Translations under genes and position numbers: made by a program
Notes under the pieces: model-generated
Seen by the model: the letters and a program-made list of their open reading frames with translations, nothing else
What the model was told of the DNA's origin: nothing
Database searches by the model: none
Shown: positions 1 to 64,000 of the stretch, in pieces
Position numbering within the stretch: position 1 is the first letter of the stretch
How the letters are laid out: every line of letters begins with the position of its first letter
IMG/VR virus record: IMGVR_UViG_3300004463_000226
Span: 124,001 to 188,000 of that record
Origin: a virus
Strand: one strand, 5' to 3'
Length of the DNA stretch: 64,000 bases

Positions 1-91
1 ATTAATAAAATTCAATGGCTACAGGCAACTGTCTGATAGCAATGCCTATGTTGAAGGCACTAGAGTTATCTGTCTATTATTGTCAGATAAA

Positions 92-146
92 ATGTAAAAA
101 AATGAGAGAATTAGCTATAGGAACTTTATCCTTAGCTAATTCTCTC
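92..146 (-). terminator. Terminator after the primase gene
   Basis: A 14-bp perfect inverted repeat (104-117 with 133-146), extended inward by AGGA/TCCT, is followed on the minus strand by a run of seven T. The right arm overlaps the primase stop codon. It ends the leftward operon that contains the AAA ATPase and primase. Bases 1-91 hold no gene I can support. Confidence 0.85.
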
Positions 147-1169
147 TTTGTAAATTTTTATGTCTTTCTTAGGAAATCCATAATCTTTTTTCTTCTCATT
201 ATAGAATAGATTAACTTTGTTAACCCATGGACTTATTTCTTTTTCAAGAGCCTTATAGAAACCAGGATGCCTATCATTATCTGAATAAATATTTACGTCC
301 ACATTATCTATAACACCCATCTTAATAAAATACTTTATAACTGTAATGTAACCAGCACCACACATAGCTGAATAAATCATGTTTTTCTTTTCTTTGTTGT
401 ACAGGTGATAGTAAACACCGAGTATATCAAAGACACCTTCTGCCATATTAATGGTTATTTTCTTATTAGTGAGTAGATCTACTTGGTTAGGAATTGTATA
501 GAACTTTCTAGTATTATCTAGGTTCTTAAAGATACTATATTTCTCATATCTTTTATACGGGGATTCATAAACTTGTCTGAAGTTTATGAATTCATTTTTT
601 GACGTCAAGAATCCTAGATAATCATCATGTAGTGCTTTAGCCTTCTTAGGATCAACTGTTAGTCTCTCAATATCATTATATTTAAGAAACTGTCCTAATT
701 GGAATATTGATTTAAGTTCTACCATTTCCTCAAATGTAGTTTTTATTCCTAATCTACTCTCAAAGTATTTCTTCTTGAATATGTTTCTTGCATCATCTGG
801 ATCTGGTGATGGTACTTTGAAATCAAATTCATTATTAATAACTCCAAGATGATATTTCATATTCTTCATAGCCACTTTATTATAACGTATAAGTCCACTA
901 TTTAAACTTAAATCATTGATATCTAATGAACGTAATACAGAAGGTGTGAGGATACCTGATGTATCGCACCTATGGCACATAAACAATACAGGTTCATCCT
1001 CACTCATATTTACCTTGATATACAAATGCGTACTCTCAGCGCTTTTACGACTATCACCACAGAATGTACAACGAATAGCAACGAGGGAATCGTTGACTTT
1101 GTGTCTTGGATGTATACCCATCAACTCTTCCCATAATGCTATCTTAAACTCTTCTGTGTTAGTTCTCAT
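132..1169 (-). CDS. DnaG-type DNA primase (zinc finger plus TOPRIM)
   Basis: Predicted primase that makes RNA primers for phage DNA replication. The N-terminus has a zinc-binding finger, CTFC at residues 34-37 and CHRC at 65-68. A TOPRIM-like region follows near residues 240-305, with the acidic EGVFD motif (E244) and the DND motif (297-299) that bind metal in DnaG and T7 gp4 primases. At 345 residues it is compact and has no helicase domain. Its ATG overlaps the stop of the upstream AAA ATPase gene as TAATG, so the two are probably translationally coupled. Zinc finger and TOPRIM motifs are seen directly; the primase role is inferred from the family. Confidence 0.8.
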   Translation of the reverse strand: MRTNTEEFKIALWEELMGIHPRHKVNDSLVAIRCTFCGDSRKSAESTHLYIKVNMSEDEPVLFMCHRCDTSGILTPSVLRSLDINDLSLNSGLIRYNKVAMKNMKYHLGVINNEFDFKVPSPDPDDARNIFKKKYFESRLGIKTTFEEMVELKSIFQLGQFLKYNDIERLTVDPKKAKALHDDYLGFLTSKNEFINFRQVYESPYKRYEKYSIFKNLDNTRKFYTIPNQVDLLTNKKITINMAEGVFDILGVYYHLYNKEKKNMIYSAMCGAGYITVIKYFIKMGVIDNVDVNIYSDNDRHPGFYKALEKEISPWVNKVNLFYNEKKKDYGFPKKDIKIYKERIS

Positions 1170-2524
1170 TAAAACTCATCATCGTCATCGTAGTCATCAT
1201 CCATGACAGGTGCACTTACTTTAATACGACGACCATGTTTGTATGCTTCATGAGCTTCAGCATGTTCAGCTTTGTTGTTATTGATTGTTTCGCTGGTTTT
1301 CTCTAGTGCTTCTTCGATACTCATATCTGGATTAAGAGCTAATAGATATTGAGTACCAGTCATGATTTCTTTCAAGCTTGCCATTGGTAAATCATCGCTG
1401 AACTTAGTAAACAATTCAACTACTGCTTTATTAGAATCCTTCTTACTGTCATCTTTAAACGTTTTGTACTCAGCTAACAACTCACCAATCTTACGGCTTT
1501 CAAAGAATGCGCGACGAGTTGCTTCGGATGGATTACCGATTTTATAAGTACGGTCAAAGCGTCCAGAACGATTCATAAAGGCTGGATCAATCTGCTCAGG
1601 GTAGTTAGTAGTACCAATGAAATATACGCCTGATTTGATATCTACACCGTCCAGAATGTTAAGGAAATCAGAACGATTAGAAGATGTGATCAGGGAATCT
1701 AAGTCTTCAATGATAATAATGGCTTGCTTCCCGTCAAGAGATTTAATCAACGCCGACAAGATACGTGTTACATTATTAACGTTCGGGTTGATTACAATTT
1801 TACTGATGCCCTCTATAGAGCGAATGATTTCACGGATCATAGAACTTTTTCCGTTACCTGGAGTACCATATAAGATAATACCTCGCTTATAGGCAATCTC
1901 CATTTTGTCATACATTGTTTTTGTTTCTTTCTTGAAGAATGTGAAGATGTCTTGCATAACTTGAACGATTGTAGATTCCTCATCAAAGACGAGCTTCTCT
2001 TTATCAATCTTCTTCTTAGCTACATCAGCAGGTTTCATGCTGTCACCAGTTGCTTCAGATACTTCAATATATTCACGCTTACTGCAATCAAAGTCAATGT
2101 CACGGAATAGATTAGCACGGCTATCTTGCTGAAGAATCGGTTTAGATTTCTTAGAGAACTTCTTCAGCTTACTAGTGTCAATCAAGAATGAGCATTGAAT
2201 TACATAGCGGTCAATAGAATAAAACGCAATTGCGTTGATCTTCTTAGATATTGCAATGCGTTGGAAAATTTCATAGTTGTTTGTAATATCATAGCCATCA
2301 ACTACTTCTGGCTGTGGTAAATCTTCTGGATAGTCGTATACATTACCGATATCCTTAAATTTGAAAGCATGAAGAAGATTCTTAATAATCTCCTCGTTAT
2401 ATACACGGAAGTTAATGCGAGTATACTCGCCTTCTTCCAAATAGACATCGTAATCTAAAACATGATTAACCAGTCGTAATAATTTTAATTCCATATCTTT
2501 TGTCATTTCAGTTCCCATTGCCAT
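1169..2524 (-). CDS. AAA+ ATPase of the classic (BCS1/FtsH-like) clade
   Basis: ATP-driven remodelling enzyme of unknown substrate. Residues 220-227 are the Walker A motif GTPGNGKS, residues 269-276 the Walker B strand ending EDLD, and TTN (305-307) is sensor 1. NRSGRFDR at 318-325 is the second region of homology with arginine fingers, typical of classic AAA proteins such as BCS1 or FtsH rather than of clamp loaders or DnaB helicases. The first 200 residues are not recognisable and probably bind the substrate; the C-terminus is acidic (DDDYDDDDEF). It lies directly upstream of, and overlaps, the primase gene, which suggests but does not prove a replication role. Confidence 0.8.
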   Translation of the reverse strand: MAMGTEMTKDMELKLLRLVNHVLDYDVYLEEGEYTRINFRVYNEEIIKNLLHAFKFKDIGNVYDYPEDLPQPEVVDGYDITNNYEIFQRIAISKKINAIAFYSIDRYVIQCSFLIDTSKLKKFSKKSKPILQQDSRANLFRDIDFDCSKREYIEVSEATGDSMKPADVAKKKIDKEKLVFDEESTIVQVMQDIFTFFKKETKTMYDKMEIAYKRGIILYGTPGNGKSSMIREIIRSIEGISKIVINPNVNNVTRILSALIKSLDGKQAIIIIEDLDSLITSSNRSDFLNILDGVDIKSGVYFIGTTNYPEQIDPAFMNRSGRFDRTYKIGNPSEATRRAFFESRKIGELLAEYKTFKDDSKKDSNKAVVELFTKFSDDLPMASLKEIMTGTQYLLALNPDMSIEEALEKTSETINNNKAEHAEAHEAYKHGRRIKVSAPVMDDDYDDDDEF

Positions 2525-2973
2525 TATCGCAACATCCTTTCGTTTCTAAGACTATCGTAGAAAATATGTGGTCTCATTGGATCCATAACTCCAAAGTAGA
2601 TATAGTCTCCTTTAGCTATCTCATCGAGACTAAGCATTTTGTTTACTTTTTGATAAATATAATAATGATACTCAAACTGGTTCTGACTTATCTTATCTAA
2701 AATATAAGAGTCAGCATAATCAATTACTCTATAATACTCACCCCTCTCAAAGTAATAGCGATTACCATCGTATTCAAATTGATCACGTTTATAATCTTCA
2801 TCGTAATAAAAGTTTACCTCTAGATAGTTATGTAAGTCTCTGACTCCATAAAACTCTGCTATTTTTTCCTTATCTTTATATAAGTGATATTTGCTTTCGA
2901 GATACTTATAATTTAAATTCCTTTGCTTCATCATCTTATGACATTCTTTCAACATCCACTCGGACTCTATCAT
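2524..2973 (-). CDS. Hypothetical protein upstream of the AAA ATPase
   Basis: Unrecognised protein of 149 residues, rich in tyrosine and charged residues, with no clear motif or membrane segment. I chose the ATG at 2973 because AGGAGG ends eight bases upstream; an in-frame ATG at 3003 also has AGGAGG but only three bases away. The gene abuts the AAA ATPase gene and belongs to the same leftward operon. No function can be assigned from sequence. Confidence 0.7.
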   Translation of the reverse strand: MIESEWMLKECHKMMKQRNLNYKYLESKYHLYKDKEKIAEFYGVRDLHNYLEVNFYYDEDYKRDQFEYDGNRYYFERGEYYRVIDYADSYILDKISQNQFEYHYYIYQKVNKMLSLDEIAKGDYIYFGVMDPMRPHIFYDSLRNERMLR

Positions 2974-3072
2974 TAAGTCACCTCCTATGTTTATTTCATA
3001 CATATTCCTCCTATAATAAAGTTGTACCACTTATAAAAAGTAACATCACTAGCAAATGCTAGTGCCATTTTA

Positions 3073-4119
3073 TTAATAATATTCAAGATGTACTTCTCGT
3101 CTAATTCTTTGTGCGTCGTTAAAGCACATTCTACATGCATTCATAAACCACGCATCATCAAGTCCCATTTCTTTATATGGAACTTTTATTATGACTATAT
3201 CATTGGCGGAATTTATCTTAATCTGCTCTCTTAATTGATCAATAGTTAAATCAAACATCTCTGGTTTCCAGCACAATCCTTGCTCTTGCATTCTAAATCC
3301 AAATGCAGCAGATTCATTTGTTTCAGGATCTCCTAATGTAGTTGTAAATATTCTACATGGTTTTATACCTGAAGTTTTTTCATTACGCATCTTGTACATA
3401 GCAGGAGCAGATGATTCAATAATCTCACCAACAAAAGGTATGTGCTCAAAGTCGTCAAAGTACTGAATAGTACCCACCGCTTCATTACCCATTTGCTCAG
3501 CAGTTTCTCTATCCTTAGGATTCTCAATCTGTCTAATAACATTGCGCGATAAGAAGTTTTCCATAGTTGTTCTTTTATGGACTACCATATTCATAATGGT
3601 AGACAGATAGTCAGGAAGTATTGCTACTTGGCTAAGAGTCCTAGACATATTATTATAAAACCCACTAAACGAAGAAGCCATGTATCTAAACTCAGTAGTA
3701 GTGCCACCAAACATAAATAACCAGTGAAGTAAGGTATTGTAACTCGCCCTCCTATATGTTTGATATGGATATACAGAATAATGATCAATACCATTTAACG
3801 TGCAATAGATTGAAGCAAGATTTGCTAAGTGTAGTACGAATGGTGTTCCTCCTTCACCACCTTGTTCAGGTATAGCAACACATTCACGTAAATAATACCA
3901 TGGATTAATAATTATTTCTTGGATAATCTTTTGCTTTGTTTCAATGCTAAGATTATCATCAAATGGATTGACATACTGTAAGCTAGGATCATATAACTTT
4001 AGGAAAAACATATTGTTTTTAACACCCATGTCCTTAAGTTTAATGCTTAACTTAAGAAAAGATTCATTGGTAGTGTTAATTTGATAAACAAATCTTTTTG
4101 TCCTATTCAATTTCTCCAC
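3073..4119 (-). CDS. Degenerate large-terminase paralogue (ATPase half only, Walker A lost)
   Basis: The 348 residues align along their length with the first about 357 residues of the intact large terminase at 36982-39051. Shared landmarks are NNMFFLKLYD, INPWY.LRECV.IPEQGG and the GIDHY segment. The Walker A box PRQKGKTQS of the terminase is PYQTYRRAS here, so the essential GKT is gone. The Walker B acid pair DE is DD, and the coupling motif TSTPGD is TTTLGD. The whole C-terminal nuclease domain is missing, with the protein ending just where the ATPase domain ends. The reading frame is otherwise open and has its own start, so it looks like a retained gene rather than a decaying one. It could dimerise with, dock to or inhibit the packaging motor. 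Homology is seen directly; function is inference. Confidence 0.8.
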   Translation of the reverse strand: MEKLNRTKRFVYQINTTNESFLKLSIKLKDMGVKNNMFFLKLYDPSLQYVNPFDDNLSIETKQKIIQEIIINPWYYLRECVAIPEQGGEGGTPFVLHLANLASIYCTLNGIDHYSVYPYQTYRRASYNTLLHWLFMFGGTTTEFRYMASSFSGFYNNMSRTLSQVAILPDYLSTIMNMVVHKRTTMENFLSRNVIRQIENPKDRETAEQMGNEAVGTIQYFDDFEHIPFVGEIIESSAPAMYKMRNEKTSGIKPCRIFTTTLGDPETNESAAFGFRMQEQGLCWKPEMFDLTIDQLREQIKINSANDIVIIKVPYKEMGLDDAWFMNACRMCFNDAQRIRREVHLEYY

Positions 4120-4158
4120 TCCCTTTCTTTTTCTATGTAAAAGTTCTTTCGTTTATAA

Positions 4159-4641
4159 TTATTCATATATTGGTATATATTTTTTAGCAGCACACTCTTT
4201 TTCATAATCATGTCTCAGGTACACAAGAATATCACGTATGTACTTATCAGATTTTCCTTTCTTTTGAAGTGCGTTATTGACATCTTCCCTATCTTTATAA
4301 CCTTGAGTGACTAGATAATCATTAAAAGTAAACTTCTCTTCTTCCTTAACAGATTCTTCTTTGGTCTCTTCTATCTCAACATCGGATTTATATCCGTTGT
4401 TTAATACTCCTACAACAATATTCATGCAAGTAATAACTTCCCACTCCTTCTCACCCCAATTAAATCTCTCAGCAAATTCTTTCTTTATACCTTCAGGAAT
4501 TTCTGGGCTATTAGAATCTTCATCAGTACCATTCCAACCAACAACTATACCATACAGGAAAGCATCTAATTCATTTTGTCCGAAATCCTTAGCTCCGAAA
4601 ACAATCTTGTCTTTAATACGATCAATCATGTTCATTCTCAT
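4159..4641 (-). CDS. Hypothetical protein
   Basis: Unrecognised 160-residue protein with a helical N-terminal part, an acidic lysine/glutamate linker around residues 90-105 and a charged C-terminal segment with the look of a small helical domain. It overlaps the 3' end of the upstream gene by 20 bases. Three in-frame ATGs (4641, 4635, 4629) follow AAGGAG; the one at 4635 has the best spacing, so the true product may start with MNMIDRI. Confidence 0.65.
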   Translation of the reverse strand: MRMNMIDRIKDKIVFGAKDFGQNELDAFLYGIVVGWNGTDEDSNSPEIPEGIKKEFAERFNWGEKEWEVITCMNIVVGVLNNGYKSDVEIEETKEESVKEEEKFTFNDYLVTQGYKDREDVNNALQKKGKSDKYIRDILVYLRHDYEKECAAKKYIPIYE

Positions 4642-4849
4642 TTTCTCCTTCAGTAATCTCTAATGTAACAGTATGAGTGTATTCACCATCATTAATAGCT
4701 ATTGTTTTACCATTGATAAATTCTTGAAGCTGCTCTTGAGTCATCTTTAGAGTATCAGCACCCCAGCCTTGCTTATGAAATTCATTAATTGCTTCATCAG
4801 TACTCTCTATCATTTCAACTGTTGATAATTCAGAAGTATCTATTCTCAT
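4622..4849 (-). CDS. Small acidic hypothetical protein
   Basis: A 75-residue acidic protein of unknown function, preceded by GAGGAG seven bases before the ATG. No motif is recognised. It is the middle gene of a tight three-gene run (4159-5308) and its 3' end overlaps the next gene, which suggests co-translation. Confidence 0.65.
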   Translation of the reverse strand: MRIDTSELSTVEMIESTDEAINEFHKQGWGADTLKMTQEQLQEFINGKTIAINDGEYTHTVTLEITEGENENEHD

Positions 4850-4864
4850 TTTAATATCTCCTCA

Positions 4865-5308
4865 TTAATGTATTATAACTCCATCATTTGAATTGCTCAG
4901 TAAATGAATAATGTCTATTGCTTTAGAAATACTCATATTCATTTCATGTATATCTCCTCCTTTTTCAACAACTTCCTGATACATGTTTTTATTCTCAAGA
5001 ACATATTCCAGACCAGCACGAAGAACATTACTAAACGCCCAGATAAAAGTATTTTGTGCATTCAATCTAGATATATATAGACAGATTGGTTTATATAACT
5101 TATATTCTTCAGTAACACCTTTTTCATAATACCCGAACTTCATTGTAAACAGCATAGACTTTCCTTCTTTAGTTGTTATTTTAACAACCTCTTCCAATAT
5201 AGAGCCAGTGGGTATTAGATCTCTCCTAACTCGTATAAATAGTTCCCCTTTCTTATCTGAACCAACAGATATTGTAGTAAGAATCTCGCTCGAAATTCTT
5301 TCATTCAT
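4865..5308 (-). CDS. Hypothetical protein, first gene of an operon
   Basis: Unrecognised 147-residue protein with a probable beta-rich first half and helical second half. It is the first gene after the TATATATTATA-N4-GGTA promoter element and after the terminator of the gene to its right, so it heads the transcript running left toward the terminase paralogue, AAA ATPase and primase. The start has TTAGGAGG upstream. No function can be proposed. Confidence 0.7.
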   Translation of the reverse strand: MNERISSEILTTISVGSDKKGELFIRVRRDLIPTGSILEEVVKITTKEGKSMLFTMKFGYYEKGVTEEYKLYKPICLYISRLNAQNTFIWAFSNVLRAGLEYVLENKNMYQEVVEKGGDIHEMNMSISKAIDIIHLLSNSNDGVIIH

Positions 5309-5335
5309 ATTATAACCTCCTAATTATTAATTGAT

Positions 5336-5354
5336 TACCTTAATATAATATATA
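5336..5354 (-). promoter_or_regulatory. Putative non-late promoter TATATATTATA-N4-GGTA
   Basis: On the minus strand the sequence is TATATATTATA, four bases, then GGTA, ending 28 bases before the ATG at 5308. The same composite motif with the same spacing precedes the genes starting at 18731, 20090 and 21442. Confidence 0.6.
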
Positions 5355-5356
5355 AT

Positions 5357-5393
5357 AAAAAAGGTTATTAAATGGGATGACTTGCGTCATCCC
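5357..5393 (-). terminator. Terminator with GCAA tetraloop
   Basis: An 8-bp perfect stem (5374-5381 with 5386-5393) closes a GCAA loop on the minus strand, followed about ten bases later by six T. It ends the gene at 5402-6883. Confidence 0.75.
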
Positions 5394-5401
5394 CCACTTA
5401 T

Positions 5402-6883
5402 TTATAACTGATTTAAGAAGTTCAAAAACTCATCCGATAATATGTCTGGATTATGAACTTCTAGCTTGTCCCCGAGCTTATCATCATTATCATAATCTAC
5501 AATTGTGAAAGTTGTATTTATAATTGTAGATAGTAGATTTAAGATGAGATTAGATTTCTTTAATTCTTCTAGTGTAGAAAACTTTTCATTCACTAGAGTT
5601 TGATAGATCGCTGAGTTCTCAATTTTCATTAAGAACTTTTGATTCTGAATTGTACGTTTGTTTAACTTCTCTACATTACCAGTCAGAATTTCTGGTAAAT
5701 ATACTAAACCTTGAAGCTGTAGTCTTCTCTTAAGCAATACTAACAACTTCAGATATTGTTTTCGTGTTAATAGATTAAGGTCACGATATCCACCGAAATA
5801 TTTTGCATAATAGTAATAAACCAATTGCACTTGGAATTTATTAATCTTATGATGCTTTTTATAGAATTCAATTTCCTCTTTCGGGATATCAATATTCATA
5901 GACTTCTTAATCATTTTGATTGTGTTTTTGATATTGATGTTTGATAAGATGACAAGTGATTCATCAATCTTATACGAGTTCATCTCCAGTTTATCTAATC
6001 CTGATAAACCTTCAGAATCTTTCTTACTGTCTAGCTGAACCAACGTGTGTTCATAAGGCTCAATAATAAAATAGCCTAGCTGACGTTCGATAACTACAGC
6101 GTTGAAGTGAATGATGTTGCTATCAAATCTGTATTTAAACATAGTCTCAGAAATGATCTTCTCTTTCAACATTTCATCTGCTTTTGTCAGTGTGTCTTCA
6201 CCTAAGATTTCACGTTGCTCCCAGATTAGGCGGTTCTTTGAAAAGCTGTTTTTAACTTTAGCCTGGATAGTAATCCATAGTTTGTTATAGATATCAATAT
6301 CTTCCGAATACATATAGAAGAGTTTTTCATAGAAGTTGAATAAAGGAACATCTTTGCCAATGTTGTAAGTATTGATATAATGAAACAGTATCGGCACCAT
6401 TATTTTCATAGACACAGATATCTTCATCATAATCTTAGCATGGTCGTTAGTGAATTCTAGTTGTTCTGTATATCTCTTACCATCCTTAGATGTTAGGTCA
6501 TAGAAATGGTTATCTTCAACCATATTAGATATCTTTTCCTGCATAGAATCTGTAAACACAATACTATACATGGCTTTGATAAATGCTGTAGGCGACTTGA
6601 TCTTTGTCTTCTTATTGTCAATAAGAAACTTCATTTTCAAGTAAGCCATGACTAGCTCTTTTTCTTGGTCATAGAAATTAATGAAGTAATTAATGTAATT
6701 CGTTATATCCCCTAAACGTTTTACATAAGATTCCTTCTTGATTACAAATGTTTTAATTGCACTGATATCTTGTTGATAGATCTCCTCAAATGGAATGATG
6801 ACTAGCTTACCATCATAGTAAACGTATTTCTGGTCATCGCGTGGTTTCCAGCTATCAACTCTACATATAATTTCTTTATCCAT
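5402..6883 (-). CDS. Hypothetical protein, about 493 residues
   Basis: Large unrecognised protein, strongly helical and lysine-rich, with no Walker, zinc or membrane motif that I can see. It is a single-gene unit ended by its own terminator, with an AT-rich TATATATTATA element (6925-6935) upstream. I prefer the ATG at 6883 over in-frame TTG/GTG codons at 6889-6898, though AAGAGG suits the latter better. Its size is near that of the promoter-recognition subunit of the AR9 non-virion RNA polymerase, but I see no sequence evidence for that; it is only a hypothesis to test. Confidence 0.7.
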   Translation of the reverse strand: MDKEIICRVDSWKPRDDQKYVYYDGKLVIIPFEEIYQQDISAIKTFVIKKESYVKRLGDITNYINYFINFYDQEKELVMAYLKMKFLIDNKKTKIKSPTAFIKAMYSIVFTDSMQEKISNMVEDNHFYDLTSKDGKRYTEQLEFTNDHAKIMMKISVSMKIMVPILFHYINTYNIGKDVPLFNFYEKLFYMYSEDIDIYNKLWITIQAKVKNSFSKNRLIWEQREILGEDTLTKADEMLKEKIISETMFKYRFDSNIIHFNAVVIERQLGYFIIEPYEHTLVQLDSKKDSEGLSGLDKLEMNSYKIDESLVILSNINIKNTIKMIKKSMNIDIPKEEIEFYKKHHKINKFQVQLVYYYYAKYFGGYRDLNLLTRKQYLKLLVLLKRRLQLQGLVYLPEILTGNVEKLNKRTIQNQKFLMKIENSAIYQTLVNEKFSTLEELKKSNLILNLLSTIINTTFTIVDYDNDDKLGDKLEVHNPDILSDEFLNFLNQL

Positions 6884-6924
6884 TATCCCCAACACCAACC
6901 TCTTGAATTGATTAATTGCATATC

Positions 6925-6935
6925 TATAATATATA
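6925..6935 (-). promoter_or_regulatory. AT-rich promoter-like element
   Basis: TATATATTATA on the minus strand, 41 bases upstream of the ATG at 6883. It matches the core of the non-late promoter motif but lacks the GGTA box, so it is a weaker candidate. Confidence 0.4.
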
Positions 6936-6938
6936 TTT

Positions 6939-7814
6939 CTATCTAGGCTTTATCTTGTTGATGGAAGACTTCTTCGGTGTTATCTTTCCTTTAGGAGTTA
7001 TATGTCTAGAAGACTTAAGCTGAGCACCGAGCTTGTCTTTACTAGCAATAGTTCCTTTTCGTGAAGAAGGTTCTTCTTTTTTTGTTAAAACAGCCGCTTT
7101 GAGTTTAGATTGTTCTTCCCTCTCAGCACGAACCTTGTCCTGTTTAATCTCCACAGAGATTTTATCAGTATTACGAATGTTCTTAACAAACTCTGCTTTA
7201 TTAAATGGCTTAGCCATAGAATCAATTACTATCTTATTTAAGTATTTTCTGTCAAGCAATAAGTAGTGACAAGCAAAGTATATTGTCTTTTCATAGCTGA
7301 TAATTTCCCCTGGGTTTCTAGTTACAGGAGGGTGTGAAAAAGTTTCTTTACGAAACTTGTCTTTTAATTCCTCTACAAATAATCCATATAGATTAAATGC
7401 ATACGCAAATGTATAGGTAAAGCTTGGACTATTAGAGAAGAATTTAACATAATATCTGTTAAGATTACTATCATTAGCAATCTCTGGTTCATCTGCTACT
7501 GTAAAATGTAGAACTACGTCATATGTATTTCTACGTTCCTTTCCTTCACTTGGGACAGTAAAATGAAAATAATACTCATGCTTATCTTTATAGATATTCA
7601 GAGTTATTTTCTTATCATGAACTTTAGATTTTACATTAGGCGGTTTATAAATAGAATTACGTCTAAGACCACTCTCTTTTCCTATTTCACTAGGAAACAT
7701 TAGGTCATATCTTCTATCCAAATCATCCTTAATGAGCTGTCGAGATGGAATTGCATTACTACCTCGACCCATAGGGTTATTAATAAAATCCTGTAAGGTT
7801 TGTAGTATAAACAT
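6939..7814 (-). CDS. Hypothetical protein with basic C-terminal tail
   Basis: Unrecognised 291-residue protein. The first about 210 residues look like a folded alpha/beta domain; the last 80 are strongly basic and low-complexity (repeated K, S, P), as in nucleic-acid-binding or disordered tails. It follows the chaperonin gene after a terminator and has AGGGAG upstream of its ATG. A virion or DNA-binding role is possible but unproven. Confidence 0.65.
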   Translation of the reverse strand: MFILQTLQDFINNPMGRGSNAIPSRQLIKDDLDRRYDLMFPSEIGKESGLRRNSIYKPPNVKSKVHDKKITLNIYKDKHEYYFHFTVPSEGKERRNTYDVVLHFTVADEPEIANDSNLNRYYVKFFSNSPSFTYTFAYAFNLYGLFVEELKDKFRKETFSHPPVTRNPGEIISYEKTIYFACHYLLLDRKYLNKIVIDSMAKPFNKAEFVKNIRNTDKISVEIKQDKVRAEREEQSKLKAAVLTKKEEPSSRKGTIASKDKLGAQLKSSRHITPKGKITPKKSSINKIKPR

Positions 7815-7830
7815 AGTCTCAAGCTCCCTA

Positions 7831-7859
7831 TAAAAGGAGGATAGTAAGAACTATCCTCC
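7831..7859 (-). terminator. Terminator after the chaperonin gene
   Basis: A 9-bp stem (7836-7844 with 7851-7859), GGAGGATAG/CTATCCTCC, followed by TTTTA on the minus strand. Confidence 0.75.
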
Positions 7860-7866
7860 AATTACT

Positions 7867-9594
7867 TTAGTTTGTACCTTGGTCAGCTTTAATTGAAATG
7901 TACTGGTTACTGCTCAATAATAATGCAACGATAGACGTAGCAGCACGTAAGATTTCAACATCTGTATGACAAGGGTTAATTACATCAGCCGAATAAGTAT
8001 CTGTGATTAAATCATAGCACAGTTCCTTTTCAATGGCTTCATCTACAATTCCATGTAGGAATGCTTCTGGCTCTGTAGTGTATTTTCTACCTAATACTTT
8101 AGTAAATACCTCACAGAAAGCTGCACGTAGAAGCATAAGAATGTTTTGCTCAACGCATACTTCTTTGTATTGTGTTTCAAGAAGATGGTCGATTGCAATA
8201 GGAATAATAAGGTTTCCACCAATATTATATCCATAGTGATAAGCTGATTCACATGCTTTAACAGCATCTTCAACTAGATCATAATTACTTGCTTTTTCAA
8301 GCCCAGATTGTCCACCAACATGAATAACACCCATGATTCCTTTTAGCTTAGATAGACGTTTCTTTACTTCATATAGCTGGGAATCAACGATATTCAACTC
8401 TTGGTGAGTTTGCTCAAGTTTGCTGAACTTAGCGCGAGCATCACGCAATGCTACTTGATACATTTCCTCATTGCGGTTATAGAAACCTCTAATAAGTGTT
8501 GTATCTGGTCCAACAGCAATACTATCTACTTGACCAAGGAATGAAGATATATCTGGTACTTTTTCAGGATCTTCAGAATTAAATGCATATACATCAGTAT
8601 CACGAATAATCATACCACCAGTCATGATAGCAAAATCATTGAACTGTTCTTGGAATAGATTACTTGATAACATAGCGCGTGTATATACAACTGCTGTAGT
8701 TCCATGTTGATGCATTTGTTGATTCGCTTGAGTGCGAATATGGTTAAGCATAAATGAATCGAAGTGTGGTGCAATTACCACTAAGCGACGACCTTCGTGA
8801 ACTGCAAGAGACATTGCTTTATAGATGATTGTATTGTAGTGCGACTCAAGGTCAACCTTATGGTCGAACATTAGAATCAGCGGCTTGTTAATGTTACAGA
8901 TTCCATCATCATTGGTTGCATAGATTGCATCTAGGTACGTAATTAAGGCTTTATAGCCTTCAACGATTTCATATGTAGTCTTTGCAGACCGAGCTTTAAT
9001 GAACTCAATAGATGGATTTTCTGTTTCTTTGTAAATAGTGCGGATGATATCTGAAACCTCAGTATCGCCGTTAGTTGAAATCATCGCTAAACGATAGATT
9101 TCATCAAGATCTGGAGACCCAGCCGCATCAATTTTAGTAGAGCGATTAAGAACTTCGCCTGTAATAGATTCTACTGCACGTTTAAGAGAATCAATTACTT
9201 CTTTAGGGCGAACCTTCTTAAGTTGCTCGCTACTTTCAAGTTTTTTAAGAATAGAGTTAGCTGCTACGATAGAAGATGTACTACCGTCACCAACTTTAAT
9301 TACAACTTGTGCGCTGATATTAACCAGCAGTTGAAGAAGGTTTTGCTCTGTTGGATCGTCAAATGAAATCTTTTTAAGGATATTCCAGCCGTCCTTTGTA
9401 ATATGCATTTCACCGAATTTTTCAATGATAGCTGTAGCACCGTAAGGTCCTAATGTATTAGTTAGCATAGTTGCAACCTGATCAAATACGTTGCGAACGC
9501 GTGCTCTAAATTGGGTCTCTTCAATAACATTCCAGTTTAATGACTTTTTATAGTTTTTTGGTAAAAAAGTTTCACTTAAAGTAGGTTCAGCCAT
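7867..9594 (-). CDS. Phage chaperonin (GroEL/thermosome family)
   Basis: Predicted ring-forming ATP-dependent protein-folding chaperone of 575 residues (GroEL is 548). Nucleotide-binding motifs are present: TLGPYG (47-52), ITKDG (65-69) and GDGSTS (102-107), with the conserved aspartate D103. A C-terminal VEDAVKAC...GGN stretch matches the GroEL VDDA...GGG region, including the catalytic aspartate. The ILKKI..DDP segment reads more like group II chaperonins than GroEL, so it is a divergent member. phiKZ-like and AR9-like jumbo phages carry divergent chaperonins that probably fold abundant phage proteins. GGAGGAG lies eight bases before the ATG. No co-chaperonin gene is visible nearby. Confidence 0.9.
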   Translation of the reverse strand: MAEPTLSETFLPKNYKKSLNWNVIEETQFRARVRNVFDQVATMLTNTLGPYGATAIIEKFGEMHITKDGWNILKKISFDDPTEQNLLQLLVNISAQVVIKVGDGSTSSIVAANSILKKLESSEQLKKVRPKEVIDSLKRAVESITGEVLNRSTKIDAAGSPDLDEIYRLAMISTNGDTEVSDIIRTIYKETENPSIEFIKARSAKTTYEIVEGYKALITYLDAIYATNDDGICNINKPLILMFDHKVDLESHYNTIIYKAMSLAVHEGRRLVVIAPHFDSFMLNHIRTQANQQMHQHGTTAVVYTRAMLSSNLFQEQFNDFAIMTGGMIIRDTDVYAFNSEDPEKVPDISSFLGQVDSIAVGPDTTLIRGFYNRNEEMYQVALRDARAKFSKLEQTHQELNIVDSQLYEVKKRLSKLKGIMGVIHVGGQSGLEKASNYDLVEDAVKACESAYHYGYNIGGNLIIPIAIDHLLETQYKEVCVEQNILMLLRAAFCEVFTKVLGRKYTTEPEAFLHGIVDEAIEKELCYDLITDTYSADVINPCHTDVEILRAATSIVALLLSSNQYISIKADQGTN

Positions 9595-9627
9595 TATAGT
9601 TTCTCCTCCGTATTATATATTTATCTA

Positions 9628-10164
9628 TTAACGGTATTTAACGAAAGTTGCAACTTGTACGCGGTCAGAGTACACTTCAAGCATACCGTCATTGTTTACT
9701 TTAACACCTACAGCGATCTGATTTTTCTCCTCATCAAACACTGCTTGTATTTCAGTAATTGCTCCAGCAGGAAAGATTGTATAAAAAAGATCAGTCATTT
9801 TTTGCTTGATATAGCCAAGGTAGTCATTAACGTTTTCAAATTTAGCCATAGCGCCAGTTTCACCAAGAACTGTTAATGTATGGTTTAATAGTACATTCAC
9901 TAACGCAGAAGTCTCTGGAGGTAAAATAACATTACCTATAAAATGTACTGGTTGTGGTTGTGGTTGATCAGTAACAGCTTCTCCAGCATCTTGCGCAGCT
10001 TCACCCTCATTAACATCGGGGCTAGATTGCTCATCAGCAACAGTTTCTGCTGGAATTTCAGATACATCATTTAAGTTAGCTTCTACTGATGGAGTCACAT
10101 ATTCCTCCACCTCTGTGAATTGACCTTCAATTACATTTGTTTCTGTTTGTTGTGTGTTTTCCAT
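9628..10164 (-). CDS. Hypothetical protein with acidic disordered N-terminus
   Basis: 178 residues: about 75 acidic, glutamate- and proline-rich residues with a PQPQP stretch, then a folded C-terminal domain. I chose the ATG at 10164, seven bases after AGGAGAGG; the frame stays open upstream but without a ribosome site. An AACA(N6)TA promoter lies 33 bases upstream, so this gene and the chaperonin behind it look like a late or middle unit. The family is not recognised. Confidence 0.7.
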   Translation of the reverse strand: MENTQQTETNVIEGQFTEVEEYVTPSVEANLNDVSEIPAETVADEQSSPDVNEGEAAQDAGEAVTDQPQPQPVHFIGNVILPPETSALVNVLLNHTLTVLGETGAMAKFENVNDYLGYIKQKMTDLFYTIFPAGAITEIQAVFDEEKNQIAVGVKVNNDGMLEVYSDRVQVATFVKYR

Positions 10165-10197
10165 GTTTTTCCTCTCCTCAAAAAAAATAATAACTAC

Positions 10198-10209
10198 TAT
10201 ATAGATGTT
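10198..10209 (-). promoter_or_regulatory. AACA(N6)TA promoter
   Basis: AACATCTATATA on the minus strand, 33 bases before the ATG at 10164. It matches the AR9-type late consensus and probably drives the acidic protein and possibly the chaperonin. Confidence 0.5.
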
Positions 10210-10231
10210 TATATTGTAATATTTTTTTACA

Positions 10232-10957
10232 CTATTCCTTGAGCTGACTGAAGTGTTCTCTTTTAAATTCGGCTGGAATAAATGTAGCAAATTTACAAAT
10301 TTTATCCTTAAGCATACTTTCAACATCAACACGAAGTTCTAATTCTTTAGTATCTTCATTGTAGATATAGTTATATGCATATGATGCTAACATAATATTT
10401 ACGTATTCTGTTTTACCTGATTCTACGATATCAAATAAGTAATCTAAGTCATTAATGACAAATGTGGTAATACCTTCTAGTTTATTGAGGACTTTCTGTA
10501 TATTACCACTAACATAGTTTACTCTCTGCATATCTCCAAACATAGTTTGTATATCGAGATGAACACGTATATCATATATATCTGTATAAATATAAATCTT
10601 CTCAGTAAACTTTTGGGTCAATAACATTTTTATACTATCACCCATAGATAGAAGAGGGCTGTCTTTATACACCTCATAATATCTATCCTTTAACTCTTTC
10701 AATGCACCGTCGACATCAAAATCTACTTTAGATAGATATCTGAATAAATGTTTATCAGTACGCTGTGTACAGAACCTGAGCAAGTTATTCATATCTAATC
10801 CTTTGAACTTTTCAACATCAATGAATGATTCATAGTATGGACTTAGTTCAGTATCTATCTTATTTAATAGATATGGATACGGGCTCTTGATTATTTCATC
10901 ATATGTTATAAATAAAATTTCAGCTTTTGCATCAAATTCGTTGTGCATTAGGGTCAC
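10232..10957 (-). CDS. Hypothetical protein
   Basis: Unrecognised protein of about 242 residues, acidic and aromatic-rich, with a mixed alpha/beta look. The start is uncertain: GAGGTG precedes a GTG at 10957 by six bases, while an ATG lies at 10948. Either way it overlaps the end of the gene at 10932-11114, implying coupled translation. No motif allows a function to be named. Confidence 0.65.
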   Translation of the reverse strand: MTLMHNEFDAKAEILFITYDEIIKSPYPYLLNKIDTELSPYYESFIDVEKFKGLDMNNLLRFCTQRTDKHLFRYLSKVDFDVDGALKELKDRYYEVYKDSPLLSMGDSIKMLLTQKFTEKIYIYTDIYDIRVHLDIQTMFGDMQRVNYVSGNIQKVLNKLEGITTFVINDLDYLFDIVESGKTEYVNIMLASYAYNYIYNEDTKELELRVDVESMLKDKICKFATFIPAEFKREHFSQLKE

Positions 10958-11114
10958 TTGATTCACCTCTAATATCCATTAATGATTTTCTAAGTCCGTC
11001 AGGATCTGATGTAAGTTCATTGTTAGCCGCAATAACAACAAGCTTATCAACATCTGAAGTACTTAATTGTTTAATAGCATTGATAATTTCCATCGGTTTT
11101 GTGAAATCTACCAT
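10932..11114 (-). CDS. Small hypothetical protein
   Basis: A 60-residue protein starting at the ATG at 11114, nine bases after AAGGGG. Upstream in-frame codons lie within the preceding terminator and are unlikely starts. It looks helical and carries no motif. It overlaps the next gene by about 26 bases. Confidence 0.55.
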   Translation of the reverse strand: MVDFTKPMEIINAIKQLSTSDVDKLVVIAANNELTSDPDGLRKSLMDIRGESSDPNAQRI

Positions 11115-11130
11115 ATTATCCATCCCCTTA

Positions 11131-11171
11131 TAAAAAAATAAAAGAGCTATAATGAAATCAATCATTATAGC
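11131..11171 (-). terminator. Terminator after the candidate SSB gene
   Basis: A 10-bp stem (11146-11155 with 11162-11171) followed on the minus strand by TTTTATTTTTTTA. Confidence 0.85.
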
Positions 11172-11180
11172 CCTCGGTTA

Positions 11181-11999
11181 TTAGAACATTCCCTGAAGCT
11201 CGTCAAGGTTATTTAATTTGCTGATAGGTGCATTGCCACCATCTAAATCAACTGGTTCGTTGCTTTTGCTACCACCATCAGAGAAAATATCTTTAGTTTT
11301 GTATCCGCCACCATTACCATTAGAGTAAGATTTAGATTTACCTTCTACTCCTAGTTTAGCAGCAATATCGCCAAGGTCATTGATTAGGCGGTCACGGAAC
11401 CATTTGTCGCTTACTTTGATAGAGTGAGCTGTTGCATATGTTAATGCTTCGATAGATGCTTCCAATGCAGACAAGAATAACATGAATTCGCTTGGAATAC
11501 CTTTTGTAATTGTATAGTTACCTGTTTCAGGATCATAGTCATCAATACTATAGCTAGATTTAAATTGATACAGCATTTGTGCTTCAGGCTTTTTAGTTTC
11601 CTCATCTAGGTTTTTAAAGATGGTAATGTATGCTATTTGCTCACCACCACGCTGCTCAGTACCAATACCTAGAATTGAGTTACCGCCTACTTTAACAAAG
11701 CGGGATTTTTTAGTACCTTCGTTATAAGCTGGAAGGATGCTTTCCTTACCAAATTTGAGTATCGCTTGTGCTTTTTCCAATGTAAGTGCTGTAGAAAGAA
11801 CCTCATCATAATTAAAGCGGCTAGATTCAGTTTGTTTATCTTCTGGTAATGCTGGATGAATTTTAATAGAAACCATGCTGTTCCAATATCCATATACCAG
11901 AGTAGAAGCCATTACTGTGCTTTCACCATTCATAAACTGAAGACCACGAGAGTTAATATTTACAGCATCACGATTATTAGATTGATTATTGAATTTCAT
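11181..11999 (-). CDS. Candidate single-stranded DNA-binding protein
   Basis: 272 residues with an SSB-like plan: a folded domain of about 210 residues, a glycine/serine/asparagine-rich linker (about 220-245), then an acidic tail ending LDELQGMF, which resembles the acidic-hydrophobic C-terminal tail SSB proteins use to recruit replication partners. It lies in a region with a DNA polymerase half and other replication-type genes. I cannot recognise an OB fold from the primary sequence, so the call rests on tail architecture and context. A recombination mediator or abundant structural protein is an alternative. Confidence 0.45.
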   Translation of the reverse strand: MKFNNQSNNRDAVNINSRGLQFMNGESTVMASTLVYGYWNSMVSIKIHPALPEDKQTESSRFNYDEVLSTALTLEKAQAILKFGKESILPAYNEGTKKSRFVKVGGNSILGIGTEQRGGEQIAYITIFKNLDEETKKPEAQMLYQFKSSYSIDDYDPETGNYTITKGIPSEFMLFLSALEASIEALTYATAHSIKVSDKWFRDRLINDLGDIAAKLGVEGKSKSYSNGNGGGYKTKDIFSDGGSKSNEPVDLDGGNAPISKLNNLDELQGMF

Positions 12000-12013
12000 T
12001 TGTTAGTTTCCTC

Positions 12014-12745
12014 CTAGATTTGCTTTGTTTTTATAATAGGAACAATTTTAGTAGAATAGCTTGATTTCGGACCTTGAGAAAGACTCTTCTGTATATTATC
12101 ACATAGAACCGCACCATAATGTTGTCTATCAATATATACTGTATGAATTGCTGGGTCATTTTCAATTTGAGATACTAGAAAATCAACTGCTAGATTTAAA
12201 GCCTTGAACTTTCTAATTTCTGTACTAAATTTTCTAGATACTTTATCAATAATCATAATATTAAAAGAACAATCTAGACGGTTATCACCAATAAAGAAAT
12301 CTGTTATGATATAATCCTTGAGCCTATTCTTACCTAAAATATCAAGACTCAAGTTAGTTAAATCCTTCAGTGTACATGAGCACCAGATATCTAGAACAAC
12401 CAGTTCAGCAGTCTCGTCATTTTCAATCTGAGTAATAACCGAACGATGTTCAAATCGAACTGGTTTCATATCCATTAATAGATTACCATATAACAAAAGC
12501 CCATCGTCAGCGTATGATGACAGCTTTAATACTGTATCGTCAGTAGAATTTTTCCACTGATCAGCAAGCTTAATCATAGGAGAATCTATAAATTCATAAA
12601 CAGTCATTTTTGTTTCAGTTGGTTCTCCAATTGTAGCTGAACCGTCAACAAATATGCAAGCTTTAGCCATAGTATCCATTAACTTATGTTGCTCTGGACT
12701 CATATCTTTAGGTTTCTTAATAAAGTCAAAAGTGGTTACTGCCAT
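12014..12745 (-). CDS. Hypothetical protein
   Basis: Unrecognised 243-residue protein, probably globular alpha/beta. It has an AAGGAGG site before the ATG and sits 14 bases upstream of the SSB candidate, so the two are probably co-transcribed. No catalytic motif is apparent. Confidence 0.7.
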   Translation of the reverse strand: MAVTTFDFIKKPKDMSPEQHKLMDTMAKACIFVDGSATIGEPTETKMTVYEFIDSPMIKLADQWKNSTDDTVLKLSSYADDGLLLYGNLLMDMKPVRFEHRSVITQIENDETAELVVLDIWCSCTLKDLTNLSLDILGKNRLKDYIITDFFIGDNRLDCSFNIMIIDKVSRKFSTEIRKFKALNLAVDFLVSQIENDPAIHTVYIDRQHYGAVLCDNIQKSLSQGPKSSYSTKIVPIIKTKQI

Positions 12746-12805
12746 TTAGTTACCCTCCTTTTTCATTACTATAAAGTTTAGAGAGTTTTAACTTATTATT
12801 TAGAC

Positions 12806-13105
12806 TTAGATATTTAGGTTCACATGCATTGGTCCTGCGTATTCTGTGCGATACTGCTCTTCTCTTTCTTTAAGGAATTTCTTAGATGACTTATCAATTT
12901 TGATCTCCTTCTTTGAAACCAGATGCCTGAATGAACGAACTATTGATTCTGCTGAAGGTGCATTATTAACTTCACTTAGTGAAGATACCCCATTAAACTG
13001 CTTCCAATACTCAACGATCAACAAATTACGATTGTGTACAACATCTGGATTCTTTTCAACCAATTTCAGTAAGTTTTTACCTATGATCTCCTTGTTTTTC
13101 CCCAC
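12806..13105 (-). CDS. Small phage protein, possible helix-turn-helix
   Basis: A 99-residue basic protein starting with GTG at 13105, eight bases after AAGGGAG. The middle (YWKQFNG...SAESIVRSFRHL) resembles a motif common in small Gram-positive phage proteins where a helix pair precedes ESI.R..R.L, a possible DNA-binding segment. An AACA(N6)TA element lies 34 bases upstream, partly inside an extended frame that starts with TTG at 13174 but has no ribosome site. The function is not known. Confidence 0.55.
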   Translation of the reverse strand: MGKNKEIIGKNLLKLVEKNPDVVHNRNLLIVEYWKQFNGVSSLSEVNNAPSAESIVRSFRHLVSKKEIKIDKSSKKFLKEREEQYRTEYAGPMHVNLNI

Positions 13106-13139
13106 TAGTAACACTCCCTTTAAGATTTTCACTTTCGTA

Positions 13140-13151
13140 TATATTATTGTT
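13140..13151 (-). promoter_or_regulatory. AACA(N6)TA promoter-like element
   Basis: AACAATAATATA on the minus strand, 34 bases before the GTG at 13105. It fits the late consensus and spacing but drives a gene not otherwise recognisable as late. Confidence 0.4.
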
Positions 13152-13174
13152 TCTAGTAGGTTTATTTGCTTCAA

Positions 13175-13978
13175 TCATAACGACTTTGTAGCAGGATGTT
13201 CGATGTTTTCTCCGCCAGGAATAACTTCTCTTTTCCATACGCTGGAAACTTCAGTCACTGGACGACTATCTATTGTTTCCATAGTAGGGAAATTTTTAGC
13301 AGCTTCTTTAACGAATTCTTTTCTCAATGTTTTCATCTCTCTTGCTTTTTCCTTAGCACGTTTACGCTGTTGTTTACGTTTCTCTGTGCGAGTTAGCGGT
13401 AACTCTTTTGGTGGAGCTGGATGCATTGAAAATGCTTGTTGAGCTTCTTTGAGAAATGGACCCGTTTTAGAACCTCTACCATAGAAACCAGCCAATGAAT
13501 CAATTATGATATGTCTATGGGCATTTTCATCGTCCTCCATTTCTTTAACAGCTTCAGACAATCTCATCTTAAAATCATCAAATTCATAATGTGTGATTAT
13601 GTCACCTTCTTCCAGAGCAGCTCTAGTAAGAATTTCTGTCATAAAAGATGTTTTACCTGTACCTTGAGGTAATGGTAGTAGCTCAATACCTTCATCAGAA
13701 TTTACAAAATGTCTAGGGACATTTTCATCAACACTAGGATCTACCATTCTTTTGAGATGAGTATTTGGACCCACAATTCTATTACAGTTATCCAATATCA
13801 TTCTTTGATATTCTTTCAATCCAGGAAAATTAGGATCTTCTCCGCTCATAAATTCATAGAACTCAAAAGGTGTCATTTTACTAAAATCCTTAACACCTTC
13901 ACCAGTATCAACAATATTGATCTCTAATTCCTTATGGTTTTCACCATATAAACTTGATGCTTGAATTTCTTCTGACAT
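13175..13978 (-). CDS. P-loop protein with basic C-terminal helix and IQASSLYG leader
   Basis: 267 residues. It begins MSEEIQASSLYG, a leader shared with the gene to its right. A helicase-like Walker A box, LPQGTGKT, is at residues 103-110, and a hydrophobic strand ending IIID (Walker B-like) follows about 55 residues later. A long basic helix, TEKRKQQRKRAKEKAREM, lies near residue 200, followed by a short tail. Later helicase motifs are missing, so it is a minimal ATPase or a truncated one. It may load or remodel a nucleic-acid complex; this is inference. Confidence 0.65.
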   Translation of the reverse strand: MSEEIQASSLYGENHKELEINIVDTGEGVKDFSKMTPFEFYEFMSGEDPNFPGLKEYQRMILDNCNRIVGPNTHLKRMVDPSVDENVPRHFVNSDEGIELLPLPQGTGKTSFMTEILTRAALEEGDIITHYEFDDFKMRLSEAVKEMEDDENAHRHIIIDSLAGFYGRGSKTGPFLKEAQQAFSMHPAPPKELPLTRTEKRKQQRKRAKEKAREMKTLRKEFVKEAAKNFPTMETIDSRPVTEVSSVWKREVIPGGENIEHPATKSL

Positions 13979-14012
13979 TAAATTGTCCTCCTAGAAAATA
14001 TATTTTTTTAAT
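13938..14012. repeat. Leader repeat copy 1 (promoter region, ribosome site, first codons)
   Basis: About 75 bases covering the upstream AT-rich segment, the CTAGGAGG ribosome site and the first dozen codons of the gene at 13175-13978. It is nearly identical to 14448-14520, which has the same position relative to the neighbouring gene. Confidence 0.7.
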
Positions 14013-14482
14013 TAATAAGGTAAATTGATACTTCTGTGCCGAGGTAACCTGTATCTACCATAGAAGCTATTCCTGTTGAGCATACTATGTGCATTATGTA
14101 ACGCTTCCTCATACAGTTTAACACCTTCTCTGGACACCATAACATTTCTTGCCAGTATTTTACTTTTCTTTTCAAGCATTTTAAACATGTGGTATAATGT
14201 GTGTCGATATGAGCCACGTCCTATACCGCTAGCATAAAAGTAATCATGAAACTCAGGTTTAGATATCATAGAATCAAACTTTCTTCTCATAGCATCTCTG
14301 TCTTTCTCATTCCAATGAATACCTGCATATAGACGTAAATTTTCTTCAGGTAAAGATTTATCATATGGAAATCCATAACCAAAACCCCAGCTATTATAAA
14401 TTGCTCGTAGTGAAATTTCTGTAGCCGAAAGTCTTTTTACAGACCCACCATATAAACTTGATGCTTGAATTTTTTTCGACAT
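14012..14482 (-). CDS. Hypothetical protein with IQASSLYG leader
   Basis: 156 residues, basic and aromatic-rich, unrecognised. It begins MSKKIQASSLYGG, almost the same 12-residue start as the P-loop protein next to it, while the rest of the two proteins is unrelated. The DNA upstream (ribosome site and AT-rich element) is also duplicated. The shared start may be a targeting or packaging tag, or simply a copied expression leader. Confidence 0.65.
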   Translation of the reverse strand: MSKKIQASSLYGGSVKRLSATEISLRAIYNSWGFGYGFPYDKSLPEENLRLYAGIHWNEKDRDAMRRKFDSMISKPEFHDYFYASGIGRGSYRHTLYHMFKMLEKKSKILARNVMVSREGVKLYEEALHNAHSMLNRNSFYGRYRLPRHRSINLPY

Positions 14483-14520
14483 TTTAATATCCTCCTAGAA
14501 AATATATTTTTTTACTATTG
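14448..14520. repeat. Leader repeat copy 2
   Basis: Second copy of the repeat described at 13938-14012, covering the start of the gene at 14012-14482 and its ribosome site. Confidence 0.7.
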
Positions 14521-14659
14521 ATGGTAAGATAAGTATAAGAACTAAGATGATGTATATTAACAAACGATGTCTAAATAGAAACTCCCATGATAGGATCACA
14601 CACTTCATGATGTAGTTAAACACGAATGGTATAGTATGATACGGATTCAACCATTTCAT
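14495..14659 (-). CDS. Small single-pass membrane protein
   Basis: A 54-residue protein whose ATG overlaps the stop of the upstream gene (ATGA), with AGAGG eight bases before it. Residues 33-48 form a continuous run of I, L and V, a clear membrane segment, flanked by R30/H31/R32 and a K50-K51 end. Its short size and coupling to the upstream gene support expression. A holin-like, inner-membrane anchor or exclusion role is possible, but nothing in the sequence decides. Confidence 0.6.
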   Translation of the reverse strand: MKWLNPYHTIPFVFNYIMKCVILSWEFLFRHRLLIYIILVLILILPSIVKKYIF

Positions 14660-15039
14660 TTTCTTGACCTCTTATATCTTTTACTGCTCTTTCCACTATT
14701 ATAATATATATTTGATTGCTGGTATGATGCATGTTTTTGATAACTTTCTGTACCTAAGAACTTATGAATAGTATTCTTATACTTTGCTTTCTTCTCGGTA
14801 TAAGCATAATACTTCATTAACGGCTGTATTTTATTCACATAGTATGAACTAATAGGAGCGAATGCTTTTATGACAAACTCCTTTATTTTATTCCAAGCGT
14901 CCATGATAAATGCAGCAGCTTTTTTAAGATATTCTTTCATATCATCTATTTGACTAGATAATTCTGGCTGAGATGCTTTTAGTTTCTCTATAGCATCTTC
15001 AAATACTTCATTAGTTGAGGAATTAATATTTGTTTCCAT
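14656..15039 (-). CDS. Hypothetical helical protein
   Basis: 127 residues: an acidic N-terminus, a long amphipathic helical region (about 25-80) with a hydrophobic AAAFIMDAW segment, and a very basic C-terminus ending KRYKRSRK. It is translationally coupled to the small membrane protein downstream, so the two may act together at the membrane. The family is unknown. Confidence 0.6.
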   Translation of the reverse strand: METNINSSTNEVFEDAIEKLKASQPELSSQIDDMKEYLKKAAAFIMDAWNKIKEFVIKAFAPISSYYVNKIQPLMKYYAYTEKKAKYKNTIHKFLGTESYQKHASYQQSNIYYNSGKSSKRYKRSRK

Positions 15040-15090
15040 TCTGATCTCTCCAATCCTAACATTAATATGAAGGGGATGTTAATATAGATA

Positions 15091-15118
15091 AGATACAGTA
15101 CCAAACGGTACTGTATCT
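15091..15118. terminator. Strong 12-bp hairpin (possible terminator)
   Basis: Perfect stem AGATACAGTACC (15091-15102) with 15107-15118 around an AAAC loop, between the genes ending at 15127 and starting at 15039. No good T-run follows on the minus strand, so RNA processing or stability is an alternative. Confidence 0.55.
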
Positions 15119-15126
15119 CTACATTT

Positions 15127-15414
15127 TTATTTTACTTCTTTAACTAGATGAATTGGTAATAAATTAGCGATGCGTTGCTCAAATACGAACTCCAATGCTT
15201 CAACTACCCTTCTAACATCATTTATATTATTTATATTATCTGTATTAATGGTATATAGCTTCGGTGGCTGAACAATTCCTACTTTAATACCCCTCTGTGC
15301 ATATTCATATATTATTTGCGCATTACTCTTATCTTTATACCAGGAATCCCCTGGTCTTTCTTCAGGAGACTCACCTTCAACATATGGTTTAAATGGATTG
15401 TCTTCACTCATCAT
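15127..15414 (-). CDS. Hypothetical protein upstream of the 14.6 kb group
   Basis: 95 residues, acidic start, unknown family. Two adjacent ATGs (15414, 15411) follow AGGAGG. It lies nine bases downstream of the DNA polymerase C-half gene, so it is probably co-transcribed with it. Confidence 0.6.
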   Translation of the reverse strand: MMSEDNPFKPYVEGESPEERPGDSWYKDKSNAQIIYEYAQRGIKVGIVQPPKLYTINTDNINNINDVRRVVEALEFVFEQRIANLLPIHLVKEVK

Positions 15415-15423
15415 TATTCCTCC

Positions 15424-17361
15424 TTATACTCGTAAGATATTTGTAAAATATTTCTTATCAGAAGCTTTGATAGTTTCAACACCTAATGCCTCTAATACCG
15501 AATAGAAACGTGAAATGTTATCATTCACAATTGTATCATAGTCGATATAAGGCAATAACCATTCAGGTATTGATTCAACACTTCTTGGGATTGCAATGAT
15601 TTGAACACCTTTCTCAACAAGCTTCTTATTATTACCATTAAACACATGCTTCATCAATCTATCATACGCTTCTGGGAAAACTTTCTTTAAAGGTTCAATA
15701 TGCTCAGGCTTTGTCATCTTAACTTTGACAATATCAATCTTCTCAGGTAACTGTATAGCAAGACTTGGATAGATGATATTCCAAGCAAGTACTCCTCGAA
15801 CACCTTGCTCCTTATAAGGGTCTTTGTATGCTTCTATCTCTTTAACTGACTTAGGAATTAAGAAACTCTTTTCACCTTTATGTAGAGATTCCTGAATTAT
15901 TCCCTCAAGCTTTTCTAGTTCCCTTAATACAGATGAGATACTAATATCATCTTTATATAACAATTCCTTCTTCACTAGATTAATAAAGTAAGCTTTTGTT
16001 TCCTCCCGTGTAGATGACTTAACAAAATCCATTCCTTTGATATCAATCTTCTCAGGATAAATCTCATGACCCTCACGAAGACGCACACTACTGATATATC
16101 TCTTCTTACTACCAGAAAGTATCAATCGTGTAAATAAGAATTCGTTCTTCATGTTAATCTTAGGTCTGAATTCTTTCAAGATATTTGAATCCTTGGTATA
16201 CTTCTTAAGTACATCTGTAACCATGTTTGTCAGGAAATAACACATCATATTGATACTGATGAATCGTAACTCCATAGGATCTCTTTCTAATAGATGGTCG
16301 TTTACAGATATAACATTGCGATTGATAAACTTAACCCAAGGATCTAAATTCAACATGTTTGAGTCTGTGTCTACAGTTACTACAACTTTACGTTTATCAT
16401 TCTTCAGACGTTGAATACGTCCAAAAGGTGAATGATTATAGAATACAAACTCTTTATAATAGTCCCATAAGTCCTCTAAGTTACTTTGCACATTCTTAGG
16501 AACCTTATTTGGATCCTTAAATGACTCTGTTTTATTAACAGCTGTGACTATCTTATATCGTATCTTACGAAGATATGAGAACTTATAGATGTTATTCTTA
16601 AAGTAGATACGATTAATAATATTCTGAGGTAAACTCATCAAGTACTCAAATAAGATAAATTCATACTCAGGTTTAAACTCATAGAAAGAATCTGCCAGAT
16701 GGTCAATTAGTTTCTCAATAGAAACATTGGGCAAGAAACCATCATCTTTAATATGTTTCTCCCTACGAACATTTTCCAAAAACATCATACAATCATCAAG
16801 GTCAATAAACGGTACGTTGTTTGCTAAGAATGCTTCAAACGCTTGTTGCGTTGTACTGATAAGCGATTGACCTGTTGCTGTTACTGATGTTGCGGTATAA
16901 AGATTAAAGAAGTTAGATGTTGGTGCACCAGATGCTCCATAATATGAGTTAGCATTAATCTTTTCTGTTAATTGCATTCGGTCTAATGCCATGTAATCAT
17001 AAGAGCCTTCTTGATGATCTGGTAACTGATTCTTATAAAACTTACGTAACTTAAGGAAGTTATCTAACATGACAGCGGCAGGATTTAATACTTGGTCTTG
17101 ATTCCAGAAGAATACTCCAAAACCTGCTGCTATTGCATTGGTATTTCTAAACCAATCAATCATTGATAATAAATCTACATCTATGTCTAAGTGATTATAG
17201 TTATTATGCATAGATGCTTTTGGATTCACTAGCCGTTCTTTAATAACTTCGTCCAGGAATCCTTTTATTTCTTTCTTTTTTAATTCAGGATACATCGTTG
17301 TGAATATCCTAGTGTAGTGCTTTTTCCAATCTTCGAGAAATATATGACTCTTCTCTCCCAT
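15424..17361 (-). CDS. Family B DNA polymerase, C-terminal half (fingers, palm motif C, thumb)
   Basis: Replicative polymerase fragment of 645 residues. Motif B reads KINANSYYG at residues 134-142, the KxxxNSxYG of family B fingers. Motif C is VDTDS at 331-335, supplying the two catalytic aspartates. A KKRY-type thumb motif with downstream KGMDFVKSST lies near residues 435-470. There is no 3'-5' exonuclease domain and no motif A; both are in the gene at 49904-51730, about 32 kb away. The two products must associate to make an active enzyme. The gene has its own AAGGAG site and ATG, so this is a true two-subunit arrangement and not a frameshift. Confidence 0.9.
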   Translation of the reverse strand: MGEKSHIFLEDWKKHYTRIFTTMYPELKKKEIKGFLDEVIKERLVNPKASMHNNYNHLDIDVDLLSMIDWFRNTNAIAAGFGVFFWNQDQVLNPAAVMLDNFLKLRKFYKNQLPDHQEGSYDYMALDRMQLTEKINANSYYGASGAPTSNFFNLYTATSVTATGQSLISTTQQAFEAFLANNVPFIDLDDCMMFLENVRREKHIKDDGFLPNVSIEKLIDHLADSFYEFKPEYEFILFEYLMSLPQNIINRIYFKNNIYKFSYLRKIRYKIVTAVNKTESFKDPNKVPKNVQSNLEDLWDYYKEFVFYNHSPFGRIQRLKNDKRKVVVTVDTDSNMLNLDPWVKFINRNVISVNDHLLERDPMELRFISINMMCYFLTNMVTDVLKKYTKDSNILKEFRPKINMKNEFLFTRLILSGSKKRYISSVRLREGHEIYPEKIDIKGMDFVKSSTREETKAYFINLVKKELLYKDDISISSVLRELEKLEGIIQESLHKGEKSFLIPKSVKEIEAYKDPYKEQGVRGVLAWNIIYPSLAIQLPEKIDIVKVKMTKPEHIEPLKKVFPEAYDRLMKHVFNGNNKKLVEKGVQIIAIPRSVESIPEWLLPYIDYDTIVNDNISRFYSVLEALGVETIKASDKKYFTNILRV

Positions 17362-17373
17362 GTGTTTTCTCCT

Positions 17374-17901
17374 TTACCATCTATATCTAGGCATAATTAT
17401 CTCCTTGATTTCATTGGATATTTTCTTATCCCTCCATTCATAGTACGGCTTATCTTCCAACATTATCATTGCATATCTAAGCATATCTTTTGCCGATACA
17501 TTGACAAATACATACATCTTATTATCATCGAACTTAACTAAATCTTTTTCATCAACTATGTCGATGTAGGTATTGACATATACTTCATTATCATCAACCC
17601 AACCATCATTTACTATATCACCATATTCCTCACCCACCCTTGTGAATGAATATTCACCTTCATCATCTAACGTATCTAGGAACCTCATAAAGTTCTTTAT
17701 TTCAGGAAATCCACCATGAAAGTCATACCACTTGACATGATCAAACTTCATAAGAATATTTCCCGTTGATTTAAACATTTGTTTTTCAGTTTCTAATAAT
17801 AAATTTTCCTCATCGGGAATATTATTTTCCTTCATCCATATTAAACCTTTATGATATGATTGCTGTGTTAATACTATAGCAACCTCACTCGTATAACCCA
17901 T
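17374..17901 (-). CDS. Hypothetical protein, paralogue of 19449-20090
   Basis: 175 residues starting [11 protein letters not shown] at the ATG at 17901, eight bases after GGAGAG. It shares its plan with the protein at 19449-20090: a short start, a W.K...IP segment, KGNILM/F, then an acidic loop near a hydrophobic strand. It is a small globular protein of the sort often found in phage and prophage accessory regions. Its start overlaps the end of the zinc-finger gene by 17 bases. Function unknown. Confidence 0.65.
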
Positions 17902-18139
17902 CAGTCTTACTCTCCATTTCCTTTTCTTTATTAGAATCATCAATTATTTCTACACATAAATTAACACATTCATCACAAATATAAACATTAGGTCCAGCAA
18001 TCAACTTCTGAACTTGATGTTGATTTTTACCACAGAAAGAGCAGTGTAGAGTATCAAACTTACCCTGCATTTTTAATAAATTATCATAAGCCTTTGCTTT
18101 ATCAACTACTTCATGAAACTGCTGTTGTAAGTCTGACAT
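17885..18139 (-). CDS. Stand-alone ClpX-type zinc-binding domain protein
   Basis: 84 residues whose centre (33-65) is nearly the same as the N-terminal zinc-binding domain of ClpX: C33SFC36GK...[12 protein letters not shown]55DEC58...C62. In ClpX this domain dimerises and binds adaptors and substrates for the ClpXP protease. Here there is no AAA ATPase behind it, only a helical N-terminus and a charged C-terminus. It could compete for adaptors, bring phage substrates to host ClpXP, or block ClpX hexamers. The ATG at 18139 lies one base after the upstream stop. Zinc ligands are seen directly; targeting of ClpX is inference. Confidence 0.85.
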
Positions 18140-18140
18140 A

Positions 18141-18731
18141 TTAACCCAACTCCACTGTAATTTTATTGTCTTTCTTATATTCTTTGATAGCTTTTTCAAG
18201 GGCTAATACATTTCGTTGAGTAAGGAATGCAGTAGCGGAATTACCATGTTCAGTATCTTGAATTCTTAAACTCAGGTCACCCCATTCATCTTCTAGAGTA
18301 ATTAACTCATCACACTCACCTATTGTTTTGAGATATAGTTTAGTCTTTTGGTCATTATGAGAATTGACAAAATCATCAACGACTTCTTCCTCATCATTAT
18401 CAGGGAATTCAATTAACTTATCTAACGTGAATGTTGGATCTCTAAACTCACCTTTAATTAAAGTATCAACCACTCCCATAACTAGAACAAATTCATCTTT
18501 ATTAAGAGATGTGACTATAGTATTCAGTGTATTTAATGTTATAGCCATTGATTCAGCAGTATCTACAAATATCCTATGAAACATGAAATTACTAGCACCA
18601 GTTGTAATCTTAGCATCGCTCTTTGCGAAGATACTGTGTTTAGCATTAAATATTGCCTCGTTGTTAATTAACATTAATTTTCCAGCAGCTTCTTTCTTTA
18701 ATAATAAATTTACTTTCACAGTTTGAATCAT
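18141..18731 (-). CDS. Hypothetical protein, first gene of the polymerase-containing operon
   Basis: 196 residues, unknown family; an acidic loop ([11 protein letters not shown]) lies in the middle. TAGGAGG precedes the ATG, and a TATATATTATA-N4-GGTA promoter element lies 28 bases upstream. It heads the run that continues with the ClpX-type zinc finger, the 17374 gene and the DNA polymerase C-half. Confidence 0.7.
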
Positions 18732-18758
18732 CTAGATTCCTCCTAATTATTTATTTGA

Positions 18759-18777
18759 TACCTCTCTATAATATATA
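18759..18777 (-). promoter_or_regulatory. Putative non-late promoter TATATATTATA-N4-GGTA
   Basis: TATATATTATA, GAGA, GGTA on the minus strand, 28 bases before the ATG at 18731. One of four copies with the same spacing. Confidence 0.6.
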
Positions 18778-18832
18778 CACATACTTTCATTTATAATTTT
18801 GTTGAAATGGATTTGAAAGTTTACTATGATCC

Positions 18833-18867
18833 AAAAAAAAAGAAAACCATAGGAAACCCTATGGTTT
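18833..18867 (-). terminator. Terminator after the 18866 gene
   Basis: A 10-bp stem (18844-18853 with 18858-18867) and an AAAC/GTTT loop, then TTTTCTTTTTTTTT on the minus strand. The right arm includes the stop codon. Confidence 0.85.
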
Positions 18868-19447
18868 ATTTAATGTACACATCTACAAGATTACCATCTT
18901 CATAGACAATTGTTCTACCTGAATGTGTAGTAGATGTAATTTTGAGATAGTACTCATCTTTTGATCCTACACAATGAACAAAATTTTTCGTTATCGTAGA
19001 TACAGTAAAGCATTCTCCAGCTTCAGTTATAGTCCGTTCAAATATCAAATTATCACAACCAGTTCTATCTGTATAATCATTTGATATTAATATATTATTT
19101 TTAGCAACTACCTGATTCTCCCAGTATCTTTTTAATCCTCGTTCATGCATAGCATCAGTTAATATTAATTCTATTTTTGCTTCTGTTATCATATCTATAG
19201 ATGATTGATATACTTCTTCATGAGATTCATTTAATGTATCGGGATCACCATAATCGGAAAGGAATTGACCTAGACTACTATATAATAGTGAAGCCCCTTT
19301 AACATTGAGCTCCAACTCAAATTCAGGATGATCTGCATGAGAATCTAATTTAAAGGTTTCATCAACCTCATTAGTCCACATATACATTTTATTTCCTTTT
19401 TTATCATAAAACCCACCCATTGGTATTTCTTTACGTTTCTTACTCAT
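18866..19447 (-). CDS. Hypothetical protein
   Basis: 193 residues from the ATG at 19447, preceded by GGAGGAGGAATAAG. The N-terminus is basic (SKKRKE), followed by an acidic, probably beta-rich body. Its start lies one base beyond the stop of the upstream gene, suggesting coupled translation. Family unknown. Confidence 0.65.
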   Translation of the reverse strand: MSKKRKEIPMGGFYDKKGNKMYMWTNEVDETFKLDSHADHPEFELELNVKGASLLYSSLGQFLSDYGDPDTLNESHEEVYQSSIDMITEAKIELILTDAMHERGLKRYWENQVVAKNNILISNDYTDRTGCDNLIFERTITEAGECFTVSTITKNFVHCVGSKDEYYLKITSTTHSGRTIVYEDGNLVDVYIK

Positions 19448-19448
19448 C

Positions 19449-20090
19449 TTATTCCTCCTCCTCTTCTTCATCGTTTTTGAATTTATCAGGATCCATGAAG
19501 CTATCTATCAAACGCCCAAGCTTTCCGACTCCACCCCAAAATTCAAATGTTAATTTCATCTCACCATTCTCATCCGCTAAAGATTCTCCAAACTTTGTAG
19601 TCTTTATTGATAATTCAAAGAATCCTTTTTTTCTATCGCCTCTTATGTGTATAGGTGTTTTATTGGCATCGTATACAACATCACTTATGTAGTCAGGATT
19701 ATCTTTATTCTGTATAAGCTCACCCGTTGTTGTAAATCTTCTTGCCTTTCCAGTTGCCTGTATAGTAGTTGAATATTGAACAGACACATCATCTAATGTA
19801 CCAAATGTAGATATACCTGTTCGATGTAATACAACTATCTTAAAATCTTCTGACTCTTCATCATCTTCGTTAACAAATCTAAGTAGAGTAAGTAATGAAT
19901 TATCATTGTCACTACCTCTTACTCTAGCACTAAATAGAATATTACCCTTCTCTGTTTGCTGGACATATCCTTCAATTCTGTTGAATATATTTCGATTCTC
20001 AGGTATTTCCTCTGATTTCATCCATTTCCAGCACTTATCAAATAATTTTGGTTTCATCATAACTGTTACATACGAAGCATATAATGCCAT
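19449..20090 (-). CDS. Hypothetical protein, paralogue of 17374-17901
   Basis: 213 residues, starting MALYASYVTVMM with WKWMK..EIP near residue 22 and KGNILF near 50, matching the layout of the 17374 protein. It is longer, with an extra C-terminal domain and an EEEEEE end. It is first in its transcript, 25 bases downstream of a TATATATTATA-like promoter element. The pair probably arose by duplication within this phage or lineage; function unknown. Confidence 0.65.
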   Translation of the reverse strand: MALYASYVTVMMKPKLFDKCWKWMKSEEIPENRNIFNRIEGYVQQTEKGNILFSARVRGSDNDNSLLTLLRFVNEDDEESEDFKIVVLHRTGISTFGTLDDVSVQYSTTIQATGKARRFTTTGELIQNKDNPDYISDVVYDANKTPIHIRGDRKKGFFELSIKTTKFGESLADENGEMKLTFEFWGGVGKLGRLIDSFMDPDKFKNDEEEEEE

Positions 20091-20114
20091 AGTTATTACC
20101 TCCTTTTATTTTCA

Positions 20115-20133
20115 TACCTATTAATAATATATA
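20115..20133 (-). promoter_or_regulatory. Putative non-late promoter (AATAATATATA variant)
   Basis: Minus strand TATATATTATT, four bases, GGTA, 25 bases before the ATG at 20090. It lies back to back with the AACA(N6)TA promoter of the plus-strand gene at 20209. Confidence 0.6.
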
Positions 20134-20170
20134 AATCAAATAATTTTTACGTTAACAAACAACTTGATAG

Positions 20171-20182
20171 AACAAATATTTA
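20171..20182 (+). promoter_or_regulatory. AACA(N6)TA late-type promoter
   Basis: AACAAATATTTA, 26 bases before the ATG at 20209. The same 12 bases occur before the gene at 31990. Confidence 0.6.
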
Positions 20183-20208
20183 AAATATTAAGGAAAGGAA
20201 TGATTTAC

Positions 20209-20694
20209 ATGCTATTTGACCGCAATGGTAGAATGGAGCCTACTCAGGAATCCACATTATCTATTGAAGATCAAGCTCTTATCATGGAAGCTGCAATTCT
20301 TGATTCAGTTTCTCCTGATGAGCTACAAGCATTCTTAGAAAATCATACTGAAGTACAAGCTGCTATTCGTGACGAAGTTCTCTTAGAGAAAACTATCGTT
20401 CGCTTAGACAAAGCTGCTAAAATTACACGCGCACAAAAGGTTGCTGTATTCACAGTGGCTAAAGAGCGTAATGACCCGCTTATCAAAAAGCTTATGACTG
20501 TATGGCGCCTAGAACGCTATCTTGAAGGAACACTTCTTCGCAAATACGGTAGTGAAGGAATGCGTCGTGCTCGTGCGGCAATGAACAAGCCTTCTAAATC
20601 TAAATCTAAAACAGTTAAATCTGTGGCAAGTCGCCTTAAGGGTCAGCTAAATGCTGCTAACGGTCCAGTGCCGACTCAATTAAACAACATTTAA
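20209..20694 (+). CDS. Isolated late gene, candidate abundant virion or core protein
   Basis: 161 residues starting MLFDRNGRMEP, nine bases after AAAGGA. Helical, basic in the second half, with a serine/lysine-rich tail. It is the only plus-strand gene between two minus-strand operons, with its own late-type promoter and terminator. Codons such as CGC, CGT and GCT are used more than in its neighbours and resemble the capsid and sheath genes, which suggests high expression. I do not recognise the family. Confidence 0.65.
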   Translation: MLFDRNGRMEPTQESTLSIEDQALIMEAAILDSVSPDELQAFLENHTEVQAAIRDEVLLEKTIVRLDKAAKITRAQKVAVFTVAKERNDPLIKKLMTVWRLERYLEGTLLRKYGSEGMRRARAAMNKPSKSKSKTVKSVASRLKGQLNAANGPVPTQLNNI

Positions 20695-20701
20695 TACAAA
20701 A

Positions 20702-20741
20702 AAATAATACCATATAGGAAATAACCTATATGGTATTATTT
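20702..20741. terminator. Bidirectional terminator
   Basis: A stem of about 17 bp (20702-20718 with 20725-20741) with flanking A and T runs lies between two convergent genes and can serve both. Confidence 0.85.
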
Positions 20742-20749
20742 AATGTCTT

Positions 20750-21442
20750 TTAGATACGTGCAATGGAACGTTCAGTTTTATATTTAAGAGCAGCATATAC
20801 TAACTCTTTCTTATGTGCAGGGACTGCTTCATCCTCATTATCAGAATCTTCAGCCTCCTCAATCATGGAGATCCACGCAAATAGTTCATCATATGTTACA
20901 TCGTCAATACGCTCAAGAACTTCTTCTGTACTAAAATCATTTCTCTTCAGAGCAGAACTCAGGAACATATAGCCGATGTCATGAGTGTTATCAAGAATAA
21001 ACTGCTTAGATACTCTATCAGCATATGCATTGATCATTGTAGCAAATGTATCAACAGCCTCTTCATCAACCAATGTTGTAGATATGTAAGTAAACAAACT
21101 CTTGATTAAAGATTCTTTATATTCAACAGAGTAATCTTTAGCAAGAAGCATGTTAAGATAATCGCCTTCACGATGAAGATCAAACACTACCCGATTAAAT
21201 ACAACTTTGGAACGCTCCTCCAGGATATACTGAGGAACTTCACTGTTCTTTAATATTGCACCAAAATGCAGAATATCAAGATACTTACCAATAAATGCTT
21301 CTGATAAACTGGTTCTAGAAAGAAGCTCTAGAATATGACCTCTGGCTTTTTCCTCATCTTCAATATGAGGTATTAAACTCCTAACCAGATTAATATCAAT
21401 CTCACCATTTGCACCTGTAATTGCTTTTTCAAATACGTTCAT
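20750..21442 (-). CDS. Hypothetical helical protein
   Basis: 230 residues, nearly all helical by composition, with an acidic stretch (EEAEDSDNEDEA) near the C-terminus. TTAGGAG precedes the ATG and a TATATATTATA-N4-GGTA element lies 33 bases upstream, so it is a single-gene or first-gene unit ended by the bidirectional terminator. The family is not recognised. Confidence 0.7.
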   Translation of the reverse strand: MNVFEKAITGANGEIDINLVRSLIPHIEDEEKARGHILELLSRTSLSEAFIGKYLDILHFGAILKNSEVPQYILEERSKVVFNRVVFDLHREGDYLNMLLAKDYSVEYKESLIKSLFTYISTTLVDEEAVDTFATMINAYADRVSKQFILDNTHDIGYMFLSSALKRNDFSTEEVLERIDDVTYDELFAWISMIEEAEDSDNEDEAVPAHKKELVYAALKYKTERSIARI

Positions 21443-21474
21443 AATTAATTTCTCCTAACATAATATATTTTCAT

Positions 21475-21493
21475 TACCTTTTTATAATATATA
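21475..21493 (-). promoter_or_regulatory. Putative non-late promoter TATATATTATA-N4-GGTA
   Basis: Minus strand TATATATTATA, AAAA, GGTA, 33 bases before the ATG at 21442. Confidence 0.6.
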
Positions 21494-21507
21494 ATCAAAG
21501 ACGCTTA

Positions 21508-21747
21508 CTATTCGATAATAGAAGAAACATCATCAATGATATCGAGATAAACAATAAAGACTATAGTCTGCTCATGTTCGTCGACCAGTTTAATAACTTT
21601 AGTTACTCTAAAATAATGTAGTCCTATCCTACTATTAATCCTCATATAGTTTCCAACAGATACTTCTATATCTTCATCATATATGCTAGTTTCAATTATT
21701 CCATACTCATCATGCCTATATAGATATTTAAAGGATCTAATAGTCAT
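21508..21747 (-). CDS. Small hypothetical protein
   Basis: 79 residues from the ATG at 21747, nine bases after an AAGGAG that lies in the overlap with the upstream gene. An alternative in-frame ATG at 21765 forms an ATGA overlap with the previous stop. The product looks beta-rich and small. Function unknown. Confidence 0.6.
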   Translation of the reverse strand: MTIRSFKYLYRHDEYGIIETSIYDEDIEVSVGNYMRINSRIGLHYFRVTKVIKLVDEHEQTIVFIVYLDIIDDVSSIIE

Positions 21748-21761
21748 TTTTCTATGCTCCT

Positions 21762-22010
21762 TCATTTAGGTGTGTTCCATAATATCTTAGTTTGTATTGT
21801 TGGCGGTACTTGTTCGAAAGGAACTTGAGTTAGGTCGATGATAAATACTTTGGTTTTTCTATCTAAGTCTAGATACCAACCAATATCAGAAATAGTGTGG
21901 TATTCATTGTTAATAACTATACCCAATCCTTTGCTAAATTCTAGTTCTTCTTTAGCCTCAATAGAGTCAATTATTTTACAGCTCTCACGAATTAAATACT
22001 CTAACCTCAT
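21762..22010 (-). CDS. Small hypothetical protein
   Basis: 82 residues from the ATG at 22010, with TAGGAGG six bases upstream. A helical start (YLIRESCKIIDSIEAKEEL) is followed by a small beta region. The same CTAGGAGG leader is seen at the genes starting at 13978 and 14482. Function unknown. Confidence 0.6.
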   Translation of the reverse strand: MRLEYLIRESCKIIDSIEAKEELEFSKGLGIVINNEYHTISDIGWYLDLDRKTKVFIIDLTQVPFEQVPPTIQTKILWNTPK

Positions 22011-22036
22011 AGTGAATCCTCCTAGAAAATTATATT

Positions 22037-22047
22037 TATATATTATA
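22037..22047 (+). promoter_or_regulatory. TATATATTATA element on the plus strand
   Basis: Matches the AT core of the non-late promoter, pointing toward the beta-prime gene but without a GGTA box and about 90 bases from its ATG. Confidence 0.3.
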
Positions 22048-22103
22048 TTGATAGTTAACGACATTATAAAAATCTATTACGAATTAATTTTTACTAGTGT
22101 CGA

Positions 22104-22115
22104 AACAGTCCATTA
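22104..22115 (+). promoter_or_regulatory. AACA(N6)TA promoter of the beta-prime operon
   Basis: AACAGTCCATTA, 24 bases before the ATG at 22140. Confidence 0.55.
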
Positions 22116-22139
22116 GGACAGAAGGAGGAGAAATAGAAT

Positions 22140-24125
22140 ATGGAAAAAAATGTGGTAGACATTATTAATCTATTTAGTAACAATGTAATTAGTATTGAGG
22201 ACATGACAGAGACAAGGGAAATATATAATGGGTCAATAGAGAAATATTATGACTTCATTAAACAAGGATTTGAACATGTTGAATTAAGAGAATGTCCTGT
22301 TCATTTTAGATTCTTCGATAAAGAAGATCAAATGATCCATACGTTACAACTCAGACACTTTGTAACAAACTTAATGTTCTGGGAGCCAATTGTACGTATG
22401 GGTGTTTATGATGTGATAGATGAAAGCTATATCGTAGATTGTACTAAACTATCTAATCGTCTTATCAAGAATTATATTGACGAGAAGATCATTATACCTT
22501 TTAAGACAGAAGTAGAGAATGTCAAGCTAAATAAAGTAATTCATGATATGATTCACAATTTAGGTAGAATCTCTACCGATTTTAATATACTTCTAGGATT
22601 GTCAATGAACGTAGAAACATTCATTGATGTTGCTAATAAGAACGCTAGATTTAATGAAATCATCCGTACAACTATTGATGATTCAATGCAGCCAAATGAG
22701 ATTGAAAGTTATCTGGATAAACTTACTAAGGAACAGATGGGTATCTTAATGGTTGATGATAACATGCTTAAACCTATACTGAAATCTGGTACAGGTATTA
22801 AGGCTGGACAGTTTAAAGAGTTTGCTGTTAACGCAGGATTAAAACCAGATATTGATGGTAATACAATTCCTATTGCTGTAAACTCTAACTTTATCGTTGG
22901 TGGTTTGAATAACATTACCAACTACTATATCGACTCATTGGGTGGGCGTAAATCCATCATTATGAATAAAACAGTAATGGGTCGCTCAGGACACTTTGCT
23001 CGGATGGTTATGTTATTATCATCTACAGTAAGAATGAGAAAAGATGAGAAAGACTGTGGCACAGTACATTCTTCTAAGATTAATGTAAGAACAGAAGAGC
23101 ATTTGTATCGTCTAAAAGGCAGATATTATAGATTGATGCATGACCGACAGTATAGGTTATTAAAAGGAACCGAAAGACATTTGATTGGTAGAGATATATT
23201 GATTCGTACTCCAGCCAAATGTGCATCTAAAGAAATTTGTAAAACTTGCTACGGTCATCTATATTATACTAATCGTGACCTCGAATCTATTGGAGGCTTC
23301 GCTGGTGCAAAGATAACAGAGCCATTATCTCAGTCTATTCTATCTTCTAAACACTTACTTACAACACAGTCAGAGAAGATTGAGTTCAATGAAGAATTCT
23401 ATTCATTCTTCAAGCTTAATGCCAATGAGATTATGATTAACGGCGACAATGAGAATATCGAAAGATATAGCATTGTTCTTATCCGTGAAAATATTCAAAC
23501 TATTGATGAGTTTGATGAAGCAGAGTTCAACAGCTACGTTGATACATTCCATATCAAAGATAAAAAGACTGGTGACTTGATTGAGATCCAAGAAAAACAT
23601 ATCAAGGAGCTTTATATCGCACCAGATGTAAAAGAACTTATGGTTCGTCCAAAAGGAAATAAAGAGATTCTTGAGATTGATCTTTCTAAAGTCGGTGATG
23701 ATGATAGAATCTTCGTTGTCGAAATCTCTAATAACGAATTAACAAAACCACTATACAACATCATGTATCTACTTAATAACAAAAAGCGTCGTGAAGAAGC
23801 TGGAGTATTTACAATTGATGAAATGATTCAACGTATGCTAGACCTGCTGATTGAATCTAAGATTGATGCTGATTCAGTACACGGTGAGTTATTAATACGT
23901 CCATTGATTCGTAATTCTAATAACGTTCTGAAGATTCCTGATTTCAAACGTTACAATGCAAGTCGTGAGTATGAAGTATTGACTGTAGAAGGTGCATTAC
24001 AACGCCATCCATCAGTACTAATCAGCTTATCTTTCCAAGACATTGGAAGACAATTAACTAATCCACTGACGTTTAAGAAGAGAGAAACATCATTTATTGA
24101 TCCTTTCTTCCAAGAACGTCCATAG
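22140..24125 (+). CDS. RNA polymerase beta-prime, C-terminal half
   Basis: 661-residue fragment of a phage multisubunit RNA polymerase. A bridge-helix segment at about 266-292 (LGGRKSIIMNKTVMGRSGHF) matches the HGARKGLADTALKTA.SGYL region of bacterial beta-prime. All four zinc-site cysteines corresponding to E. coli C814, C888, C895 and C898 are kept (C306, C361, C367, C370). The trigger loop at about 385-410 (GGFAGAKITEPLSQSI...KHLL) keeps the catalytic-site histidine but replaces M932 and R933 of E. coli. The metal-binding NADFDGD motif is absent, so another gene, outside the window, must encode the N-terminal half. This split is known for phiKZ and AR9 virion and non-virion polymerases. 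Confidence 0.9.
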   Translation: MEKNVVDIINLFSNNVISIEDMTETREIYNGSIEKYYDFIKQGFEHVELRECPVHFRFFDKEDQMIHTLQLRHFVTNLMFWEPIVRMGVYDVIDESYIVDCTKLSNRLIKNYIDEKIIIPFKTEVENVKLNKVIHDMIHNLGRISTDFNILLGLSMNVETFIDVANKNARFNEIIRTTIDDSMQPNEIESYLDKLTKEQMGILMVDDNMLKPILKSGTGIKAGQFKEFAVNAGLKPDIDGNTIPIAVNSNFIVGGLNNITNYYIDSLGGRKSIIMNKTVMGRSGHFARMVMLLSSTVRMRKDEKDCGTVHSSKINVRTEEHLYRLKGRYYRLMHDRQYRLLKGTERHLIGRDILIRTPAKCASKEICKTCYGHLYYTNRDLESIGGFAGAKITEPLSQSILSSKHLLTTQSEKIEFNEEFYSFFKLNANEIMINGDNENIERYSIVLIRENIQTIDEFDEAEFNSYVDTFHIKDKKTGDLIEIQEKHIKELYIAPDVKELMVRPKGNKEILEIDLSKVGDDDRIFVVEISNNELTKPLYNIMYLLNNKKRREEAGVFTIDEMIQRMLDLLIESKIDADSVHGELLIRPLIRNSNNVLKIPDFKRYNASREYEVLTVEGALQRHPSVLISLSFQDIGRQLTNPLTFKKRETSFIDPFFQERP

Positions 24126-24134
24126 GAGGATTAT

Positions 24135-24590
24135 ATGATACAGACAACATTTACCTATTATAATCATGAACCTGAAATTGAATTAGGTAGGGGTTTTAAA
24201 ACCCCTACCGTGTATCCAAGTGATAATGTAGGGGAATTAGTTCTATCATTGGATTATGAAGTAATTCAATACATATATCATTATAGACCATGGAATAGAA
24301 CAGAAACACCTAAACAAGAATTCATAGATAAAATAGTTTCTTTAGCGGGGACTGAACATGTAAACTATTTGGTGCTAAATGAACTCTTTAATCAAAAAGT
24401 GTATTTCGATTTAAGGTTTATGGAAGAACCCGAGACTGACATTCATATGTCATATACAGAAATAATGCCTTATGGTGACGATTTACAATGTATTATCAAA
24501 CATCCTTACACAATTAAATTAAGAGCAAAGGTCACTTCTATCAAATTACCAGAGGAGAATAAAAAATGCCAATCAACTTGGAAATTATAG
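24135..24590 (+). CDS. Hypothetical protein with an internal palindrome in its gene
   Basis: 151 residues, unknown family, nine bases after the beta-prime gene with AGGAGG before its ATG. Its early codons contain a 24-bp perfect palindrome (24186-24209). The 3' end overlaps the start of a small membrane-protein gene in another frame. Co-transcribed with the RNA polymerase subunit, but no sequence link to transcription is seen. Confidence 0.65.
   Translation: MIQTTFTYYNHEPEIELGRGFKTPTVYPSDNVGELVLSLDYEVIQYIYHYRPWNRTETPKQEFIDKIVSLAGTEHVNYLVLNELFNQKVYFDLRFMEEPETDIHMSYTEIMPYGDDLQCIIKHPYTIKLRAKVTSIKLPEENKKCQSTWKL
24186..24209. repeat. 24-bp perfect palindrome inside a coding region
   Basis: GGTAGGGGTTTT followed at once by its exact complement. 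The RNA could form a stem with a TTTTAAAA centre, and the DNA could be a dimeric protein-binding site. Confidence 0.8.
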
Positions 24591-24739
24591 CATCATCTAT
24601 TGCACTATTATGTGCTATCGGTTCACTTACATTTGGGATACTTACTGTACTGAGTGCTAGAAGATTTAAAAAACAACAAGATGAAGCAAATGCTGAATTA
24701 GATAAGAGACTTGCTGAGATCGAAAAAGGAGGAAAATAA
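24566..24739 (+). CDS. Small single-pass membrane protein
   Basis: 57 residues: a short polar start, a membrane segment at about 6-29 (IIASSIALLCAIGSLTFGIL), then a charged, helical cytoplasmic tail (KKQQDEANAELDKRLAEIEKGG). GAGGAG lies nine bases before the ATG. It overlaps the upstream gene by 25 bases in another frame and its tail contains the ribosome site of the next gene. Such short membrane proteins with a coiled tail are common near lysis, superinfection-exclusion and anti-defence genes, but its role is not decided by sequence. Confidence 0.6.
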   Translation: MPINLEIIASSIALLCAIGSLTFGILTVLSARRFKKQQDEANAELDKRLAEIEKGGK

Positions 24740-24740
24740 A

Positions 24741-25037
24741 ATGGAAGAAGTAAAAGATCTTAAAAGTGTTGTTGGTAACCATGCGGGAATACCTTTTACG
24801 GATGAAGACAGTGATTCAATGCAGAAATCAATGAAGTTTTTAATAGATTTATTAAAGGAAGATGATGTAACAGGAGCTCTTAAGGATATTGAAGCAAAGA
24901 AACCAGTATCTATGCAAAAAATTATACGAGATGAATTAGTATTATGGATTGATTGTAATGACGCTGAGGAGGTTTCAAAGAAGATAGCTAATAACTTGAG
25001 ATCTCTATTTATAGGAGGAACTAAGTATGAAGACTGA
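24741..25037 (+). CDS. Hypothetical acidic helical protein
   Basis: 98 residues starting MEEVKDLKSVVG, ten bases after AAAGGAGG. Mostly helical. It overlaps the next gene by 11 bases. Part of the small-gene cluster between RNA polymerase beta-prime and the Acb2/Tad1 gene. Function unknown. Confidence 0.6.
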   Translation: MEEVKDLKSVVGNHAGIPFTDEDSDSMQKSMKFLIDLLKEDDVTGALKDIEAKKPVSMQKIIRDELVLWIDCNDAEEVSKKIANNLRSLFIGGTKYED

Positions 25038-25311
25038 CACATTAATTGAGATAAATAATTCTCGATTACTAAAACATGTAGCTGATGAGATAAGAGCAAT
25101 ACCTGAAATTAAACCACTTTCTGAAGAAGACCAAGCAAGAAAATTTCTTGAAACCGTGCGTCAAAATCTGTGTATGTCTCTAAGCGTTCCTGTTGAAATA
25201 CTTAATGAATGTTTTGAAGGTAGTAAAGCTCAAGCTACATTTAAAATGGCTGCTACAAAAGAGGCTTTAGAAATGTTTCCAGATGCTGAAATAGATACAA
25301 ATAAAAAATAA
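25027..25311 (+). CDS. Hypothetical helical protein
   Basis: 94 residues, helical, no motif. ATAGGAGG precedes the ATG and the gene overlaps its neighbour's end, so it is co-translated with it. Function unknown. Confidence 0.6.
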   Translation: MKTDTLIEINNSRLLKHVADEIRAIPEIKPLSEEDQARKFLETVRQNLCMSLSVPVEILNECFEGSKAQATFKMAATKEALEMFPDAEIDTNKK

Positions 25312-25358
25312 TTAATGTTGTAACATCATATTGAAACCATTTGAGAGGGGAAACTAAG

Positions 25359-25709
25359 ATGAGAGAGAACGTAGAATCTATTAAAACATCTGAACACACA
25401 TTTATTACACATGAGGCTGAAGTTAAATTTAATGCGCCGCATCATTTTGTTGTACATGATAAAGGTGGACAGATCCTGAGTCTGGTAAATTTTCAATTAG
25501 GACCTATCAAGGAAGCTGGTGTTAACGGCGTTACAAATGAAGATTTACTTCACATGGTTAGATTGCGCCTAGAAGGATTCCAGGCTAGTGAATTTAAATG
25601 CGATGAAAATCAACAGGCATTAGATCATATCATTGCTGCTATTGCATCTTTAGAATCACGTACAAAGAAGCGTCTTGAGCGCGGCGTTGAAGGAACACAT
25701 ACTGTTTAA
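25359..25709 (+). CDS. Acb2/Tad1-family cyclic nucleotide sponge (anti-CBASS or anti-Thoeris)
   Basis: 116 residues. The C-terminal two thirds carry the family pattern: FQLGPIKEAGVNGVTNEDLL near residue 45, F..S.F.C.EN..AL in the middle, then a helix ending in RGVEGTHTV. That ending is the hallmark of Acb2 (T4 Vs.4) and of the Acb2/Tad1 hairpin family, once misnamed ABC ATPase. Acb2 binds cyclic di- and trinucleotides and so blocks CBASS; Tad1 binds gcADPR and blocks Thoeris. Which ligand applies here cannot be told by eye; the extra 30 residues at the start look more like Tad1. The start at 25359 follows GAGAGGGG. Located among small genes in an accessory cluster, as expected of a counter-defence gene. 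Confidence 0.85.
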   Translation: MRENVESIKTSEHTFITHEAEVKFNAPHHFVVHDKGGQILSLVNFQLGPIKEAGVNGVTNEDLLHMVRLRLEGFQASEFKCDENQQALDHIIAAIASLESRTKKRLERGVEGTHTV

Positions 25710-25725
25710 ATAAGCTACATATGAG

Positions 25726-25753
25726 GCAAGGGTAAATTTACCCTTGCTTTATT
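25726..25753 (+). terminator. Terminator after the Acb2/Tad1 gene
   Basis: GCAAGGG...CCCTTGC hairpin, part of a 22-bp palindrome (25726-25747), followed by TTTATTATT. Confidence 0.75.
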
Positions 25754-25784
25754 ATTAAAATATTCTATTAGGGAGAGAAACCAA

Positions 25785-26330
25785 ATGGCAAATACAATTC
25801 CAATTCATTTTACATCAGAGTCTTTCAAGCAGTTAACACATTATCTGTTTGATGAAATTAAAACTATAAATAAACAAATAAACGATTATAATATGGCATT
25901 GTCTTCTAAGGCTGTTGCTGGCGACAGACAGGCTGGATTAGATGCATTACAAAACATTTCACTTCTTGGTTTAAAGGTCGGTAAGTTATCTATATGCCTT
26001 TATTCTCTTGAGGTAGCCAATGGACGGATGAAGCCATCTAGTTTAGAAAAACCCTATAATCTACATATTGAGGTAGAGAATGCTATTCTCATCAGGGAAT
26101 GCTTGACGGAGGCATTAGTTGAAATATCCAATAATCTTAACAGCTCTATGTTCATAGTACAATCAGCAGTACAGCTAAACACAACACAAGAACAATCAAC
26201 AACTAAGTATATTGATGAAATTCGTGTGGCTAGTGCTGAGTTGAGTAAATTCAGCGATCTCCTTAGTCGAGTTGAAACTGGATTAGTAAATTATGCAAGA
26301 CAAGTTAGTGTAGGATTAATTAAGGAATAA
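25785..26330 (+). CDS. Hypothetical helical protein
   Basis: 181 residues, helical throughout, flanked by two terminators and so a single-gene unit. AGGGAGAG precedes the ATG. It may be distantly related to the two tandem proteins downstream, but I cannot show it. Function unknown. Confidence 0.65.
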   Translation: MANTIPIHFTSESFKQLTHYLFDEIKTINKQINDYNMALSSKAVAGDRQAGLDALQNISLLGLKVGKLSICLYSLEVANGRMKPSSLEKPYNLHIEVENAILIRECLTEALVEISNNLNSSMFIVQSAVQLNTTQEQSTTKYIDEIRVASAELSKFSDLLSRVETGLVNYARQVSVGLIKE

Positions 26331-26358
26331 GAGAGTTCACACTCTCTTATTCTTTTTT
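26326..26358 (+). terminator. Terminator
   Basis: An 11-bp stem (26326-26336 with 26341-26351), TCAC loop, then CTTTTTT. Confidence 0.85.
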
Positions 26359-26386
26359 ATAACGCAAAATTAGGAGGAAAAAAATA

Positions 26387-26914
26387 ATGGAGTATTCAAT
26401 CAGTATCGATAGGGGTTTAGATTATGTGTTACGTATGATTTTTAATAAAGTTAAAAGGGAGAATGAAGATACTGTTAAGATTTTAGAGTATTTCAATTAT
26501 GCCAAAGAGGAATTCACTAGGATAACAACAAATGATCCTTTTAGATCAGAGAAAAGAATCATTCTCACTATGGATGAAAAACTGATAAATATTTTAATAG
26601 AATACATTGATATGGAGATTGCTATGTGGTCTTCTTGGGAAAAAGACAACAATCAATATTTAGATGACTATATTACAGAGTATACTGAGGTATATAAACA
26701 AGCGCTTGTTGCAAAAATACCTAAAGCAGATGAATATATAAAATTAGATAAAGGTCGTATCTATGAGTTACTAGACTCTATTGATCATAATGCTGAAATA
26801 GTATTTGATTATAAGCAACTTCGTGCAGCATTAGCAGGAGATGATATGTTATTTGTACATGTAGAGTTGAGTATGGAACATCATAGGTACTATACAATAG
26901 TTGATGAGTATTGA
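26387..26914 (+). CDS. Hypothetical protein, first of a tandem pair
   Basis: 175 residues, helical and acidic. Its last about 55 residues (YIKLDKGRIYELLD... then LFVHVELSMEHHRYY) match the end of the next protein (YIKIDRDYVVLGLM... then LFVDVEISWKDHHLF). AGGAGG precedes the ATG. Function unknown; the duplication suggests accessory genes under diversifying pressure. Confidence 0.65.
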   Translation: MEYSISIDRGLDYVLRMIFNKVKRENEDTVKILEYFNYAKEEFTRITTNDPFRSEKRIILTMDEKLINILIEYIDMEIAMWSSWEKDNNQYLDDYITEYTEVYKQALVAKIPKADEYIKLDKGRIYELLDSIDHNAEIVFDYKQLRAALAGDDMLFVHVELSMEHHRYYTIVDEY

Positions 26915-26928
26915 TTGGAGGAATATAG

Positions 26929-27459
26929 ATGCCTAAAAAATTTAAATTAAACTTCTCATTACTTGATGCGGTTTCAGATATAGTGGAATCATTAAATAGT
27001 TTAATCAATGATGATAGTAGTATAGTAAATAAATATCTAAAAGATCTTGATGATAAAATAAGTGCATTTTTTGATAACCCTGATAAAACAGTGTATTTTG
27101 ATAAGGATGGAATGGATGTTGAAATAGATAATGATACTATATATGGAATCCTTTGTGCTATAGAAACAGATATTGGAGAACTACAAGAAACGATTGAAGC
27201 AATAGGAGATGATTTAAAGGAATATATAAAAAGACGTGATACTATAATAACCAAATTAGAAGGACAAAATATACCTAATTACCAGGATTATATTAAAATA
27301 GATAGGGACTATGTAGTTCTGGGATTGATGGATATAGTTGATTTCCAAAGAGAAATATTCCACTTAAAAGCCCTTCGTAACACTTTAACAGAAGGCGGAT
27401 CTTTATTTGTTGATGTAGAGATATCTTGGAAAGATCATCATTTATTCACAGACATGTAG
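26929..27459 (+). CDS. Hypothetical protein, second of a tandem pair
   Basis: 176 residues, helical with a long coiled-coil-like middle, same fold plan as the preceding gene and a conserved C-terminal strand FVDVEISWKDHH. TTGGAGG precedes the ATG. The transcript ends at the terminator that overlaps its stop. Confidence 0.65.
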   Translation: MPKKFKLNFSLLDAVSDIVESLNSLINDDSSIVNKYLKDLDDKISAFFDNPDKTVYFDKDGMDVEIDNDTIYGILCAIETDIGELQETIEAIGDDLKEYIKRRDTIITKLEGQNIPNYQDYIKIDRDYVVLGLMDIVDFQREIFHLKALRNTLTEGGSLFVDVEISWKDHHLFTDM

Positions 27460-27489
27460 AGAACCTTCAGGTTCTCTATTTTTTTATTT
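27457..27489 (+). terminator. Terminator
   Basis: A 9-bp stem (27457-27465 with 27470-27478), TTCA loop, then a T-rich tract of about ten bases. Confidence 0.85.
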
Positions 27490-27527
27490 TGGAATCAACT
27501 TTATAATAATGAAAGGGTGGAGGTCAT

Positions 27528-27992
27528 ATGACTAAAAATTTAGCAATTGGAAATAAAACAGGTATGATTAAACATCATCATTTAGATGGATTTGAGTTAT
27601 TTACTACATTTGATTTTGAGGACAATTTACTAGTTATAACGGTATCAAATAAATCAGTAAGAGAAAATGAATTGTTTGTAGAAAAAAACAGTAGACGTGG
27701 ATTCCAGCTTACTGATATTGATAGATTAAGAGATATAACATTTAAGCTCGTTAATGCTACTGATAGTAAAATGTATTTATTTTCACCAGTAGATCCTCAT
27801 GGATTTTGTGCTCGTCATGACTATATACAGTTAGATATATCAGATAAAGCCTACATGTTCCACGGACTACTAGGTCTATATGAACCAATAGAAGAAGGCT
27901 CATATGTTATGTTTAATCTAGATTCTATAACATCAAAAAGTTTATTTAATATAGCTATGCATAGATTTATTGAGGATAAGTTTGGATCATGA
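27528..27992 (+). CDS. Hypothetical protein upstream of the helicase
   Basis: 154 residues, probably globular alpha/beta, no motif recognised. GGGTGGAGG lies five bases before the ATG. It is 11 bases upstream of the SF2 helicase gene and probably shares its transcript, so a role with the helicase is possible. Confidence 0.65.
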   Translation: MTKNLAIGNKTGMIKHHHLDGFELFTTFDFEDNLLVITVSNKSVRENELFVEKNSRRGFQLTDIDRLRDITFKLVNATDSKMYLFSPVDPHGFCARHDYIQLDISDKAYMFHGLLGLYEPIEEGSYVMFNLDSITSKSLFNIAMHRFIEDKFGS

Positions 27993-28003
27993 GGTGAGTA
28001 TAT

Positions 28004-29455
28004 ATGACAAAAGATGTAATTAATGTTAAACATTCATCAATCGTAATACCTAATTATAATCTAGGTGATTGTGAGAAACTTGAGAATATGCTGTCAGTAT
28101 GGGATGATATTTATTATAAAATGGATAATATAGGATTCCATTACAATGAAGAAAAAAGAGAATTACTTTTGCCTAGAGGATTAGAATTAGGGCATTTAGA
28201 AAGTTATTTTAGAAGACCTTTACAATTTGATCGTAATGCTGACGAATCTGATCCAGCATCATATAAGTTAAAGGTTGAACCTAGAAGCGATATACAAAGA
28301 AAATCAATCTCATTTTTATTAGGCGAGGGTGATTTCGCTTATACTAAACAACACACCCAATTGACTTTAAACCTTGATACAGGTGACGGTAAGACGTACT
28401 GTGTCATTGCTGCTTTAACCTTTATGAGAACAAAATCAATGATTATTTCCCATACAGATAATATTAAGAATCAGTGGAAAGAATCAATAATAAAGATGAC
28501 TAATATTGATGAAAAGTTTATCTTTAACATTGATGGAAGTTCCACTATAAAGAAGTTAATGAAGTTAGAGAAACTTCCATATAAGATTTATTTAGTAAAT
28601 CATGGAACGATTCGTAGCTATGGTAAGAAACATGGTTGGGATAAAGTAACTGAGTTATTCAAGAAATTAAGAATAGGTGTTAAAGTATTTGATGAAGCAC
28701 ATCTGGAATTTGAGAATCTAATGAAAACGGATCTTCATACAAATACAAAGAAAACTATTTATCTTACAGCCAACTTTGAACGTTCTGAGCATAAACAGAA
28801 TCGTGTATTTAATCTTTGCTTTAAGAATATAGCTAAATATGGCGTAGAGACAAAGAAAGAGAAACGTAAACATATTGTCTACGTTCCTGTATTCTTTGAC
28901 TCAAAACCTACATTAGAAGATAGAGCTAATATGAGGGGAAGAAAGGGTTGGTTCGATAAGAATAAGTATAGTGATTATCTAATAGGTAAACAAATATTCT
29001 TTGATGTCCTTAAGTGGTTGGTTGACTTCTTTAACGATAAAGAAGGAAGAATGTTAATCATGGTATCTAAGATAAATGCTACTGAAGCCGTCCGTGATTA
29101 CCTAACTCATGTTATAGATAATAAAACTATAGGAGTATATAATTCACAAGTAAGCGATGAAGTTAAATCCAAAGTACTACATATGGATATTATCTCATCT
29201 ACTCCTAAGTCAATGGGAACTGGTACAGATATTCCTAAACTTAGATTCTCTATTAACGCTGAACCATATACATCATCTATATCAGCTAATCAATTCTCTG
29301 GTCGCTTAAGGGAATATGGTGAAGATGAATTCACATTCTATTTAGAATTAATAGATAGAGGATTTCCTGATGTTGTCAATATGTATAAGAAACGTTTTCC
29401 TAAATTTAAAAAGAAGTGTCATAGTATTAAAGAATTGACTTATAAGGCGGAATGA
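28004..29455 (+). CDS. Superfamily 2 DEAH-box helicase (UvsW-like)
   Basis: 483-residue ATP-dependent helicase. Motif I is LDTGDGKT (124-131), motif II the DEAH box at 230-233, motif III reads LTAN instead of the usual TAT, and motif VI reads QFSGRLRE where most SF2 enzymes have QxxGRxxR, so the last arginine is replaced. The N-terminal about 90 residues are a separate small domain, as in T4 UvsW. Enzymes of this type unwind recombination intermediates and stalled forks. The changed motif VI may mean modified ATP coupling. It overlaps the next gene by ATGA. Confidence 0.8.
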   Translation: MTKDVINVKHSSIVIPNYNLGDCEKLENMLSVWDDIYYKMDNIGFHYNEEKRELLLPRGLELGHLESYFRRPLQFDRNADESDPASYKLKVEPRSDIQRKSISFLLGEGDFAYTKQHTQLTLNLDTGDGKTYCVIAALTFMRTKSMIISHTDNIKNQWKESIIKMTNIDEKFIFNIDGSSTIKKLMKLEKLPYKIYLVNHGTIRSYGKKHGWDKVTELFKKLRIGVKVFDEAHLEFENLMKTDLHTNTKKTIYLTANFERSEHKQNRVFNLCFKNIAKYGVETKKEKRKHIVYVPVFFDSKPTLEDRANMRGRKGWFDKNKYSDYLIGKQIFFDVLKWLVDFFNDKEGRMLIMVSKINATEAVRDYLTHVIDNKTIGVYNSQVSDEVKSKVLHMDIISSTPKSMGTGTDIPKLRFSINAEPYTSSISANQFSGRLREYGEDEFTFYLELIDRGFPDVVNMYKKRFPKFKKKCHSIKELTYKAE

Positions 29456-29829
29456 TAACAATGAATATACAGTATGTTATAGATCTTATACTAGAGAAAT
29501 CTATCTTAACAAAGTATAAAACTGATTTTAAACATCTCGATGGAATCAATCAGGTAGGCATTGCCACATTGTTGAATAATAATATTTATTCATATGATTT
29601 CTTGGTCAATCTTGTCACAAAAGGAATACAATGCTTTGAATTTAGGAAGCGTTCTAGTATACCTTATCTAATAGACGGACACATTACAGTATCAGTATAC
29701 TTATATACACAAGATGATAAATTCATAATAAAACCATTGGAATTATGGGAAGGTAATAAGGGTTATGAATTTAAAACAGAAGAAGAATTAATTTCTATAT
29801 TGACAGAACTAGAATTATTAAAACTGTAA
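29452..29829 (+). CDS. Hypothetical protein
   Basis: About 125 residues, unknown family. The ATG at 29452 forms an ATGA overlap with the helicase stop; an in-frame ATG at 29461 is an alternative start. Co-translated with the helicase. Confidence 0.6.
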   Translation: MITMNIQYVIDLILEKSILTKYKTDFKHLDGINQVGIATLLNNNIYSYDFLVNLVTKGIQCFEFRKRSSIPYLIDGHITVSVYLYTQDDKFIIKPLELWEGNKGYEFKTEEELISILTELELLKL

Positions 29830-29842
29830 ATGGAGGATTATC

Positions 29843-30196
29843 ATGGGAAAACATAAAAAGAAAAAGTTGACTAAGTTAGCTCTTTTAAAATGTGAAAAGG
29901 ATATGATTATTAGCGGCAGAAACGCAGATGGTTCTCCTGATACTTGTTTCCATAAGGATACAAGTTATTTATTTGTCGTTGATGAAAAGAAAGAAGAAAT
30001 GTTTATCGTGAATGAAACAGGAGAAGTCCATTTCATGGATGCTCCTGATAGTAATGATGAATTAGTTTCAGAATTTGAGGCTGAGTACTTTAATGTAGTT
30101 AAAGTAGGTAAACCATCAGAGTTTGATCTTGATGAATTCACTTTAATGAAGTTAGAGAAGCTTTATAAAGAAAGATATGAATATTCAGAAGATTAA
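29843..30196 (+). CDS. Hypothetical protein with basic N-terminus
   Basis: 117 residues: a lysine-rich start (GKHKKKKLTKL), a small alpha/beta body and an acidic end. TGGAGG precedes the ATG. Last gene of the plus-strand run, before the terminator at 30279-30319. Function unknown. Confidence 0.6.
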   Translation: MGKHKKKKLTKLALLKCEKDMIISGRNADGSPDTCFHKDTSYLFVVDEKKEEMFIVNETGEVHFMDAPDSNDELVSEFEAEYFNVVKVGKPSEFDLDEFTLMKLEKLYKERYEYSED

Positions 30197-30278
30197 TTAA
30201 ATTTAATTAAGCATATAACATATAAGTAATTGCACGGATATTATCCCCTTAATACCCAGCATCGAAATTCGAAACATT

Positions 30279-30319
30279 ATATCCATAGATACGAAAAGTA
30301 TCTATGGATATATTTTTTT
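30279..30319 (+). terminator. Terminator closing the 22-30 kb plus-strand run
   Basis: A 14-bp perfect stem (30279-30292 with 30298-30311), then ATTTTTTT. The 80 bases before it hold no gene. Confidence 0.9.
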
Positions 30320-30320
30320 G

Positions 30321-31046
30321 TCAAATAATGATGAATTGGTCAGCTTCCATATGGTAAACATCGCGCCATTTATCTAATAGTGCTTCACGATCATCTTTAG
30401 CACTCGACCAATCATCTATATGAAGATTAATAGTTCCATGTGCTGTTTGTAAAGAATCGTAATGTTTTAACACACCATATAAAAATTGCTTAATGTCTAA
30501 TATAGCAAGCTGTTCAAAACTTTGCCATGCTGTATTAGGTATGGATGAGAAATTATCAAAATGCTCTAATGCAAATTCAATTGATAACTGATTAGCCATG
30601 GTTGTCATATTATATAAATACAGTAAATTCGGTTCAACAAATTTAAATGTGAACGAAGGAACTGCTGTAGATAATAAGTTAGCACCAGCTTGAGCCATCA
30701 TTAGTGAATCATACATATCAAGAGATTCATCCATAATAGGATTTAAGATACCATTACCTAATAGCTTGTTTTGTTGTGTTACTTTTCTAATGTAAAGGAT
30801 TTTTCTATCACCAAATACATTAGGGATTTCATAAATAGATTCATTATAATGAGACTTTAAACATTTGAACTCATTAAGATTCAAATCAAGTTTCATTACA
30901 TGAGGATAAAATTGACTATATGTTTTAAGAGTTTTTATCTTAAGAACATCCATCAACGTTTTATTTTCATCTTCAAACGGTAGAGCAATACCATAAATTC
31001 CCAAGTCCATTTTAAGAGCAGTAAGAAATTCACTAACATTATACAT
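30321..31046 (-). CDS. Hypothetical protein coupled to the prohead protease
   Basis: 241 residues, unknown family, 12 bases downstream of the prohead protease gene with AGGGAGGG before its ATG. The location, in a two-gene late operon that shares a divergent promoter region with the core/scaffold and capsid genes, makes a head-assembly or head-completion role likely, but this is context only. Confidence 0.65.
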   Translation of the reverse strand: MYNVSEFLTALKMDLGIYGIALPFEDENKTLMDVLKIKTLKTYSQFYPHVMKLDLNLNEFKCLKSHYNESIYEIPNVFGDRKILYIRKVTQQNKLLGNGILNPIMDESLDMYDSLMMAQAGANLLSTAVPSFTFKFVEPNLLYLYNMTTMANQLSIEFALEHFDNFSSIPNTAWQSFEQLAILDIKQFLYGVLKHYDSLQTAHGTINLHIDDWSSAKDDREALLDKWRDVYHMEADQFIII

Positions 31047-31058
31047 ACTGTCCCTCCC

Positions 31059-31895
31059 TTAGAATCTTCCCATATAACGACGAACTTCATGCTTAATAAC
31101 ATCCTCTATTTTAACAGCATATTTTTTGTTAGCACCCTCTGTCAGGATAACATGACTTAAGTCAGAAGATAAAGTCATTGTTTGAGTACTAACTTCACAA
31201 ATATTAGAAACCAACTTAACGTTAGCCGATTCCATTTTAATAAAGTCTGCTATTTGAGCCTCTGTAACTGGAACTAGAGCTGATTCGGTAACAGTATTAC
31301 CATCAGCTTTAACAGACTGCATAATCTTTTGAATTGGCTTAGATTGATCACGATATGCAGTATTGTGGCTAGGTAGAATAACCCAGTCATAGGTAACAAT
31401 ATGACATTTGGAACGCATTAATGAACTTCCATCTGCTTGTTTAATTAATGATGCTAATGCACGTAAACTAAATGCAGGCTCCATTCCTTGCAGAATATTC
31501 TTTGTCATCTTTGTTCCATATCCACCATCATCAAGGGTCTCAACTTCACCTTTTAAGAAGTTTCCTTCAACTCTAAAGTTGTTAATACGATGCGATGTTA
31601 ATTTTGGATCAATTGTTAAGATACGAGCAACATCTGTTGAATGTGGGTGTCCAGCCTCACCTTGCCAAGTATTTTTTTGGATTAATTCTTGGATATGAGG
31701 TGCCTGAAGTGACTCAGCCATTGGACCACCAGCATAGTTACGCTTATTACGGTTTTGCTTATTAAACTCTTGAAGCACTGTGTCAAATTTGACATAGAAC
31801 AGACCTTGTTTATCATAGACTTGTAAGTTCTGTGGTTTAACAGGATCTGTCGTAGCCTCCATTATTAGATAAGCAGCTACTTCATTTTTTTGCAT
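31059..31895 (-). CDS. Prohead maturation protease (serine protease)
   Basis: 278-residue protease that would cleave scaffold and capsid proteins during head maturation. The fold family (herpes assemblin-like, T4 gp21/HK97 gp4) is suggested by GEAGHPHS with catalytic His83 and GMEPAFSLRAL with catalytic Ser143, about 60 residues apart as in that family. AAGGAG precedes the ATG and an AACA(N6)TA promoter lies 30 bases upstream. Its place beside scaffold-like genes and the major capsid gene fits. Confidence 0.85.
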   Translation of the reverse strand: MQKNEVAAYLIMEATTDPVKPQNLQVYDKQGLFYVKFDTVLQEFNKQNRNKRNYAGGPMAESLQAPHIQELIQKNTWQGEAGHPHSTDVARILTIDPKLTSHRINNFRVEGNFLKGEVETLDDGGYGTKMTKNILQGMEPAFSLRALASLIKQADGSSLMRSKCHIVTYDWVILPSHNTAYRDQSKPIQKIMQSVKADGNTVTESALVPVTEAQIADFIKMESANVKLVSNICEVSTQTMTLSSDLSHVILTEGANKKYAVKIEDVIKHEVRRYMGRF

Positions 31896-31925
31896 GTTCT
31901 CAACTCCTTATGACACTAATTTATT

Positions 31926-31937
31926 TAATCTATTGTT
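31926..31937 (-). promoter_or_regulatory. AACA(N6)TA late promoter (protease operon)
   Basis: AACAATAGATTA on the minus strand, 30 bases before the ATG at 31895, back to back with the plus-strand element at 31953. Confidence 0.65.
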
Positions 31938-31952
31938 GTTTTTTTGGTCTAC

Positions 31953-31964
31953 AACAAATATTTA
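31953..31964 (+). promoter_or_regulatory. AACA(N6)TA late promoter (scaffold-capsid operon)
   Basis: AACAAATATTTA, 25 bases before the ATG at 31990; identical to the element at 20171. Confidence 0.65.
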
Positions 31965-31989
31965 AATAAATTTGCAAAGGATGTGACAT

Positions 31990-33210
31990 ATGATGATACT
32001 TGGAGGAATACATGGTCGTAAGACTATTCCAGTTCAGAAAGAGAAATCTATCCAGGAAATGTTTCAAACATTACAGGAGAATTATACTCCAGTAAATGTT
32101 ATCAAGTATGTAGATTTTCTTAAAAGTAAACCTATTGAAGAAGTTCTAGAAAATTCTAAGTTTATATTTGTCGAACCTACAATGGGAGCACAGTTCTTAT
32201 TAGAGTCTATTCAAAAGGCATCAGATGATAATATTTCTTTATTAGGAGATGTATATAATGCTCAATTAGATTATATAACTAAAGCTATTTCAGAAAATTA
32301 TTCTAATGAAGAACATTTTAAAGTTGTAAGTGAATCGTTTGATGTTCTTAAGAACAGACTAATGTCTTTTGATATTAAAGATGATACTATTCGTATACTA
32401 AAGGAACAGATAGAACAGCTTGATATTGTTATTGAACAAACCATTGTTAGTGAGCATATTGGTTCTATGGTTCCTACAGTTGGTTATGGTGAAGGATCTG
32501 CACCTACATCACTGCTAAAACAACGTACAGAATTGGAATTTGCTACGATGTTTACTGAGACATTCATGTGTGAAGGTGAAATCCGTTTAGAAAATTTCAA
32601 TGAACTACTTAGAACAGCTTATCGTTATGATAAGTTAGTTGAGCAAGAAGAAATATTGACAGAAGGTATTAGTGATGCAGTTCGTAAAGTTGCTGTAGGA
32701 GCAAATAAAGCTGCTCATAAAGCTACTAGTGGATTGCGTAGAAATATGGATAATAACCATCGTACTTCTGTCGCTGTTCAAAAGATACCTGCCCACTTTG
32801 AACGTCTTATTGATAATACATTAGGACGTATTCAACGTATGGACCAAGCAGAGCGTCGTAAACGTATTATTGAAGGTGGATTTAAACCTAAGTTATTGAG
32901 AATATTACGTGATGCTATCCTTATTGGTGTTGCATGGAAGATCAAGCCCGCAATAGCAATCGTTGGTATACTTGCTAAGATAGCTTTCGATGCTAAGGTG
33001 GATAATGATGCACGTAATGGCATAGTTGATGATCTTGAACTAGAGTTAAAGATGACTAAAGAGAAAATCAAAGATGCTGAGCATAAGAATGATAACAAAA
33101 AGAAATATCAACTTATGCGTTTACAGAATGCTCTAGAGCGTGATATTCGTCGTATTCGTCTTCGCCAAGGCGGAGAAAGATTATCCAACAAAGGAGTGAC
33201 TAAACAATGA
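31990..33210 (+). CDS. Candidate prohead core or inner virion protein
   Basis: 406 residues, helical, with a basic middle (VRKVAVGANKAAHKA...), a hydrophobic stretch at about 316-334 (ILIGVAWKIKPAIAIVGIL), and a long charged helix at the end. It lies between the protease and the major capsid gene, where T4-like phages keep core and scaffold genes. Two ATGs are adjacent (31990, 31993) without a strong Shine-Dalgarno; AAAGGATG is the best candidate. Role inferred from position only. Confidence 0.6.
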   Translation: MMILGGIHGRKTIPVQKEKSIQEMFQTLQENYTPVNVIKYVDFLKSKPIEEVLENSKFIFVEPTMGAQFLLESIQKASDDNISLLGDVYNAQLDYITKAISENYSNEEHFKVVSESFDVLKNRLMSFDIKDDTIRILKEQIEQLDIVIEQTIVSEHIGSMVPTVGYGEGSAPTSLLKQRTELEFATMFTETFMCEGEIRLENFNELLRTAYRYDKLVEQEEILTEGISDAVRKVAVGANKAAHKATSGLRRNMDNNHRTSVAVQKIPAHFERLIDNTLGRIQRMDQAERRKRIIEGGFKPKLLRILRDAILIGVAWKIKPAIAIVGILAKIAFDAKVDNDARNGIVDDLELELKMTKEKIKDAEHKNDNKKKYQLMRLQNALERDIRRIRLRQGGERLSNKGVTKQ

Positions 33211-33869
33211 GAGACTTTTTAGATATCATATTGGAAGCGCCGACTCCAGATAAGAAATCTAAAGACGACTCTTCCGATAAAACAAAAGCAACAGACTATA
33301 CATCAGATGATGGGAGTGGTAGTGACGATGAAACAACTGCCACTGATTACACTGATGATCCAGATCTACAAGATGATGATTCAGATTCTGATAGCGGAGA
33401 TGACTCGGACGATGCGGGAGATGGAGATGGTGATACATCTCCTACTGACTATACAGAGCAAGATGATGAATCCGACCCTTCTACAGATGGTTCCGATGCG
33501 GATGGTTCTACTGATGGTGACACGGACGATACAACTGATGATACTGGTACAGATGAGACTGAGCAGGACCCTACTGAAGCTGAAAATAATCGGATTCTTT
33601 TAGATGACTTTGCCAACTTCTTTCATCTGATTAAAAACACATTATCTAAGCTATCTAATATTGATAAGTCGAACATTTTAATTAATAAGATAGCAACACA
33701 AATCACAACAAATCTAAATGTATTGAAGAAACAAATATTTGACTACATTACATTTAGTTTTCCGAAAGGAAAGTATGTGGCTAATTTGTATAAATACAAT
33801 TATTTTTTAGAAGCATTCAAGATTAATGTCGAAATGTTGAAAAAAATAAGTGTTTTCATACCTAATTAG
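33207..33869 (+). CDS. Highly acidic scaffold-like protein with TDYT repeats
   Basis: 220 residues. Residues 10-125 are a disordered D/S/T-rich region containing the repeated unit (A/P)TDYT followed by acidic residues, at least three times; the last 90 residues are a helical domain with hydrophobic faces. Very acidic, low-complexity proteins next to the capsid gene are typical of prohead scaffolds. The ATG overlaps the previous stop (ATGA). Function inferred. Confidence 0.6.
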   Translation: MRDFLDIILEAPTPDKKSKDDSSDKTKATDYTSDDGSGSDDETTATDYTDDPDLQDDDSDSDSGDDSDDAGDGDGDTSPTDYTEQDDESDPSTDGSDADGSTDGDTDDTTDDTGTDETEQDPTEAENNRILLDDFANFFHLIKNTLSKLSNIDKSNILINKIATQITTNLNVLKKQIFDYITFSFPKGKYVANLYKYNYFLEAFKINVEMLKKISVFIPN

Positions 33870-33872
33870 CAA

Positions 33873-33884
33873 AACAATTAATTA
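33873..33884 (+). promoter_or_regulatory. AACA(N6)TA late promoter (major capsid)
   Basis: AACAATTAATTA, 29 bases before the ATG at 33914. Confidence 0.65.
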
Positions 33885-33913
33885 AAAAAATTATAGGAAG
33901 GGTGTGTACTCGA

Positions 33914-35620
33914 ATGTACGATTACCTAGAAGAACAGCAACAATCCAACGTTGTAGGTTCGTTCATTACTGACAGAAACGTTGACTTTAAAGACAATGTT
34001 AAAGCTATGCTTGAGAGTTTCCGTGGAGCTTATTCTATGGATGCTGTTGATGATTTAGTTAAGGTCTTAAAAGTTGACACTTTAAAAGAAGATTACAAAG
34101 AGCGCCTGATGGGTGATGTATTACAAGAGAGCATGGAAGATCCATACCTTGCATTAATGCCTGGCAAATTAGAGCAGCTTTTTGAAAATACTTCTTTAGA
34201 GATTGTTAAAGAGTCCTCTGTAGGGCAGCTTGCTCCTATCGTTGGTTTATCTTTACCAATCTTGAAAAAGAACTACTTGGAGTGTCACTCTAAGGATATC
34301 GTTATGACTGAGGTTCCTTCTAAGCCTATCGTTAAGATTGCGTTTGAGCGTAAATTCTTGAAAGATAAAGCTGGAAATAAACATTATATTCCAGAAATCT
34401 TCTACAATGATGACTATCGCCAAATTCTTGACATGGCTAAAGGAAAACCTATTAGTAACGCTTGGTATCCAACATCTGGCACATTACCAATGCAAGATCT
34501 AAACATTCTTCAATTATCTGGCGGCACAATGGAAACTCGCGACAGTCTTGCTTATGACTTCGTTATCCAAGCTGTTAAAATTGAAGTAACTGGTGCAGGC
34601 GGTCCTGAAATCAAAACAATTTCTGGATTATCTATTGCTCCTGATATGGCTGCTAACGGTGCATTTACTTACCGTGTTAAAGCTGAAAATAATGATGGTA
34701 GCGGCACTTTCGTAGAGGAAGTTTTAACTGGACAAGTTGACTTCTACTATGGTAAAGTTAGCGTTGCATCTACAGGCACAAAAATTAAACAAGTTCAATT
34801 CGGCGGACATCTATCCAACGAAAACAACTTGGAAACGATCGAACTAGATCGTGAACGCGAACAACGCGAGTGGAAAATTCCAGATGGTCACAGAATCAAT
34901 ACAGGTTTGACTATCGAAAAAATCAAGGACTATAAAGCTCTATTCAATCTTGATGTTACTACTGAAGTTATCGCTGATATCTCTCAAGTATTAACTCATA
35001 CTGAAGACGGCGACATTATGGCATTCCTTGACAAATCTTTCAACACTTGGAAAGGTCGCAAAGATCTTCCATTCGGCTACAGCGATGGATTCGTAGAAAG
35101 CTACCAATTCTCTGCACAGCCGCCAATCAATACTTATGTTACTACATCTGCATGGATCCAAACTGAGTTAAAGTTCAACTTAAACCGTGAGCTTGATACT
35201 TTGAAAGAGAAGTTAAAAACTCAGGATATCATGTTCGTAGTATATGGCAACCCTGCCAACATCACATTGATCCAAGAAGATGTAAAATGGATCATTGACG
35301 AGGATACAAAAATCGGCGGCATCCAACTTGACTACAAGTTTGGTGTAATGACTGCCAATAAAAACCGCGTACACGTAGTATCTTCTATGAAGGTAGCTCG
35401 TGACAAAGGTATTCGTATCGTAGCGTTCCCTCTTTCTAAAGAGGTAATCACATTCAAGCATCTTAAATACAGCTTGAACATTGAGAACGTTTACCGTAAC
35501 CCAATGACTCCGCTTATCCCGAACGTAATGGGTACATCCCGTTACTTAACAACTGAAGTGTTGCCAGTACAAGGTGAGTTCATCATCACTAACAACACAT
35601 TCGGTCGTCAAACACTTTAA
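33914..35620 (+). CDS. Major capsid protein
   Basis: 568 residues, predicted HK97-fold shell protein. Reasons: it follows the protease and scaffold candidates, has its own late promoter and a strong terminator, uses codons enriched in C-ending and GC-richer choices as expected of the most abundant protein, and has a helical N-terminal arm (about 1-75) that could be cleaved by the prohead protease. A glycine/threonine-rich beta insertion at about 225-295 may be a surface domain. Start: the ATG at 33914; a GTG at 33902 is in frame but too close to GGAAG. No specific capsid motif can be cited, so the call is context plus composition. Confidence 0.75.
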   Translation: MYDYLEEQQQSNVVGSFITDRNVDFKDNVKAMLESFRGAYSMDAVDDLVKVLKVDTLKEDYKERLMGDVLQESMEDPYLALMPGKLEQLFENTSLEIVKESSVGQLAPIVGLSLPILKKNYLECHSKDIVMTEVPSKPIVKIAFERKFLKDKAGNKHYIPEIFYNDDYRQILDMAKGKPISNAWYPTSGTLPMQDLNILQLSGGTMETRDSLAYDFVIQAVKIEVTGAGGPEIKTISGLSIAPDMAANGAFTYRVKAENNDGSGTFVEEVLTGQVDFYYGKVSVASTGTKIKQVQFGGHLSNENNLETIELDREREQREWKIPDGHRINTGLTIEKIKDYKALFNLDVTTEVIADISQVLTHTEDGDIMAFLDKSFNTWKGRKDLPFGYSDGFVESYQFSAQPPINTYVTTSAWIQTELKFNLNRELDTLKEKLKTQDIMFVVYGNPANITLIQEDVKWIIDEDTKIGGIQLDYKFGVMTANKNRVHVVSSMKVARDKGIRIVAFPLSKEVITFKHLKYSLNIENVYRNPMTPLIPNVMGTSRYLTTEVLPVQGEFIITNNTFGRQTL

Positions 35621-35670
35621 TAGGATAGCGGCAGCCGCATAACCGATCTAAGATTGGTATAAACAACTAC

Positions 35671-35709
35671 AAACGACAACTCTTAGATAATAAGAGTTGT
35701 CGTTTTAAT
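35671..35709 (+). terminator. Terminator after the major capsid gene
   Basis: A 15-bp stem (35671-35685 with 35691-35705) with GATAA loop, then TAATATTT. Confidence 0.8.
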
Positions 35710-35735
35710 ATTTCTTATAGAAAGGAAGACTATGG

Positions 35736-36971
35736 ATGACTGTAATTACTAAAAGTCCAGATATGATATTAATGGAACAAATGTTCACCAACATTAAGTC
35801 TGGTAAAGATGTTGACATTAGCTTAAGAACTATTGAACGGGTTCTAGCACGTAACTTTGGTTTAGAGTTCAATATAACTTTGATTGATAACAAGACGAAG
35901 AATTTCTTTGGTATGAGTGTATATCCTAGTAGAAATTTAATTGATACTATGGTAGATCAAATCATTAATAAGAAAGCTCATTCTGATGTTATTGAGAAGT
36001 TATGGTCTGAAAATAAGAAATGGTATCTTGAAATTGATAGTATACTTGTTAACGACCCTTCATTAAATGCAAATCCAGCTGAAATGGTTGCTGTGTTATT
36101 GCATGAGGTTGGTCATGTAACTCAATCTAATAGAATCCCTTCTCGGATTCATAAAGTATTGAGATATGAAATAATGCAGTTATCATTATCTATGAAGAAA
36201 TTAATTAAATGGAAAAAGTGTCAAATTCTTTTTGACTTAATCTTCGCTGAGGCATGTGGATCTAAAAACTTCAGTTTACATCGTGAAATTGAAGCTGATA
36301 AATTCGCTGCTAAATTTGGCTATGGTGAGAATCTTCGTCAGTTTATTGAGAAGCTATTAACTACTCAAGGTAACTCGATGATTGATCGTAGTGAGACAGA
36401 TATGGAAAAAGATGTTAAAGCAATTGTTACATGGACATTTGTTAATATCAGTGAGCTTGAATATCGTAAGACTAAATTACGTGAAATGCTTCAGACTGAA
36501 ATTTTACAGAGTCCTAGTAAATATATCCGTAATCTTGTATTCAATATTAAAACTGTATTCTTCGGTGGCAGTGACGAAAACAGTTATAAGGAAATTATCA
36601 ATGAACAGTATCTTGTTCAACAGCACCAATCTATTGTCAAAGAGGGTCTACTCGACTTATTTGATAAATACGGTAAATTGAAAAAGATCACTCAGAGTGA
36701 TATTGATATCATTCAAATAGAGAAAGACCGTATCTCAAATGAAGATGATAAAATCTATGTATTAGATCTTATCTATGACAAACTGGATCAAATCAATGCA
36801 GGCTTACAACTCATTGATCAAAATAAAAAGGACAAAGTCGTAGTATCTAAAGATAGACTCAATGGATACAAAACACAACTAGAGAAACTTCGTAAAGAAG
36901 TGTTGGCAACTAAGATTAAGGAAAAACAGTACGGCTTATTCGTCCAATATCCTGTAGGATATGAAGGGTAG
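35736..36971 (+). CDS. Zinc metalloprotease (HEVGH, M48-like) in the head gene cluster
   Basis: 411 residues. HEVGH at 123-127 is a classic HExxH zinc site; REIEAD at 183-188 supplies a likely third ligand (E184), a spacing and context like M48/HtpX-type gluzincins (E..AD). The C-terminal half is helical and lacks motifs. No signal peptide is seen, so it acts inside the cell or in the virion. It lies between the capsid and large terminase genes, an unusual spot for a protease other than the prohead one. Host-protein cleavage, virion maturation or peptidoglycan-associated work are possible. GGAAG precedes the ATG. Confidence 0.75.
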   Translation: MTVITKSPDMILMEQMFTNIKSGKDVDISLRTIERVLARNFGLEFNITLIDNKTKNFFGMSVYPSRNLIDTMVDQIINKKAHSDVIEKLWSENKKWYLEIDSILVNDPSLNANPAEMVAVLLHEVGHVTQSNRIPSRIHKVLRYEIMQLSLSMKKLIKWKKCQILFDLIFAEACGSKNFSLHREIEADKFAAKFGYGENLRQFIEKLLTTQGNSMIDRSETDMEKDVKAIVTWTFVNISELEYRKTKLREMLQTEILQSPSKYIRNLVFNIKTVFFGGSDENSYKEIINEQYLVQQHQSIVKEGLLDLFDKYGKLKKITQSDIDIIQIEKDRISNEDDKIYVLDLIYDKLDQINAGLQLIDQNKKDKVVVSKDRLNGYKTQLEKLRKEVLATKIKEKQYGLFVQYPVGYEG

Positions 36972-36981
36972 GTAATCGAAT

Positions 36982-39051
36982 ATGGTGGAGACTCCTAAAC
37001 AAAAGCGACGACCGTTTATTTATCACATTAAAACAAGAAATATTTCTTTCTTACAAACAGCTCGTGACTTAAAAGCTTTAGGTATTAAGAACAACATGTT
37101 CTTCTTAAAGCTTTATGATACGTCATTAGAATTTGTAGATCCTCATTCACCACATCTAACACACGAACAAACACTAAGAGTTATCAATGAATGTATTATC
37201 AATCCTTGGTATTTCTTACGTGAATGTGTTCGTATACCTGAGCAAGGCGGTAATGGTATCCCGTATCAATTACACCGTGCTAACTTAGCAGCAACTTTTT
37301 GTTTCTTGATGGGTATTGACCATTATTTGGTAATTCCTCGTCAGAAAGGTAAGACACAATCAACTGTTTCTTCTTTAAATTGGGCATTCCTATTCGGTAC
37401 TACAAGTTCCGAGTTCATGTTTATCAATAAACGTCAAGAGGATGCTAATAACAACCTTGACCGTCTAAAACAACAACGGGAATTACTCCCTTCATATATG
37501 CGTATGAAGGAGATTATTAACGATGACGGTAAACGTGAAGTAGGTCAAGATAACGTTAAGTCTATCACGAACCCTACAACAGGTAACAAAATTGTTACTA
37601 AACCTTCTGCCCGTTCTGTAGAAGCTGCTGAGGGATTAGGACGTGGTTGCACTCAACCAATTCAGTATTATGATGAGACCGAATTTACTCCGTTCATCAA
37701 AACAATTATTGAGGCTGCTGGTCCAGCATACAATACTGCATCGGCTAACGCTAGACGAAACAATGCGGCATATTGCCGTATCTTCACATCAACTCCTGGT
37801 GACTTAGATACACAGCCAGGGCAAGACTGTGCTCTTATCATTAATGAAACTTGTAAATGGACCGAGCAATTCTATGACTGGTCTAGAGATGATATTGAAG
37901 ATTACATTGCTAAAAACTCTGGTAATGGTATTGTCTATATCGAATACCAATACCAACAACTAGGTGATGATGAAGAATGGTTCAAACGTACTTGTCAAAC
38001 CCTATTAAATAACCCTGCTAAAATTAAGCGTGAAATTTTCTTACAACGTATGCGTGGTTCTTCTGAATCTCCATTTGAAACTGAAGATCTAAATGCTGTA
38101 CAGGAGTTAAAAGGTAAAGTATTAGAAGAAATCTTTATTAATAAATTATTCAAGTTAGATATTTATGAAAAACTTGATAGAAATAAAGTATACCTAGCTG
38201 GTATGGACTGTGCTGGAGGTCTTGGTGAGGATAATACTGCTATTACAGTAATTGATCCTTATACATTGAAACCTGTAGCTGAATTTAAATCTCCATACAT
38301 TGGTATACCTGATGCTGTTAAATTTGTACGTACAATGATTAGAAAATACATCCCTAGATGTATTATGGCTATAGAGCGAAATAACGTTGGTACAGCTATT
38401 ATTGACGGTCTTCGTGAAACAGATGTACGTGCTAATATTTACTTTGATGATTCTAAAGATTTCATTGAAGTTGATGATAAATTAGATCCGCAAGGATTCT
38501 TAGCTAGACAAGCGGCTAGACGTAAACTATACGGTGTATGGACTGGTCCTAAATCCCGTGATATCATGTTTACTATTCTAGAAGCTCATATGGCTGAATA
38601 CAAAGATAAGTTCGTTACTGAGAATATTATCAATGACTTAGTGAGTCTTATCCGTAAAAAGAATGGACGTATTGAACATGCACCAGGATTCCATGATGAC
38701 TCATTATTCTCATATCTAATTGGTCTCTATGTTTACTATCATGGTAAGAATCTACATAGATTCGGATTCGTTAGAGGTCAATTACCTGATGAAGAGCAAC
38801 AAAATAAGGGATTAACTTATGAAGAAATCTTTAATGAAATGCCTGAAGAAATGAAACAAGCTTTTGCTAACTTTAGTGTTAAAACTGAAGATGATTACAG
38901 TGCTAAGATACGGGCTGAGATAGATGCTGCTAGAAGAGAAGTTCAGTATGTAAATTCTATTCTTAAACCTACGAATCTGGCTGAAAACTTTGATGAGCTT
39001 GAATATGAAGCAGATATACCATTAAGTTTCTTCGATGATTTAAATAATTAG
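36982..39051 (+). CDS. terL: Terminase large subunit (packaging ATPase and nuclease)
   Basis: 689-residue DNA-packaging motor. Walker A is PRQKGKT (119-125), Walker B IQYYDE (227-232) with catalytic E232, and the coupling motif is TSTPGD (269-274). The RNase H-like nuclease follows with acidic residues in GMDCAGG (D409), AIERNN (E465) and a FHDDSL motif further on. A degenerate copy of the ATPase half is at 3073-4119. No small-terminase gene is recognised nearby. The gene sits just downstream of the metalloprotease and is ended by the terminator at 39051. Confidence 0.95.
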   Translation: MVETPKQKRRPFIYHIKTRNISFLQTARDLKALGIKNNMFFLKLYDTSLEFVDPHSPHLTHEQTLRVINECIINPWYFLRECVRIPEQGGNGIPYQLHRANLAATFCFLMGIDHYLVIPRQKGKTQSTVSSLNWAFLFGTTSSEFMFINKRQEDANNNLDRLKQQRELLPSYMRMKEIINDDGKREVGQDNVKSITNPTTGNKIVTKPSARSVEAAEGLGRGCTQPIQYYDETEFTPFIKTIIEAAGPAYNTASANARRNNAAYCRIFTSTPGDLDTQPGQDCALIINETCKWTEQFYDWSRDDIEDYIAKNSGNGIVYIEYQYQQLGDDEEWFKRTCQTLLNNPAKIKREIFLQRMRGSSESPFETEDLNAVQELKGKVLEEIFINKLFKLDIYEKLDRNKVYLAGMDCAGGLGEDNTAITVIDPYTLKPVAEFKSPYIGIPDAVKFVRTMIRKYIPRCIMAIERNNVGTAIIDGLRETDVRANIYFDDSKDFIEVDDKLDPQGFLARQAARRKLYGVWTGPKSRDIMFTILEAHMAEYKDKFVTENIINDLVSLIRKKNGRIEHAPGFHDDSLFSYLIGLYVYYHGKNLHRFGFVRGQLPDEEQQNKGLTYEEIFNEMPEEMKQAFANFSVKTEDDYSAKIRAEIDAARREVQYVNSILKPTNLAENFDELEYEADIPLSFFDDLNN

Positions 39052-39085
39052 TATAGGGAGACTTATGTCTCCTTATACTTTTTTA
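39051..39085 (+). terminator. Terminator after terL
   Basis: A 12-bp stem with one G-T pair (39051-39062 with 39067-39078), TTAT loop, then six T. Overlaps the terL stop codon. Confidence 0.85.
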
Positions 39086-39095
39086 CTTTGTCAGT

Positions 39096-39107
39096 AACAG
39101 ATTGTTA
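39096..39107 (+). promoter_or_regulatory. AACA(N6)TA late promoter
   Basis: AACAGATTGTTA, 29 bases before the ATG at 39137. Confidence 0.65.
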
Positions 39108-39136
39108 ATTATAAATAAAAATGTGGGGTGTCAAAA

Positions 39137-39877
39137 ATGTTATTTGATGAAGAGCAATACGATCTTTGTTCTGATACAGAAATAGATATGCTTCTGGCAG
39201 ATTTGCCTTTTGACTTACTCAAGGAAAATTTACGTTATCAGATTAAAGATCCATTAGCAACTAATGTTAACTATATTGAAAACGCTATAGATAAGTTTAG
39301 AGTACTGCGTGAAACATATAGTGAGAATGCTGACGCTATCAGGAATATCAATAGTCTTACAGTAAATTTCTTTGCATTTATTATCAAGCAAATTGATGAG
39401 CAGTTTGATCTAGATATTGATGTTGACTTCTCAGATGTACAAGAGACTGTTGAAGTCGGTGAAGCTTTGTATAACTTCTTAATTCTTAGATATAAAAAGA
39501 ATATAACGAAGTTCATATATAGATTTATTAAAAAGAATAAAAAGAGATTAGTGGAAGAATTTGAAGGGCAGTATAAGAAAAAGGACGTTACTTCCATATC
39601 TCTTAAGAAGAAAATTAAAAATAAAGATGACGTCCTAATAATTTCTAATCTACCGAGCATTATAAAATACATCATGAACTTAGAGATAGAGCCGTTGGAT
39701 TTTATTGAGTATGCTACCAAATCAGAACTATATGAAGGTAACTACTTGTCCAATATGATTCTTCAAGGAAAGTTGATTGGTAATTTTGTCCATGAGTATG
39801 TAAATCTAATCAATGAAGATTACGACTATATACTGGACGAGATTCAAACTGATGTAAAAATGAAGTTAATGAACTAA
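39137..39877 (+). CDS. Late gene, unassigned virion or assembly protein
   Basis: 246 residues, acidic first half, then a lysine-rich helical region (about 125-165). GGGGTG lies six bases before the chosen ATG; a GTG at 39128 is in frame. Between terL and tail genes with its own late promoter. The family is not recognised. Confidence 0.6.
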   Translation: MLFDEEQYDLCSDTEIDMLLADLPFDLLKENLRYQIKDPLATNVNYIENAIDKFRVLRETYSENADAIRNINSLTVNFFAFIIKQIDEQFDLDIDVDFSDVQETVEVGEALYNFLILRYKKNITKFIYRFIKKNKKRLVEEFEGQYKKKDVTSISLKKKIKNKDDVLIISNLPSIIKYIMNLEIEPLDFIEYATKSELYEGNYLSNMILQGKLIGNFVHEYVNLINEDYDYILDEIQTDVKMKLMN

Positions 39878-39900
39878 TTTTAATTTTTAAATATCTCAAT

Positions 39901-39912
39901 AACATATAGATA
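39901..39912 (+). promoter_or_regulatory. AACA(N6)TA late promoter
   Basis: AACATATAGATA, 28 bases before the ATG at 39941. Confidence 0.65.
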
Positions 39913-39940
39913 TTAATATTAGGAGAGAGGGTAATTAAAG

Positions 39941-41032
39941 ATGGAAGAAACTAACGTAATTGGAGTAGATTTTGGAAAAGGTGAAGATTCTACAGGAGTA
40001 AAAGTATATCCGAATTTAAATACTGATTATGTAGATGGAGCACATGCAACTGATTTTGTTACACCTCAGGTATTAAACGCTGAATCTATGGCTGAACAAG
40101 GAATGACTGTAGCAATCGCTGGTAGAGGATCCGCTGTAACTGTTGAGCAAGCTAGAAATATCCTTGGAGCACATGAGCAAATTAATTTAATTAATACAAT
40201 GCGTGATGAAATGAAAAAAAATAAACTGCAAGTACTCGGCAATGATGACCTTGCACAAAAAATCAGTGATAAAATTTCACACTTGAACCCAGCTGCAATT
40301 GCTGCTCTTACTGATGAGCAAGTTAGAGAGTTTTATACTGATGAAAACGGCGAAATGGAATTTGATCTTGAAATGACTAAAGGTCATAGTGAGATTGAGT
40401 TCAAGCGTGATTTCTTAGTATATCTTCGTGAAACTGATATTGCTGACAAATCTTTTGACGAGCAAATGGATACTCTACAAGCCAGCATTAAAGAGTATCA
40501 AGATGAATTAAATACATTGCTTTCTGACTATGGTGATTTAAGTGCATTTATGCGCAGCAAATTACAGGAAGAGTATGATGCGGCTGCTCCTGAACGTAAG
40601 GAGAAATTACTCCTAATCATGGATGCTTATGATGATTCATATACATTGGACCGTGTGTTAGAACACTTCCAAAAGTTCGGTCGTAATGTTCTTAACGATT
40701 ATAAACATCGCCCTGATGCTTTGTATAAAAAATTTGTCAAAGCTACAAAAGAGTTAAAACTTAAAGCTGACTTCTCAGCATTCAACAATGTTGAGAAAAA
40801 CTTCTTAGAAGAGAAGTACCAGCAGTATCCTAATCTATTTATGTTCTTAGTAATTAAGATGTATGCACAAAAGAAGGATCTTACAAACAATGTTGACGGT
40901 GTATTCTTGTCTCAAGTGGCTGTTAACTTGAAATCTTTATATGCTAATTCTTTCGGATCTGAAGAAAAGAAACAAGGATTCTTAAATGCAATCCGCAAAG
41001 TATTGGATCTTTTCGTTGAGGATGCTGAATAA
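39941..41032 (+). CDS. Late gene, candidate structural protein
   Basis: 363 residues. The start GVDFGKGED is followed by an acidic helical body with coiled-coil-like segments (about 165-190). Codon choice resembles the capsid and sheath genes, suggesting high expression. AGGAGAG precedes the ATG. A virion role is likely from position, but I do not recognise the family. Confidence 0.6.
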   Translation: MEETNVIGVDFGKGEDSTGVKVYPNLNTDYVDGAHATDFVTPQVLNAESMAEQGMTVAIAGRGSAVTVEQARNILGAHEQINLINTMRDEMKKNKLQVLGNDDLAQKISDKISHLNPAAIAALTDEQVREFYTDENGEMEFDLEMTKGHSEIEFKRDFLVYLRETDIADKSFDEQMDTLQASIKEYQDELNTLLSDYGDLSAFMRSKLQEEYDAAAPERKEKLLLIMDAYDDSYTLDRVLEHFQKFGRNVLNDYKHRPDALYKKFVKATKELKLKADFSAFNNVEKNFLEEKYQQYPNLFMFLVIKMYAQKKDLTNNVDGVFLSQVAVNLKSLYANSFGSEEKKQGFLNAIRKVLDLFVEDAE

Positions 41033-41034
41033 TA

Positions 41035-41853
41035 ATGGACAAATCTGTGGCTGCAACTATACCAGAGTCGTCGTTCCAGAATCCAATTGAGCACTATGTT
41101 AATTGCACTAAGTGTGATCATGGTGGTATACCATTATGGTACGTGCCTGAAAAACAAGCTGCAATGGGTTCTTGTTTTATGTGCGGTAATCAAGTTGCAA
41201 TTAAATTACTTCCTTATGAATATTCTATAGGTAGTGAAGGGATAACAAAGAAGGTTAAATTTGTTTTAGAAAGTTTAAAAAATGTACCTGATGTTGTAGC
41301 ACAGCAAGGTTTTGAATATCATGCTATATTAAAATATCCTGCTGAGGAACAACGGTTTGGAAGTCAGGTTGTTAATCTGAGAATAGCACACAACAGGTCA
41401 TTTATAGCATGGGCTAATGAAAGAAATGTTAGTGATTTGATAACAAACGAAGAAGTTGATGCTGTATATGATTCATTAAAAAAATCTACTTCTACAAGCC
41501 TTAATAAAGAATTTGAAGTTCGGGTTAAGTATCCAACAACAAATGATAGAGTGGATAAAGTATGTAAATTCACTATAAGAAAATACTCATTCTATCCAGG
41601 TGCTGAGGGAAAAGAAATTATGTCAACCTTTACTCTGGAGTATGACGATATTGATAGATTTGGTGAGAATAAAATTGTTGTCACTGTATACGCGGACAGT
41701 ACATTTATTGCTCTCACATATGAAAGATCTGTTAATGTTACATCAAAGCTTTATAAAGAAGAGGTTGATGCTGTAATATATCAAATTCTTCAACCTGGAC
41801 CTTCAGTAGATAAGGAAATGGTTGTCACATTTAGACATTCGATTTCAAAATAA
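41035..41853 (+). CDS. Zinc-ribbon protein with repeated domain
   Basis: 272 residues. A zinc ribbon at the start has CTKC (24-27) and CFMC (47-50). The rest is two or more copies of a beta-strand domain: EEVDAVYDSL...EFEVRVKYP is repeated as EEVDAVIYQI...EMVVTFRHS, about 115 residues apart. The start lies two bases after the previous stop, with a distant GAGGA. Late context; perhaps a small virion or baseplate protein. The function is not known. Confidence 0.6.
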   Translation: MDKSVAATIPESSFQNPIEHYVNCTKCDHGGIPLWYVPEKQAAMGSCFMCGNQVAIKLLPYEYSIGSEGITKKVKFVLESLKNVPDVVAQQGFEYHAILKYPAEEQRFGSQVVNLRIAHNRSFIAWANERNVSDLITNEEVDAVYDSLKKSTSTSLNKEFEVRVKYPTTNDRVDKVCKFTIRKYSFYPGAEGKEIMSTFTLEYDDIDRFGENKIVVTVYADSTFIALTYERSVNVTSKLYKEEVDAVIYQILQPGPSVDKEMVVTFRHSISK

Positions 41854-41854
41854 T

Positions 41855-41866
41855 AACAATAGAGTA
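41855..41866 (+). promoter_or_regulatory. AACA(N6)TA element overlapping a terminator
   Basis: AACAATAGAGTA lies 60 bases before the ATG at 41927 and runs into the left arm of the hairpin at 41861. The spacing is longer than for the other late promoters, so its activity is uncertain. Confidence 0.35.
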
Positions 41867-41902
41867 AGAGTAGGCTATATGCCGCTCTTACTCTATTTTT
41901 TA
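41861..41902 (+). terminator. Terminator
   Basis: A 10-bp stem AGAGTAAGAG/CTCTTACTCT with an inner GGC/GCC pair, followed by ATTTTTT. Confidence 0.8.
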
Positions 41903-41926
41903 ACGTCTTCAAAGGAAGGTGATGTT

Positions 41927-42664
41927 ATGTTAAGTAAAATGGTTAAAGATGACGGTGAACATATTGTCTTTAATGGTCACTATATGGAGGCATATATTCC
42001 TGAGTTCTACTTTAAAGGTAAACTGGGAGAAGACTATGGTTCATCTATTCGAGTATTTGGTTTATTTAATATCAGAACTTTTGATGATAAAAATAAGCCA
42101 TTAAAACTAGAGACATTTAATGTCCCTACAATGATTTACATGTTTCCATCTGAGATGGAAAAGAAAGAACTTCAATTAATTCCTGGTGATGAAGATGGAG
42201 TTGAAGCTTACTATGTAGCTAAGTTCTATAGGGGTAATATTATTATGTCCAATAGCATTCCACAGGATGCTGGTAACGTGGAATTATTCCTAGATGTATT
42301 AACTCGTGGTAAAGTTCCTAAGACTATTCCTTATAGTCAGGTATTACAAGTATGGCAGAAGAACCTTGAGTTAAATGGAGTTAAATTAGGGGTTACGTCC
42401 ACAGTATTAGAGATTATTATCTCTGAAATTTATCGTAACAAGAAAAAACCTGAGGAAACTTTTGCTAAGCTTATTGGCAGAGAGCCATCTACATCTGAGT
42501 TTGCATATCGTACAGCAAATATTCGTGAGATATGTGCACGTAACTCTACATTCGCAGCATTGACGTTTGAGGACATGGATCAAATGATTACATCTTCATT
42601 AAATATCAATAATTATAACAAACAAGAATCAAGCTCTCCAATAGAAAAAATAATAAAGATGTGA
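41927..42664 (+). CDS. Late gene upstream of the tail sheath
   Basis: 245 residues from the ATG at 41927, after GGAAGGTGATGTT and downstream of the terminator; an open extension to the left runs through the terminator and is not real. A beta-rich first half and helical second half. Directly before the sheath gene, so a tail-completion, neck or connector role is plausible; the family is not recognised. Confidence 0.6.
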   Translation: MLSKMVKDDGEHIVFNGHYMEAYIPEFYFKGKLGEDYGSSIRVFGLFNIRTFDDKNKPLKLETFNVPTMIYMFPSEMEKKELQLIPGDEDGVEAYYVAKFYRGNIIMSNSIPQDAGNVELFLDVLTRGKVPKTIPYSQVLQVWQKNLELNGVKLGVTSTVLEIIISEIYRNKKKPEETFAKLIGREPSTSEFAYRTANIREICARNSTFAALTFEDMDQMITSSLNINNYNKQESSSPIEKIIKM

Positions 42665-42675
42665 TCTGTTAAACG

Positions 42676-42687
42676 AACATTAAATTA
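42676..42687 (+). promoter_or_regulatory. AACA(N6)TA late promoter (tail sheath)
   Basis: AACATTAAATTA, 27 bases before the ATG at 42715. Confidence 0.65.
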
Positions 42688-42714
42688 AAAATATATGTAT
42701 AGGAGGTAGAAATT

Positions 42715-44580
42715 ATGCCGCAAGTAGGACAAATCATTCCTAGCTACCTACAACCGCATACGATGACTGTCATCAATGATAACACTGTGTTTCAAGAAGA
42801 TCAGTTACCATCGGTAGTTGTAGAAGAACTAGTCCGTTCAGCGTTTGTTTTTGTATCCGCTAAAGGACGTGATGGCGTAGTTTTAGAAAAAACGAATGAA
42901 CCAGACTTCCTTGAAGAGTATGGTATTCCAAACTTTAAACTTCATGGACAGCCTATCTATAATGCCCATGCATTCGTATCCCAGGATCAAACTAAGGGAT
43001 GGTGCATGCGTGTTATGCCGCCAGATGCAACATATTCAAACCTTTGTATCGTGGCTAAGGTAAAAGTTGATACAACTATTCCTGCTACTCCACGTTTAAT
43101 CATTCGGTTTGAAGCATTGCAGCACAATGGCATCGATTCTATTGAAGATTTCTCAGCAGTAACTGACCTTTTAACATCTACAACTCCTGACGTTGATGGA
43201 TTCCGCACATATCCTTTAATGACGTTCTATAGCTTAGGACGCGGTGTATATGGTGATGGATTCCGTATGCGTATTACTGGAGCTACACAAGAGGATATTG
43301 CAACAGGTTTCAGAAACTATCGTTTCGAAGTTCTTGAACTTGAAAATACTATCTCTCAAAAAGAATCTTTCACAGGTGCTGTTTATCCAGCTGCTATCAA
43401 AGATAAACTTTCAATCTACATTTCTGACTTGATCCTTGATCCTGAAGCAGGAAGTTCTAAGATTGGTGTATATCTTGTTGAAGATAGCTTCTCAGCAATC
43501 TATGATATCTATAAAGAACAAGTGCGCACTAACACAACAATCACTGAAGATCAATTCAGCATTCTTACAGGTCTTAATTCAGACCTTACTACAATTGATG
43601 GTGTTGTTTTCGATACATCAAACAGTGCACACGTACCATTAGATGCTCCTGAAGGCATTCCTCTTTCTGGAGGTAATGATGGAGCTTTCACTTACGATGT
43701 AGCTAACTTGGCTGCTCGTGAAACAGCGATTGACACAGCTTACTCTGCTGCATTCCGTGGAACATCGAATCGTACTCTTTTGAGTAAACATCGTACACCA
43801 TGTGATTTCATTCTTGATGCAGGATATTCTGATGAAGTTAAACGCGACCTTGTAGCATTACTAACTCGTCGTTATGATGCATTAGGTCACATTGATGGTG
43901 GAATTTTGAATACTGCTACTGATGCTATTACATGGGGTACTTCCATAGCTTCATTATCTGACAGAGTATTCACTAAACAATTCCAACATTACAAAGTCCG
44001 CGATCCATTTAGCGGCAGACCAATTCCAGTTACTATTACTTATTACTTTGCGCAAAATCTTGCTCGTCATATCTTGGATAATGGAATTCATACTCCATTC
44101 ATCGGCGAAGCATTTGCACCGTTAACTGGAGCAATTAAAAACTCTCTTCGTCCTGTTATTGACGCTGATGATTTGGACCTTAAAGAACAGTTCTACAAGC
44201 TTCGCTTGAATTATTTCCAAGCTATTGCTGAGAACACATTTGTTCGTGGTACTCAAACAACATCTCAGGATGTATGGTCAGATCTTTCTGAAGAAAATAA
44301 TATGGGAACTCTACTTGAAATGAAACGTATGGTTGAAGGCTTAGTTGATGGTTTAACATATAACTTTGCTGATGCTGACGATCGTTCAGAGTTCACTGCT
44401 GATGCAAACCGTTTATTCGCAGATGGTTATGTTGGTACTAAAGTAGAAACTGCTTCTGTTACATTCAGCATGACTAAATGGGAAGAAGAACGCAGTATCA
44501 TTCACTGCTACCTAAATGTAGTATTCCGTACATTAGGTAAACGCTCTATTGTTGAGATCGACATCAACAAACGAGTATAA
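42715..44580 (+). CDS. Contractile tail sheath protein
   Basis: 621 residues. A sheath is indicated by size, a start region with strands near VVVEELVRSAFVFVSAKG typical of the N-terminal arm, a long variable middle and a C-terminal domain ending in IVEIDINKRV, like the C-terminal strand of phage sheaths. It has a dedicated late promoter and TAGGAGG site, abundant-protein codon use, and a tube-like gene right after it. It shows the phage is a myovirus. Confidence 0.8.
   Translation: MPQVGQIIPSYLQPHTMTVINDNTVFQEDQLPSVVVEELVRSAFVFVSAKGRDGVVLEKTNEPDFLEEYGIPNFKLHGQPIYNAHAFVSQDQTKGWCMRVMPPDATYSNLCIVAKVKVDTTIPATPRLIIRFEALQHNGIDSIEDFSAVTDLLTSTTPDVDGFRTYPLMTFYSLGRGVYGDGFRMRITGATQEDIATGFRNYRFEVLELENTISQKESFTGAVYPAAIKDKLSIYISDLILDPEAGSSKIGVYLVEDSFSAIYDIYKEQVRTNTTITEDQFSILTGLNSDLTTIDGVVFDTSNSAHVPLDAPEGIPLSGGNDGAFTYDVANLAARETAIDTAYSAAFRGTSNRTLLSKHRTPCDFILDAGYSDEVKRDLVALLTRRYDALGHIDGGILNTATDAITWGTSIASLSDRVFTKQFQHYKVRDPFSGRPIPVTITYYFAQNLARHILDNGIHTPFIGEAFAPLTGAIKNSLRPVIDADDLDLKEQFYKLRLNYFQAIAENTFVRGTQTTSQDVWSDLSEENNMGTLLEMKRMVEGLVDGLTYNFADADDRSEFTADANRLFADGYVGTKVETASVTFSMTKWEEERSIIHCYLNVVFRTLGKRSIVEIDINKRV
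44566..44577 (+). promoter_or_regulatory. AACA(N6)TA late promoter (tail tube)
   Basis: AACAAACGAGTA, inside the last codons of the sheath gene, 36 bases before the ATG at 44614. Confidence 0.55.
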
Positions 44581-44613
44581 AACGGAAAATAAATAAAAAA
44601 GGAGTGAAAAAGA

Positions 44614-45471
44614 ATGGCTACTACTACAGTTAAAGATAAATCTACGTTACAATCCAATATTAAGCAGGCTGCTACTAATATGCAAGCATATTCACTGTTT
44701 CTTGGCGGATTAAACGTACGTAGTGAAGTGTTGGCACAATTCACGCCATTGAAAACTGGTTATGCTCGTATCTTCCTAGTTAAGATGCCAGTGTTCATGC
44801 AAAAACAGTTTCCTAATAAAACAAAAACATTCAAACACTTAGTTGAGTATGGATTCGTTGGTGTAGACGGTATCCAAAACTTGACAATGGACTTTGAACA
44901 AGTTACAGGTGGTTATGCAGCTCGTCAGTTTGATGTTGCTACTGTAGCTAAAGATGAAACAAATGAAATCACTGTCAAAATGTATGAATTCTCTGGTTCT
45001 CCAACTCGTGAATACATTGACATGTGGATGACTGGTGTTTCTGACCCAATGACAGGTATTGCTCACTATCATGGTGCAATGGACCTTGACAAAGCACCCG
45101 TTAAATTAAACCAAGCAAACCATACAATGGAAGCAATCTACGTACAGACTGATGCGTCTGGACGCCATGATGCTGTTGAGTATGCTTGTATGATTGCTAA
45201 CATGATGCCTAAACAGTCTAAAAAGGATCACTTCAACTATGAGGCTGGTACTCACTCTCTAGTTCAAACTGATGTTCCTTTTACAGCTGTTAAATATGAA
45301 TCTCGTCAAATCAATGACATCGCTGAGGCATTGGTTAAACGTTTCGCTCTTCGTCGTAACTTCTTATCGTTCCAATCTGGATACATTGATACGACTGAGC
45401 AAAAAACGCCACCAGAAAAGAAACTCGTTACGGATGTTCGCTACATGCCACGTCCATCTCTTGTCTGGTAA
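44614..45471 (+). CDS. Tail tube protein
   Basis: 285 residues, beta-rich, with YARIFLVKMPVFM near residue 50, a NLTMDFEQVTGGY strand and a SGSPTREYIDMWM segment, a pattern like T4 gp19-type tube proteins. It follows the sheath gene, with its own late-type promoter and a GGAG site, and ends at a strong terminator. It would form the inner tube through which DNA passes. Confidence 0.75.
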   Translation: MATTTVKDKSTLQSNIKQAATNMQAYSLFLGGLNVRSEVLAQFTPLKTGYARIFLVKMPVFMQKQFPNKTKTFKHLVEYGFVGVDGIQNLTMDFEQVTGGYAARQFDVATVAKDETNEITVKMYEFSGSPTREYIDMWMTGVSDPMTGIAHYHGAMDLDKAPVKLNQANHTMEAIYVQTDASGRHDAVEYACMIANMMPKQSKKDHFNYEAGTHSLVQTDVPFTAVKYESRQINDIAEALVKRFALRRNFLSFQSGYIDTTEQKTPPEKKLVTDVRYMPRPSLVW

Positions 45472-45477
45472 TAAAAC

Positions 45478-45516
45478 AAATAGTCTATACTGGGATAACC
45501 AGTATAGACTATTTTT
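45478..45516. terminator. Bidirectional terminator between tail tube and portal genes
   Basis: A 16-bp perfect stem (45478-45493 with 45499-45514), GATAA loop, T-runs on both sides. It ends two convergent transcripts. Confidence 0.9.
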
Positions 45517-45522
45517 AATGTC

Positions 45523-47736
45523 TTATGATGCATCATCACCAGCAGCCTTTTTCGCCTCTAGAGTCTTCTGTAATTCCACTTTAGCATCCTCAAATACTTT
45601 ATCAGCATTATTCCAAGGAAGCATAGGAAGAATTTCCTTAGCAAGTTTCTTATATAAGATGTCCTTAAATATATTGTCACTATCTGACGGTGAAGCATTT
45701 TCTCCAGTCAATGTCTTAATCATAAATGCAATTACTTGGTCAGCATTACTGATTAGATCAGACATATTAGTTGTATCCAATGCTTTAGGTGCAGCTAATG
45801 AGAAATCAAACTCAGCAATTATTTCAGGAGTTAGAGTTGAAGAATACATTAGAATCTTCTGATACAACTCTGTTATAGATGGATTTAAATCCAACTGATG
45901 GTTTACTATACGGCTGAGGAATTTAGCATTTGCCATTACTAATGTCTTAGCATAATCAGCCTCGTTAATGTAGTTCATGATAACTGATGGTACGCCAGTA
46001 GCATTAATAAATGATGTACGTAACATTTCCATCAAGTCAGTATTCAGCTGAACATCTTGACCCGCTAACACATCAAATTCAATACCACGTTCTCCTGAAC
46101 GACCAATAGGCATGAATACATCTTTAGCCGCACCAACCTTAGTTACCATTGAGTTATAGTTCATTAAATCCATGAAGTTGATATTTTTCTCTTTAATAGA
46201 ACGAGCAACGTCTTGAATTTTATTTGATACGTTATTGTCTAGACCAGATTGTTTTACATAATAAATCTTCTGGTCATTTGATTTAGTGATAATAGTAATC
46301 ATCTTAAAGATTAATAATGCTAGATATAGCTTAGCATAGAATAATGAAGGTAAGATGATAGATGTTCCGTTACCATTTTCATCAGGATTTACTTTAAACT
46401 CAGTAATGTGGTCAACAGGGATAAATTGGAACTTCAACTGCTTGTTATACACATCATTATAGATTAATGAGTTCAGAATAAGATCCTTAAACTTAGCATT
46501 AGTTTCTAAGAACTTTCTATTGAAACTCTTAACAATTTTGTCTGTGATCTTAGATAAGAATGCATTTTCAGCATCTCTAATATCTGTAGACCCAGGGGTT
46601 AATTTGATATTCATACTGAAAGGAGATTTTCTAACCTTTAAATCAGTTTCATGAATATAGTAGTACCCGATAGTTTCATCCAGAACCTTAATAGGAATAA
46701 TCTTTCTAGGGTCAATCAACTTAATATAACACTCTTTAATAGAACTAAAATCATTATCCTTAGAGTTTAAGTCGACAGTTCCGTCAGCAGCCATTAATTT
46801 GGTTTTGGAATTAGATTGTTTGTCCGCAGCAGATACCTTTTTCTGGAACTTAGGAGTATCTAATAGTTCATTTAATTCAGCACCTTCTAATACTGGAATA
46901 CCCATATCTTCATTATATATCTCAATATTTTCAAGTACACCATTAAAAGAACTTGCTACTTCCTTATCAGATATCTTGATATCTACTGGAGTAGATGCTT
47001 TGAAATTTTTAGCAAAATCTACATCAACACTCTCCATAGTAGCTTTGTACTTCATTGCGTCTTTTGCTCTCTTTTCATTATGACGCTGGAATAACTTTGA
47101 GTATGGTACGGTATATACATAGTATCGACCATATTCTAATGTTTTTGGAATGATATGGCTCTGGAGCTTAGTCAATAGATTAAACTGCTTCTCCATGCTT
47201 TCAACCATACCAATGTAACTTTGTTTATCAGCATCTTCCTCTGAGGAATTTTTAAATCTAAGTGTACGAGATACGGCACTTGATAAATCATCTGAAGAAA
47301 TGATAGCATCCCTTGTTGCCATGATAGCTTCATTCAATTCAAATAACTGTGCAGATACTACACTTAAATCCTCAAATAAGATATTCTGATTACGATACCG
47401 CTCTTGAAAGAATGAGAACATATTTCCATTATCGCTTTCAAATATATCCTCAATCGTTTTAATAGGACTTCCTGCATGTTGTTCATTTTCTTGCTGATTA
47501 AAAAGCTTTACGAGGAACGTAGAAACATCATCACCAGTGAACTTAGTTAAACCCTGTATTTCCTGAAAAATTACATCATCTATGTCTTTAGCCATCTGTT
47601 GCAATTCTCTATCTCGTTTATTCGAGTTAGAACCCGATGCACCGTCCAAGAACTTAGTAACTAAATCATTTAATTTTACAAGGGGCTTTTCTACTTTCTT
47701 CACCGATGCTTTTAAATCATTATCCTTTTTAGCCAC
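45523..47736 (-). CDS. Portal protein (candidate)
   Basis: 737 residues, large and helical, starting with GTG at 47736 after GAAGGAAA. The C-terminal third has EADYAKTLVMANAKFL and a helix rich in N and Q, a pattern seen in portal proteins of T4-like and jumbo phages. Large size, late-type promoter 31 bases upstream and location beside capsid and tail genes fit the dodecameric ring that connects head and tail and receives the packaging motor. Without a structure search, another large virion protein remains possible. Confidence 0.6.
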   Translation of the reverse strand: MAKKDNDLKASVKKVEKPLVKLNDLVTKFLDGASGSNSNKRDRELQQMAKDIDDVIFQEIQGLTKFTGDDVSTFLVKLFNQQENEQHAGSPIKTIEDIFESDNGNMFSFFQERYRNQNILFEDLSVVSAQLFELNEAIMATRDAIISSDDLSSAVSRTLRFKNSSEEDADKQSYIGMVESMEKQFNLLTKLQSHIIPKTLEYGRYYVYTVPYSKLFQRHNEKRAKDAMKYKATMESVDVDFAKNFKASTPVDIKISDKEVASSFNGVLENIEIYNEDMGIPVLEGAELNELLDTPKFQKKVSAADKQSNSKTKLMAADGTVDLNSKDNDFSSIKECYIKLIDPRKIIPIKVLDETIGYYYIHETDLKVRKSPFSMNIKLTPGSTDIRDAENAFLSKITDKIVKSFNRKFLETNAKFKDLILNSLIYNDVYNKQLKFQFIPVDHITEFKVNPDENGNGTSIILPSLFYAKLYLALLIFKMITIITKSNDQKIYYVKQSGLDNNVSNKIQDVARSIKEKNINFMDLMNYNSMVTKVGAAKDVFMPIGRSGERGIEFDVLAGQDVQLNTDLMEMLRTSFINATGVPSVIMNYINEADYAKTLVMANAKFLSRIVNHQLDLNPSITELYQKILMYSSTLTPEIIAEFDFSLAAPKALDTTNMSDLISNADQVIAFMIKTLTGENASPSDSDNIFKDILYKKLAKEILPMLPWNNADKVFEDAKVELQKTLEAKKAAGDDAS

Positions 47737-47767
47737 TTTCCTTCACCTGCCCTAGTATATATGTTTT

Positions 47768-47779
47768 TATACAATTGTT
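47768..47779 (-). promoter_or_regulatory. AACA(N6)TA late promoter (portal)
   Basis: AACAATTGTATA on the minus strand, 31 bases before the GTG at 47736. Confidence 0.65.
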
Positions 47780-47795
47780 CAGGTAGCGGAAAACT

Positions 47796-47828
47796 ACAAA
47801 AAAAATAGAGAGCTATCAGCTCTCTATT
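47796..47828 (-). terminator. Terminator of the 47.8-51.7 kb operon
   Basis: An 11-bp stem (47804-47814 with 47818-47828) followed by TTTTTTTT on the minus strand. Confidence 0.9.
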
Positions 47829-47835
47829 CACTTTG

Positions 47836-48168
47836 TCAAATGTATATAGTTTCTTCAACAACTAGATCATCGTCATCATCACGCAAGTATTGTGATGGAT
47901 TTTCAAAGAACTTCTTCTTGAACTCTTTAACTTCAGCATAGTTCTTAAAGAATAATTCCTTAACAGGTTTAAAGAAATGATGATGATAGTTAAACCTATG
48001 ACGACATATCTTAAATGTAACTGCTCCGTATACATGAAATCCATGGTCTGGGTGATTATAAGCATTGAATCCACCATTTTTACCTGGAACCAATGGGTAG
48101 AATTCTCCTATTTTAAACTTACCCTCTATAGGTAAATCAATACATTGACCAATCTCAACTTTAATCAT
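47836..48168 (-). CDS. Hypothetical protein
   Basis: 110 residues, histidine-rich in the middle (HRFNYHHHFF) and acidic near the end (DDDDD). AGGAGGG precedes the ATG. Last gene of the DNA polymerase N-half operon. Function unknown. Confidence 0.6.
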   Translation of the reverse strand: MIKVEIGQCIDLPIEGKFKIGEFYPLVPGKNGGFNAYNHPDHGFHVYGAVTFKICRHRFNYHHHFFKPVKELFFKNYAEVKEFKKKFFENPSQYLRDDDDDLVVEETIYI

Positions 48169-48186
48169 TTATATCCCTCCTTTTAA

Positions 48187-48597
48187 TTACATGAATCTTC
48201 TATCGAATTCAAATCTTAGCTTTTGTCCTGTGTTATTCTCAGGATGAACTTCTACATTCTCAAAGAATCTACTAGCGAACCGAGAATATTTCTTTCCATC
48301 TTTTAAACTTTCATATGATATGCGTGTCATCTGGGTCTCTTCATCAGTTTGTTTATCATAAACCAGATATTCATCACCTTCTTTATAGTGACGGTATATA
48401 CCATATCTAACCTCAGGTTCTGGAAGTTCATATGTTTCACCAATGAACTCACTAAGTTTACGATGTAAGTTCAATACATCGTGTCTTTCATTTAGCATTA
48501 AAGCATAAACCATGTTACCACTAATAGGATCTCTATCAAGAATATTGGCTCCACATTCAGAATCCTTACTATTTCTCATAATTTTAATCTCTTTCAT
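48187..48597 (-). CDS. Hypothetical protein
   Basis: 136 residues from the ATG at 48597, ten bases after AAGGAG; ATGs at 48603 and 48606 also occur. A basic, charged globular protein, family unknown. It overlaps or abuts its neighbours, so the run 47836-51730 is probably co-translated. Confidence 0.6.
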   Translation of the reverse strand: MKEIKIMRNSKDSECGANILDRDPISGNMVYALMLNERHDVLNLHRKLSEFIGETYELPEPEVRYGIYRHYKEGDEYLVYDKQTDEETQMTRISYESLKDGKKYSRFASRFFENVEVHPENNTGQKLRFEFDRRFM

Positions 48598-48602
48598 TGT
48601 CA

Positions 48603-48887
48603 TCATTCTCCTTTAAAATAATTATCAATTAATGTTTTAACCTCTGGGAATAACTCACAAAACTCATCAACAGTAAGTCTATCTTTTAATAATGAAATAC
48701 TTGCATTCAACTCTACTTCTACTGAAACACCTTCTACACCAGATATCTTTAACTCATCTTTCTTAAATTTCTCACTCTGAAAATGTTTAGCCTCTTCCAT
48801 AGAAGTGACAACATGTCTTTCAGTACTTTCCCAATCATCACCATACGTTGTCACGTATATAACATGAACTTCTTTCATTTTAGTCAT
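48603..48887 (-). CDS. Small hypothetical protein
   Basis: 95 residues from the ATG at 48887, preceded by AAGGGATTGATAATT. Probably alpha/beta. Member of the polymerase N-half operon; function unknown. Confidence 0.6.
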   Translation of the reverse strand: MTKMKEVHVIYVTTYGDDWESTERHVVTSMEEAKHFQSEKFKKDELKISGVEGVSVEVELNASISLLKDRLTVDEFCELFPEVKTLIDNYFKGE

Positions 48888-48892
48888 AATTA

Positions 48893-49243
48893 TCAATCCC
48901 TTAATGTTATTGGATAAAACTTATCTGGAACTACTTGTGGTTTAGGTAAAGGAGACAGATAAACTCTATAAGCTGTCTCTTCACCAACTGAAAAAACATC
49001 CCTTCCCATAGAACCTAAACATTGAAAGTGTTTATCAAAAGCAGTATCCCCAGATATATAAAATACTGGTTTATTGTATATAACTCTTCTTTCATGAAGA
49101 ATATACTCAGCTGTACAGTTTTCTCTAGGAATTTCAACATTAAATTTCTCTCTAATATTAGAAATAGCCCTCAAGACAACTTCAGCTTCTCTAATCTTTA
49201 TATGAGGATCTTGTCTGTTAAGATATTCTTGATAACCGTACAT
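48893..49243 (-). CDS. Hypothetical protein
   Basis: 116 residues starting MYGYQEYLNRQD at 49243, five bases after AAGGAGG. Unknown family. Its start lies 11 bases downstream of the sliding-clamp candidate's stop. Confidence 0.6.
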   Translation of the reverse strand: MYGYQEYLNRQDPHIKIREAEVVLRAISNIREKFNVEIPRENCTAEYILHERRVIYNKPVFYISGDTAFDKHFQCLGSMGRDVFSVGEETAYRVYLSPLPKPQVVPDKFYPITLRD

Positions 49244-49253
49244 ATTATCCTCC

Positions 49254-49904
49254 TTAGAATTTAATACATGTATATACATGAAAATTTGTTACGTCATCCT
49301 TAGTAATAGATATCATGGTTTCAAATAGATTAGGGTCATCTATATCCAAGATTGTTACACTCATAGGTAAACCAACTTTAATATGTGGAAATAATGCCTT
49401 TGTTAATCTAACACGTTTATCGCCTTCACCAAATGTAAGTATTTCGTTGTTGATCAACTTCTGGATATCTTCGTCAGTCAATAATTTTTCCGACTTCTTA
49501 GTGATACGGTCTACGATAACTCTATATGTATCTTTAAACGCATCAGTCATTTTAACATATCTACCAATAGGAAAATCTATCATATCTCCTGAGATAAATA
49601 TACCATTATCATTAAATTTTAGATACTTGATAATCTTCTTGTTATCTCTAATGGTAACAAATACATCTTGAGAATTTAGCATCAGAGCATAACCTTCTGG
49701 TATACTAAATAATTTGAGAAGGTCATCTATCTGATTAGTATATGAGAAATGTAATCCCATCTCCATAGCTAAACCATTATCATCTGTGAATATAACACCA
49801 TTACGAACAACAAAGTAGCGAAGAAAAGACTTCTTCACTACTTGATTGATTGTATTTAGAACTTTAAGTTGTTTACTAACAACAGGTATTAATTGTTGCT
49901 CCAT
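49254..49904 (-). CDS. Possible sliding clamp or polymerase accessory protein
   Basis: 216 residues, beta-rich, with a start overlapping the polymerase N-half stop as TAATG, so the two are coupled. Size is close to T4 gp45 (228 residues) and the alternating strand-helix pattern would suit a clamp, but no diagnostic motif is visible. The tight coupling to DNA polymerase makes a processivity or accessory role reasonable; this is inference. Confidence 0.5.
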   Translation of the reverse strand: MEQQLIPVVSKQLKVLNTINQVVKKSFLRYFVVRNGVIFTDDNGLAMEMGLHFSYTNQIDDLLKLFSIPEGYALMLNSQDVFVTIRDNKKIIKYLKFNDNGIFISGDMIDFPIGRYVKMTDAFKDTYRVIVDRITKKSEKLLTDEDIQKLINNEILTFGEGDKRVRLTKALFPHIKVGLPMSVTILDIDDPNLFETMISITKDDVTNFHVYTCIKF

Positions 49905-51730
49905 TACATTACCTCCCCAAGGTCAATAATAAGTGGTTCGGCAAACCATTTATTAACATCTTCTTTACTTAATACTACACGCTTACGTTTGTTCATCTTG
50001 AACTTATTACGAAGCATATCGTTAAGTTCAACAACATTTGGCATTCCAAACCACTTAGTTGCCATGTTAGCTACATTGCCTGTAAGTAGGTTATCAACGA
50101 AGTCTTTACCAGCGTCTTCAACTTTACCTTTCTTATCAGCCACAGCATTTTTCATAGCTTCTTGGATATTTCCACCAATGATTAGTTTCCCTACCATACA
50201 GTTTGGAGCAATGTTGAATGCAATAATGATATGAGGATACATTGCTGAGAAGTCCATGTCAACGACATTATCAAAGATATACATACTTGGATTACCGAAT
50301 ACAGGTATACCCATGAAGTCGTTTAACTTTGGATCTGCTACTAATGCACCATCAAACTTTTCATCTTCATCATCTTCCTCATTATCCGCTTGATAATCTA
50401 GTCCATAGTCTAGATTGATGTTGTTACCAATGATTAAACCTTGCTTATAATACTCAATATAAGCTCGGTTCTTTAAGAAGACAGTCTGCTTAAATATTTT
50501 GTGATACACTGTTGCATTTGAATAAGCACGTTGATATACGTTATCAATATCAGATGTCTTTCTTTCAATTCCTAACTGTAGAAGAACGTCTTTTATATTG
50601 TACATGACGAACTTCTTATAGTCTTTATAAGGCAATGTCTGGATATTAGCATCTTCACTATAGTCCAGCTTTTCATCACCAATCTCTTTCTTTGCTACTG
50701 CATTTAAGGCATAGGAACGTAGTTCTCCGCCACCTTTACGTAAACCCGCATAGAGTAACATTTGGTCTAGATATGCTGTATAAGAAGAAATCATAAAGTA
50801 ATCTGATTTATTCTCAACTTTAAAGTTCCTAGAGTCTTTTTTATAAAATAAGGACTTAACTTTAAAATCCTTATGGCACATGATGTTAACAGGATCTAAT
50901 CCTAAAGCTTTAATCCGTGCAATAATGTACGGAATATCGAACGCCATGTTCCAGATCATTATAAAGTCACGTTTCAGAGTATTGATCAATTTGAACATGT
51001 CTCTTATTAAATCGGGTTCATCATCATACATATAGAATCTATATTCGAGTGTACCATATGTTTCATCAAAGGCTTCATGTAATTCTTCAATGAACTCATC
51101 TATAGTATCTTCAAATTCTTGAATCTGTGGATTATTAGGATTACGTAATAAGAACGTATAAGATACCATATCCTCTTCATCCACAATTGTAACTGCATTA
51201 ATAGGACATTCACCATCTTTAGGGAAACCTTCAATACCTATAGAATCGACCTCTATATCTAGGTACTGCTTAGTTATAGGTTTCTCCTTATCATTATGAT
51301 TGTGTAAGAACCATTGTATTCGATACCAGTTATCGATATCATAATCTGAGCCGAAGACATTCTTATACTTATGAATGTTACTTATAGCTCTAAAGTTTTT
51401 ACTCTGTTTCATCTTATTGATGAATTGCACATAGTTAGGTCCTGCTTGATCTGCTATATAGTACGGTAAATTTCTAAATGTGTACTTATGCATCTCAGCA
51501 TTTTCAATTTCGATAAATGTGCGGTTATACTTATTATTGATTGCATTTTCTTTTGCAAAATAGAATTCCATCTCAGGTGATTCGATTGTTTCTAAGTGCT
51601 TTTCCCCTGTCCTGAGATCTTTATATATAATATCTAGGAAATCTTTATAACCTGTGCCCTTGTTAGGTCTATGATAAATTGTATTCACAAGCATCAGATT
51701 TTCCTTATCTAAGTGTGGTAAGATTCTCAC
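49904..51730 (-). CDS. Family B DNA polymerase, N-terminal half (exonuclease and motif A)
   Basis: 608 residues. The 3'-5' proofreading exonuclease has Exo I D158-I-E160, Exo II N261..D265 and Exo III Y378..D381. FDGALV near 459-464 takes the place of the YxGG motif, and motif A is DFSAMYP at 493-499, holding one of the catalytic aspartates. The protein ends about 110 residues after motif A, before the fingers. Motifs B and C are in the gene at 15424-17361. An AACA(N6)TA element lies 20 bases before the ATG and a TATATATTATT element further up. Confidence 0.9.
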   Translation of the reverse strand: MRILPHLDKENLMLVNTIYHRPNKGTGYKDFLDIIYKDLRTGEKHLETIESPEMEFYFAKENAINNKYNRTFIEIENAEMHKYTFRNLPYYIADQAGPNYVQFINKMKQSKNFRAISNIHKYKNVFGSDYDIDNWYRIQWFLHNHNDKEKPITKQYLDIEVDSIGIEGFPKDGECPINAVTIVDEEDMVSYTFLLRNPNNPQIQEFEDTIDEFIEELHEAFDETYGTLEYRFYMYDDEPDLIRDMFKLINTLKRDFIMIWNMAFDIPYIIARIKALGLDPVNIMCHKDFKVKSLFYKKDSRNFKVENKSDYFMISSYTAYLDQMLLYAGLRKGGGELRSYALNAVAKKEIGDEKLDYSEDANIQTLPYKDYKKFVMYNIKDVLLQLGIERKTSDIDNVYQRAYSNATVYHKIFKQTVFLKNRAYIEYYKQGLIIGNNINLDYGLDYQADNEEDDEDEKFDGALVADPKLNDFMGIPVFGNPSMYIFDNVVDMDFSAMYPHIIIAFNIAPNCMVGKLIIGGNIQEAMKNAVADKKGKVEDAGKDFVDNLLTGNVANMATKWFGMPNVVELNDMLRNKFKMNKRKRVVLSKEDVNKWFAEPLIIDLGEVM

Positions 51731-51750
51731 ATTTTCACTCCCTTTCTTCT

Positions 51751-51762
51751 TATATTTGTGTT
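51751..51762 (-). promoter_or_regulatory. AACA(N6)TA promoter of the polymerase N-half operon
   Basis: AACACAAATATA on the minus strand, 20 bases before the ATG at 51730. Confidence 0.5.
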
Positions 51763-51801
51763 GATTGATTTATAAAAAACCAATTTGATCGATTCCATAC
51801 T

Positions 51802-51812
51802 AATAATATATA
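51802..51812 (-). promoter_or_regulatory. TATATATTATT element
   Basis: Matches the AT core of the non-late promoter on the minus strand, about 70 bases before the polymerase N-half ATG; no GGTA box. Confidence 0.35.
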
Positions 51813-51844
51813 TTTTTAATTAAGGTATAATTTAGTATATAAAA

Positions 51845-51856
51845 AACACATACTTA
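51845..51856 (+). promoter_or_regulatory. AACA(N6)TA late promoter
   Basis: AACACATACTTA, 29 bases before the ATG at 51886. Confidence 0.6.
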
Positions 51857-51885
51857 AGATAAGTTAAAGAGAGGAGTTGGGTAGA

Positions 51886-53022
51886 ATGACTATGTATGTA
51901 AACATTGATCTTCCTATCGAACGAGGGAGTTTGATTAGTGAGATCAAATCTCTTCCTAAGATTACTGCTCCACCTAAAAAGAAGAAAGAAATATTCGATG
52001 AAGGTGAACCGTTGTTATTAACAGCGGTTGGTAAGAAAGGGAAGAAAGATAAAGGTAAGAAGAAGAAAAAAAATCAAATGGGTGAAGGTCTCAGCTTCAT
52101 GGGTCTTAATGATGCTGATGTTACTACTGAGGATACGTATGAAGAATATGATGAATCAGATGACAAACTCATTGATATTGAAGCTCTTCTGAATCGTGAT
52201 GACGAAGAGGATGAGGTCGGAGGAATCATTGATGAACAGAAGCGTAGTTACGAGAAACGTAAAAAGGATGAGAATCCTTTTAAGAAAGAATTCGCTGAAG
52301 AACTAACTCTCTTATATGATTTACTTGATGATTTAAATAAGTTTAATAAGGAACTTGACAAGAAGTATAAGACTATGGAAAGTAGTAAAGTTCGTGGAGT
52401 TAGTAAGTATACTAATGACATGATTATCAATATACTTAATGCTAAGACTAGCAAACTTCAAGTTATCAAGGAGATTAACAGCCTTAAGAAAGTTATTGCT
52501 GACCTTAAGATTAAGATGGATGGTAAGAAAGGTGGGGCTGAAGGTGGTGTTGAAAGCACTGATGCATTGGCTACTAAGTATTTCCAAAACATCCTTAAGT
52601 TCGGTCGTAACAATTTCGTTAAGGAGTTTGGTAATGATGACAATGATGGTGATGCTATCACTGATTTAGTTGCTCGAATTGAGCAGAATAAAATGGGATA
52701 TAGTCCAGATGAAGATGAAAGTTTTCATGATCTAATCCAAGAAAGATTAGAGAGCGAAGATAACCCGTTCCGTTCAGAAGCAGGATCTAAATATATCCAG
52801 TATGAAAACCTCGGTGTAAAGATTCAAATAAAAAAATGTATTGATAATGGTGAATGGGAGTTTGTTGCTGTTGACCGTGACAATATGGAAGTACATGGAT
52901 ATCCTTTACCTCGCAAACGTGATGTTGGTAAAGTAAAATTCAATGATGGCTATGCTACTGATGAAAGGGGACGTAGTTATAAAGTAATTGAGTTTTATCT
53001 ACCAGATGATTACGAAGATTAA
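51886..53022 (+). CDS. Late gene with lysine-rich and acidic disordered regions
   Basis: 378 residues. A short start is followed by a very lysine-rich block (about 45-65), an acidic block (about 80-115), a coiled-coil helical region (about 135-215) and a small beta domain at the end. Single plus-strand gene with a late promoter and its own terminator. The mix of charged disorder and coiled coil suits a scaffold, DNA-condensing or internal virion protein. The family is not recognised. Confidence 0.6.
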   Translation: MTMYVNIDLPIERGSLISEIKSLPKITAPPKKKKEIFDEGEPLLLTAVGKKGKKDKGKKKKKNQMGEGLSFMGLNDADVTTEDTYEEYDESDDKLIDIEALLNRDDEEDEVGGIIDEQKRSYEKRKKDENPFKKEFAEELTLLYDLLDDLNKFNKELDKKYKTMESSKVRGVSKYTNDMIINILNAKTSKLQVIKEINSLKKVIADLKIKMDGKKGGAEGGVESTDALATKYFQNILKFGRNNFVKEFGNDDNDGDAITDLVARIEQNKMGYSPDEDESFHDLIQERLESEDNPFRSEAGSKYIQYENLGVKIQIKKCIDNGEWEFVAVDRDNMEVHGYPLPRKRDVGKVKFNDGYATDERGRSYKVIEFYLPDDYED

Positions 53023-53029
53023 TATAAAA

Positions 53030-53063
53030 AAATAGATACCTGCGATTTAGCAGGTATCTATTT
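53030..53063. terminator. Bidirectional terminator
   Basis: A 14-bp stem (53030-53043 with 53050-53063), GATTTA loop, between convergent genes. Confidence 0.85.
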
Positions 53064-53064
53064 C

Positions 53065-53478
53065 TTATTTCGTTGCAAACTCATTAGATATCTTTTGAAA
53101 AGGTTCTGTAAATTCTTCACGCATCTTTTTTCTAGATGCTTCTTTTATAGTAAGGATATTTTCCTTACTATATTTTTCAATCTTCTCATAATACATTATA
53201 TTTAACTCTACAATTTCATTACTTAATTCATTAAGTAATTGAAGTATCTGCGCTGATGTTTCTGCTTCTTCTAATAGCTGTATAATACTGAGTATCGAAC
53301 TTGTAAAAGTTGAGTCACCGATCGGGTCGTCACTACCAATAAATTCCCTTAGACGTGCACTCATTTCTAAGAATCTAGGGAATCTTTCTTTAATTTCATT
53401 GGGTGAATATTTCAGAATAATAATACCCTTTTCAGCTAAATGTGGTTCTAATACCTCTATCAATTCATCCATATTCAT
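53065..53478 (-). CDS. Hypothetical helical protein, possible partner of 53502
   Basis: 137 residues, helical. Its layout resembles that of the next gene upstream: a short start, IRERFP/IRQMFP-like segment at about 30, then long helices to an EKY/GEY end. GGGAG precedes the ATG. Function unknown. Confidence 0.6.
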   Translation of the reverse strand: MNMDELIEVLEPHLAEKGIIILKYSPNEIKERFPRFLEMSARLREFIGSDDPIGDSTFTSSILSIIQLLEEAETSAQILQLLNELSNEIVELNIMYYEKIEKYSKENILTIKEASRKKMREEFTEPFQKISNEFATK

Positions 53479-53501
53479 ATTAACAGCTCCCTTAAATATA
53501 T

Positions 53502-53948
53502 TTATCTTTTAAAACTTTTAAATACGCTTTCAGCAATGATATCAATAGCAGCATGACATTTTAAAAACTCACCATGTATTTCAACCTTTGTTTTATCCGT
53601 AGCCTCAGACGATAATCCTTCTGCTTTAGACATGTATTCACCAATAGCATCAATATATGTTGATTGTAGGCATTTATATATTTTGCTAAGCTCACGATGA
53701 TTTCTTACGTTCTGACAAGCTCGCATTGTATTTACTACCACCAAAGGAATATTAAAGTTATAATCATCAGGAACAAGTTCTTCCCTAGGATCAAGTATAT
53801 TCTGTATAGCCATAAATCTATCATTCAATGCAGCAAACATTGGAAACATCTGTCTGATATGAATATTTGTTAAAGGTATAATAGCCTTTCCATATTTCAC
53901 TCTCATTTGCTCAAACAGTAATTCCATCGCATAAGTCTCTTTATTCAT
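53502..53948 (-). CDS. Hypothetical helical protein
   Basis: 148 residues, helical, weakly similar in layout to the 53065 protein, so the two may be distant tandem paralogues. GGGAGAGG precedes the ATG, and an AT-rich TATATATTATA element lies 46 bases upstream. Function unknown. Confidence 0.6.
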   Translation of the reverse strand: MNKETYAMELLFEQMRVKYGKAIIPLTNIHIRQMFPMFAALNDRFMAIQNILDPREELVPDDYNFNIPLVVVNTMRACQNVRNHRELSKIYKCLQSTYIDAIGEYMSKAEGLSSEATDKTKVEIHGEFLKCHAAIDIIAESVFKSFKR

Positions 53949-53993
53949 TTTTTTACCTCTCCCTTATTATTGATTATTTATATTACTCGATAT

Positions 53994-54004
53994 TATAATA
54001 TATA
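53994..54004 (-). promoter_or_regulatory. TATATATTATA element
   Basis: AT core of the non-late promoter on the minus strand, 46 bases before the ATG at 53948, without GGTA. Confidence 0.35.
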
Positions 54005-54023
54005 ATTTTTGATATTAAAAATA

Positions 54024-54055
54024 CGAAAAAAATAACTAGGACCGAAGTCCTAGTT
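54024..54055 (-). terminator. Terminator with TTCG tetraloop
   Basis: A 9-bp stem (54034-54042 with 54047-54055) closing TTCG on the minus strand, then ATTTTTTT. It ends the dCMP deaminase transcript. Confidence 0.9.
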
Positions 54056-54057
54056 TA

Positions 54058-54606
54058 TTAATAATCTAACGTACGTAATGAAGAACTCTTTGGTCTCTTA
54101 GGAGGTTTATTATTGATAATTTTATGCGCCCTAAGAGAGTCTGCATTAGAAACACTACCCCATTCAATTCTTATATGTCTTCCGAAGAATTGTCTTAAAT
54201 GCATTCCAATATGGAAGTCATTTTCATATCTGTGCGGGTAGAAATTATCATATACAACTTCTTTAACTCCAGCCTGATTCAACTCTTTCATACAATCAGG
54301 ACAAGGATAGTGAGTAACATATGCCATAGCCCCTTCTACTGATATACCGAGTTTTGCACACATAAGCAGTGCATTCTTTTCAGCATGGATAGTTCTTTTA
54401 CATCCAATACGTCCATTTTCTTCAACTTCTAAATGTCCTATCTCATCACAGTGTGCAGCTCCCGATATACTTCCATTATAACCTTCAGCGATAATTCTGT
54501 TATTCTTTACAAATACACATCCGACATGTAGCCTGTCACAGGTCGATCTTTCTGATAGCAGATGAGCATTAGCCATATAATACTCATCAAATGTAGGTCT
54601 AGTCAT
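54058..54606 (-). CDS. Deoxycytidylate (dCMP) deaminase
   Basis: 182-residue zinc enzyme that converts dCMP to dUMP. The active site is HAE at 74-76 and PCPDC at 101-105. An extra cysteine/histidine set near residues 23-53 may bind a second zinc, as in T4 dCMP deaminase. The product feeds thymidylate synthesis, or dUTP if the phage uses uracil-DNA. It is 11 bases downstream of the Rad50-like gene. A basic tail (KPPKRPKSSS) follows the fold. Confidence 0.9.
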   Translation of the reverse strand: MTRPTFDEYYMANAHLLSERSTCDRLHVGCVFVKNNRIIAEGYNGSISGAAHCDEIGHLEVEENGRIGCKRTIHAEKNALLMCAKLGISVEGAMAYVTHYPCPDCMKELNQAGVKEVVYDNFYPHRYENDFHIGMHLRQFFGRHIRIEWGSVSNADSLRAHKIINNKPPKRPKSSSLRTLDY

Positions 54607-54617
54607 TTATTCTCCTC

Positions 54618-57278
54618 CTATGCAGCAAATATAATATTTGTATTTCTGTAGTTATCGATATTCTTATCAGATGTCATAATGATATCTACAGGATAGTTAT
54701 CAAACATGTTATTGTGTGTAATCAAGAATACTTGCTCAGCTCCAATAGCTTCAAGCTGTTCTTCTAAAATATTCAAGAATTGCTCACGTTTCTTAGTATC
54801 TAATGTAGCATCAATTTCATCTAGTAGCATGATATTATAATCCTTAATGGATTGCTCTATTAATGCAAATGACAGTGCCATAGATAAGAAGCTTTCTTCT
54901 CCTTGGGAACAGAATGAAACGTCTTCAATAATAATACCGTTTTTAGTATATGGTATTCTAAACTCCTTCTCATTGATGATAAACTCACCGACTTCTAACT
55001 CTCCACTATATACAGTGTCTAATAGTTGATTTACCATCATTCTTGAATTACGTAAATATAGCTGCATGAATAGTAATGGAATACCTTTATTAGAAGAAAG
55101 TGCTTCTTTAATGATATTAATATCTTCGAACTTATCTTCTAAGTCAATACGTTCTTCATTTAGAGAATTAAATTCTCTCAACCTAAACTTAATATTATTA
55201 ATATCAGTTTCCATACGTTCAATATCTCTGTCAACTTCAGTTAGTCTATTTTGTTTTTCACGACGTATAGTTACTAACTCGGATACATGGTCTTCAGTCC
55301 GTTTCATCTTGTCTAATTCAGTATATATGACTTGGGACTCATCTAGTTGATTTTGGATTTCTTCACTATAATCCTTAAATGATTTTAATCGTTCTAATAG
55401 ATCTTCCAATCCCTCGTTACGATTAGTTAGTAACTTATTGTCTTCTCTAAGCTTATCTAGGTCAGTTGATACTTTATAGATTTCAACATCTAAGGATTCC
55501 AATTCTTTCTGAATACCTGCAAAAGAGTTACTATTTTTCTCAATGAATATCTTCTCATGTAGAACTTCTTTAATCTTAGAATCTAACTCTTTATATTCTT
55601 CATAATCTTCTAGAAGAGAAATATAGTTAGTTATATACTCTTCATCAAAGAATGGTGTAAACGATTTAATGCTAGTTAGAATATGCTTAACATCAAAGAA
55701 GTTCTCAGGCATTTTCTCAGCAAGACTCTTATAAGACTTAATGAGTAATAAGATATACTCTACCTTCTTAGCAATATTAGGGAATGATAAGAAGAAGTCT
55801 CTTTTTGTCTCTAAACTCTTTAATTCTGACTGAATGTCAACCTTATCATCAATAGTTCTTCCAGTAGCATCTTCATAATACTCCTGAAAAGGACAATTGC
55901 AGTTACATGTATCTGGTTTAAATAAGATATATAGTTTATTGGGGTCAATATTAGAAGTTTGTGCCTGGATAGATAGTGAACGGTTTAATCTAGATATCTT
56001 ATCCTCAATCTTAGATAATTCCTTTCTAGCAACCCATTCTACACTTTGACCATTTATGAAATGTCCCAACACATTATCTACAGCATTGGTATCAAACTCA
56101 TAGATATCACTAACAAACTTTTCTATTTCCTGTAATACTCCTAAAGCTGTTAACATTTCATCTCTTGTACACTTAGGAGTAAATGATTTGAAGCGTTTCT
56201 CAAATTTCTCTCTATCCCTATGTAATTGTAGATAGAGGTCATTCAATCTACTATATTCTAAATCCGATGCAATATACTTTAAACTATCTTCTTTCTCTTT
56301 CTTTTGCTCATGTAAACTATTTAACTGATTAAAATAAAACTCCATCATGTTTTTATTCACAATAATTTGGTTTGAGTTAGAAGATATTTGTTGCTCTGTT
56401 TCTTTAATAGACTTATCAACATTTCCCATGATGATAACATCGAACTTCTTAAGTTTAGACTTCTTACCCTCTATCTCGCTAGTAATTCTCTTATACTCAG
56501 AGTGCTTTAATCTGATTTCAGCAATAAAACAATCTAAACCATCATGAACTAATATATTGATAGATCCATCAATTCTTCCGATTTCACTATTAATAGTGTC
56601 ACGTATCTCTTTGTTTAACTTAAGCTGTGCTTCTAGTTCAGATAGATGTTTAAGCTCTTCTTTTTCATCGTATATTCGTAACTTGTCAATCTTGTCAGTT
56701 ACGGACTTCATTAATGATTTAAGTAAACGACTATCTTCATTTATCTTCTTATAAAACTTAGAATAAATATCAATATCACTTAATAATTTAGAAGCAAAAG
56801 TTTTACGTTCAGTTGCTTTAGATCTGATGAAGGTACTTACATTAGAACCTAAGCGTAGAAGCTTAAGATATTCAGGAGCAACACCTAATTCCATATTAAC
56901 AACTTCTAGGAATGAGTTGACATTTCCATTAGGATTCATCTCAGCACCATTCTTAGATATATAACTCTTCATACCTTTATTTGCTTTAAATAGATAGAAG
57001 TGCTTTATTATATATACATCTTCACCGTTCTGTATATGAAGTTCTTTATATCCATCTTGTTCTTCTATTATTAAGCCAGATGTATTTCGTACATCCATAT
57101 TACCTGGAGCAGCAAAAGGATGTAATAAACTTAATATGGCTGTTTTACCTGTACCATTATCACCTACAAATAGAACAACTCTATTCTTACATTTACGGAA
57201 ATCAATTTCTATTTCTCTACGTTTCATTCCAGTGAATATCGTAGCAAAATTCTTTGCTTTTAAGTATAGAAACTTCAT
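54618..57278 (-). CDS. Rad50/SbcC-like recombination ATPase (T4 gp46-like)
   Basis: 886-residue SMC-like ATPase. Walker A is GDNGTGKT (39-46); the ABC signature is SQGEESFLSMAL near residue 800; Walker B is IMLLDEID shortly after. Between them is a long coiled coil with a central cysteine cluster, CNCNC near residue 457, in place of the usual CxxC zinc hook. Rad50-type proteins pair with an Mre11/SbcD/gp47 nuclease to process DNA ends; none of the neighbouring genes is recognisable as such. The role in recombination-dependent replication or host DNA breakdown is inferred from the family. Confidence 0.85.
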   Translation of the reverse strand: MKFLYLKAKNFATIFTGMKRREIEIDFRKCKNRVVLFVGDNGTGKTAILSLLHPFAAPGNMDVRNTSGLIIEEQDGYKELHIQNGEDVYIIKHFYLFKANKGMKSYISKNGAEMNPNGNVNSFLEVVNMELGVAPEYLKLLRLGSNVSTFIRSKATERKTFASKLLSDIDIYSKFYKKINEDSRLLKSLMKSVTDKIDKLRIYDEKEELKHLSELEAQLKLNKEIRDTINSEIGRIDGSINILVHDGLDCFIAEIRLKHSEYKRITSEIEGKKSKLKKFDVIIMGNVDKSIKETEQQISSNSNQIIVNKNMMEFYFNQLNSLHEQKKEKEDSLKYIASDLEYSRLNDLYLQLHRDREKFEKRFKSFTPKCTRDEMLTALGVLQEIEKFVSDIYEFDTNAVDNVLGHFINGQSVEWVARKELSKIEDKISRLNRSLSIQAQTSNIDPNKLYILFKPDTCNCNCPFQEYYEDATGRTIDDKVDIQSELKSLETKRDFFLSFPNIAKKVEYILLLIKSYKSLAEKMPENFFDVKHILTSIKSFTPFFDEEYITNYISLLEDYEEYKELDSKIKEVLHEKIFIEKNSNSFAGIQKELESLDVEIYKVSTDLDKLREDNKLLTNRNEGLEDLLERLKSFKDYSEEIQNQLDESQVIYTELDKMKRTEDHVSELVTIRREKQNRLTEVDRDIERMETDINNIKFRLREFNSLNEERIDLEDKFEDINIIKEALSSNKGIPLLFMQLYLRNSRMMVNQLLDTVYSGELEVGEFIINEKEFRIPYTKNGIIIEDVSFCSQGEESFLSMALSFALIEQSIKDYNIMLLDEIDATLDTKKREQFLNILEEQLEAIGAEQVFLITHNNMFDNYPVDIIMTSDKNIDNYRNTNIIFAA

Positions 57279-57298
57279 CTCTTATCTCCCTTATAAAA

Positions 57299-57336
57299 AA
57301 ATTTAAATACCCTTACAAGAATGTTGTAAGGGTATT
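57299..57336 (-). terminator. Terminator
   Basis: A 13-bp stem (57306-57318 with 57324-57336), then TTTAAATTTTTTT on the minus strand. Confidence 0.85.
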
Positions 57337-57346
57337 CACAAAGTAA

Positions 57347-58015
57347 TCAGCCACGAGAACCGTACTTGTCGTTCATGTCTTTCATGATTTGCTCACGCAT
57401 ATTATTTTGTCCAGCTTCATAAGATCTTTCCATAAGCTTAAGAGCGAGATCAAATGTCATGGTAAATTCTTTTATCTTCAGCTTTTGTAAATCGCTATAT
57501 GTGTAACCGAGTTTAGATATGAGGAAGTACATCATTTCATTTATAGTTTGCTCTTTAGATTTTTGATTTTGTTTTTCAAGCTCGGCAATATTTTCAACCG
57601 CTTCTCCAACAACTTTATTCATATCTAACTCAGCAACTTTCTTCAACTCTTCCCATTTGATATTATCAGGGAAATCATGTTTTATTTTTTCGTCTACAAT
57701 ATCCTTGACAGTCTTGTATGTAGGTTTAAATACAATTTCACTTGGAATCTTAATACCTAACTTATGTGGATAAAATGCCTTGTTAAGTGTTACTGCAACA
57801 AGGTGCTGTAAACCTTCTTTAGAACTATATGGATTAAACTGAATGCTGGATAAAGTCCCAATAAAATCAATATATAACATTTGCTTATCTGTTTCAGATA
57901 CACACTCAATCTTGTCCCACAATTCTTTAATTTCAATATATACCATATTTGGAATCTCTTGATCTTTCACTAAGTTAATATCGCTATCTCTAAACTCTCT
58001 GAATGTTTTATACAT
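57347..58015 (-). CDS. Hypothetical protein
   Basis: 222 residues, helical at the end, with a possible helical core at about 95-150. Single unit between two terminators. Unknown family. AAAAGGGAGAG lies before the ATG. Confidence 0.65.
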   Translation of the reverse strand: MYKTFREFRDSDINLVKDQEIPNMVYIEIKELWDKIECVSETDKQMLYIDFIGTLSSIQFNPYSSKEGLQHLVAVTLNKAFYPHKLGIKIPSEIVFKPTYKTVKDIVDEKIKHDFPDNIKWEELKKVAELDMNKVVGEAVENIAELEKQNQKSKEQTINEMMYFLISKLGYTYSDLQKLKIKEFTMTFDLALKLMERSYEAGQNNMREQIMKDMNDKYGSRG

Positions 58016-58030
58016 ATTATTCTCTCCCTT

Positions 58031-58057
58031 TTATTAAAGGAGGAGTTTAACTCCTCC
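58031..58057 (-). terminator. Terminator
   Basis: GGAGGAG/CTCCTCC stem (58039-58045 with 58051-58057) followed by TTTAATAA on the minus strand; also T-rich on the plus side. Confidence 0.65.
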
Positions 58058-58065
58058 ATATTTTT

Positions 58066-58728
58066 TTAAAAATCGTCGCTTGTAATGTCAATACGTTCTG
58101 GTAATGGACTTATCTTATCAGTACCAGCATCTTCAATGACCATCTTCCACTTTAGTCCTAGAATCTCGCACCAGCTATCAAAGTTAGTTACAGTCATCTT
58201 AGTTTCTTTATTCAATCCACTCTTCATATTATTGAGAGCGTATTGATTAGGAAACTTACTTTTATAATTCTTAAGATTAACCTGTTTGTCTAAGATAGCT
58301 TTCTTTACAGCATACTTAAGGAAATCATCTTCTTCCTTAAAGGTAGGCTTGAATATCTCTTGGTTATTATTAATAACCTCGATATCTTCAGGATCTAAGA
58401 AATCCTCCTTCTGTTCAAGGATATCATTGATTATCTTCTGAGTATCTAACTCAATGATGTTATGAATGCTATAATCAACTTTATCTGTAACAGTATTTGG
58501 TGGGACGAATTCATGCTCCCCGTGTATATTTAGATATATGCCTGGAAGCATTTCACTCGGTCTAAATTTCTCTTTCTTTCCTCGATAGATATATACATAA
58601 TCATTTAATATATACCCAAATCCCTTTCTTAATTTTTTACTTGCATGGTATCTCTCAACCTCATGAAAGCCTTCTTCTGTTGTTATGAATAGTCTACCAA
58701 TAAATACTCTAAAGGTATTTAATTCCAT
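58066..58728 (-). CDS. Hypothetical protein
   Basis: 220 residues, with a beta-rich first half and helical second half (acidic LDPEDIEVINNNQE near 110). Unknown family. AGGTGAATTTAAA precedes the ATG. Its start is 14 bases downstream of the next gene's stop, so the two are co-transcribed. Confidence 0.65.
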   Translation of the reverse strand: MELNTFRVFIGRLFITTEEGFHEVERYHASKKLRKGFGYILNDYVYIYRGKKEKFRPSEMLPGIYLNIHGEHEFVPPNTVTDKVDYSIHNIIELDTQKIINDILEQKEDFLDPEDIEVINNNQEIFKPTFKEEDDFLKYAVKKAILDKQVNLKNYKSKFPNQYALNNMKSGLNKETKMTVTNFDSWCEILGLKWKMVIEDAGTDKISPLPERIDITSDDF

Positions 58729-58742
58729 TTTAAATTCACCTC

Positions 58743-59501
58743 TCAGGTAGTTGCCTTATCTTCTTTATTAGGCATATTGAAGAATTCTTCCTTCGTTACC
58801 GTTTTAGATAACGTTGACTTTGTTGTTCCTTTGTTTTCAAAATCAATATTCTTGAAGTTTTTACTAGGTTTATTGCCGACTACCGTTTGATTTATCTCTA
58901 CCTTCTTATTCACTAAGTTCAAGTATATATTTAGTAACTGACTAGAGTATACAAATAAGTTAACTTGACTAAGTGTATAATATATAGATTCAAATGCGTC
59001 TATTGGTAACTCAACATAATTATCTGTCTTATTTAGGTATAAAACCACCCCCTCATATTCATTATCTTCAGCATCATCATAAATAACAGCAGGTTGCATT
59101 ATCATTCTCTGATGTGTACCTATATTATATATCTTCTGAGTATATTTATCTCTTTCCTCAGAATACATAATAATCTTCTTATCTTTATTAATAGCAAATA
59201 TACCACCATCATATATTCCTTCTAGAATCTTCTTACATGATGCTATAACTTGGTATATATTCTTCTGATCAAGTATTACTGTTTTATCTTTTGACCAGTT
59301 ACCGTCTTTTAATTCTATGGTTATGAATGATTGTAAGTCTAGTTGAAATATACTCTCTCCATTATCCATAGTAAATATCTTATGAAAGTTCTCCTTTCTA
59401 CCATCACCTAACTCATTAAATAATTTAACATGAATTTTTAGATGTAAATTCTTTGTTGGTTGTAATAACATTGCTGTTATCTTCTTCATGTTCTCAACCA
59501 T
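58743..59501 (-). CDS. Hypothetical protein
   Basis: 252 residues, probably beta-rich, with a disordered serine/threonine/lysine C-terminus (about 205-252). GAGGTGA precedes the ATG. Unknown family. The tail resembles those of proteins that recruit partners. Confidence 0.65.
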   Translation of the reverse strand: MVENMKKITAMLLQPTKNLHLKIHVKLFNELGDGRKENFHKIFTMDNGESIFQLDLQSFITIELKDGNWSKDKTVILDQKNIYQVIASCKKILEGIYDGGIFAINKDKKIIMYSEERDKYTQKIYNIGTHQRMIMQPAVIYDDAEDNEYEGVVLYLNKTDNYVELPIDAFESIYYTLSQVNLFVYSSQLLNIYLNLVNKKVEINQTVVGNKPSKNFKNIDFENKGTTKSTLSKTVTKEEFFNMPNKEDKATT

Positions 59502-59520
59502 TGATTCACCTCGATCCCAT

Positions 59521-59566
59521 CATAAAAATAAGAGCACTGGTTCATAAACCCCAATGTTCTTATTTT
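59521..59566 (-). terminator. Terminator (imperfect hairpin)
   Basis: AAAATAAGA/TCTTATTTT arms with an inner GGTT/AACC pair and T-rich 3' side on the minus strand, downstream of the 59593 gene. Confidence 0.6.
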
Positions 59567-59592
59567 ATAGTTGACGCCTAAATTATAATTTA

Positions 59593-60210
59593 CTAGATAG
59601 CTTTTTTCTTACGAGAAACCTTATTAATAATTTTAATTAATTCTTTCTTTGACCTGACATCAATCAACATACCCGAATCTTTTTTAATGGTAATGCGTAA
59701 GAACTGTCCTATTAATACAGCCAATTCATCACCAAGTTTATCAAAATATCTCATCGCTAATTCTAGACAATCGGATTCAGTTTCATAATCACCCATTATC
59801 AATTTACCATTAACATACCTAGCATATGTATGGAAGTTTCCTTCATTGTAAAGATCAATATGATATAACTTCTGAACACATAACACTTCAATGGTTTTTG
59901 AAAGTATCGGTCTAGTTACATCTATAAAACCATTGTTTTCATACATTTTTATTATTTGTGAAATGTATATGTGAAGGCTTTCTGCCTCTAAATATTCTAT
60001 TACAGTCGATCCTCTCTTAGCGGCTGCCTGATAAGTTATAAAGGTACAATTAGTTGGTCTTGGCGATGATGCTGTTTTTAATACCTCTATAGGAATCCGT
60101 GTATCAATAAGTTCTGTACTTAATGTTCTACAATGGTCATTTATCTTCATAGCTACAACCTCTATGAAAGTTCTATAATCTTCTTTAATTTGCTTGTATT
60201 GTGATACCAT
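59593..60210 (-). CDS. Hypothetical protein downstream of RNA polymerase beta
   Basis: 205 residues from the ATG at 60210, ten bases after GAGGGGAG; the frame stays open to 60294 but crosses the terminator, so the longer form is unlikely. A helical, basic-ended protein, unknown family. It lies just beyond the beta-N gene, in the same orientation but after a strong terminator. Confidence 0.6.
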   Translation of the reverse strand: MVSQYKQIKEDYRTFIEVVAMKINDHCRTLSTELIDTRIPIEVLKTASSPRPTNCTFITYQAAAKRGSTVIEYLEAESLHIYISQIIKMYENNGFIDVTRPILSKTIEVLCVQKLYHIDLYNEGNFHTYARYVNGKLIMGDYETESDCLELAMRYFDKLGDELAVLIGQFLRITIKKDSGMLIDVRSKKELIKIINKVSRKKKAI

Positions 60211-60250
60211 GAAATGGTTTCTCCCCTCACATACATGATTATTATTGATT

Positions 60251-60284
60251 AAAAAGATATAATAGGGAAAGTCCCTATTATATC
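60251..60284 (-). terminator. Terminator after RNA polymerase beta-N
   Basis: A 13-bp stem (60256-60268 with 60272-60284) followed by TTTTT on the minus strand. The stem includes the beta-N stop region. Confidence 0.85.
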
Positions 60285-61957
60285 CAGTCGTCATCTCCGT
60301 TCATATTTAGCCTCACATACATCTTACTTGTGTCTTCAATCTCCCTTTGATGTAATGTCATGCCTGTCATGACATTTCTCATCTTAGCTTCCATGTTAAA
60401 CATATCCGAGATATTATTACATCCCGCATATACATCAACAATCATTTTATCTTTATTATCATTCTTATAATACTCCATAGCCTCACGTTGCATTTCAAAG
60501 ACACTATCCTCTGGTTCAAATGAATTATCGAAGTATAGACCGTCTGTTTTAGCAAATGGAGTTATTACCCCAGATGAACCTGGGTCTGATGTACCACAAA
60601 CGTTTATATCAATTAGTCCGATATAAGATGGGTGTATTCCCCGATACTTTACCGAAATATTGTTATCATTCTTCCCGCCTAGCGCGTTTGGTCCTTTAAG
60701 AGTAAATCTATACTTACTGTAGAAGTCCATATCATTGATTTTGTCATCAAATCTTAATAATCCAGATTTGTATAGCTGTTCCATGAGAACCATTCCTGGA
60801 AACTTAAAGATTTCTTTGACTTTATCAATTGTGACTTTATTACCTAAAGCAATAATACGATTTACCCTCTGACTAAACTCTTTTGTCAGAAGAGAAGCAA
60901 TGTATTCGTTACATCTTAGACGCTTATTAGTAAGGTCTAGATTATCTTTCTTTCTCAACTCATTGTAGTTCTGAATCATCCAACGGACAACTGAGTACAT
61001 GTTCTTTTTATTAGGTTCATGTAACTTCAGAATCTTCTTAGTTGTTTCATCCAGCATTCTATCAAAGAATGTTAATGTGTTGAGACCTTTCTCATAATAG
61101 TTATATGCATTGGTAGCATTCAAACTCCCGATTCGTTCTATCCAATACGTTCTATCTTCCAATAAGTCAAAAGATAAACGATTGGTAACGATGCTCAGGA
61201 TCATAAAAGCTAACGACTGCACATACGAGTATTTACTAAAGAAATACTTGTTAACCTCTAACATGATTTTACTGCTAATAGGGAAGTAGATATTGTTATC
61301 TTTATCCCTTTCCTCAGAAACAAATCTCATTGTTGTGTTAACTTCGAAATATTCAAGAGTCTTCTTAACTCCAATCTTAGCAAAGTAGAATAGGAGAATA
61401 TCTACAGGCTTCTTGAATATCATAATCATATATGCTGGAGCTGTATGTAACACTCCAGTTGTATCTTTAAATTCCTTAACATTTCTCTTGATAGAAACTG
61501 GCATTAAGGATTTAAGAGTTAAGTTCTGTCTTGTTGTATAAGTGGAAGCATCAACTAGCTGATATAACAAGAAATACTTCTTACCTTTGATTGTATAATA
61601 ACCGTTTTCATCTGGTACAGGTATAAGTAATTTCTTTTCAATATTGGCTTTCTCACCTTTACAGTTTAGTCGGAACTTTAATCTCAGTTCTGCATACCGA
61701 CTATCTTGCAGATACATGTACTTAATATCACTTTTCTTTTTAGTTTTACGTCGAGTTGTTATATAGTGATTGAGATCTATTTCTTTCTCATCATCAATAT
61801 AATCATATCCAGTGAACTCAACGTACTTTAGAACCTCTAAAGATTTACAACTTGCGACGATATGTTCAATCAAATCATCGTCATAGTCTCGATTCATGAG
61901 ACCAAAGTTCAAACGGTTTTCGTTGGGATTTAAATAGTCACCCAGAAACTCTCGCAT
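60278..61957 (-). CDS. RNA polymerase beta, N-terminal half
   Basis: 559-residue fragment of a phage multisubunit RNA polymerase. Motifs in order: LLIPVPDENGYYTIKGKKYF (110-129), matching the PMTD.GTF.INGTER region of bacterial beta; LDLTNKRLRCNEYIASLL (340-357), matching D.DHLGNRR.R; and LKGPNALGG...HPSYIGLIDINVC (420-454), matching ALGPGGL...HPTHYGR.CPIETPEG. The protein ends before the catalytic C-terminal half of beta, which must be encoded elsewhere. GGGGGATGACCG precedes the ATG, and an AACA(N6)TA element lies 62 bases upstream. Such split beta subunits are known for phiKZ and AR9 virion and non-virion polymerases. Confidence 0.9.
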   Translation of the reverse strand: MREFLGDYLNPNENRLNFGLMNRDYDDDLIEHIVASCKSLEVLKYVEFTGYDYIDDEKEIDLNHYITTRRKTKKKSDIKYMYLQDSRYAELRLKFRLNCKGEKANIEKKLLIPVPDENGYYTIKGKKYFLLYQLVDASTYTTRQNLTLKSLMPVSIKRNVKEFKDTTGVLHTAPAYMIMIFKKPVDILLFYFAKIGVKKTLEYFEVNTTMRFVSEERDKDNNIYFPISSKIMLEVNKYFFSKYSYVQSLAFMILSIVTNRLSFDLLEDRTYWIERIGSLNATNAYNYYEKGLNTLTFFDRMLDETTKKILKLHEPNKKNMYSVVRWMIQNYNELRKKDNLDLTNKRLRCNEYIASLLTKEFSQRVNRIIALGNKVTIDKVKEIFKFPGMVLMEQLYKSGLLRFDDKINDMDFYSKYRFTLKGPNALGGKNDNNISVKYRGIHPSYIGLIDINVCGTSDPGSSGVITPFAKTDGLYFDNSFEPEDSVFEMQREAMEYYKNDNKDKMIVDVYAGCNNISDMFNMEAKMRNVMTGMTLHQREIEDTSKMYVRLNMNGDDDWI

Positions 61958-62019
61958 CGGTCATCCCCCTAAATAGAAATTATATCTATCATTGGAAAAC
62001 ATATCGCTTCGTTTTCCTC

Positions 62020-62031
62020 TAAAAAGATGTT
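62020..62031 (-). promoter_or_regulatory. AACA(N6)TA promoter of RNA polymerase beta-N
   Basis: AACATCTTTTTA on the minus strand, 62 bases before the ATG at 61957, directly after a 12-bp hairpin. Confidence 0.45.
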
Positions 62032-62061
62032 GGTAGACGAATAATAATCTATTCGTCTACC
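62032..62061 (-). terminator. Hairpin upstream of RNA polymerase beta-N
   Basis: A 12-bp stem GGTAGACGAATA (62032-62043 with 62050-62061), followed after six bases by TTTTT on the minus strand. It can end the upstream transcript and overlaps the TATATTAT-GGTA element. Confidence 0.7.
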
Positions 62062-62074
62062 TATATAATATATC
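62058..62074 (-). promoter_or_regulatory. TATATTATA-GGTA element before the hairpin
   Basis: On the minus strand GATATATTATA, two bases, GGTA. Like the non-late promoter, but with a shorter spacer and followed at once by a hairpin. Confidence 0.35.
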
Positions 62075-62081
62075 ATCCAAT

Positions 62082-62270
62082 TTATTTTCTTTTTTCTATT
62101 TCATCGTAGAGGATATTAGCACATGAGGTTAAGTAGCTGTCTACATCCCCTCCATGACCACCGAGCAAACCTTCCATTTGAACTAATTGTCTAGCATGAT
62201 CTAATGCTCCTTGTAATTTGATTAGATTTACTAATTCATCATCAAATATATTCTTCATAGATTTTTCCAT
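62082..62270 (-). CDS. Small hypothetical protein
   Basis: 62 residues starting MEKSMKNIF at 62270, after GGAGGGAAG. Helical with a glycine-rich LLGGHGGD turn. It overlaps the end of the upstream gene. Function unknown. Confidence 0.55.
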   Translation of the reverse strand: MEKSMKNIFDDELVNLIKLQGALDHARQLVQMEGLLGGHGGDVDSYLTSCANILYDEIEKRK

Positions 62271-62599
62271 TGTTTTTTCTTCCCTCCAAAGTGTTTTACT
62301 AACGCAACAGCCATTTCTTTCTTTCGGGTCATAGAAGATCTGCCCTCTATCTTTACATGAGTACATACAGCTGTAAGAACTTTATGAGAATAATATGCAA
62401 TATCTCCTGCGCTCTCACCACGTTGTACACGGTTCATAATAACATTAGACATACGTTCAGGATCAACAAACTCTTCCTCATCTAATAAACCTTTAATTGA
62501 TTTAGGTTCATCATCTCCATGTATTAGTAAACTTATTAAAGATTTTGTTTCACTATCTACCTTACGAATAAGTCCTGATTTCTTTTTCTTCTTTCCCAT
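62255..62599 (-). CDS. Small basic hypothetical protein
   Basis: 114 residues with a lysine-rich start (GKKKKKSGL) and a helical body; a basic C-terminus (GGKKKQWKNL). AGGGAG precedes the ATG. Unknown family; it may bind nucleic acid. Confidence 0.6.
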   Translation of the reverse strand: MGKKKKKSGLIRKVDSETKSLISLLIHGDDEPKSIKGLLDEEEFVDPERMSNVIMNRVQRGESAGDIAYYSHKVLTAVCTHVKIEGRSSMTRKKEMAVALVKHFGGKKKQWKNL

Positions 62600-62689
62600 A
62601 ACAATCTCCCTTAAACAAAAAAATTTAGTATTTGTAATTACAATATTTAAAACCCGATGATACCCACAAAGGATATCATCGGATATGTA

Positions 62690-63133
62690 TTATTCCTGCT
62701 CTTTTGATTCAGCAATTGCTTCAGTGATTTCACCGACAGCACCTAAGTTATTTACTGGCTCTTCTACTTCACGTACATTAGATTCATTCATTTCTGGTTC
62801 CTCCATATCTACTTTAGTTTTAAGATTAAATACGATTGGTTCAATTGCTTTTAACTCTTGGCTTCTAATTTGCTGCCACATTTTTTCTGTAATACGAACA
62901 GCTGTTATAACATCTTCACCTTTACCTTTAGTGCGTTTAAACTCAATTGAATCACCAGTGTTTTTGATAGCTGTCTGAATAAATGCTAGTGCTATAGTCG
63001 CAATTGCTTCTGGGTGACTGATTAGAATATTATGCTTTTCTTCTAGAAACTTAGTAGCCTCTACACTGATATCGTAGATTAATTTTTCTCCCTGTAGAAC
63101 CTCATTAAGTTTAGCTGCATATTGATTTGACAT
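62690..63133 (-). CDS. Hypothetical protein with NLGAVGEITEAI tail, copy 1
   Basis: 147 residues. Helical body with FLEEKHNI...SIEFKR segments matching the next gene, an acidic linker, then the tail NLGAVGEITEAIAESKEQE, which is nearly identical in both copies while the bodies have diverged. CGGAGGAAA precedes the ATG. A docking tag or partner-binding tail is likely; function unknown. Confidence 0.65.
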   Translation of the reverse strand: MSNQYAAKLNEVLQGEKLIYDISVEATKFLEEKHNILISHPEAIATIALAFIQTAIKNTGDSIEFKRTKGKGEDVITAVRITEKMWQQIRSQELKAIEPIVFNLKTKVDMEEPEMNESNVREVEEPVNNLGAVGEITEAIAESKEQE

Positions 63134-63184
63134 TTTAATTTCCTCCGAATATAAGTAGAATTTTATTTTTTTGATTTGTATTAA

Positions 63185-63601
63185 TTACTCTTGCTCTTTT
63201 GCGTTAGAGATTGCTTCAGTGATTTCACCGACAGCACCTAAATTAGATACTTCTTCTTCAGCCTTAGGTTGATTACCTAATAGATCGAATACGATTGGAT
63301 CAAGCATTGTTGGTTCTTTCTTAATGAGCTGCTCACGAATTTCTTTGGACATGAATACTGCTGAAATTGTATCTTCAGGATTACTTCCATCAAGATCAGA
63401 ATCCTGTTCGCGGCGGAACTCAATTGAATCATCATCATTCTTAAGAACAGCTTCCATAAAACCTATAATCAATGTAGGTAATGCCTGATGTTGACTAACG
63501 GTTATACCGTATTTTTCTTCTAATATCTTAACAGCATCTTTGCTGTATTTTTCAAGCTCCTCAATTCCTTGAGTAACGTTTACTAATTTAACTTCTGTCA
63601 T
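63185..63601 (-). CDS. Hypothetical protein with NLGAVGEITEAI tail, copy 2
   Basis: 138 residues from the ATG at 63601 (GGAGGAAA upstream). Same plan as the preceding gene: ILEEKYGI, SIEFRR, PIVFDL, then the tail NLGAVGEITEAISNAKEQE. The tandem pair is a clear duplication. Function unknown. Confidence 0.65.
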   Translation of the reverse strand: MTEVKLVNVTQGIEELEKYSKDAVKILEEKYGITVSQHQALPTLIIGFMEAVLKNDDDSIEFRREQDSDLDGSNPEDTISAVFMSKEIREQLIKKEPTMLDPIVFDLLGNQPKAEEEVSNLGAVGEITEAISNAKEQE

Positions 63602-63630
63602 TTTAATTTCCTCCAATAGATATAATTTTT

Positions 63631-64000
63631 TTATTTTGATAGTGAATCCAAGATATCCCAATTTTTATAGTACTCAAAGAATTTATTAGTCGTAGCAGCT
63701 TTAAGTGAAAGAGTTTGTAACTCACTCTCATCAATGATGTTTGACGGGATAATCCATTGTCCCCATCTATCATTGTCAATACCTACGAAGATTATAACGT
63801 CACAAATATTATTGTATATAGGTCTATATCTTCCATTTTCTAATCTAATTCTATTTTCTGATACTTTATTAAAACTTCTAGCTGGATTTGTAAGGATAAA
63901 TTTAAATGTACCATCTCTACCTTTTGTTGCGGTCATAACTTTTACTTTAACTGTATCATTTAACAATATATCTATAGGCGAAAGCTTGTTTTCATTTTTA
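63631..64000 (-). CDS. Hypothetical protein, 5' end beyond the window (partial)
   Basis: At least 122 residues; the frame is open to the window's right end with no start codon before it, so the gene is truncated. A segment CDVIIFVGIDNDRWGQWIIP followed by helices faintly recalls the core of PD-(D/E)XK-type nucleases, but no catalytic acid/lysine set can be confirmed from this part. Function unknown. Confidence 0.5.
   Translation of the reverse strand, partial: KNENKLSPIDILLNDTVKVKVMTATKGRDGTFKFILTNPARSFNKVSENRIRLENGRYRPIYNNICDVIIFVGIDNDRWGQWIIPSNIIDESELQTLSLKAATTNKFFEYYKNWDILDSLSK

Follow-up and report, generated by a model that had tools for sequence, protein, structure and literature searches.

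Why would a phage whose own large terminase (TerL) is intact, with ATPase and nuclease, also carry the gene of a second, truncated TerL in which the ATP-binding motif is destroyed? The gene lies in the window, by which we mean the whole 64,000-nucleotide stretch analysed here (124001-188000 in the 234,335 bases of a virus record from an uncultured phage). Its frame is on the minus strand, a detail that we add to the original prediction; stops abound there on the plus strand (Table 1). The product, P0002, starts at a GTG, or at a TTG three codons in, and AAAGGGAG lies just ahead of the start. The frame is unbroken across 348 codons. Homology to the phage's own TerL across the ATPase domain, as claimed at first, was recovered by BLASTP over residues 1-346 with 38% identity and 56% positives (E 2e-80). 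PHROGs placed both proteins under terminase large subunit, with named matches to TerL only and thus none to a TerS family; P0002 had no match in Pfam, and PADLOC gave chance-level hits only.

The motif losses predicted from the sequence were borne out by the alignments, in which PRQKGKTQS of the own TerL is replaced by PYQTYRRAS in P0002 (GKT to YRR), and YYDE by YFDD (DE to DD). In all 39 aligned TerLs the Lys of Walker A is kept, with Thr or Ser after it, S6 alone having YKT instead of GKT; the catalytic Glu is likewise present in 39 of 39. The P0002 chain stops where the own TerL passes from the ATPase to the nuclease domain, and tblastn found no nuclease-domain remnant near the gene, in agreement with the predicted absence of that domain. 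An AlphaFold2 model of P0002 (pLDDT 91.5, pTM 0.90) has the TerL ATPase fold intact; its alignment held 34 window and IMG/VR sequences, mostly TerLs, and hence the model leans on TerLs. In Foldseek searches of the PDB the top match was the ATPase domain of T4 gp17 (2o0j, E 3e-12, TM 0.57), and P74-26 TerL (TM about 0.63 by target) and the terminase within the Avs3 complex 8dgc were also matched; in BFVD the model matched large terminases (TM 0.9). P0002 is thus like the TerL ATPase domains of T4 gp17 and of its own phage in homology, fold and approximate length, whereas it differs from them in lacking the Walker A GK(T/S) with its Lys and Thr, the catalytic Glu and the RNase H-like nuclease, and in being predicted as early instead of late. 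With these residues lost, P0002 probably neither binds nor hydrolyses ATP.

Table 1. Features around the paralogue gene and the terL locus of the window
Feature	Position	Strand	Basis or remark
DNA primase, phrog_19847	132..1169	-	other side of the RNA polymerase-primase interval
Intrinsic-terminator-like hairpin CACTAGCATTTGCTAGTG with T-rich tail	3047..3064	-	sequence; just past the paralogue stop codon
P0002 (348 aa), TerL ATPase-domain paralogue, Walker-dead and without nuclease	3073..4119	-	homology to own TerL; AlphaFold2/Foldseek
Former Walker B/catalytic pair, DD replacing DE	3451..3456	-	alignments; coordinates from sequence
Former Walker A, PYQTYRR replacing PRQKGKT	3748..3768	-	alignments; coordinates from sequence
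160-aa ORF, no family match	4159..4641	-	directly upstream; same predicted early operon
75-aa ORF	4622..4849	-	same predicted early operon
147-aa ORF	4865..5308	-	opens the predicted early operon
Predicted early (virion RNAP) promoter TATTATATATTAT-ATTAAG-G	5338..5357	-	2 mismatches to AR9 consensus
RNA polymerase family protein, phrog_25005	5402..6898	-	conserved pair with primase; paralogue lies between them
Perfect AR9-type early promoter AAATATATATTAT-N6-G	6919..6938	-	ahead of the RNA-polymerase-family gene
AR9-type late promoter AACA-N6-TR	33873..33884	+	PMC5312081 consensus; before the major head protein gene
Major head protein gene	33902..35620	+	followed by zincin gene and terL
Own intact TerL, ATPase and nuclease	36982..39051	+	sequence

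It had also been said that no described phage protein of this kind was known, and a search for relatives with the same lost motif was proposed. Our literature searches found nothing on inactive terminase paralogues, and to that extent the claim stands; P0002 is, however, no singleton. Among records with a terL related to that of the window, truncated Walker-dead TerL paralogues turned up in five or more other lineages of AR9/phiKZ-type jumbo phages, although no close P0002 orthologue was present in the viral contigs or genome contigs of the collections searched. P0003 (327 aa, identical copies in G004, G005 and G009) lies directly upstream of terL, with 4 nt between the end of its gene and the opening of the terL frame. 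P0006/P0007 (299-312 aa; G040, G048, G049 and G051) make up a second lineage in which the copies immediately precede terL; they can be tied to TerL at profile level (hhalign 98.4%, E 8e-15, over the first 200 residues), and an AlphaFold2 model of P0007 is poor past residue 145 (pLDDT 54). P0004 of G059 (345 aa, PRQHHRE) is 52 kb from terL, G084 has a 374-aa copy with VRQQRRV and FYND, and the cultured Vibrio phage vB_pir03 encodes P0005 (QNI21149.1, 321 aa, PRQRGRS), annotated as hypothetical. Three of the paralogues stop at the same ATPase/nuclease border. An annotation as 'terminase large subunit' in a phage of this type may therefore belong to a dead paralogue.

The cultured phages nearest to the window's by TerL are Bacillus phages BpSp, Goe21, AR9 and PBS1 and Staphylococcus phage S6. 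No paralogue was found in the possibly incomplete records of AR9, Goe21, BpSp, S6, SA1, phiKZ, PhiPA3, RAY, PCH45 and LPJP1, nor in those, again possibly incomplete, of the nearest relatives by TerL (G001, terL 68% identical to the window's). Its absence from G001 argues that the paralogue is not an essential part of the motor. The paralogue is patchy in distribution and fast evolving: between G059 and G084 the paralogues are 28% identical and the TerLs 70%, the former thus changing much faster.

Conservation is unevenly spread along the chain. When 51 columns with at least 90% conservation across 34 TerLs were considered, P0002 had the conserved residue at 22 of the 23 that lie ahead of Walker A, but at 1 of the 5 within this motif and at 2 of the 7 that cover the Walker B segment. 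TerL residues N20, F23, L42, E70, N74, W76, R80 and P170 are common to all six paralogues, and all of them except P170 precede Walker A. As judged from these alignments, the block before Walker A is the best kept part of the paralogues and the ATP site is lost. A motif from this N-terminal block, L..VDP.DP.LT.EQK..I..E...N..YF, is shared by jumbo-phage proteins other than TerL, 157-416 aa long, at L285:1816-2289 (gp119 of Pseudomonas phage Noxifer, 157 aa), L286:1835-2311, L287:1262-2437 and L288:2044-3294; in the two longer ones it is near the C-terminal end. A 391-aa protein of G101 is, like gp119, an example. The motif could be a separable binding module, and recurrence of the block in non-TerL phage proteins points to a phage-encoded partner.

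In AR9, early promoters read AAATATATATTAT-N6-G and late promoters AACA-N6-TA/G (PMC5312081). When up to 2 mismatches to the AR9 consensus are allowed, early sites precede 8 of the 75 window genes compared with 0.33 expected from shuffles, and late sites precede 17 of 75 compared with 5.5. With AR9-type motifs so strongly enriched, temporal gene classes become readable in the uncultured phage of the window. A 2-mismatch early site at 5357 (minus) heads four tightly spaced genes, the last of which is the paralogue gene, and a late site stands 29 bases ahead of the start of the head-protein gene. Based on these sites, the window paralogue is predicted to be early and terL late; the terL-adjacent copies of other lineages are presumably late. 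Between the head-protein gene and terL lies an M48-like zinc peptidase gene (35736-36971, plus), a neighbour also seen in AR9 (zincin protease) and G005.

We tentatively read P0002 as a non-catalytic mimic of TerL that has been retained and that, by binding a TerL partner, serves as a packaging regulator or placeholder. It would be a pseudo-ATPase derived long ago from a large terminase, which retained the TerL ATPase fold, lost normal ATP use and DNA cutting, and would act by binding only. It may occupy a partner of the TerL ATPase domain, i.e. the portal, TerL itself or another packaging factor, and the window copy, if made before TerL, could hold that partner until packaging begins. A packaging role is favoured because copies lie next to terL and the N-terminal block is kept. 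In tailed phages the small-terminase (TerS) gene is usually found directly upstream of terL. To our knowledge, a well-recognised small terminase is missing from phiKZ-type jumbo phages, and the start and control of packaging in them are poorly known. The paralogue takes the usual terS position in two other lineages, whereas P0002 itself differs from TerS in having no sequence relation to it, a TerL-derived fold and a location far from terL; in PMC7824862, a classical TerS is described for just the group 2 jumbo phages of that paper. Against a regulator, the window copy is in a predicted early operon away from terL, and the paralogues evolve faster than terL; moreover, this reading presupposes that early and terL-adjacent copies share one function. 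The first interpretation, in which a motor regulator, a placeholder in the packaging ring, a decoy and a defence-related use were all considered, is partly supported, namely in the retention under selection of an ATPase-domain paralogue with a dead active site and no nuclease.

A doubtful but serious alternative is that the early TerL mimic acts as a decoy, binding up a host sensor (AVAST/Avs type) that recognises TerL, or a packaging-hijack protein of a satellite; with the ATP site and nuclease domain absent, such a decoy might conceivably leave the sensor untriggered. Avs1-4 sense the large terminase or the portal (PMC12931631), and Avs3-terminase recognition (PDB 8dgc) shows that the TerL fold is targeted by immunity, which makes a TerL decoy conceivable. 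A decoy is favoured by this sensing together with the predicted early operon, the patchy distribution, the fast evolution and the setting among genes that differ between relatives. However, the likeness of P0002 to the Avs3 system lies in the fold match; P0002 has no known Avs partner, and the phage no known host or Avs locus. Moreover, paralogues directly upstream of terL in other lineages, and a best-kept block that is also found in non-TerL phage proteins, speak against a decoy. Under either the packaging or the decoy reading, the recurring dead twin of TerL is a concrete candidate that can be tested, be it as a motor regulator or as a new type of decoy against TerL-sensing immunity.

It is rather unlikely that the old fold has been repurposed as a scaffold for a different early job, e.g. 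in replication or transcription. Both the window and G059 copies lie between RNA-polymerase-family and primase genes, and Noxifer gp119, which shares the N-terminal motif, adjoins a DnaB helicase gene, as such a job would suggest; but that interval holds assorted, unrelated genes in other phages, and copies are terL-adjacent in two lineages. Synteny was for the same reason rejected as proof of orthology.

Decay of a terL duplicate is very improbable. Closest relatives without a paralogue and fast divergence would fit it, but the gene keeps 348 open codons at 38% identity with 0 stops, whereas neutral point mutation of terL to 39% amino-acid identity left a mean of 17 (minimum 4, 200 runs), and the predicted model is well packed. 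Divergence from terL at the three codon positions is 0.45, 0.42 and 0.61, highest at the third. Because no close P0002 orthologue was found in the collections, dN/dS was taken on P0007, the paralogue next to terL in G048 and G049, which is another member of the group and not a direct orthologue; the ratio is 0.068 (25 synonymous, 8 non-synonymous differences), close to 0.050 for their terL. For G040 and G049, where dS is near saturation, dN/dS is about 0.49 for the paralogue and 0.13 for terL. The original view that the intact frame was kept under selection is upheld, and the broken frames or neutral dN/dS that were to reveal decay in relatives did not appear in the group member compared.

That a split terL gave rise to the gene, as an exon or through misassembly, is hardly credible: interrupted terLs are common in the group, AR9 included, but the own terL is whole and 33 kb away, the two copies are just 38% identical, and interruptions in relatives fall around residues 190-260, not 346. 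The exon-relic reading was rejected on the whole terL, these positions and the missing nuclease remnant. Relatives with an interrupted terL include G010, G018, G025, G026, G041 and G043.

The age of the retained, non-catalytic TerL mimics was addressed with a tree of 38 TerLs and the paralogues with ATP motifs masked; the addition of G084 improved its resolution. In the best tree four paralogues stand apart from 38 of 38 TerLs; the support, 88/92, falls short of the star threshold. AU tests rejected the G005 paralogue within its own terL clade (p 0.001), the G059 and G084 paralogues beside their own terLs (p 0.0135), and the window and G005 paralogues together within the window's terL clade (p 0.03), but did not reject the window paralogue alone with its own terLs (p 0.37) or the G084 paralogue alone with its own terL (p 0.13). 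A single old origin is favoured but not proven, because the branches are long. The paralogues could, with due caution, be seen as an ancient, fast-evolving family of ATP-dead, nuclease-less terminase mimics across AR9/phiKZ-type jumbo phages, used as a second, non-catalytic packaging-motor subunit or as a motor decoy, in the slot that other phages give to a small terminase or to anti-defence proteins.

Like terL, the RNA-polymerase-family gene is interrupted in many relatives, as in L175 and L177, with homing-endonuclease-like ORFs inside (L175:4099-4815, L177:1977-2747). G043 has the RNA-polymerase-family/primase pair twice (C1:6745-9297 and 234081-236611), by real duplication or chimeric assembly. 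The window also encodes a GroEL-type chaperonin (phrog_5725, Cpn60) at 7867-9594 on the minus strand.

Follow-up and report, generated by a model that had tools for sequence, protein, structure and literature searches.

The window, by which we mean the whole stretch of 64,000 nucleotides analysed (bases 124001–188000 of a 234,335-bp virus record), encodes two neighbouring, otherwise unrelated proteins that begin with the same short peptide behind near-identical DNA, and a like peptide opens different small proteins near the family B DNA polymerase gene (polB) in three other phage lineages. Together, these observations suggest, with a probability that we put at roughly 0.4, that the peptide is an N-terminal docking tag of polB-adjacent proteins, and that a copying event carried it and its leader onto an adjacent gene.

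The two gene starts and their leader

The features of the region, in window coordinates, are the following.

13175–13978, minus strand: gene of P0001, 267 aa, in which LPLPQGTGKTS resembles a Walker A motif by eye and a basic stretch near the C-terminus is predicted helical
13943–13978, minus strand: N-terminal tag with which P0001 begins, MSEEIQASSLYG
13986–14009, minus strand: first leader copy, an AT box with the palindrome AAAATATATTTT (13995–14006) joined to CTAGGAGGA
14012–14482, minus strand: gene of P0002, 156 aa, basic (27 K+R, 14 D+E)
14447–14482, minus strand: N-terminal tag with which P0002 begins, MSKKIQASSLYG
14490–14513, minus strand: second leader copy, the palindrome (14499–14510) and then CTAGGAGGA, overlapping the end of the upstream 54-aa ORF
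14495–14659, minus strand: hydrophobic 54-aa ORF ending in KKYIF, its start overlapping the stop of the preceding gene
14656–15039, minus strand: 127-aa gene with a basic C-terminus, upstream in the run of tagged genes
15424–17361, minus strand: polB, the family B DNA polymerase catalytic subunit (family matches), whose motif B, EKINANSYYGASG, resembles the tag

An 82-nt direct repeat on the minus strand, 84% identical (13942–14023 and 14446–14527, spacing 504), covers both gene starts, and BLASTP aligned P0001 with P0002 in a single 18-residue match at their N-termini (E 0.001), the remainder being at chance level (E 0.7 and worse). The shared N-terminal peptide and near-identical start DNA on unrelated neighbours that the initial annotation had described were thus confirmed. 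Within a 68-nt core, 61 of 68 bases are identical and the seven mismatches are confined to 17 nt running from just after the ribosome site to codon 4 (4e-4 under random placement), a diverged spacer flanked by two fully identical blocks of 24 and 27 nt; the AT box and ribosome site, like the IQASSLYG codons, show no difference. All eight codons of IQASSLYG are identical between the copies (3e-4 for two genes drawing codons independently from the usage of the window gene calls), and the copying thus happened at the DNA level.

The leader itself recurs beyond the tagged pair. Against expectations of 0.30 and 0.12, respectively, TCTAGGAGG occurs four times in the window and AAAATATATTTT twice, the latter count being equalled in 2 of 100 shuffles. 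In the 234-kb record there are three instances of the exact palindrome, every one of them at a gene start and immediately followed by CTAGGAGG. The gene behind the third copy (record 202678–202723) starts MSGIKEFF and lacks the tag peptide; at 11 gene starts of the record CTAGGAGG precedes the ATG by a few bases, versus 0 for the reversed control. The leader is therefore a start-associated repeat independent of the peptide, and the earlier proposal of a copied 5' cassette holds at the level of DNA. The stop codon TAG of the 54-aa ORF falls within CTAGGAGG of the second copy. A search of viral contigs with the leader DNA gave 0 matches. Of the 79 window gene calls, 9 have TATATATTA in the 120 nt upstream, and TATATATTAT-like boxes were seen by eye further upstream of other window genes. 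The two 75-nt leaders have no more RNA structure than shuffled sequence (z −0.5 and −0.4), and a role as hairpin operator was rejected on these values. Directly upstream of the third leader copy lies a tubulin/FtsZ-like gene (PF00091, E 3.6e-15; L005 1574–2704, minus strand).

Repeated DNA immediately upstream of several starts, ribosome site included, is also known from the SAS of cluster K mycobacteriophages, whose consensus is GGGATAGGAGCCC and whose extended form (ESAS) carries 17-bp inverted repeats, as given in PMC3203893. The present leader differs from it in sequence, combining CTAGGAGG with a 12-bp AT palindrome in three full copies, and two of these copies run on into coding sequence. 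As an AT-rich element upstream of genes, it also recalls the early promoter of AR9, described in PMC5312081 as AAATATATATTAT-6N-G with 5' UTRs of 26 nt or more. The leader sequence deviates from this element, however, and its AT box abuts the ribosome site, so that a transcript start 6 nt downstream would fall inside the ribosome site; the leader was accordingly not taken as a canonical early promoter of the AR9 type.

Neither tagged protein of the window could be placed by homology. P0001 matched no family above the curated cut-off (its best hit was a weak PHROG match, E 0.01), nor did P0002; neither contains a Pfam polymerase domain (PF00136 or PF20286). Homologues of the two were absent from viral contigs and, by tblastn, from 11 polB loci of relatives; in the phage collection P0001 found six records at E 3 and P0002 none, and among ten whole records of relatives each found none (0/10) in a search run without a positive control. 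Structure predictions from the single sequences, at a mean pLDDT of 44 each, were too poor to use. A second stretch like the tag, NSFYG, lies near the C-terminus of P0002 (14057–14071, minus strand), and P0005, a protein of the relative L019, has SSFY near its own C-terminus.

The polB of the window is uninterrupted and finds its nearest counterparts in the phage collection in Bacillus phages PBS1 and AR9 (33% identity over 99%). A hairpin, GATACAGTACC/GGTACTGTATC, at 15090–15119 separates the polB run from the run with the tagged genes; it scored as terminator-like on both strands, such sites numbering three in the region where 2.0 are expected. The family search with the 127-aa gene yielded nothing above cut-off. 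Elsewhere in the window, a ClpX-type C4 zinc finger (PF06689, E 1.6e-20) is found in a 104-aa ORF (17885–18199, minus strand) too short for the ClpX ATPase, so that a stand-alone adaptor-binding domain is possible, and a phage chaperonin of the cpn60 family (PF00118, E 1.4e-26) is encoded at 7867–9594 (minus strand), with a homologue downstream of polB in 9 of 11 relative loci.

Like tags beside polB in other lineages

The initial annotation had proposed that the record and its relatives be searched for further starts of this kind. Relatives bearing polB were gathered as 11 and then as 68 loci, in overlapping sets, and gene starts in them were chosen by ribosome-site scoring. In L019, the closest relative (polB 68% identical), the 187-aa protein P0005 starts MEKIVMSSMYG and is encoded in the interval between polB and a conserved 272-aa gene, an interval of 0.5–4.4 kb in the nearer relatives read (L014, L015, L017, L018, L019 and L021). 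A 148-aa protein of L038 starts MNKINMGSIYG, and a 199-aa protein of L039 has KMVMNSIYG at its N-terminus, the motif lying at residue 18 by the chosen start. The tagged genes of L038 and L039 share both conserved flanking neighbours and encode bodies without a sequence match to each other. The tags follow the consensus [KE][IM]x[MA][SNG]S[LIM]YG and were present in 5 of 31 records (four lineages), all tagged relatives coming from metagenomic records and two tagged lineages being represented by at least two assemblies each. The distances between the starts of the tagged genes and the polB 3' end are 0.9, 1.4, 2.4, 3.3 and 4.5 kb, a nearness to be read from the whole-record profile search described below, as the loci used for pattern searches had been fetched around polB.

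The tagged proteins of the relatives are as isolated as those of the window. An identical protein to P0005 (100%) was found in viral contigs, in two contigs only; in the phage collection its best match had E 0.2, which is unconvincing, and its first 23 residues found no match. The L038 protein found only its own record, the L039 protein gave 138 records in the phage collection at a best, unconvincing E of 0.4, and none of the three contains PF00136 or PF20286. A stricter DNA pattern for the tag, written without TCA codons and hence missing the window's own tags, matched in 26 of 31 records; among the eight returned loci read, out of 30, only the gene of L019 itself (L116) had the motif at the N-terminus of a convincing gene. 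The tagged gene of L039/L040 was also among the places returned. One further candidate, KIVLSTIYG near the possible start of a 51-codon frame in L118, was taken as a non-gene. In searches of open-licence papers, no title or abstract opening dealt with this tag or with an N-terminal motif common to giant-phage proteins.

These relatives bear directly on the best-surviving alternative, a purely regulatory duplication in which the copied unit was a strong leader, consisting of palindrome and ribosome site, and the 12 opening codons came along with it, making the peptide a passenger. The confinement of the exact palindrome to three leaders, the third of them without the peptide, and the recurrence of CTAGGAGG before ATG are what such a duplication would produce, and the identical tag codons fit a young duplication without selection. 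However, the like peptides in the three other lineages stand behind upstream DNA unlike the window leader and on other bodies. The initial annotation had stated that the repeat would be only regulatory if the peptide diverged in relatives while the DNA was kept; the opposite was seen, and since the peptide is kept in relatives without the leader, the duplication is by that test not only regulatory. We regard a passenger peptide as a real, if unfavoured, possibility. The tag has the behaviour of a short linear motif, its sequence and location being conserved where the protein body and the leader are not.

Resemblance of the tag to polymerase motif B

The tag resembles the stretch Kx3NSxYG of family B DNA polymerases, which we take to be motif B. 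A profile built from the five tag N-termini was run on 31 whole records, of which six are named phages, and matched 19 times, in 13 records; six matches were the tags themselves (five records, one lineage in two), and the other 13 all fell in polB at motif B, in frames of 644–745 aa with places checked by arithmetic. Up to E 10, nothing beyond the tags and polB motif B was matched in the 31 records. Eighteen of the records gave no match, and the first look was incomplete in that the six named phages yielded none, their own motif B included. Against 7806 ORFs of 77 sequences, polymerases made up 9 of the top 10 non-tag matches, while 120 column-permuted profiles averaged 0.08 and never exceeded 2, in a test where 'polymerase' was assigned by a pattern including motif B and the polymerases are mutually related. 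In the Protein Data Bank the profile gave 18 weak matches, led by two hemagglutinins (E 0.045 and 0.11) and followed by 13 DNA polymerases (E 1.2–1.3) and three others, and this result is no more than suggestive. The tagged proteins differ from the polymerases that bear motif B in being 148–267 aa long, none of the five belonging to a Pfam polymerase family. On the sequences, the likeness of the tag to motif B may stem from homology or from convergence.

Alternatively, the tag could be a scar of the polymerase, a fragment of polB motif B that the activity of an intron or homing endonuclease joined to other genes and that is now functionless. Interruptions of polB at or near motif B make this the most interesting of the alternatives: they were seen in four relatives examined (L065, L077, L023 and L064), and in L065 a stop codon follows the first polB piece, which ends exactly at NSLYG. 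Over 18 positions at the start of the L019 protein, moreover, 9 residues (E, K, I, S, Y, G, G, P, N) agree with the polymerase of L019 itself. Against such a scar stand the uninterrupted polB of the window, the lack of any Rfam family at threshold in the four interrupted relatives or the window, and the DNA of tag and motif B, which is by eye not close. The five tags, too, all have L, I or M at position 7, where most polymerases listed have Y or F. We consider this origin unlikely. By eye, HNH-like frames lie between polB pieces in L065 (8589–9845) and, at a later site, in L064 (11180–11920). In L022 (5671–7928) polB falls into two pieces, broken after residue 443 and about 345 nt apart; another polB of that contig (L020) is unsplit, and assembly could account for this.

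It might also be argued that a short, common-looking peptide arose separately on each gene. A pattern predating the L039 and L038 cases, which had been shaped by the window pair and L019 so that only L039 was found independently, matched 4 N-termini (three lineages) in 1166 non-redundant gene calls of 77 sequences (76 loci and the window), while 300 position-permuted patterns averaged 0.11 N-terminal matches and never exceeded 2; the N-terminal limit was the first 14 residues, and then 18, where the L039 motif lies, for the permutation count. The same pattern gave nine interior matches, eight of them polymerase pieces left by the filter. The L038 case was noticed by eye and the classes were widened afterwards, giving five N-terminal matches in 1165 genes. 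Interior matches for four pattern variants numbered 8, 7, 9 and 2, as sorted by one polymerase motif only. The motif is short and the enrichment figures are post hoc and overstate the case; a looser pattern also matches unrelated starts, namely that of the AR9 RNA polymerase gene and a 71-aa frame in BpSp, and the profile scores about 12 bits against the Protein Data Bank polymerases, where two hemagglutinins score higher. Nevertheless, the permutation controls, together with the position of the tags within 4.5 kb of polB in the whole-record search, speak against separate origins, which we deem quite improbable. With the post hoc caveats, one short peptide thus recurs in unrelated proteins beyond chance as far as sequence comparison goes.

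Targeting, docking and the spread of the tag

The initial annotation had also raised a targeting or packaging tag like the capsid-targeting leader of T4 internal proteins. Targeting in its general form is favoured by the like motif on other N-termini of relatives whose upstream DNA differs; T4-like packaging is not. The outward form is indeed alike, as the T4 capsid targeting sequence of internal proteins and Alt is a short N-terminal sequence, of 10–20 residues according to PMC5694885, on otherwise very different proteins (PMC3012670 and PMC5694885), and serves to load foreign proteins into heads (PMC3012670); the likeness is one of form. The tagged genes adjoin polB, however, and giant-phage propeptides are mostly far longer, as indicated in PMC5694885. 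The first 60 residues of the five tagged proteins were also scanned for the sites [LI]xE and [SAG]xE. These we take, only in part from PMC5694885, to be prohead-protease site motifs, and they were found at differing places or not at all, L019 and L039 having none, rather than at a common place. A capsid-targeting or ejection-protein leader is therefore very improbable. An import or localisation signal for a phage replication compartment, with which the place of the genes beside polB and the tubulin-like protein encoded in the record would agree, is hardly to be expected, given that in PhiKZ-type phages recognition is thought to act on a surface, no conserved signal sequence having been found (PMC11087766).

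It is thus as a docking tag that the peptide is best understood, and here the source gene, the direction of copying, the docking and the partner are what we infer. The leader, a 12-bp palindrome with CTAGGAGG, would be a repeated translation-start element serving three genes of this phage, and the tag a protein-level short linear motif on small, unrelated proteins just 3' of polB in some phages of the group. The gene at 14012–14482 is the likely source of the tag, since its size and place are about those of the tagged genes of the relatives (148–199 aa). Its 5' end, comprising the leader and first codons, would have been copied onto the gene at 13175–13978, and the recipient, a P-loop-like protein, would thereby have gained the same tag. 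The tag would dock its bearer to one common partner, for which a replication protein is the first candidate because the tag resembles motif B and the genes adjoin polB. A broader and rather doubtful extension is that a group of giant phages marks polB-adjacent proteins with an N-terminal imitation of motif B of their polymerase, transferable by copying the 5' end of a neighbour, and that the mark recruits its bearers to whatever handles that part of the polymerase, or makes them compete with it.

If true, this would point to an unrecognised way of assembling accessory proteins. The tag would also offer an approach to orphan genes for which neither sequence searches nor structure predictions gave an explanation, and its copying, with the leader, onto an unrelated gene would provide a concrete case in which new phage genes may gain expression and an address together.

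Follow-up and report, generated by a model that had tools for sequence, protein, structure and literature searches.

The window analysed here, a 64-kb stretch of a 234-kb virus record, carries a short gene lying between genes for an RNA polymerase subunit and a helicase. Which protein does this gene encode, and how might it serve the phage during infection? An earlier note had assigned the ORF at 25359-25709, with its motifs NGVTNEDLL and RGVEGTHTV, to a signal sponge of the Acb2/Tad1 hairpin family located in an accessory cluster. The ORF and both motifs are present, and the family assignment is upheld and can be narrowed to Tad1 (Thoeris anti-defence 1). The accessory cluster was also rightly recognized, as the locus is variable and lies between conserved RNA polymerase and helicase genes. 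The following features were identified:

22140..24125, + strand: beta'-like subunit of a phage RNA polymerase, conserved gene at the left border (phrog_3015, E 5e-63; AR9 g154, non-virion RNA polymerase beta', 32%)
24135-24590, 24566-24739, 24741-25037, and 25027-25311, + strand: small genes upstream of tad1, no convincing family match
25343..25351 (approximate), + strand: ribosome-binding site of tad1, GAGAGGGGAAACTAAG-ATG, read directly
25359..25709, + strand: tad1, 116 aa, read as a full-length Tad1 sponge protein
25724..25757, + strand: putative terminator just 3' of tad1, stem CAAGGGTAAATTTACCCTTG, then a T-rich tail
25785-26330, 26387-26914, 26929-27459, and 27528-27992, + strand: small genes downstream of tad1, spanning 25785..27992
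28004..29455, + strand: superfamily II helicase, right conserved border (PF00270/PF04851; AR9 orthologue, 34%)

The tad1 ORF starts with an ATG at 25359 and ends with a TAA stop at 25709, and the sequence GAGAGGGG lies approximately 8 nt 5' of this ATG. An in-frame TTG is located upstream at 25341, where a ribosome-binding site is not evident. The start of the encoded protein corresponds to that of Tad1 in phage SBSphiJ7 (MREL.../MREN...). The terminator was read directly and is absent from the consensus scan list, and is thus tentative.

Sequence searches relate the window protein to Tad1 well beyond chance similarity of the motifs. It shares 43.6% amino acid identity over 98% of its length with the SBSphiJ7 protein annotated as Tad1 in OM982674 (tblastn, E 1e-23). 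A total of 150 phage records contain a tblastn match; the closest are in herelleviruses of Bacillus and phages like them (48-55% identity) and in Lactococcus phages. The protein also matches CmTad1 (8kbb; phmmer, E 8e-22), CbTad1 (7uav; phmmer, E 1e-10), and phrog_2428 in PHROGs (E 5.6e-35), and the family profile matches the same two solved structures with E-values of 1e-52 and 2e-26, respectively. In a sequence search of the PDB, significant matches were restricted to Tad1 structures and phiKZ gp184. No match was found in the Pfam, NCBIfam, and PADLOC scans, so that the protein is detected only by PHROGs and by direct comparison with Tad1. Twelve residues are invariant in a 29-row alignment, namely Q46, G48, N84, R101, T102, R105, and, within the two motifs, N56, G57, E61, E111, G112, and T113, and all of them are retained in the window protein. 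A scan of genomes with the single protein found one MAG, Clostridia RGIG7175. No second Tad1/Acb2 copy was found in the 234-kb record with the alignment profile, while PF24729, the Pfam hairpin model, missed even the known copy.

To compare the protein with known structures, as the earlier note had proposed, an AlphaFold2 monomer model was built from 27 related sequences, drawn only from the window and viral contigs (pLDDT 85, pTM 0.75). The model contains beta strands at residues 14-18, 29-34, and 39-45, followed by long helices at 60-75 and 82-108. The protein is thus predicted to have the Tad1 architecture, in which an antiparallel beta-sheet at the N-terminus precedes a pair of long helices at the C-terminus. 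Foldseek yielded 20 matches with E<=0.001, each of them to CmTad1 or CbTad1. VIA-align superimposed the model on CmTad1 over 116 residues (1-116; Z 13.5, rmsd 2.0 A) and on CbTad1 with gcADPR over 115 residues (Z 12.7, rmsd 2.5), again covering residues 1-116, and the first unrelated chain followed at Z ~7. The N-terminal 30 residues, previously described as extra, correspond to the standard beta-sheet domain of Tad1.

These results bear on whether the protein could instead be Acb2, a sponge acting only against CBASS, with an unrelated N-terminal extension. The hairpin domain is common to Acb2 and Tad1 by Pfam definition, and the title of PF24729 includes both names. Of the 29 aligned proteins, 20 are matched by this model, but the window protein is missed at E<=1. 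However, homology and the fold match extend through the N-terminal beta-sheet domain (CmTad1 and CbTad1 are aligned over residues 1-116), which Acb2 does not have, and the KFNAPHHF motif of the N-terminal half is kept across most of the family in the 29-row alignment. Where the model has its three strands, Acb2 has a short N-terminal helix (PMC12043709). Among the fold matches listed there are no Acb2 chains, an absence that carries no weight. We regard the Acb2 reading as extremely improbable. The homology, the full-length fold match, and the retained family-invariant residues assign the protein to Tad1, and we place the probability that 25359-25709 encodes a canonical Tad1 at roughly 0.93.

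Among solved structures, CmTad1 (8kbb, 8kbc, 8kbd) is the closest, sharing 42-43% identity with the window protein. The CmTad1 structures were solved with cAAA and cAAG. CbTad1 (7uav, 7uaw, 8smd, 8kbe, 8kbf), which comes from a Clostridium botulinum prophage, has the same full-length fold but is more distant in sequence (31-32% identity). Residues F82, N92, R109, and R113 of CbTad1, which the 2022 structure paper reportedly places in the gcADPR pocket, align to the conserved F74, N84, R101, and R105 of the window protein, with the CbTad1 numbering inferred.

Tad1 forms a hexamer from dimers, with gcADPR or cyclic dinucleotides in pockets at the dimer interfaces, and two separate sites at trimer interfaces hold cyclic trinucleotides (PMC12043709, PMC10022894). 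Binding of these signals, at sites that are independent of each other, keeps the Thoeris and CBASS effectors off (PMC12043709, PMC10022894). By analogy, the window Tad1 would most likely assemble as a hexamer of three dimers, as solved Tad1 proteins do. During infection, this oligomer would soak up cADPR isomers and cyclic oligonucleotides but leave them intact; with the signals sequestered, the Thoeris and CBASS effectors would stay inactive and the infection would not be aborted by the cell. We infer the oligomer, the ligands, and the anti-defence effect from characterised relatives, which support them well.

The virus record further carries genes for a prohead protease and for a family B DNA polymerase that is divergent. 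Its RNA polymerase gene is of the multi-subunit type, and the subunit is nearest to those of Bacillus phages BpSp, PBS1, and AR9, with 31-32% identity. The virus is read as a giant (jumbo) phage, a distant relative of Bacillus phages AR9/PBS1. Because the RNA polymerase subunit is nearest to those of Bacillus phages, a Gram-positive host is likely. Such a host had been considered of interest, as most studied Acb2 are from Gram-negative phages, but Tad1 was first discovered in a Bacillus phage, and SBSphiJ7 Tad1 is the founding member of the family. Like the window protein, the SBSphiJ7 protein is full length, with the same start and both halves conserved; unlike it, the SBSphiJ7 protein has approximately 25 extra residues that separate the hairpin from the N-terminal strands. 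SBSphiJ7 is a herellevirus, whereas the window virus is an RNA-polymerase jumbo phage. No Tad1 match was found in AR9, BpSp, Machias, LPJP1, and phiR1-37.

A jumbo phage with Tad1 is already known in phiKZ (PMC13282480). Like the window protein, phiKZ gp184 has a Tad1-type C-terminal region and comes from a jumbo phage that encodes RNA polymerases of its own; it differs in being virion-associated and in its Gram-negative host. This likeness raises the question of whether the window protein is itself a particle-borne virion protein for which the sponge role is secondary. gp184 is annotated as structural and is present in the solved structure 8y6v, homologues in Lactococcus phages 1706 and P59 are annotated as 'structural protein', and phiKZ Tad1 is injected (PMC13282480). 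However, the long N-terminal extension of gp184 (~115 residues) is missing from the window protein (116 vs 230 aa), and packaging in the virion would be compatible with sponge function. In a phylogenetic tree of 31 Tad1 proteins, moreover, jumbo-phage proteins of the phiKZ type are set apart, together with a cyclophilin fusion from phage FLC9, in a well-supported clade (97/94), and the window Tad1 falls outside it, at a position that the tree does not resolve. A primarily virion role thus appears highly unlikely, and the Tad1 sponge remains the preferred reading. The tree fits, but does not prove, an acquisition of the window Tad1 separate from that of the phiKZ-type. A more specific scenario, in which the AR9/PBS1-related lineage took Tad1 from the Firmicutes-phage pool, independently of the phiKZ-type, and its ligand preference shifted to a different host signal, seems rather unlikely.

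Some homologues have unusual architectures. In Burkholderia phage FLC9, the single annotated frame of gp131 (LC667451.1, L045:2326-3339) combines a peptidyl-prolyl isomerase domain of the cyclophilin type (PF00160, E 2.5e-44) with a Tad1 region at the C-terminus. To our knowledge, a cyclophilin-Tad1 fusion has not been described. Tad1 homologues with an N-terminal extension of 50-90 residues occur at loci L008, L010, L011, L015-L018, L020, and L021; in the aligned L008, L011, L017, L018, and L020, the extension is a low-complexity tail rich in Lys, Ala, and Pro.

The interval between the RNA polymerase and helicase genes contains approximately nine small genes, including tad1, in the window and one gene in AR9. 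The four upstream genes (24135..25311) are on the same strand as tad1 and tightly spaced, and a ribosome-binding site precedes each of them. Most neighbours of tad1 match nothing in four profile libraries (Pfam, PHROGs, NCBIfam, and PADLOC), and none could be placed in a known defence or anti-defence family; no match was considered to exceed chance (best E ~0.001-0.05, with low scores). The earlier suggestion of adjoining anti-defence genes thus finds no support in these libraries. Weak matches, such as 'AGO_N' and 'HamA', are below the cut-offs and were rejected. The adjacent genes 26387-26914 and 26929-27459 are paralogous, their products sharing 34% identity in the C-terminal 80 residues (E 2e-7), and no convincing relative of either was found in the libraries searched. 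No near DNA match to the tad1 region was found in phage records, and relatives of the other small genes in the interval are absent from the fetched loci.

A syntenic relative, represented by contigs L012 and L014, shares 57-69% identity with the window virus in most shared core genes, and its tad1 also lies between the RNA polymerase and helicase genes. The window's neighbours are replaced there by a QueC-like gene, a small gene with a match to a zinc-finger-like family, and a radical-SAM gene. The tad1 locus is thus a variable cluster, in which tad1 is the sole gene common to the two relatives. The QueC-like and radical-SAM genes that replace the window's small genes (L012:6527-9517) may point to 7-deazaguanine-type metabolism. 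At L012:7956-8328, and in the same stretch of L014, tad1 is frameshifted into a 57-aa N-terminal piece and an 84-aa hairpin piece, identically in both contigs. Given this disrupted copy in the closest relative by synteny, the phage may be able to do without tad1 in some hosts. The frameshift, together with the long branch of the window protein (P0001) in the tree (0.86), could suggest that the window Tad1 is also decaying or repurposed and has lost signal binding. Its frame is intact, however, with 12/12 family-invariant residues and a good ribosome-binding site, and loss of binding is very doubtful for the window protein, which we continue to read as a canonical Tad1.

Overall, the finding is an ordinary one, as it concerns a known family in a type of phage where Tad1 was already known and probably in the type of host where it was discovered, and the mechanism of the family had already been worked out. 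The finding extends the known range of Tad1 by a jumbo-phage lineage and identifies a variable locus, bounded by the RNA polymerase subunit and helicase genes, whose accessory genes differ between relatives and may include more genes for counter-defence.
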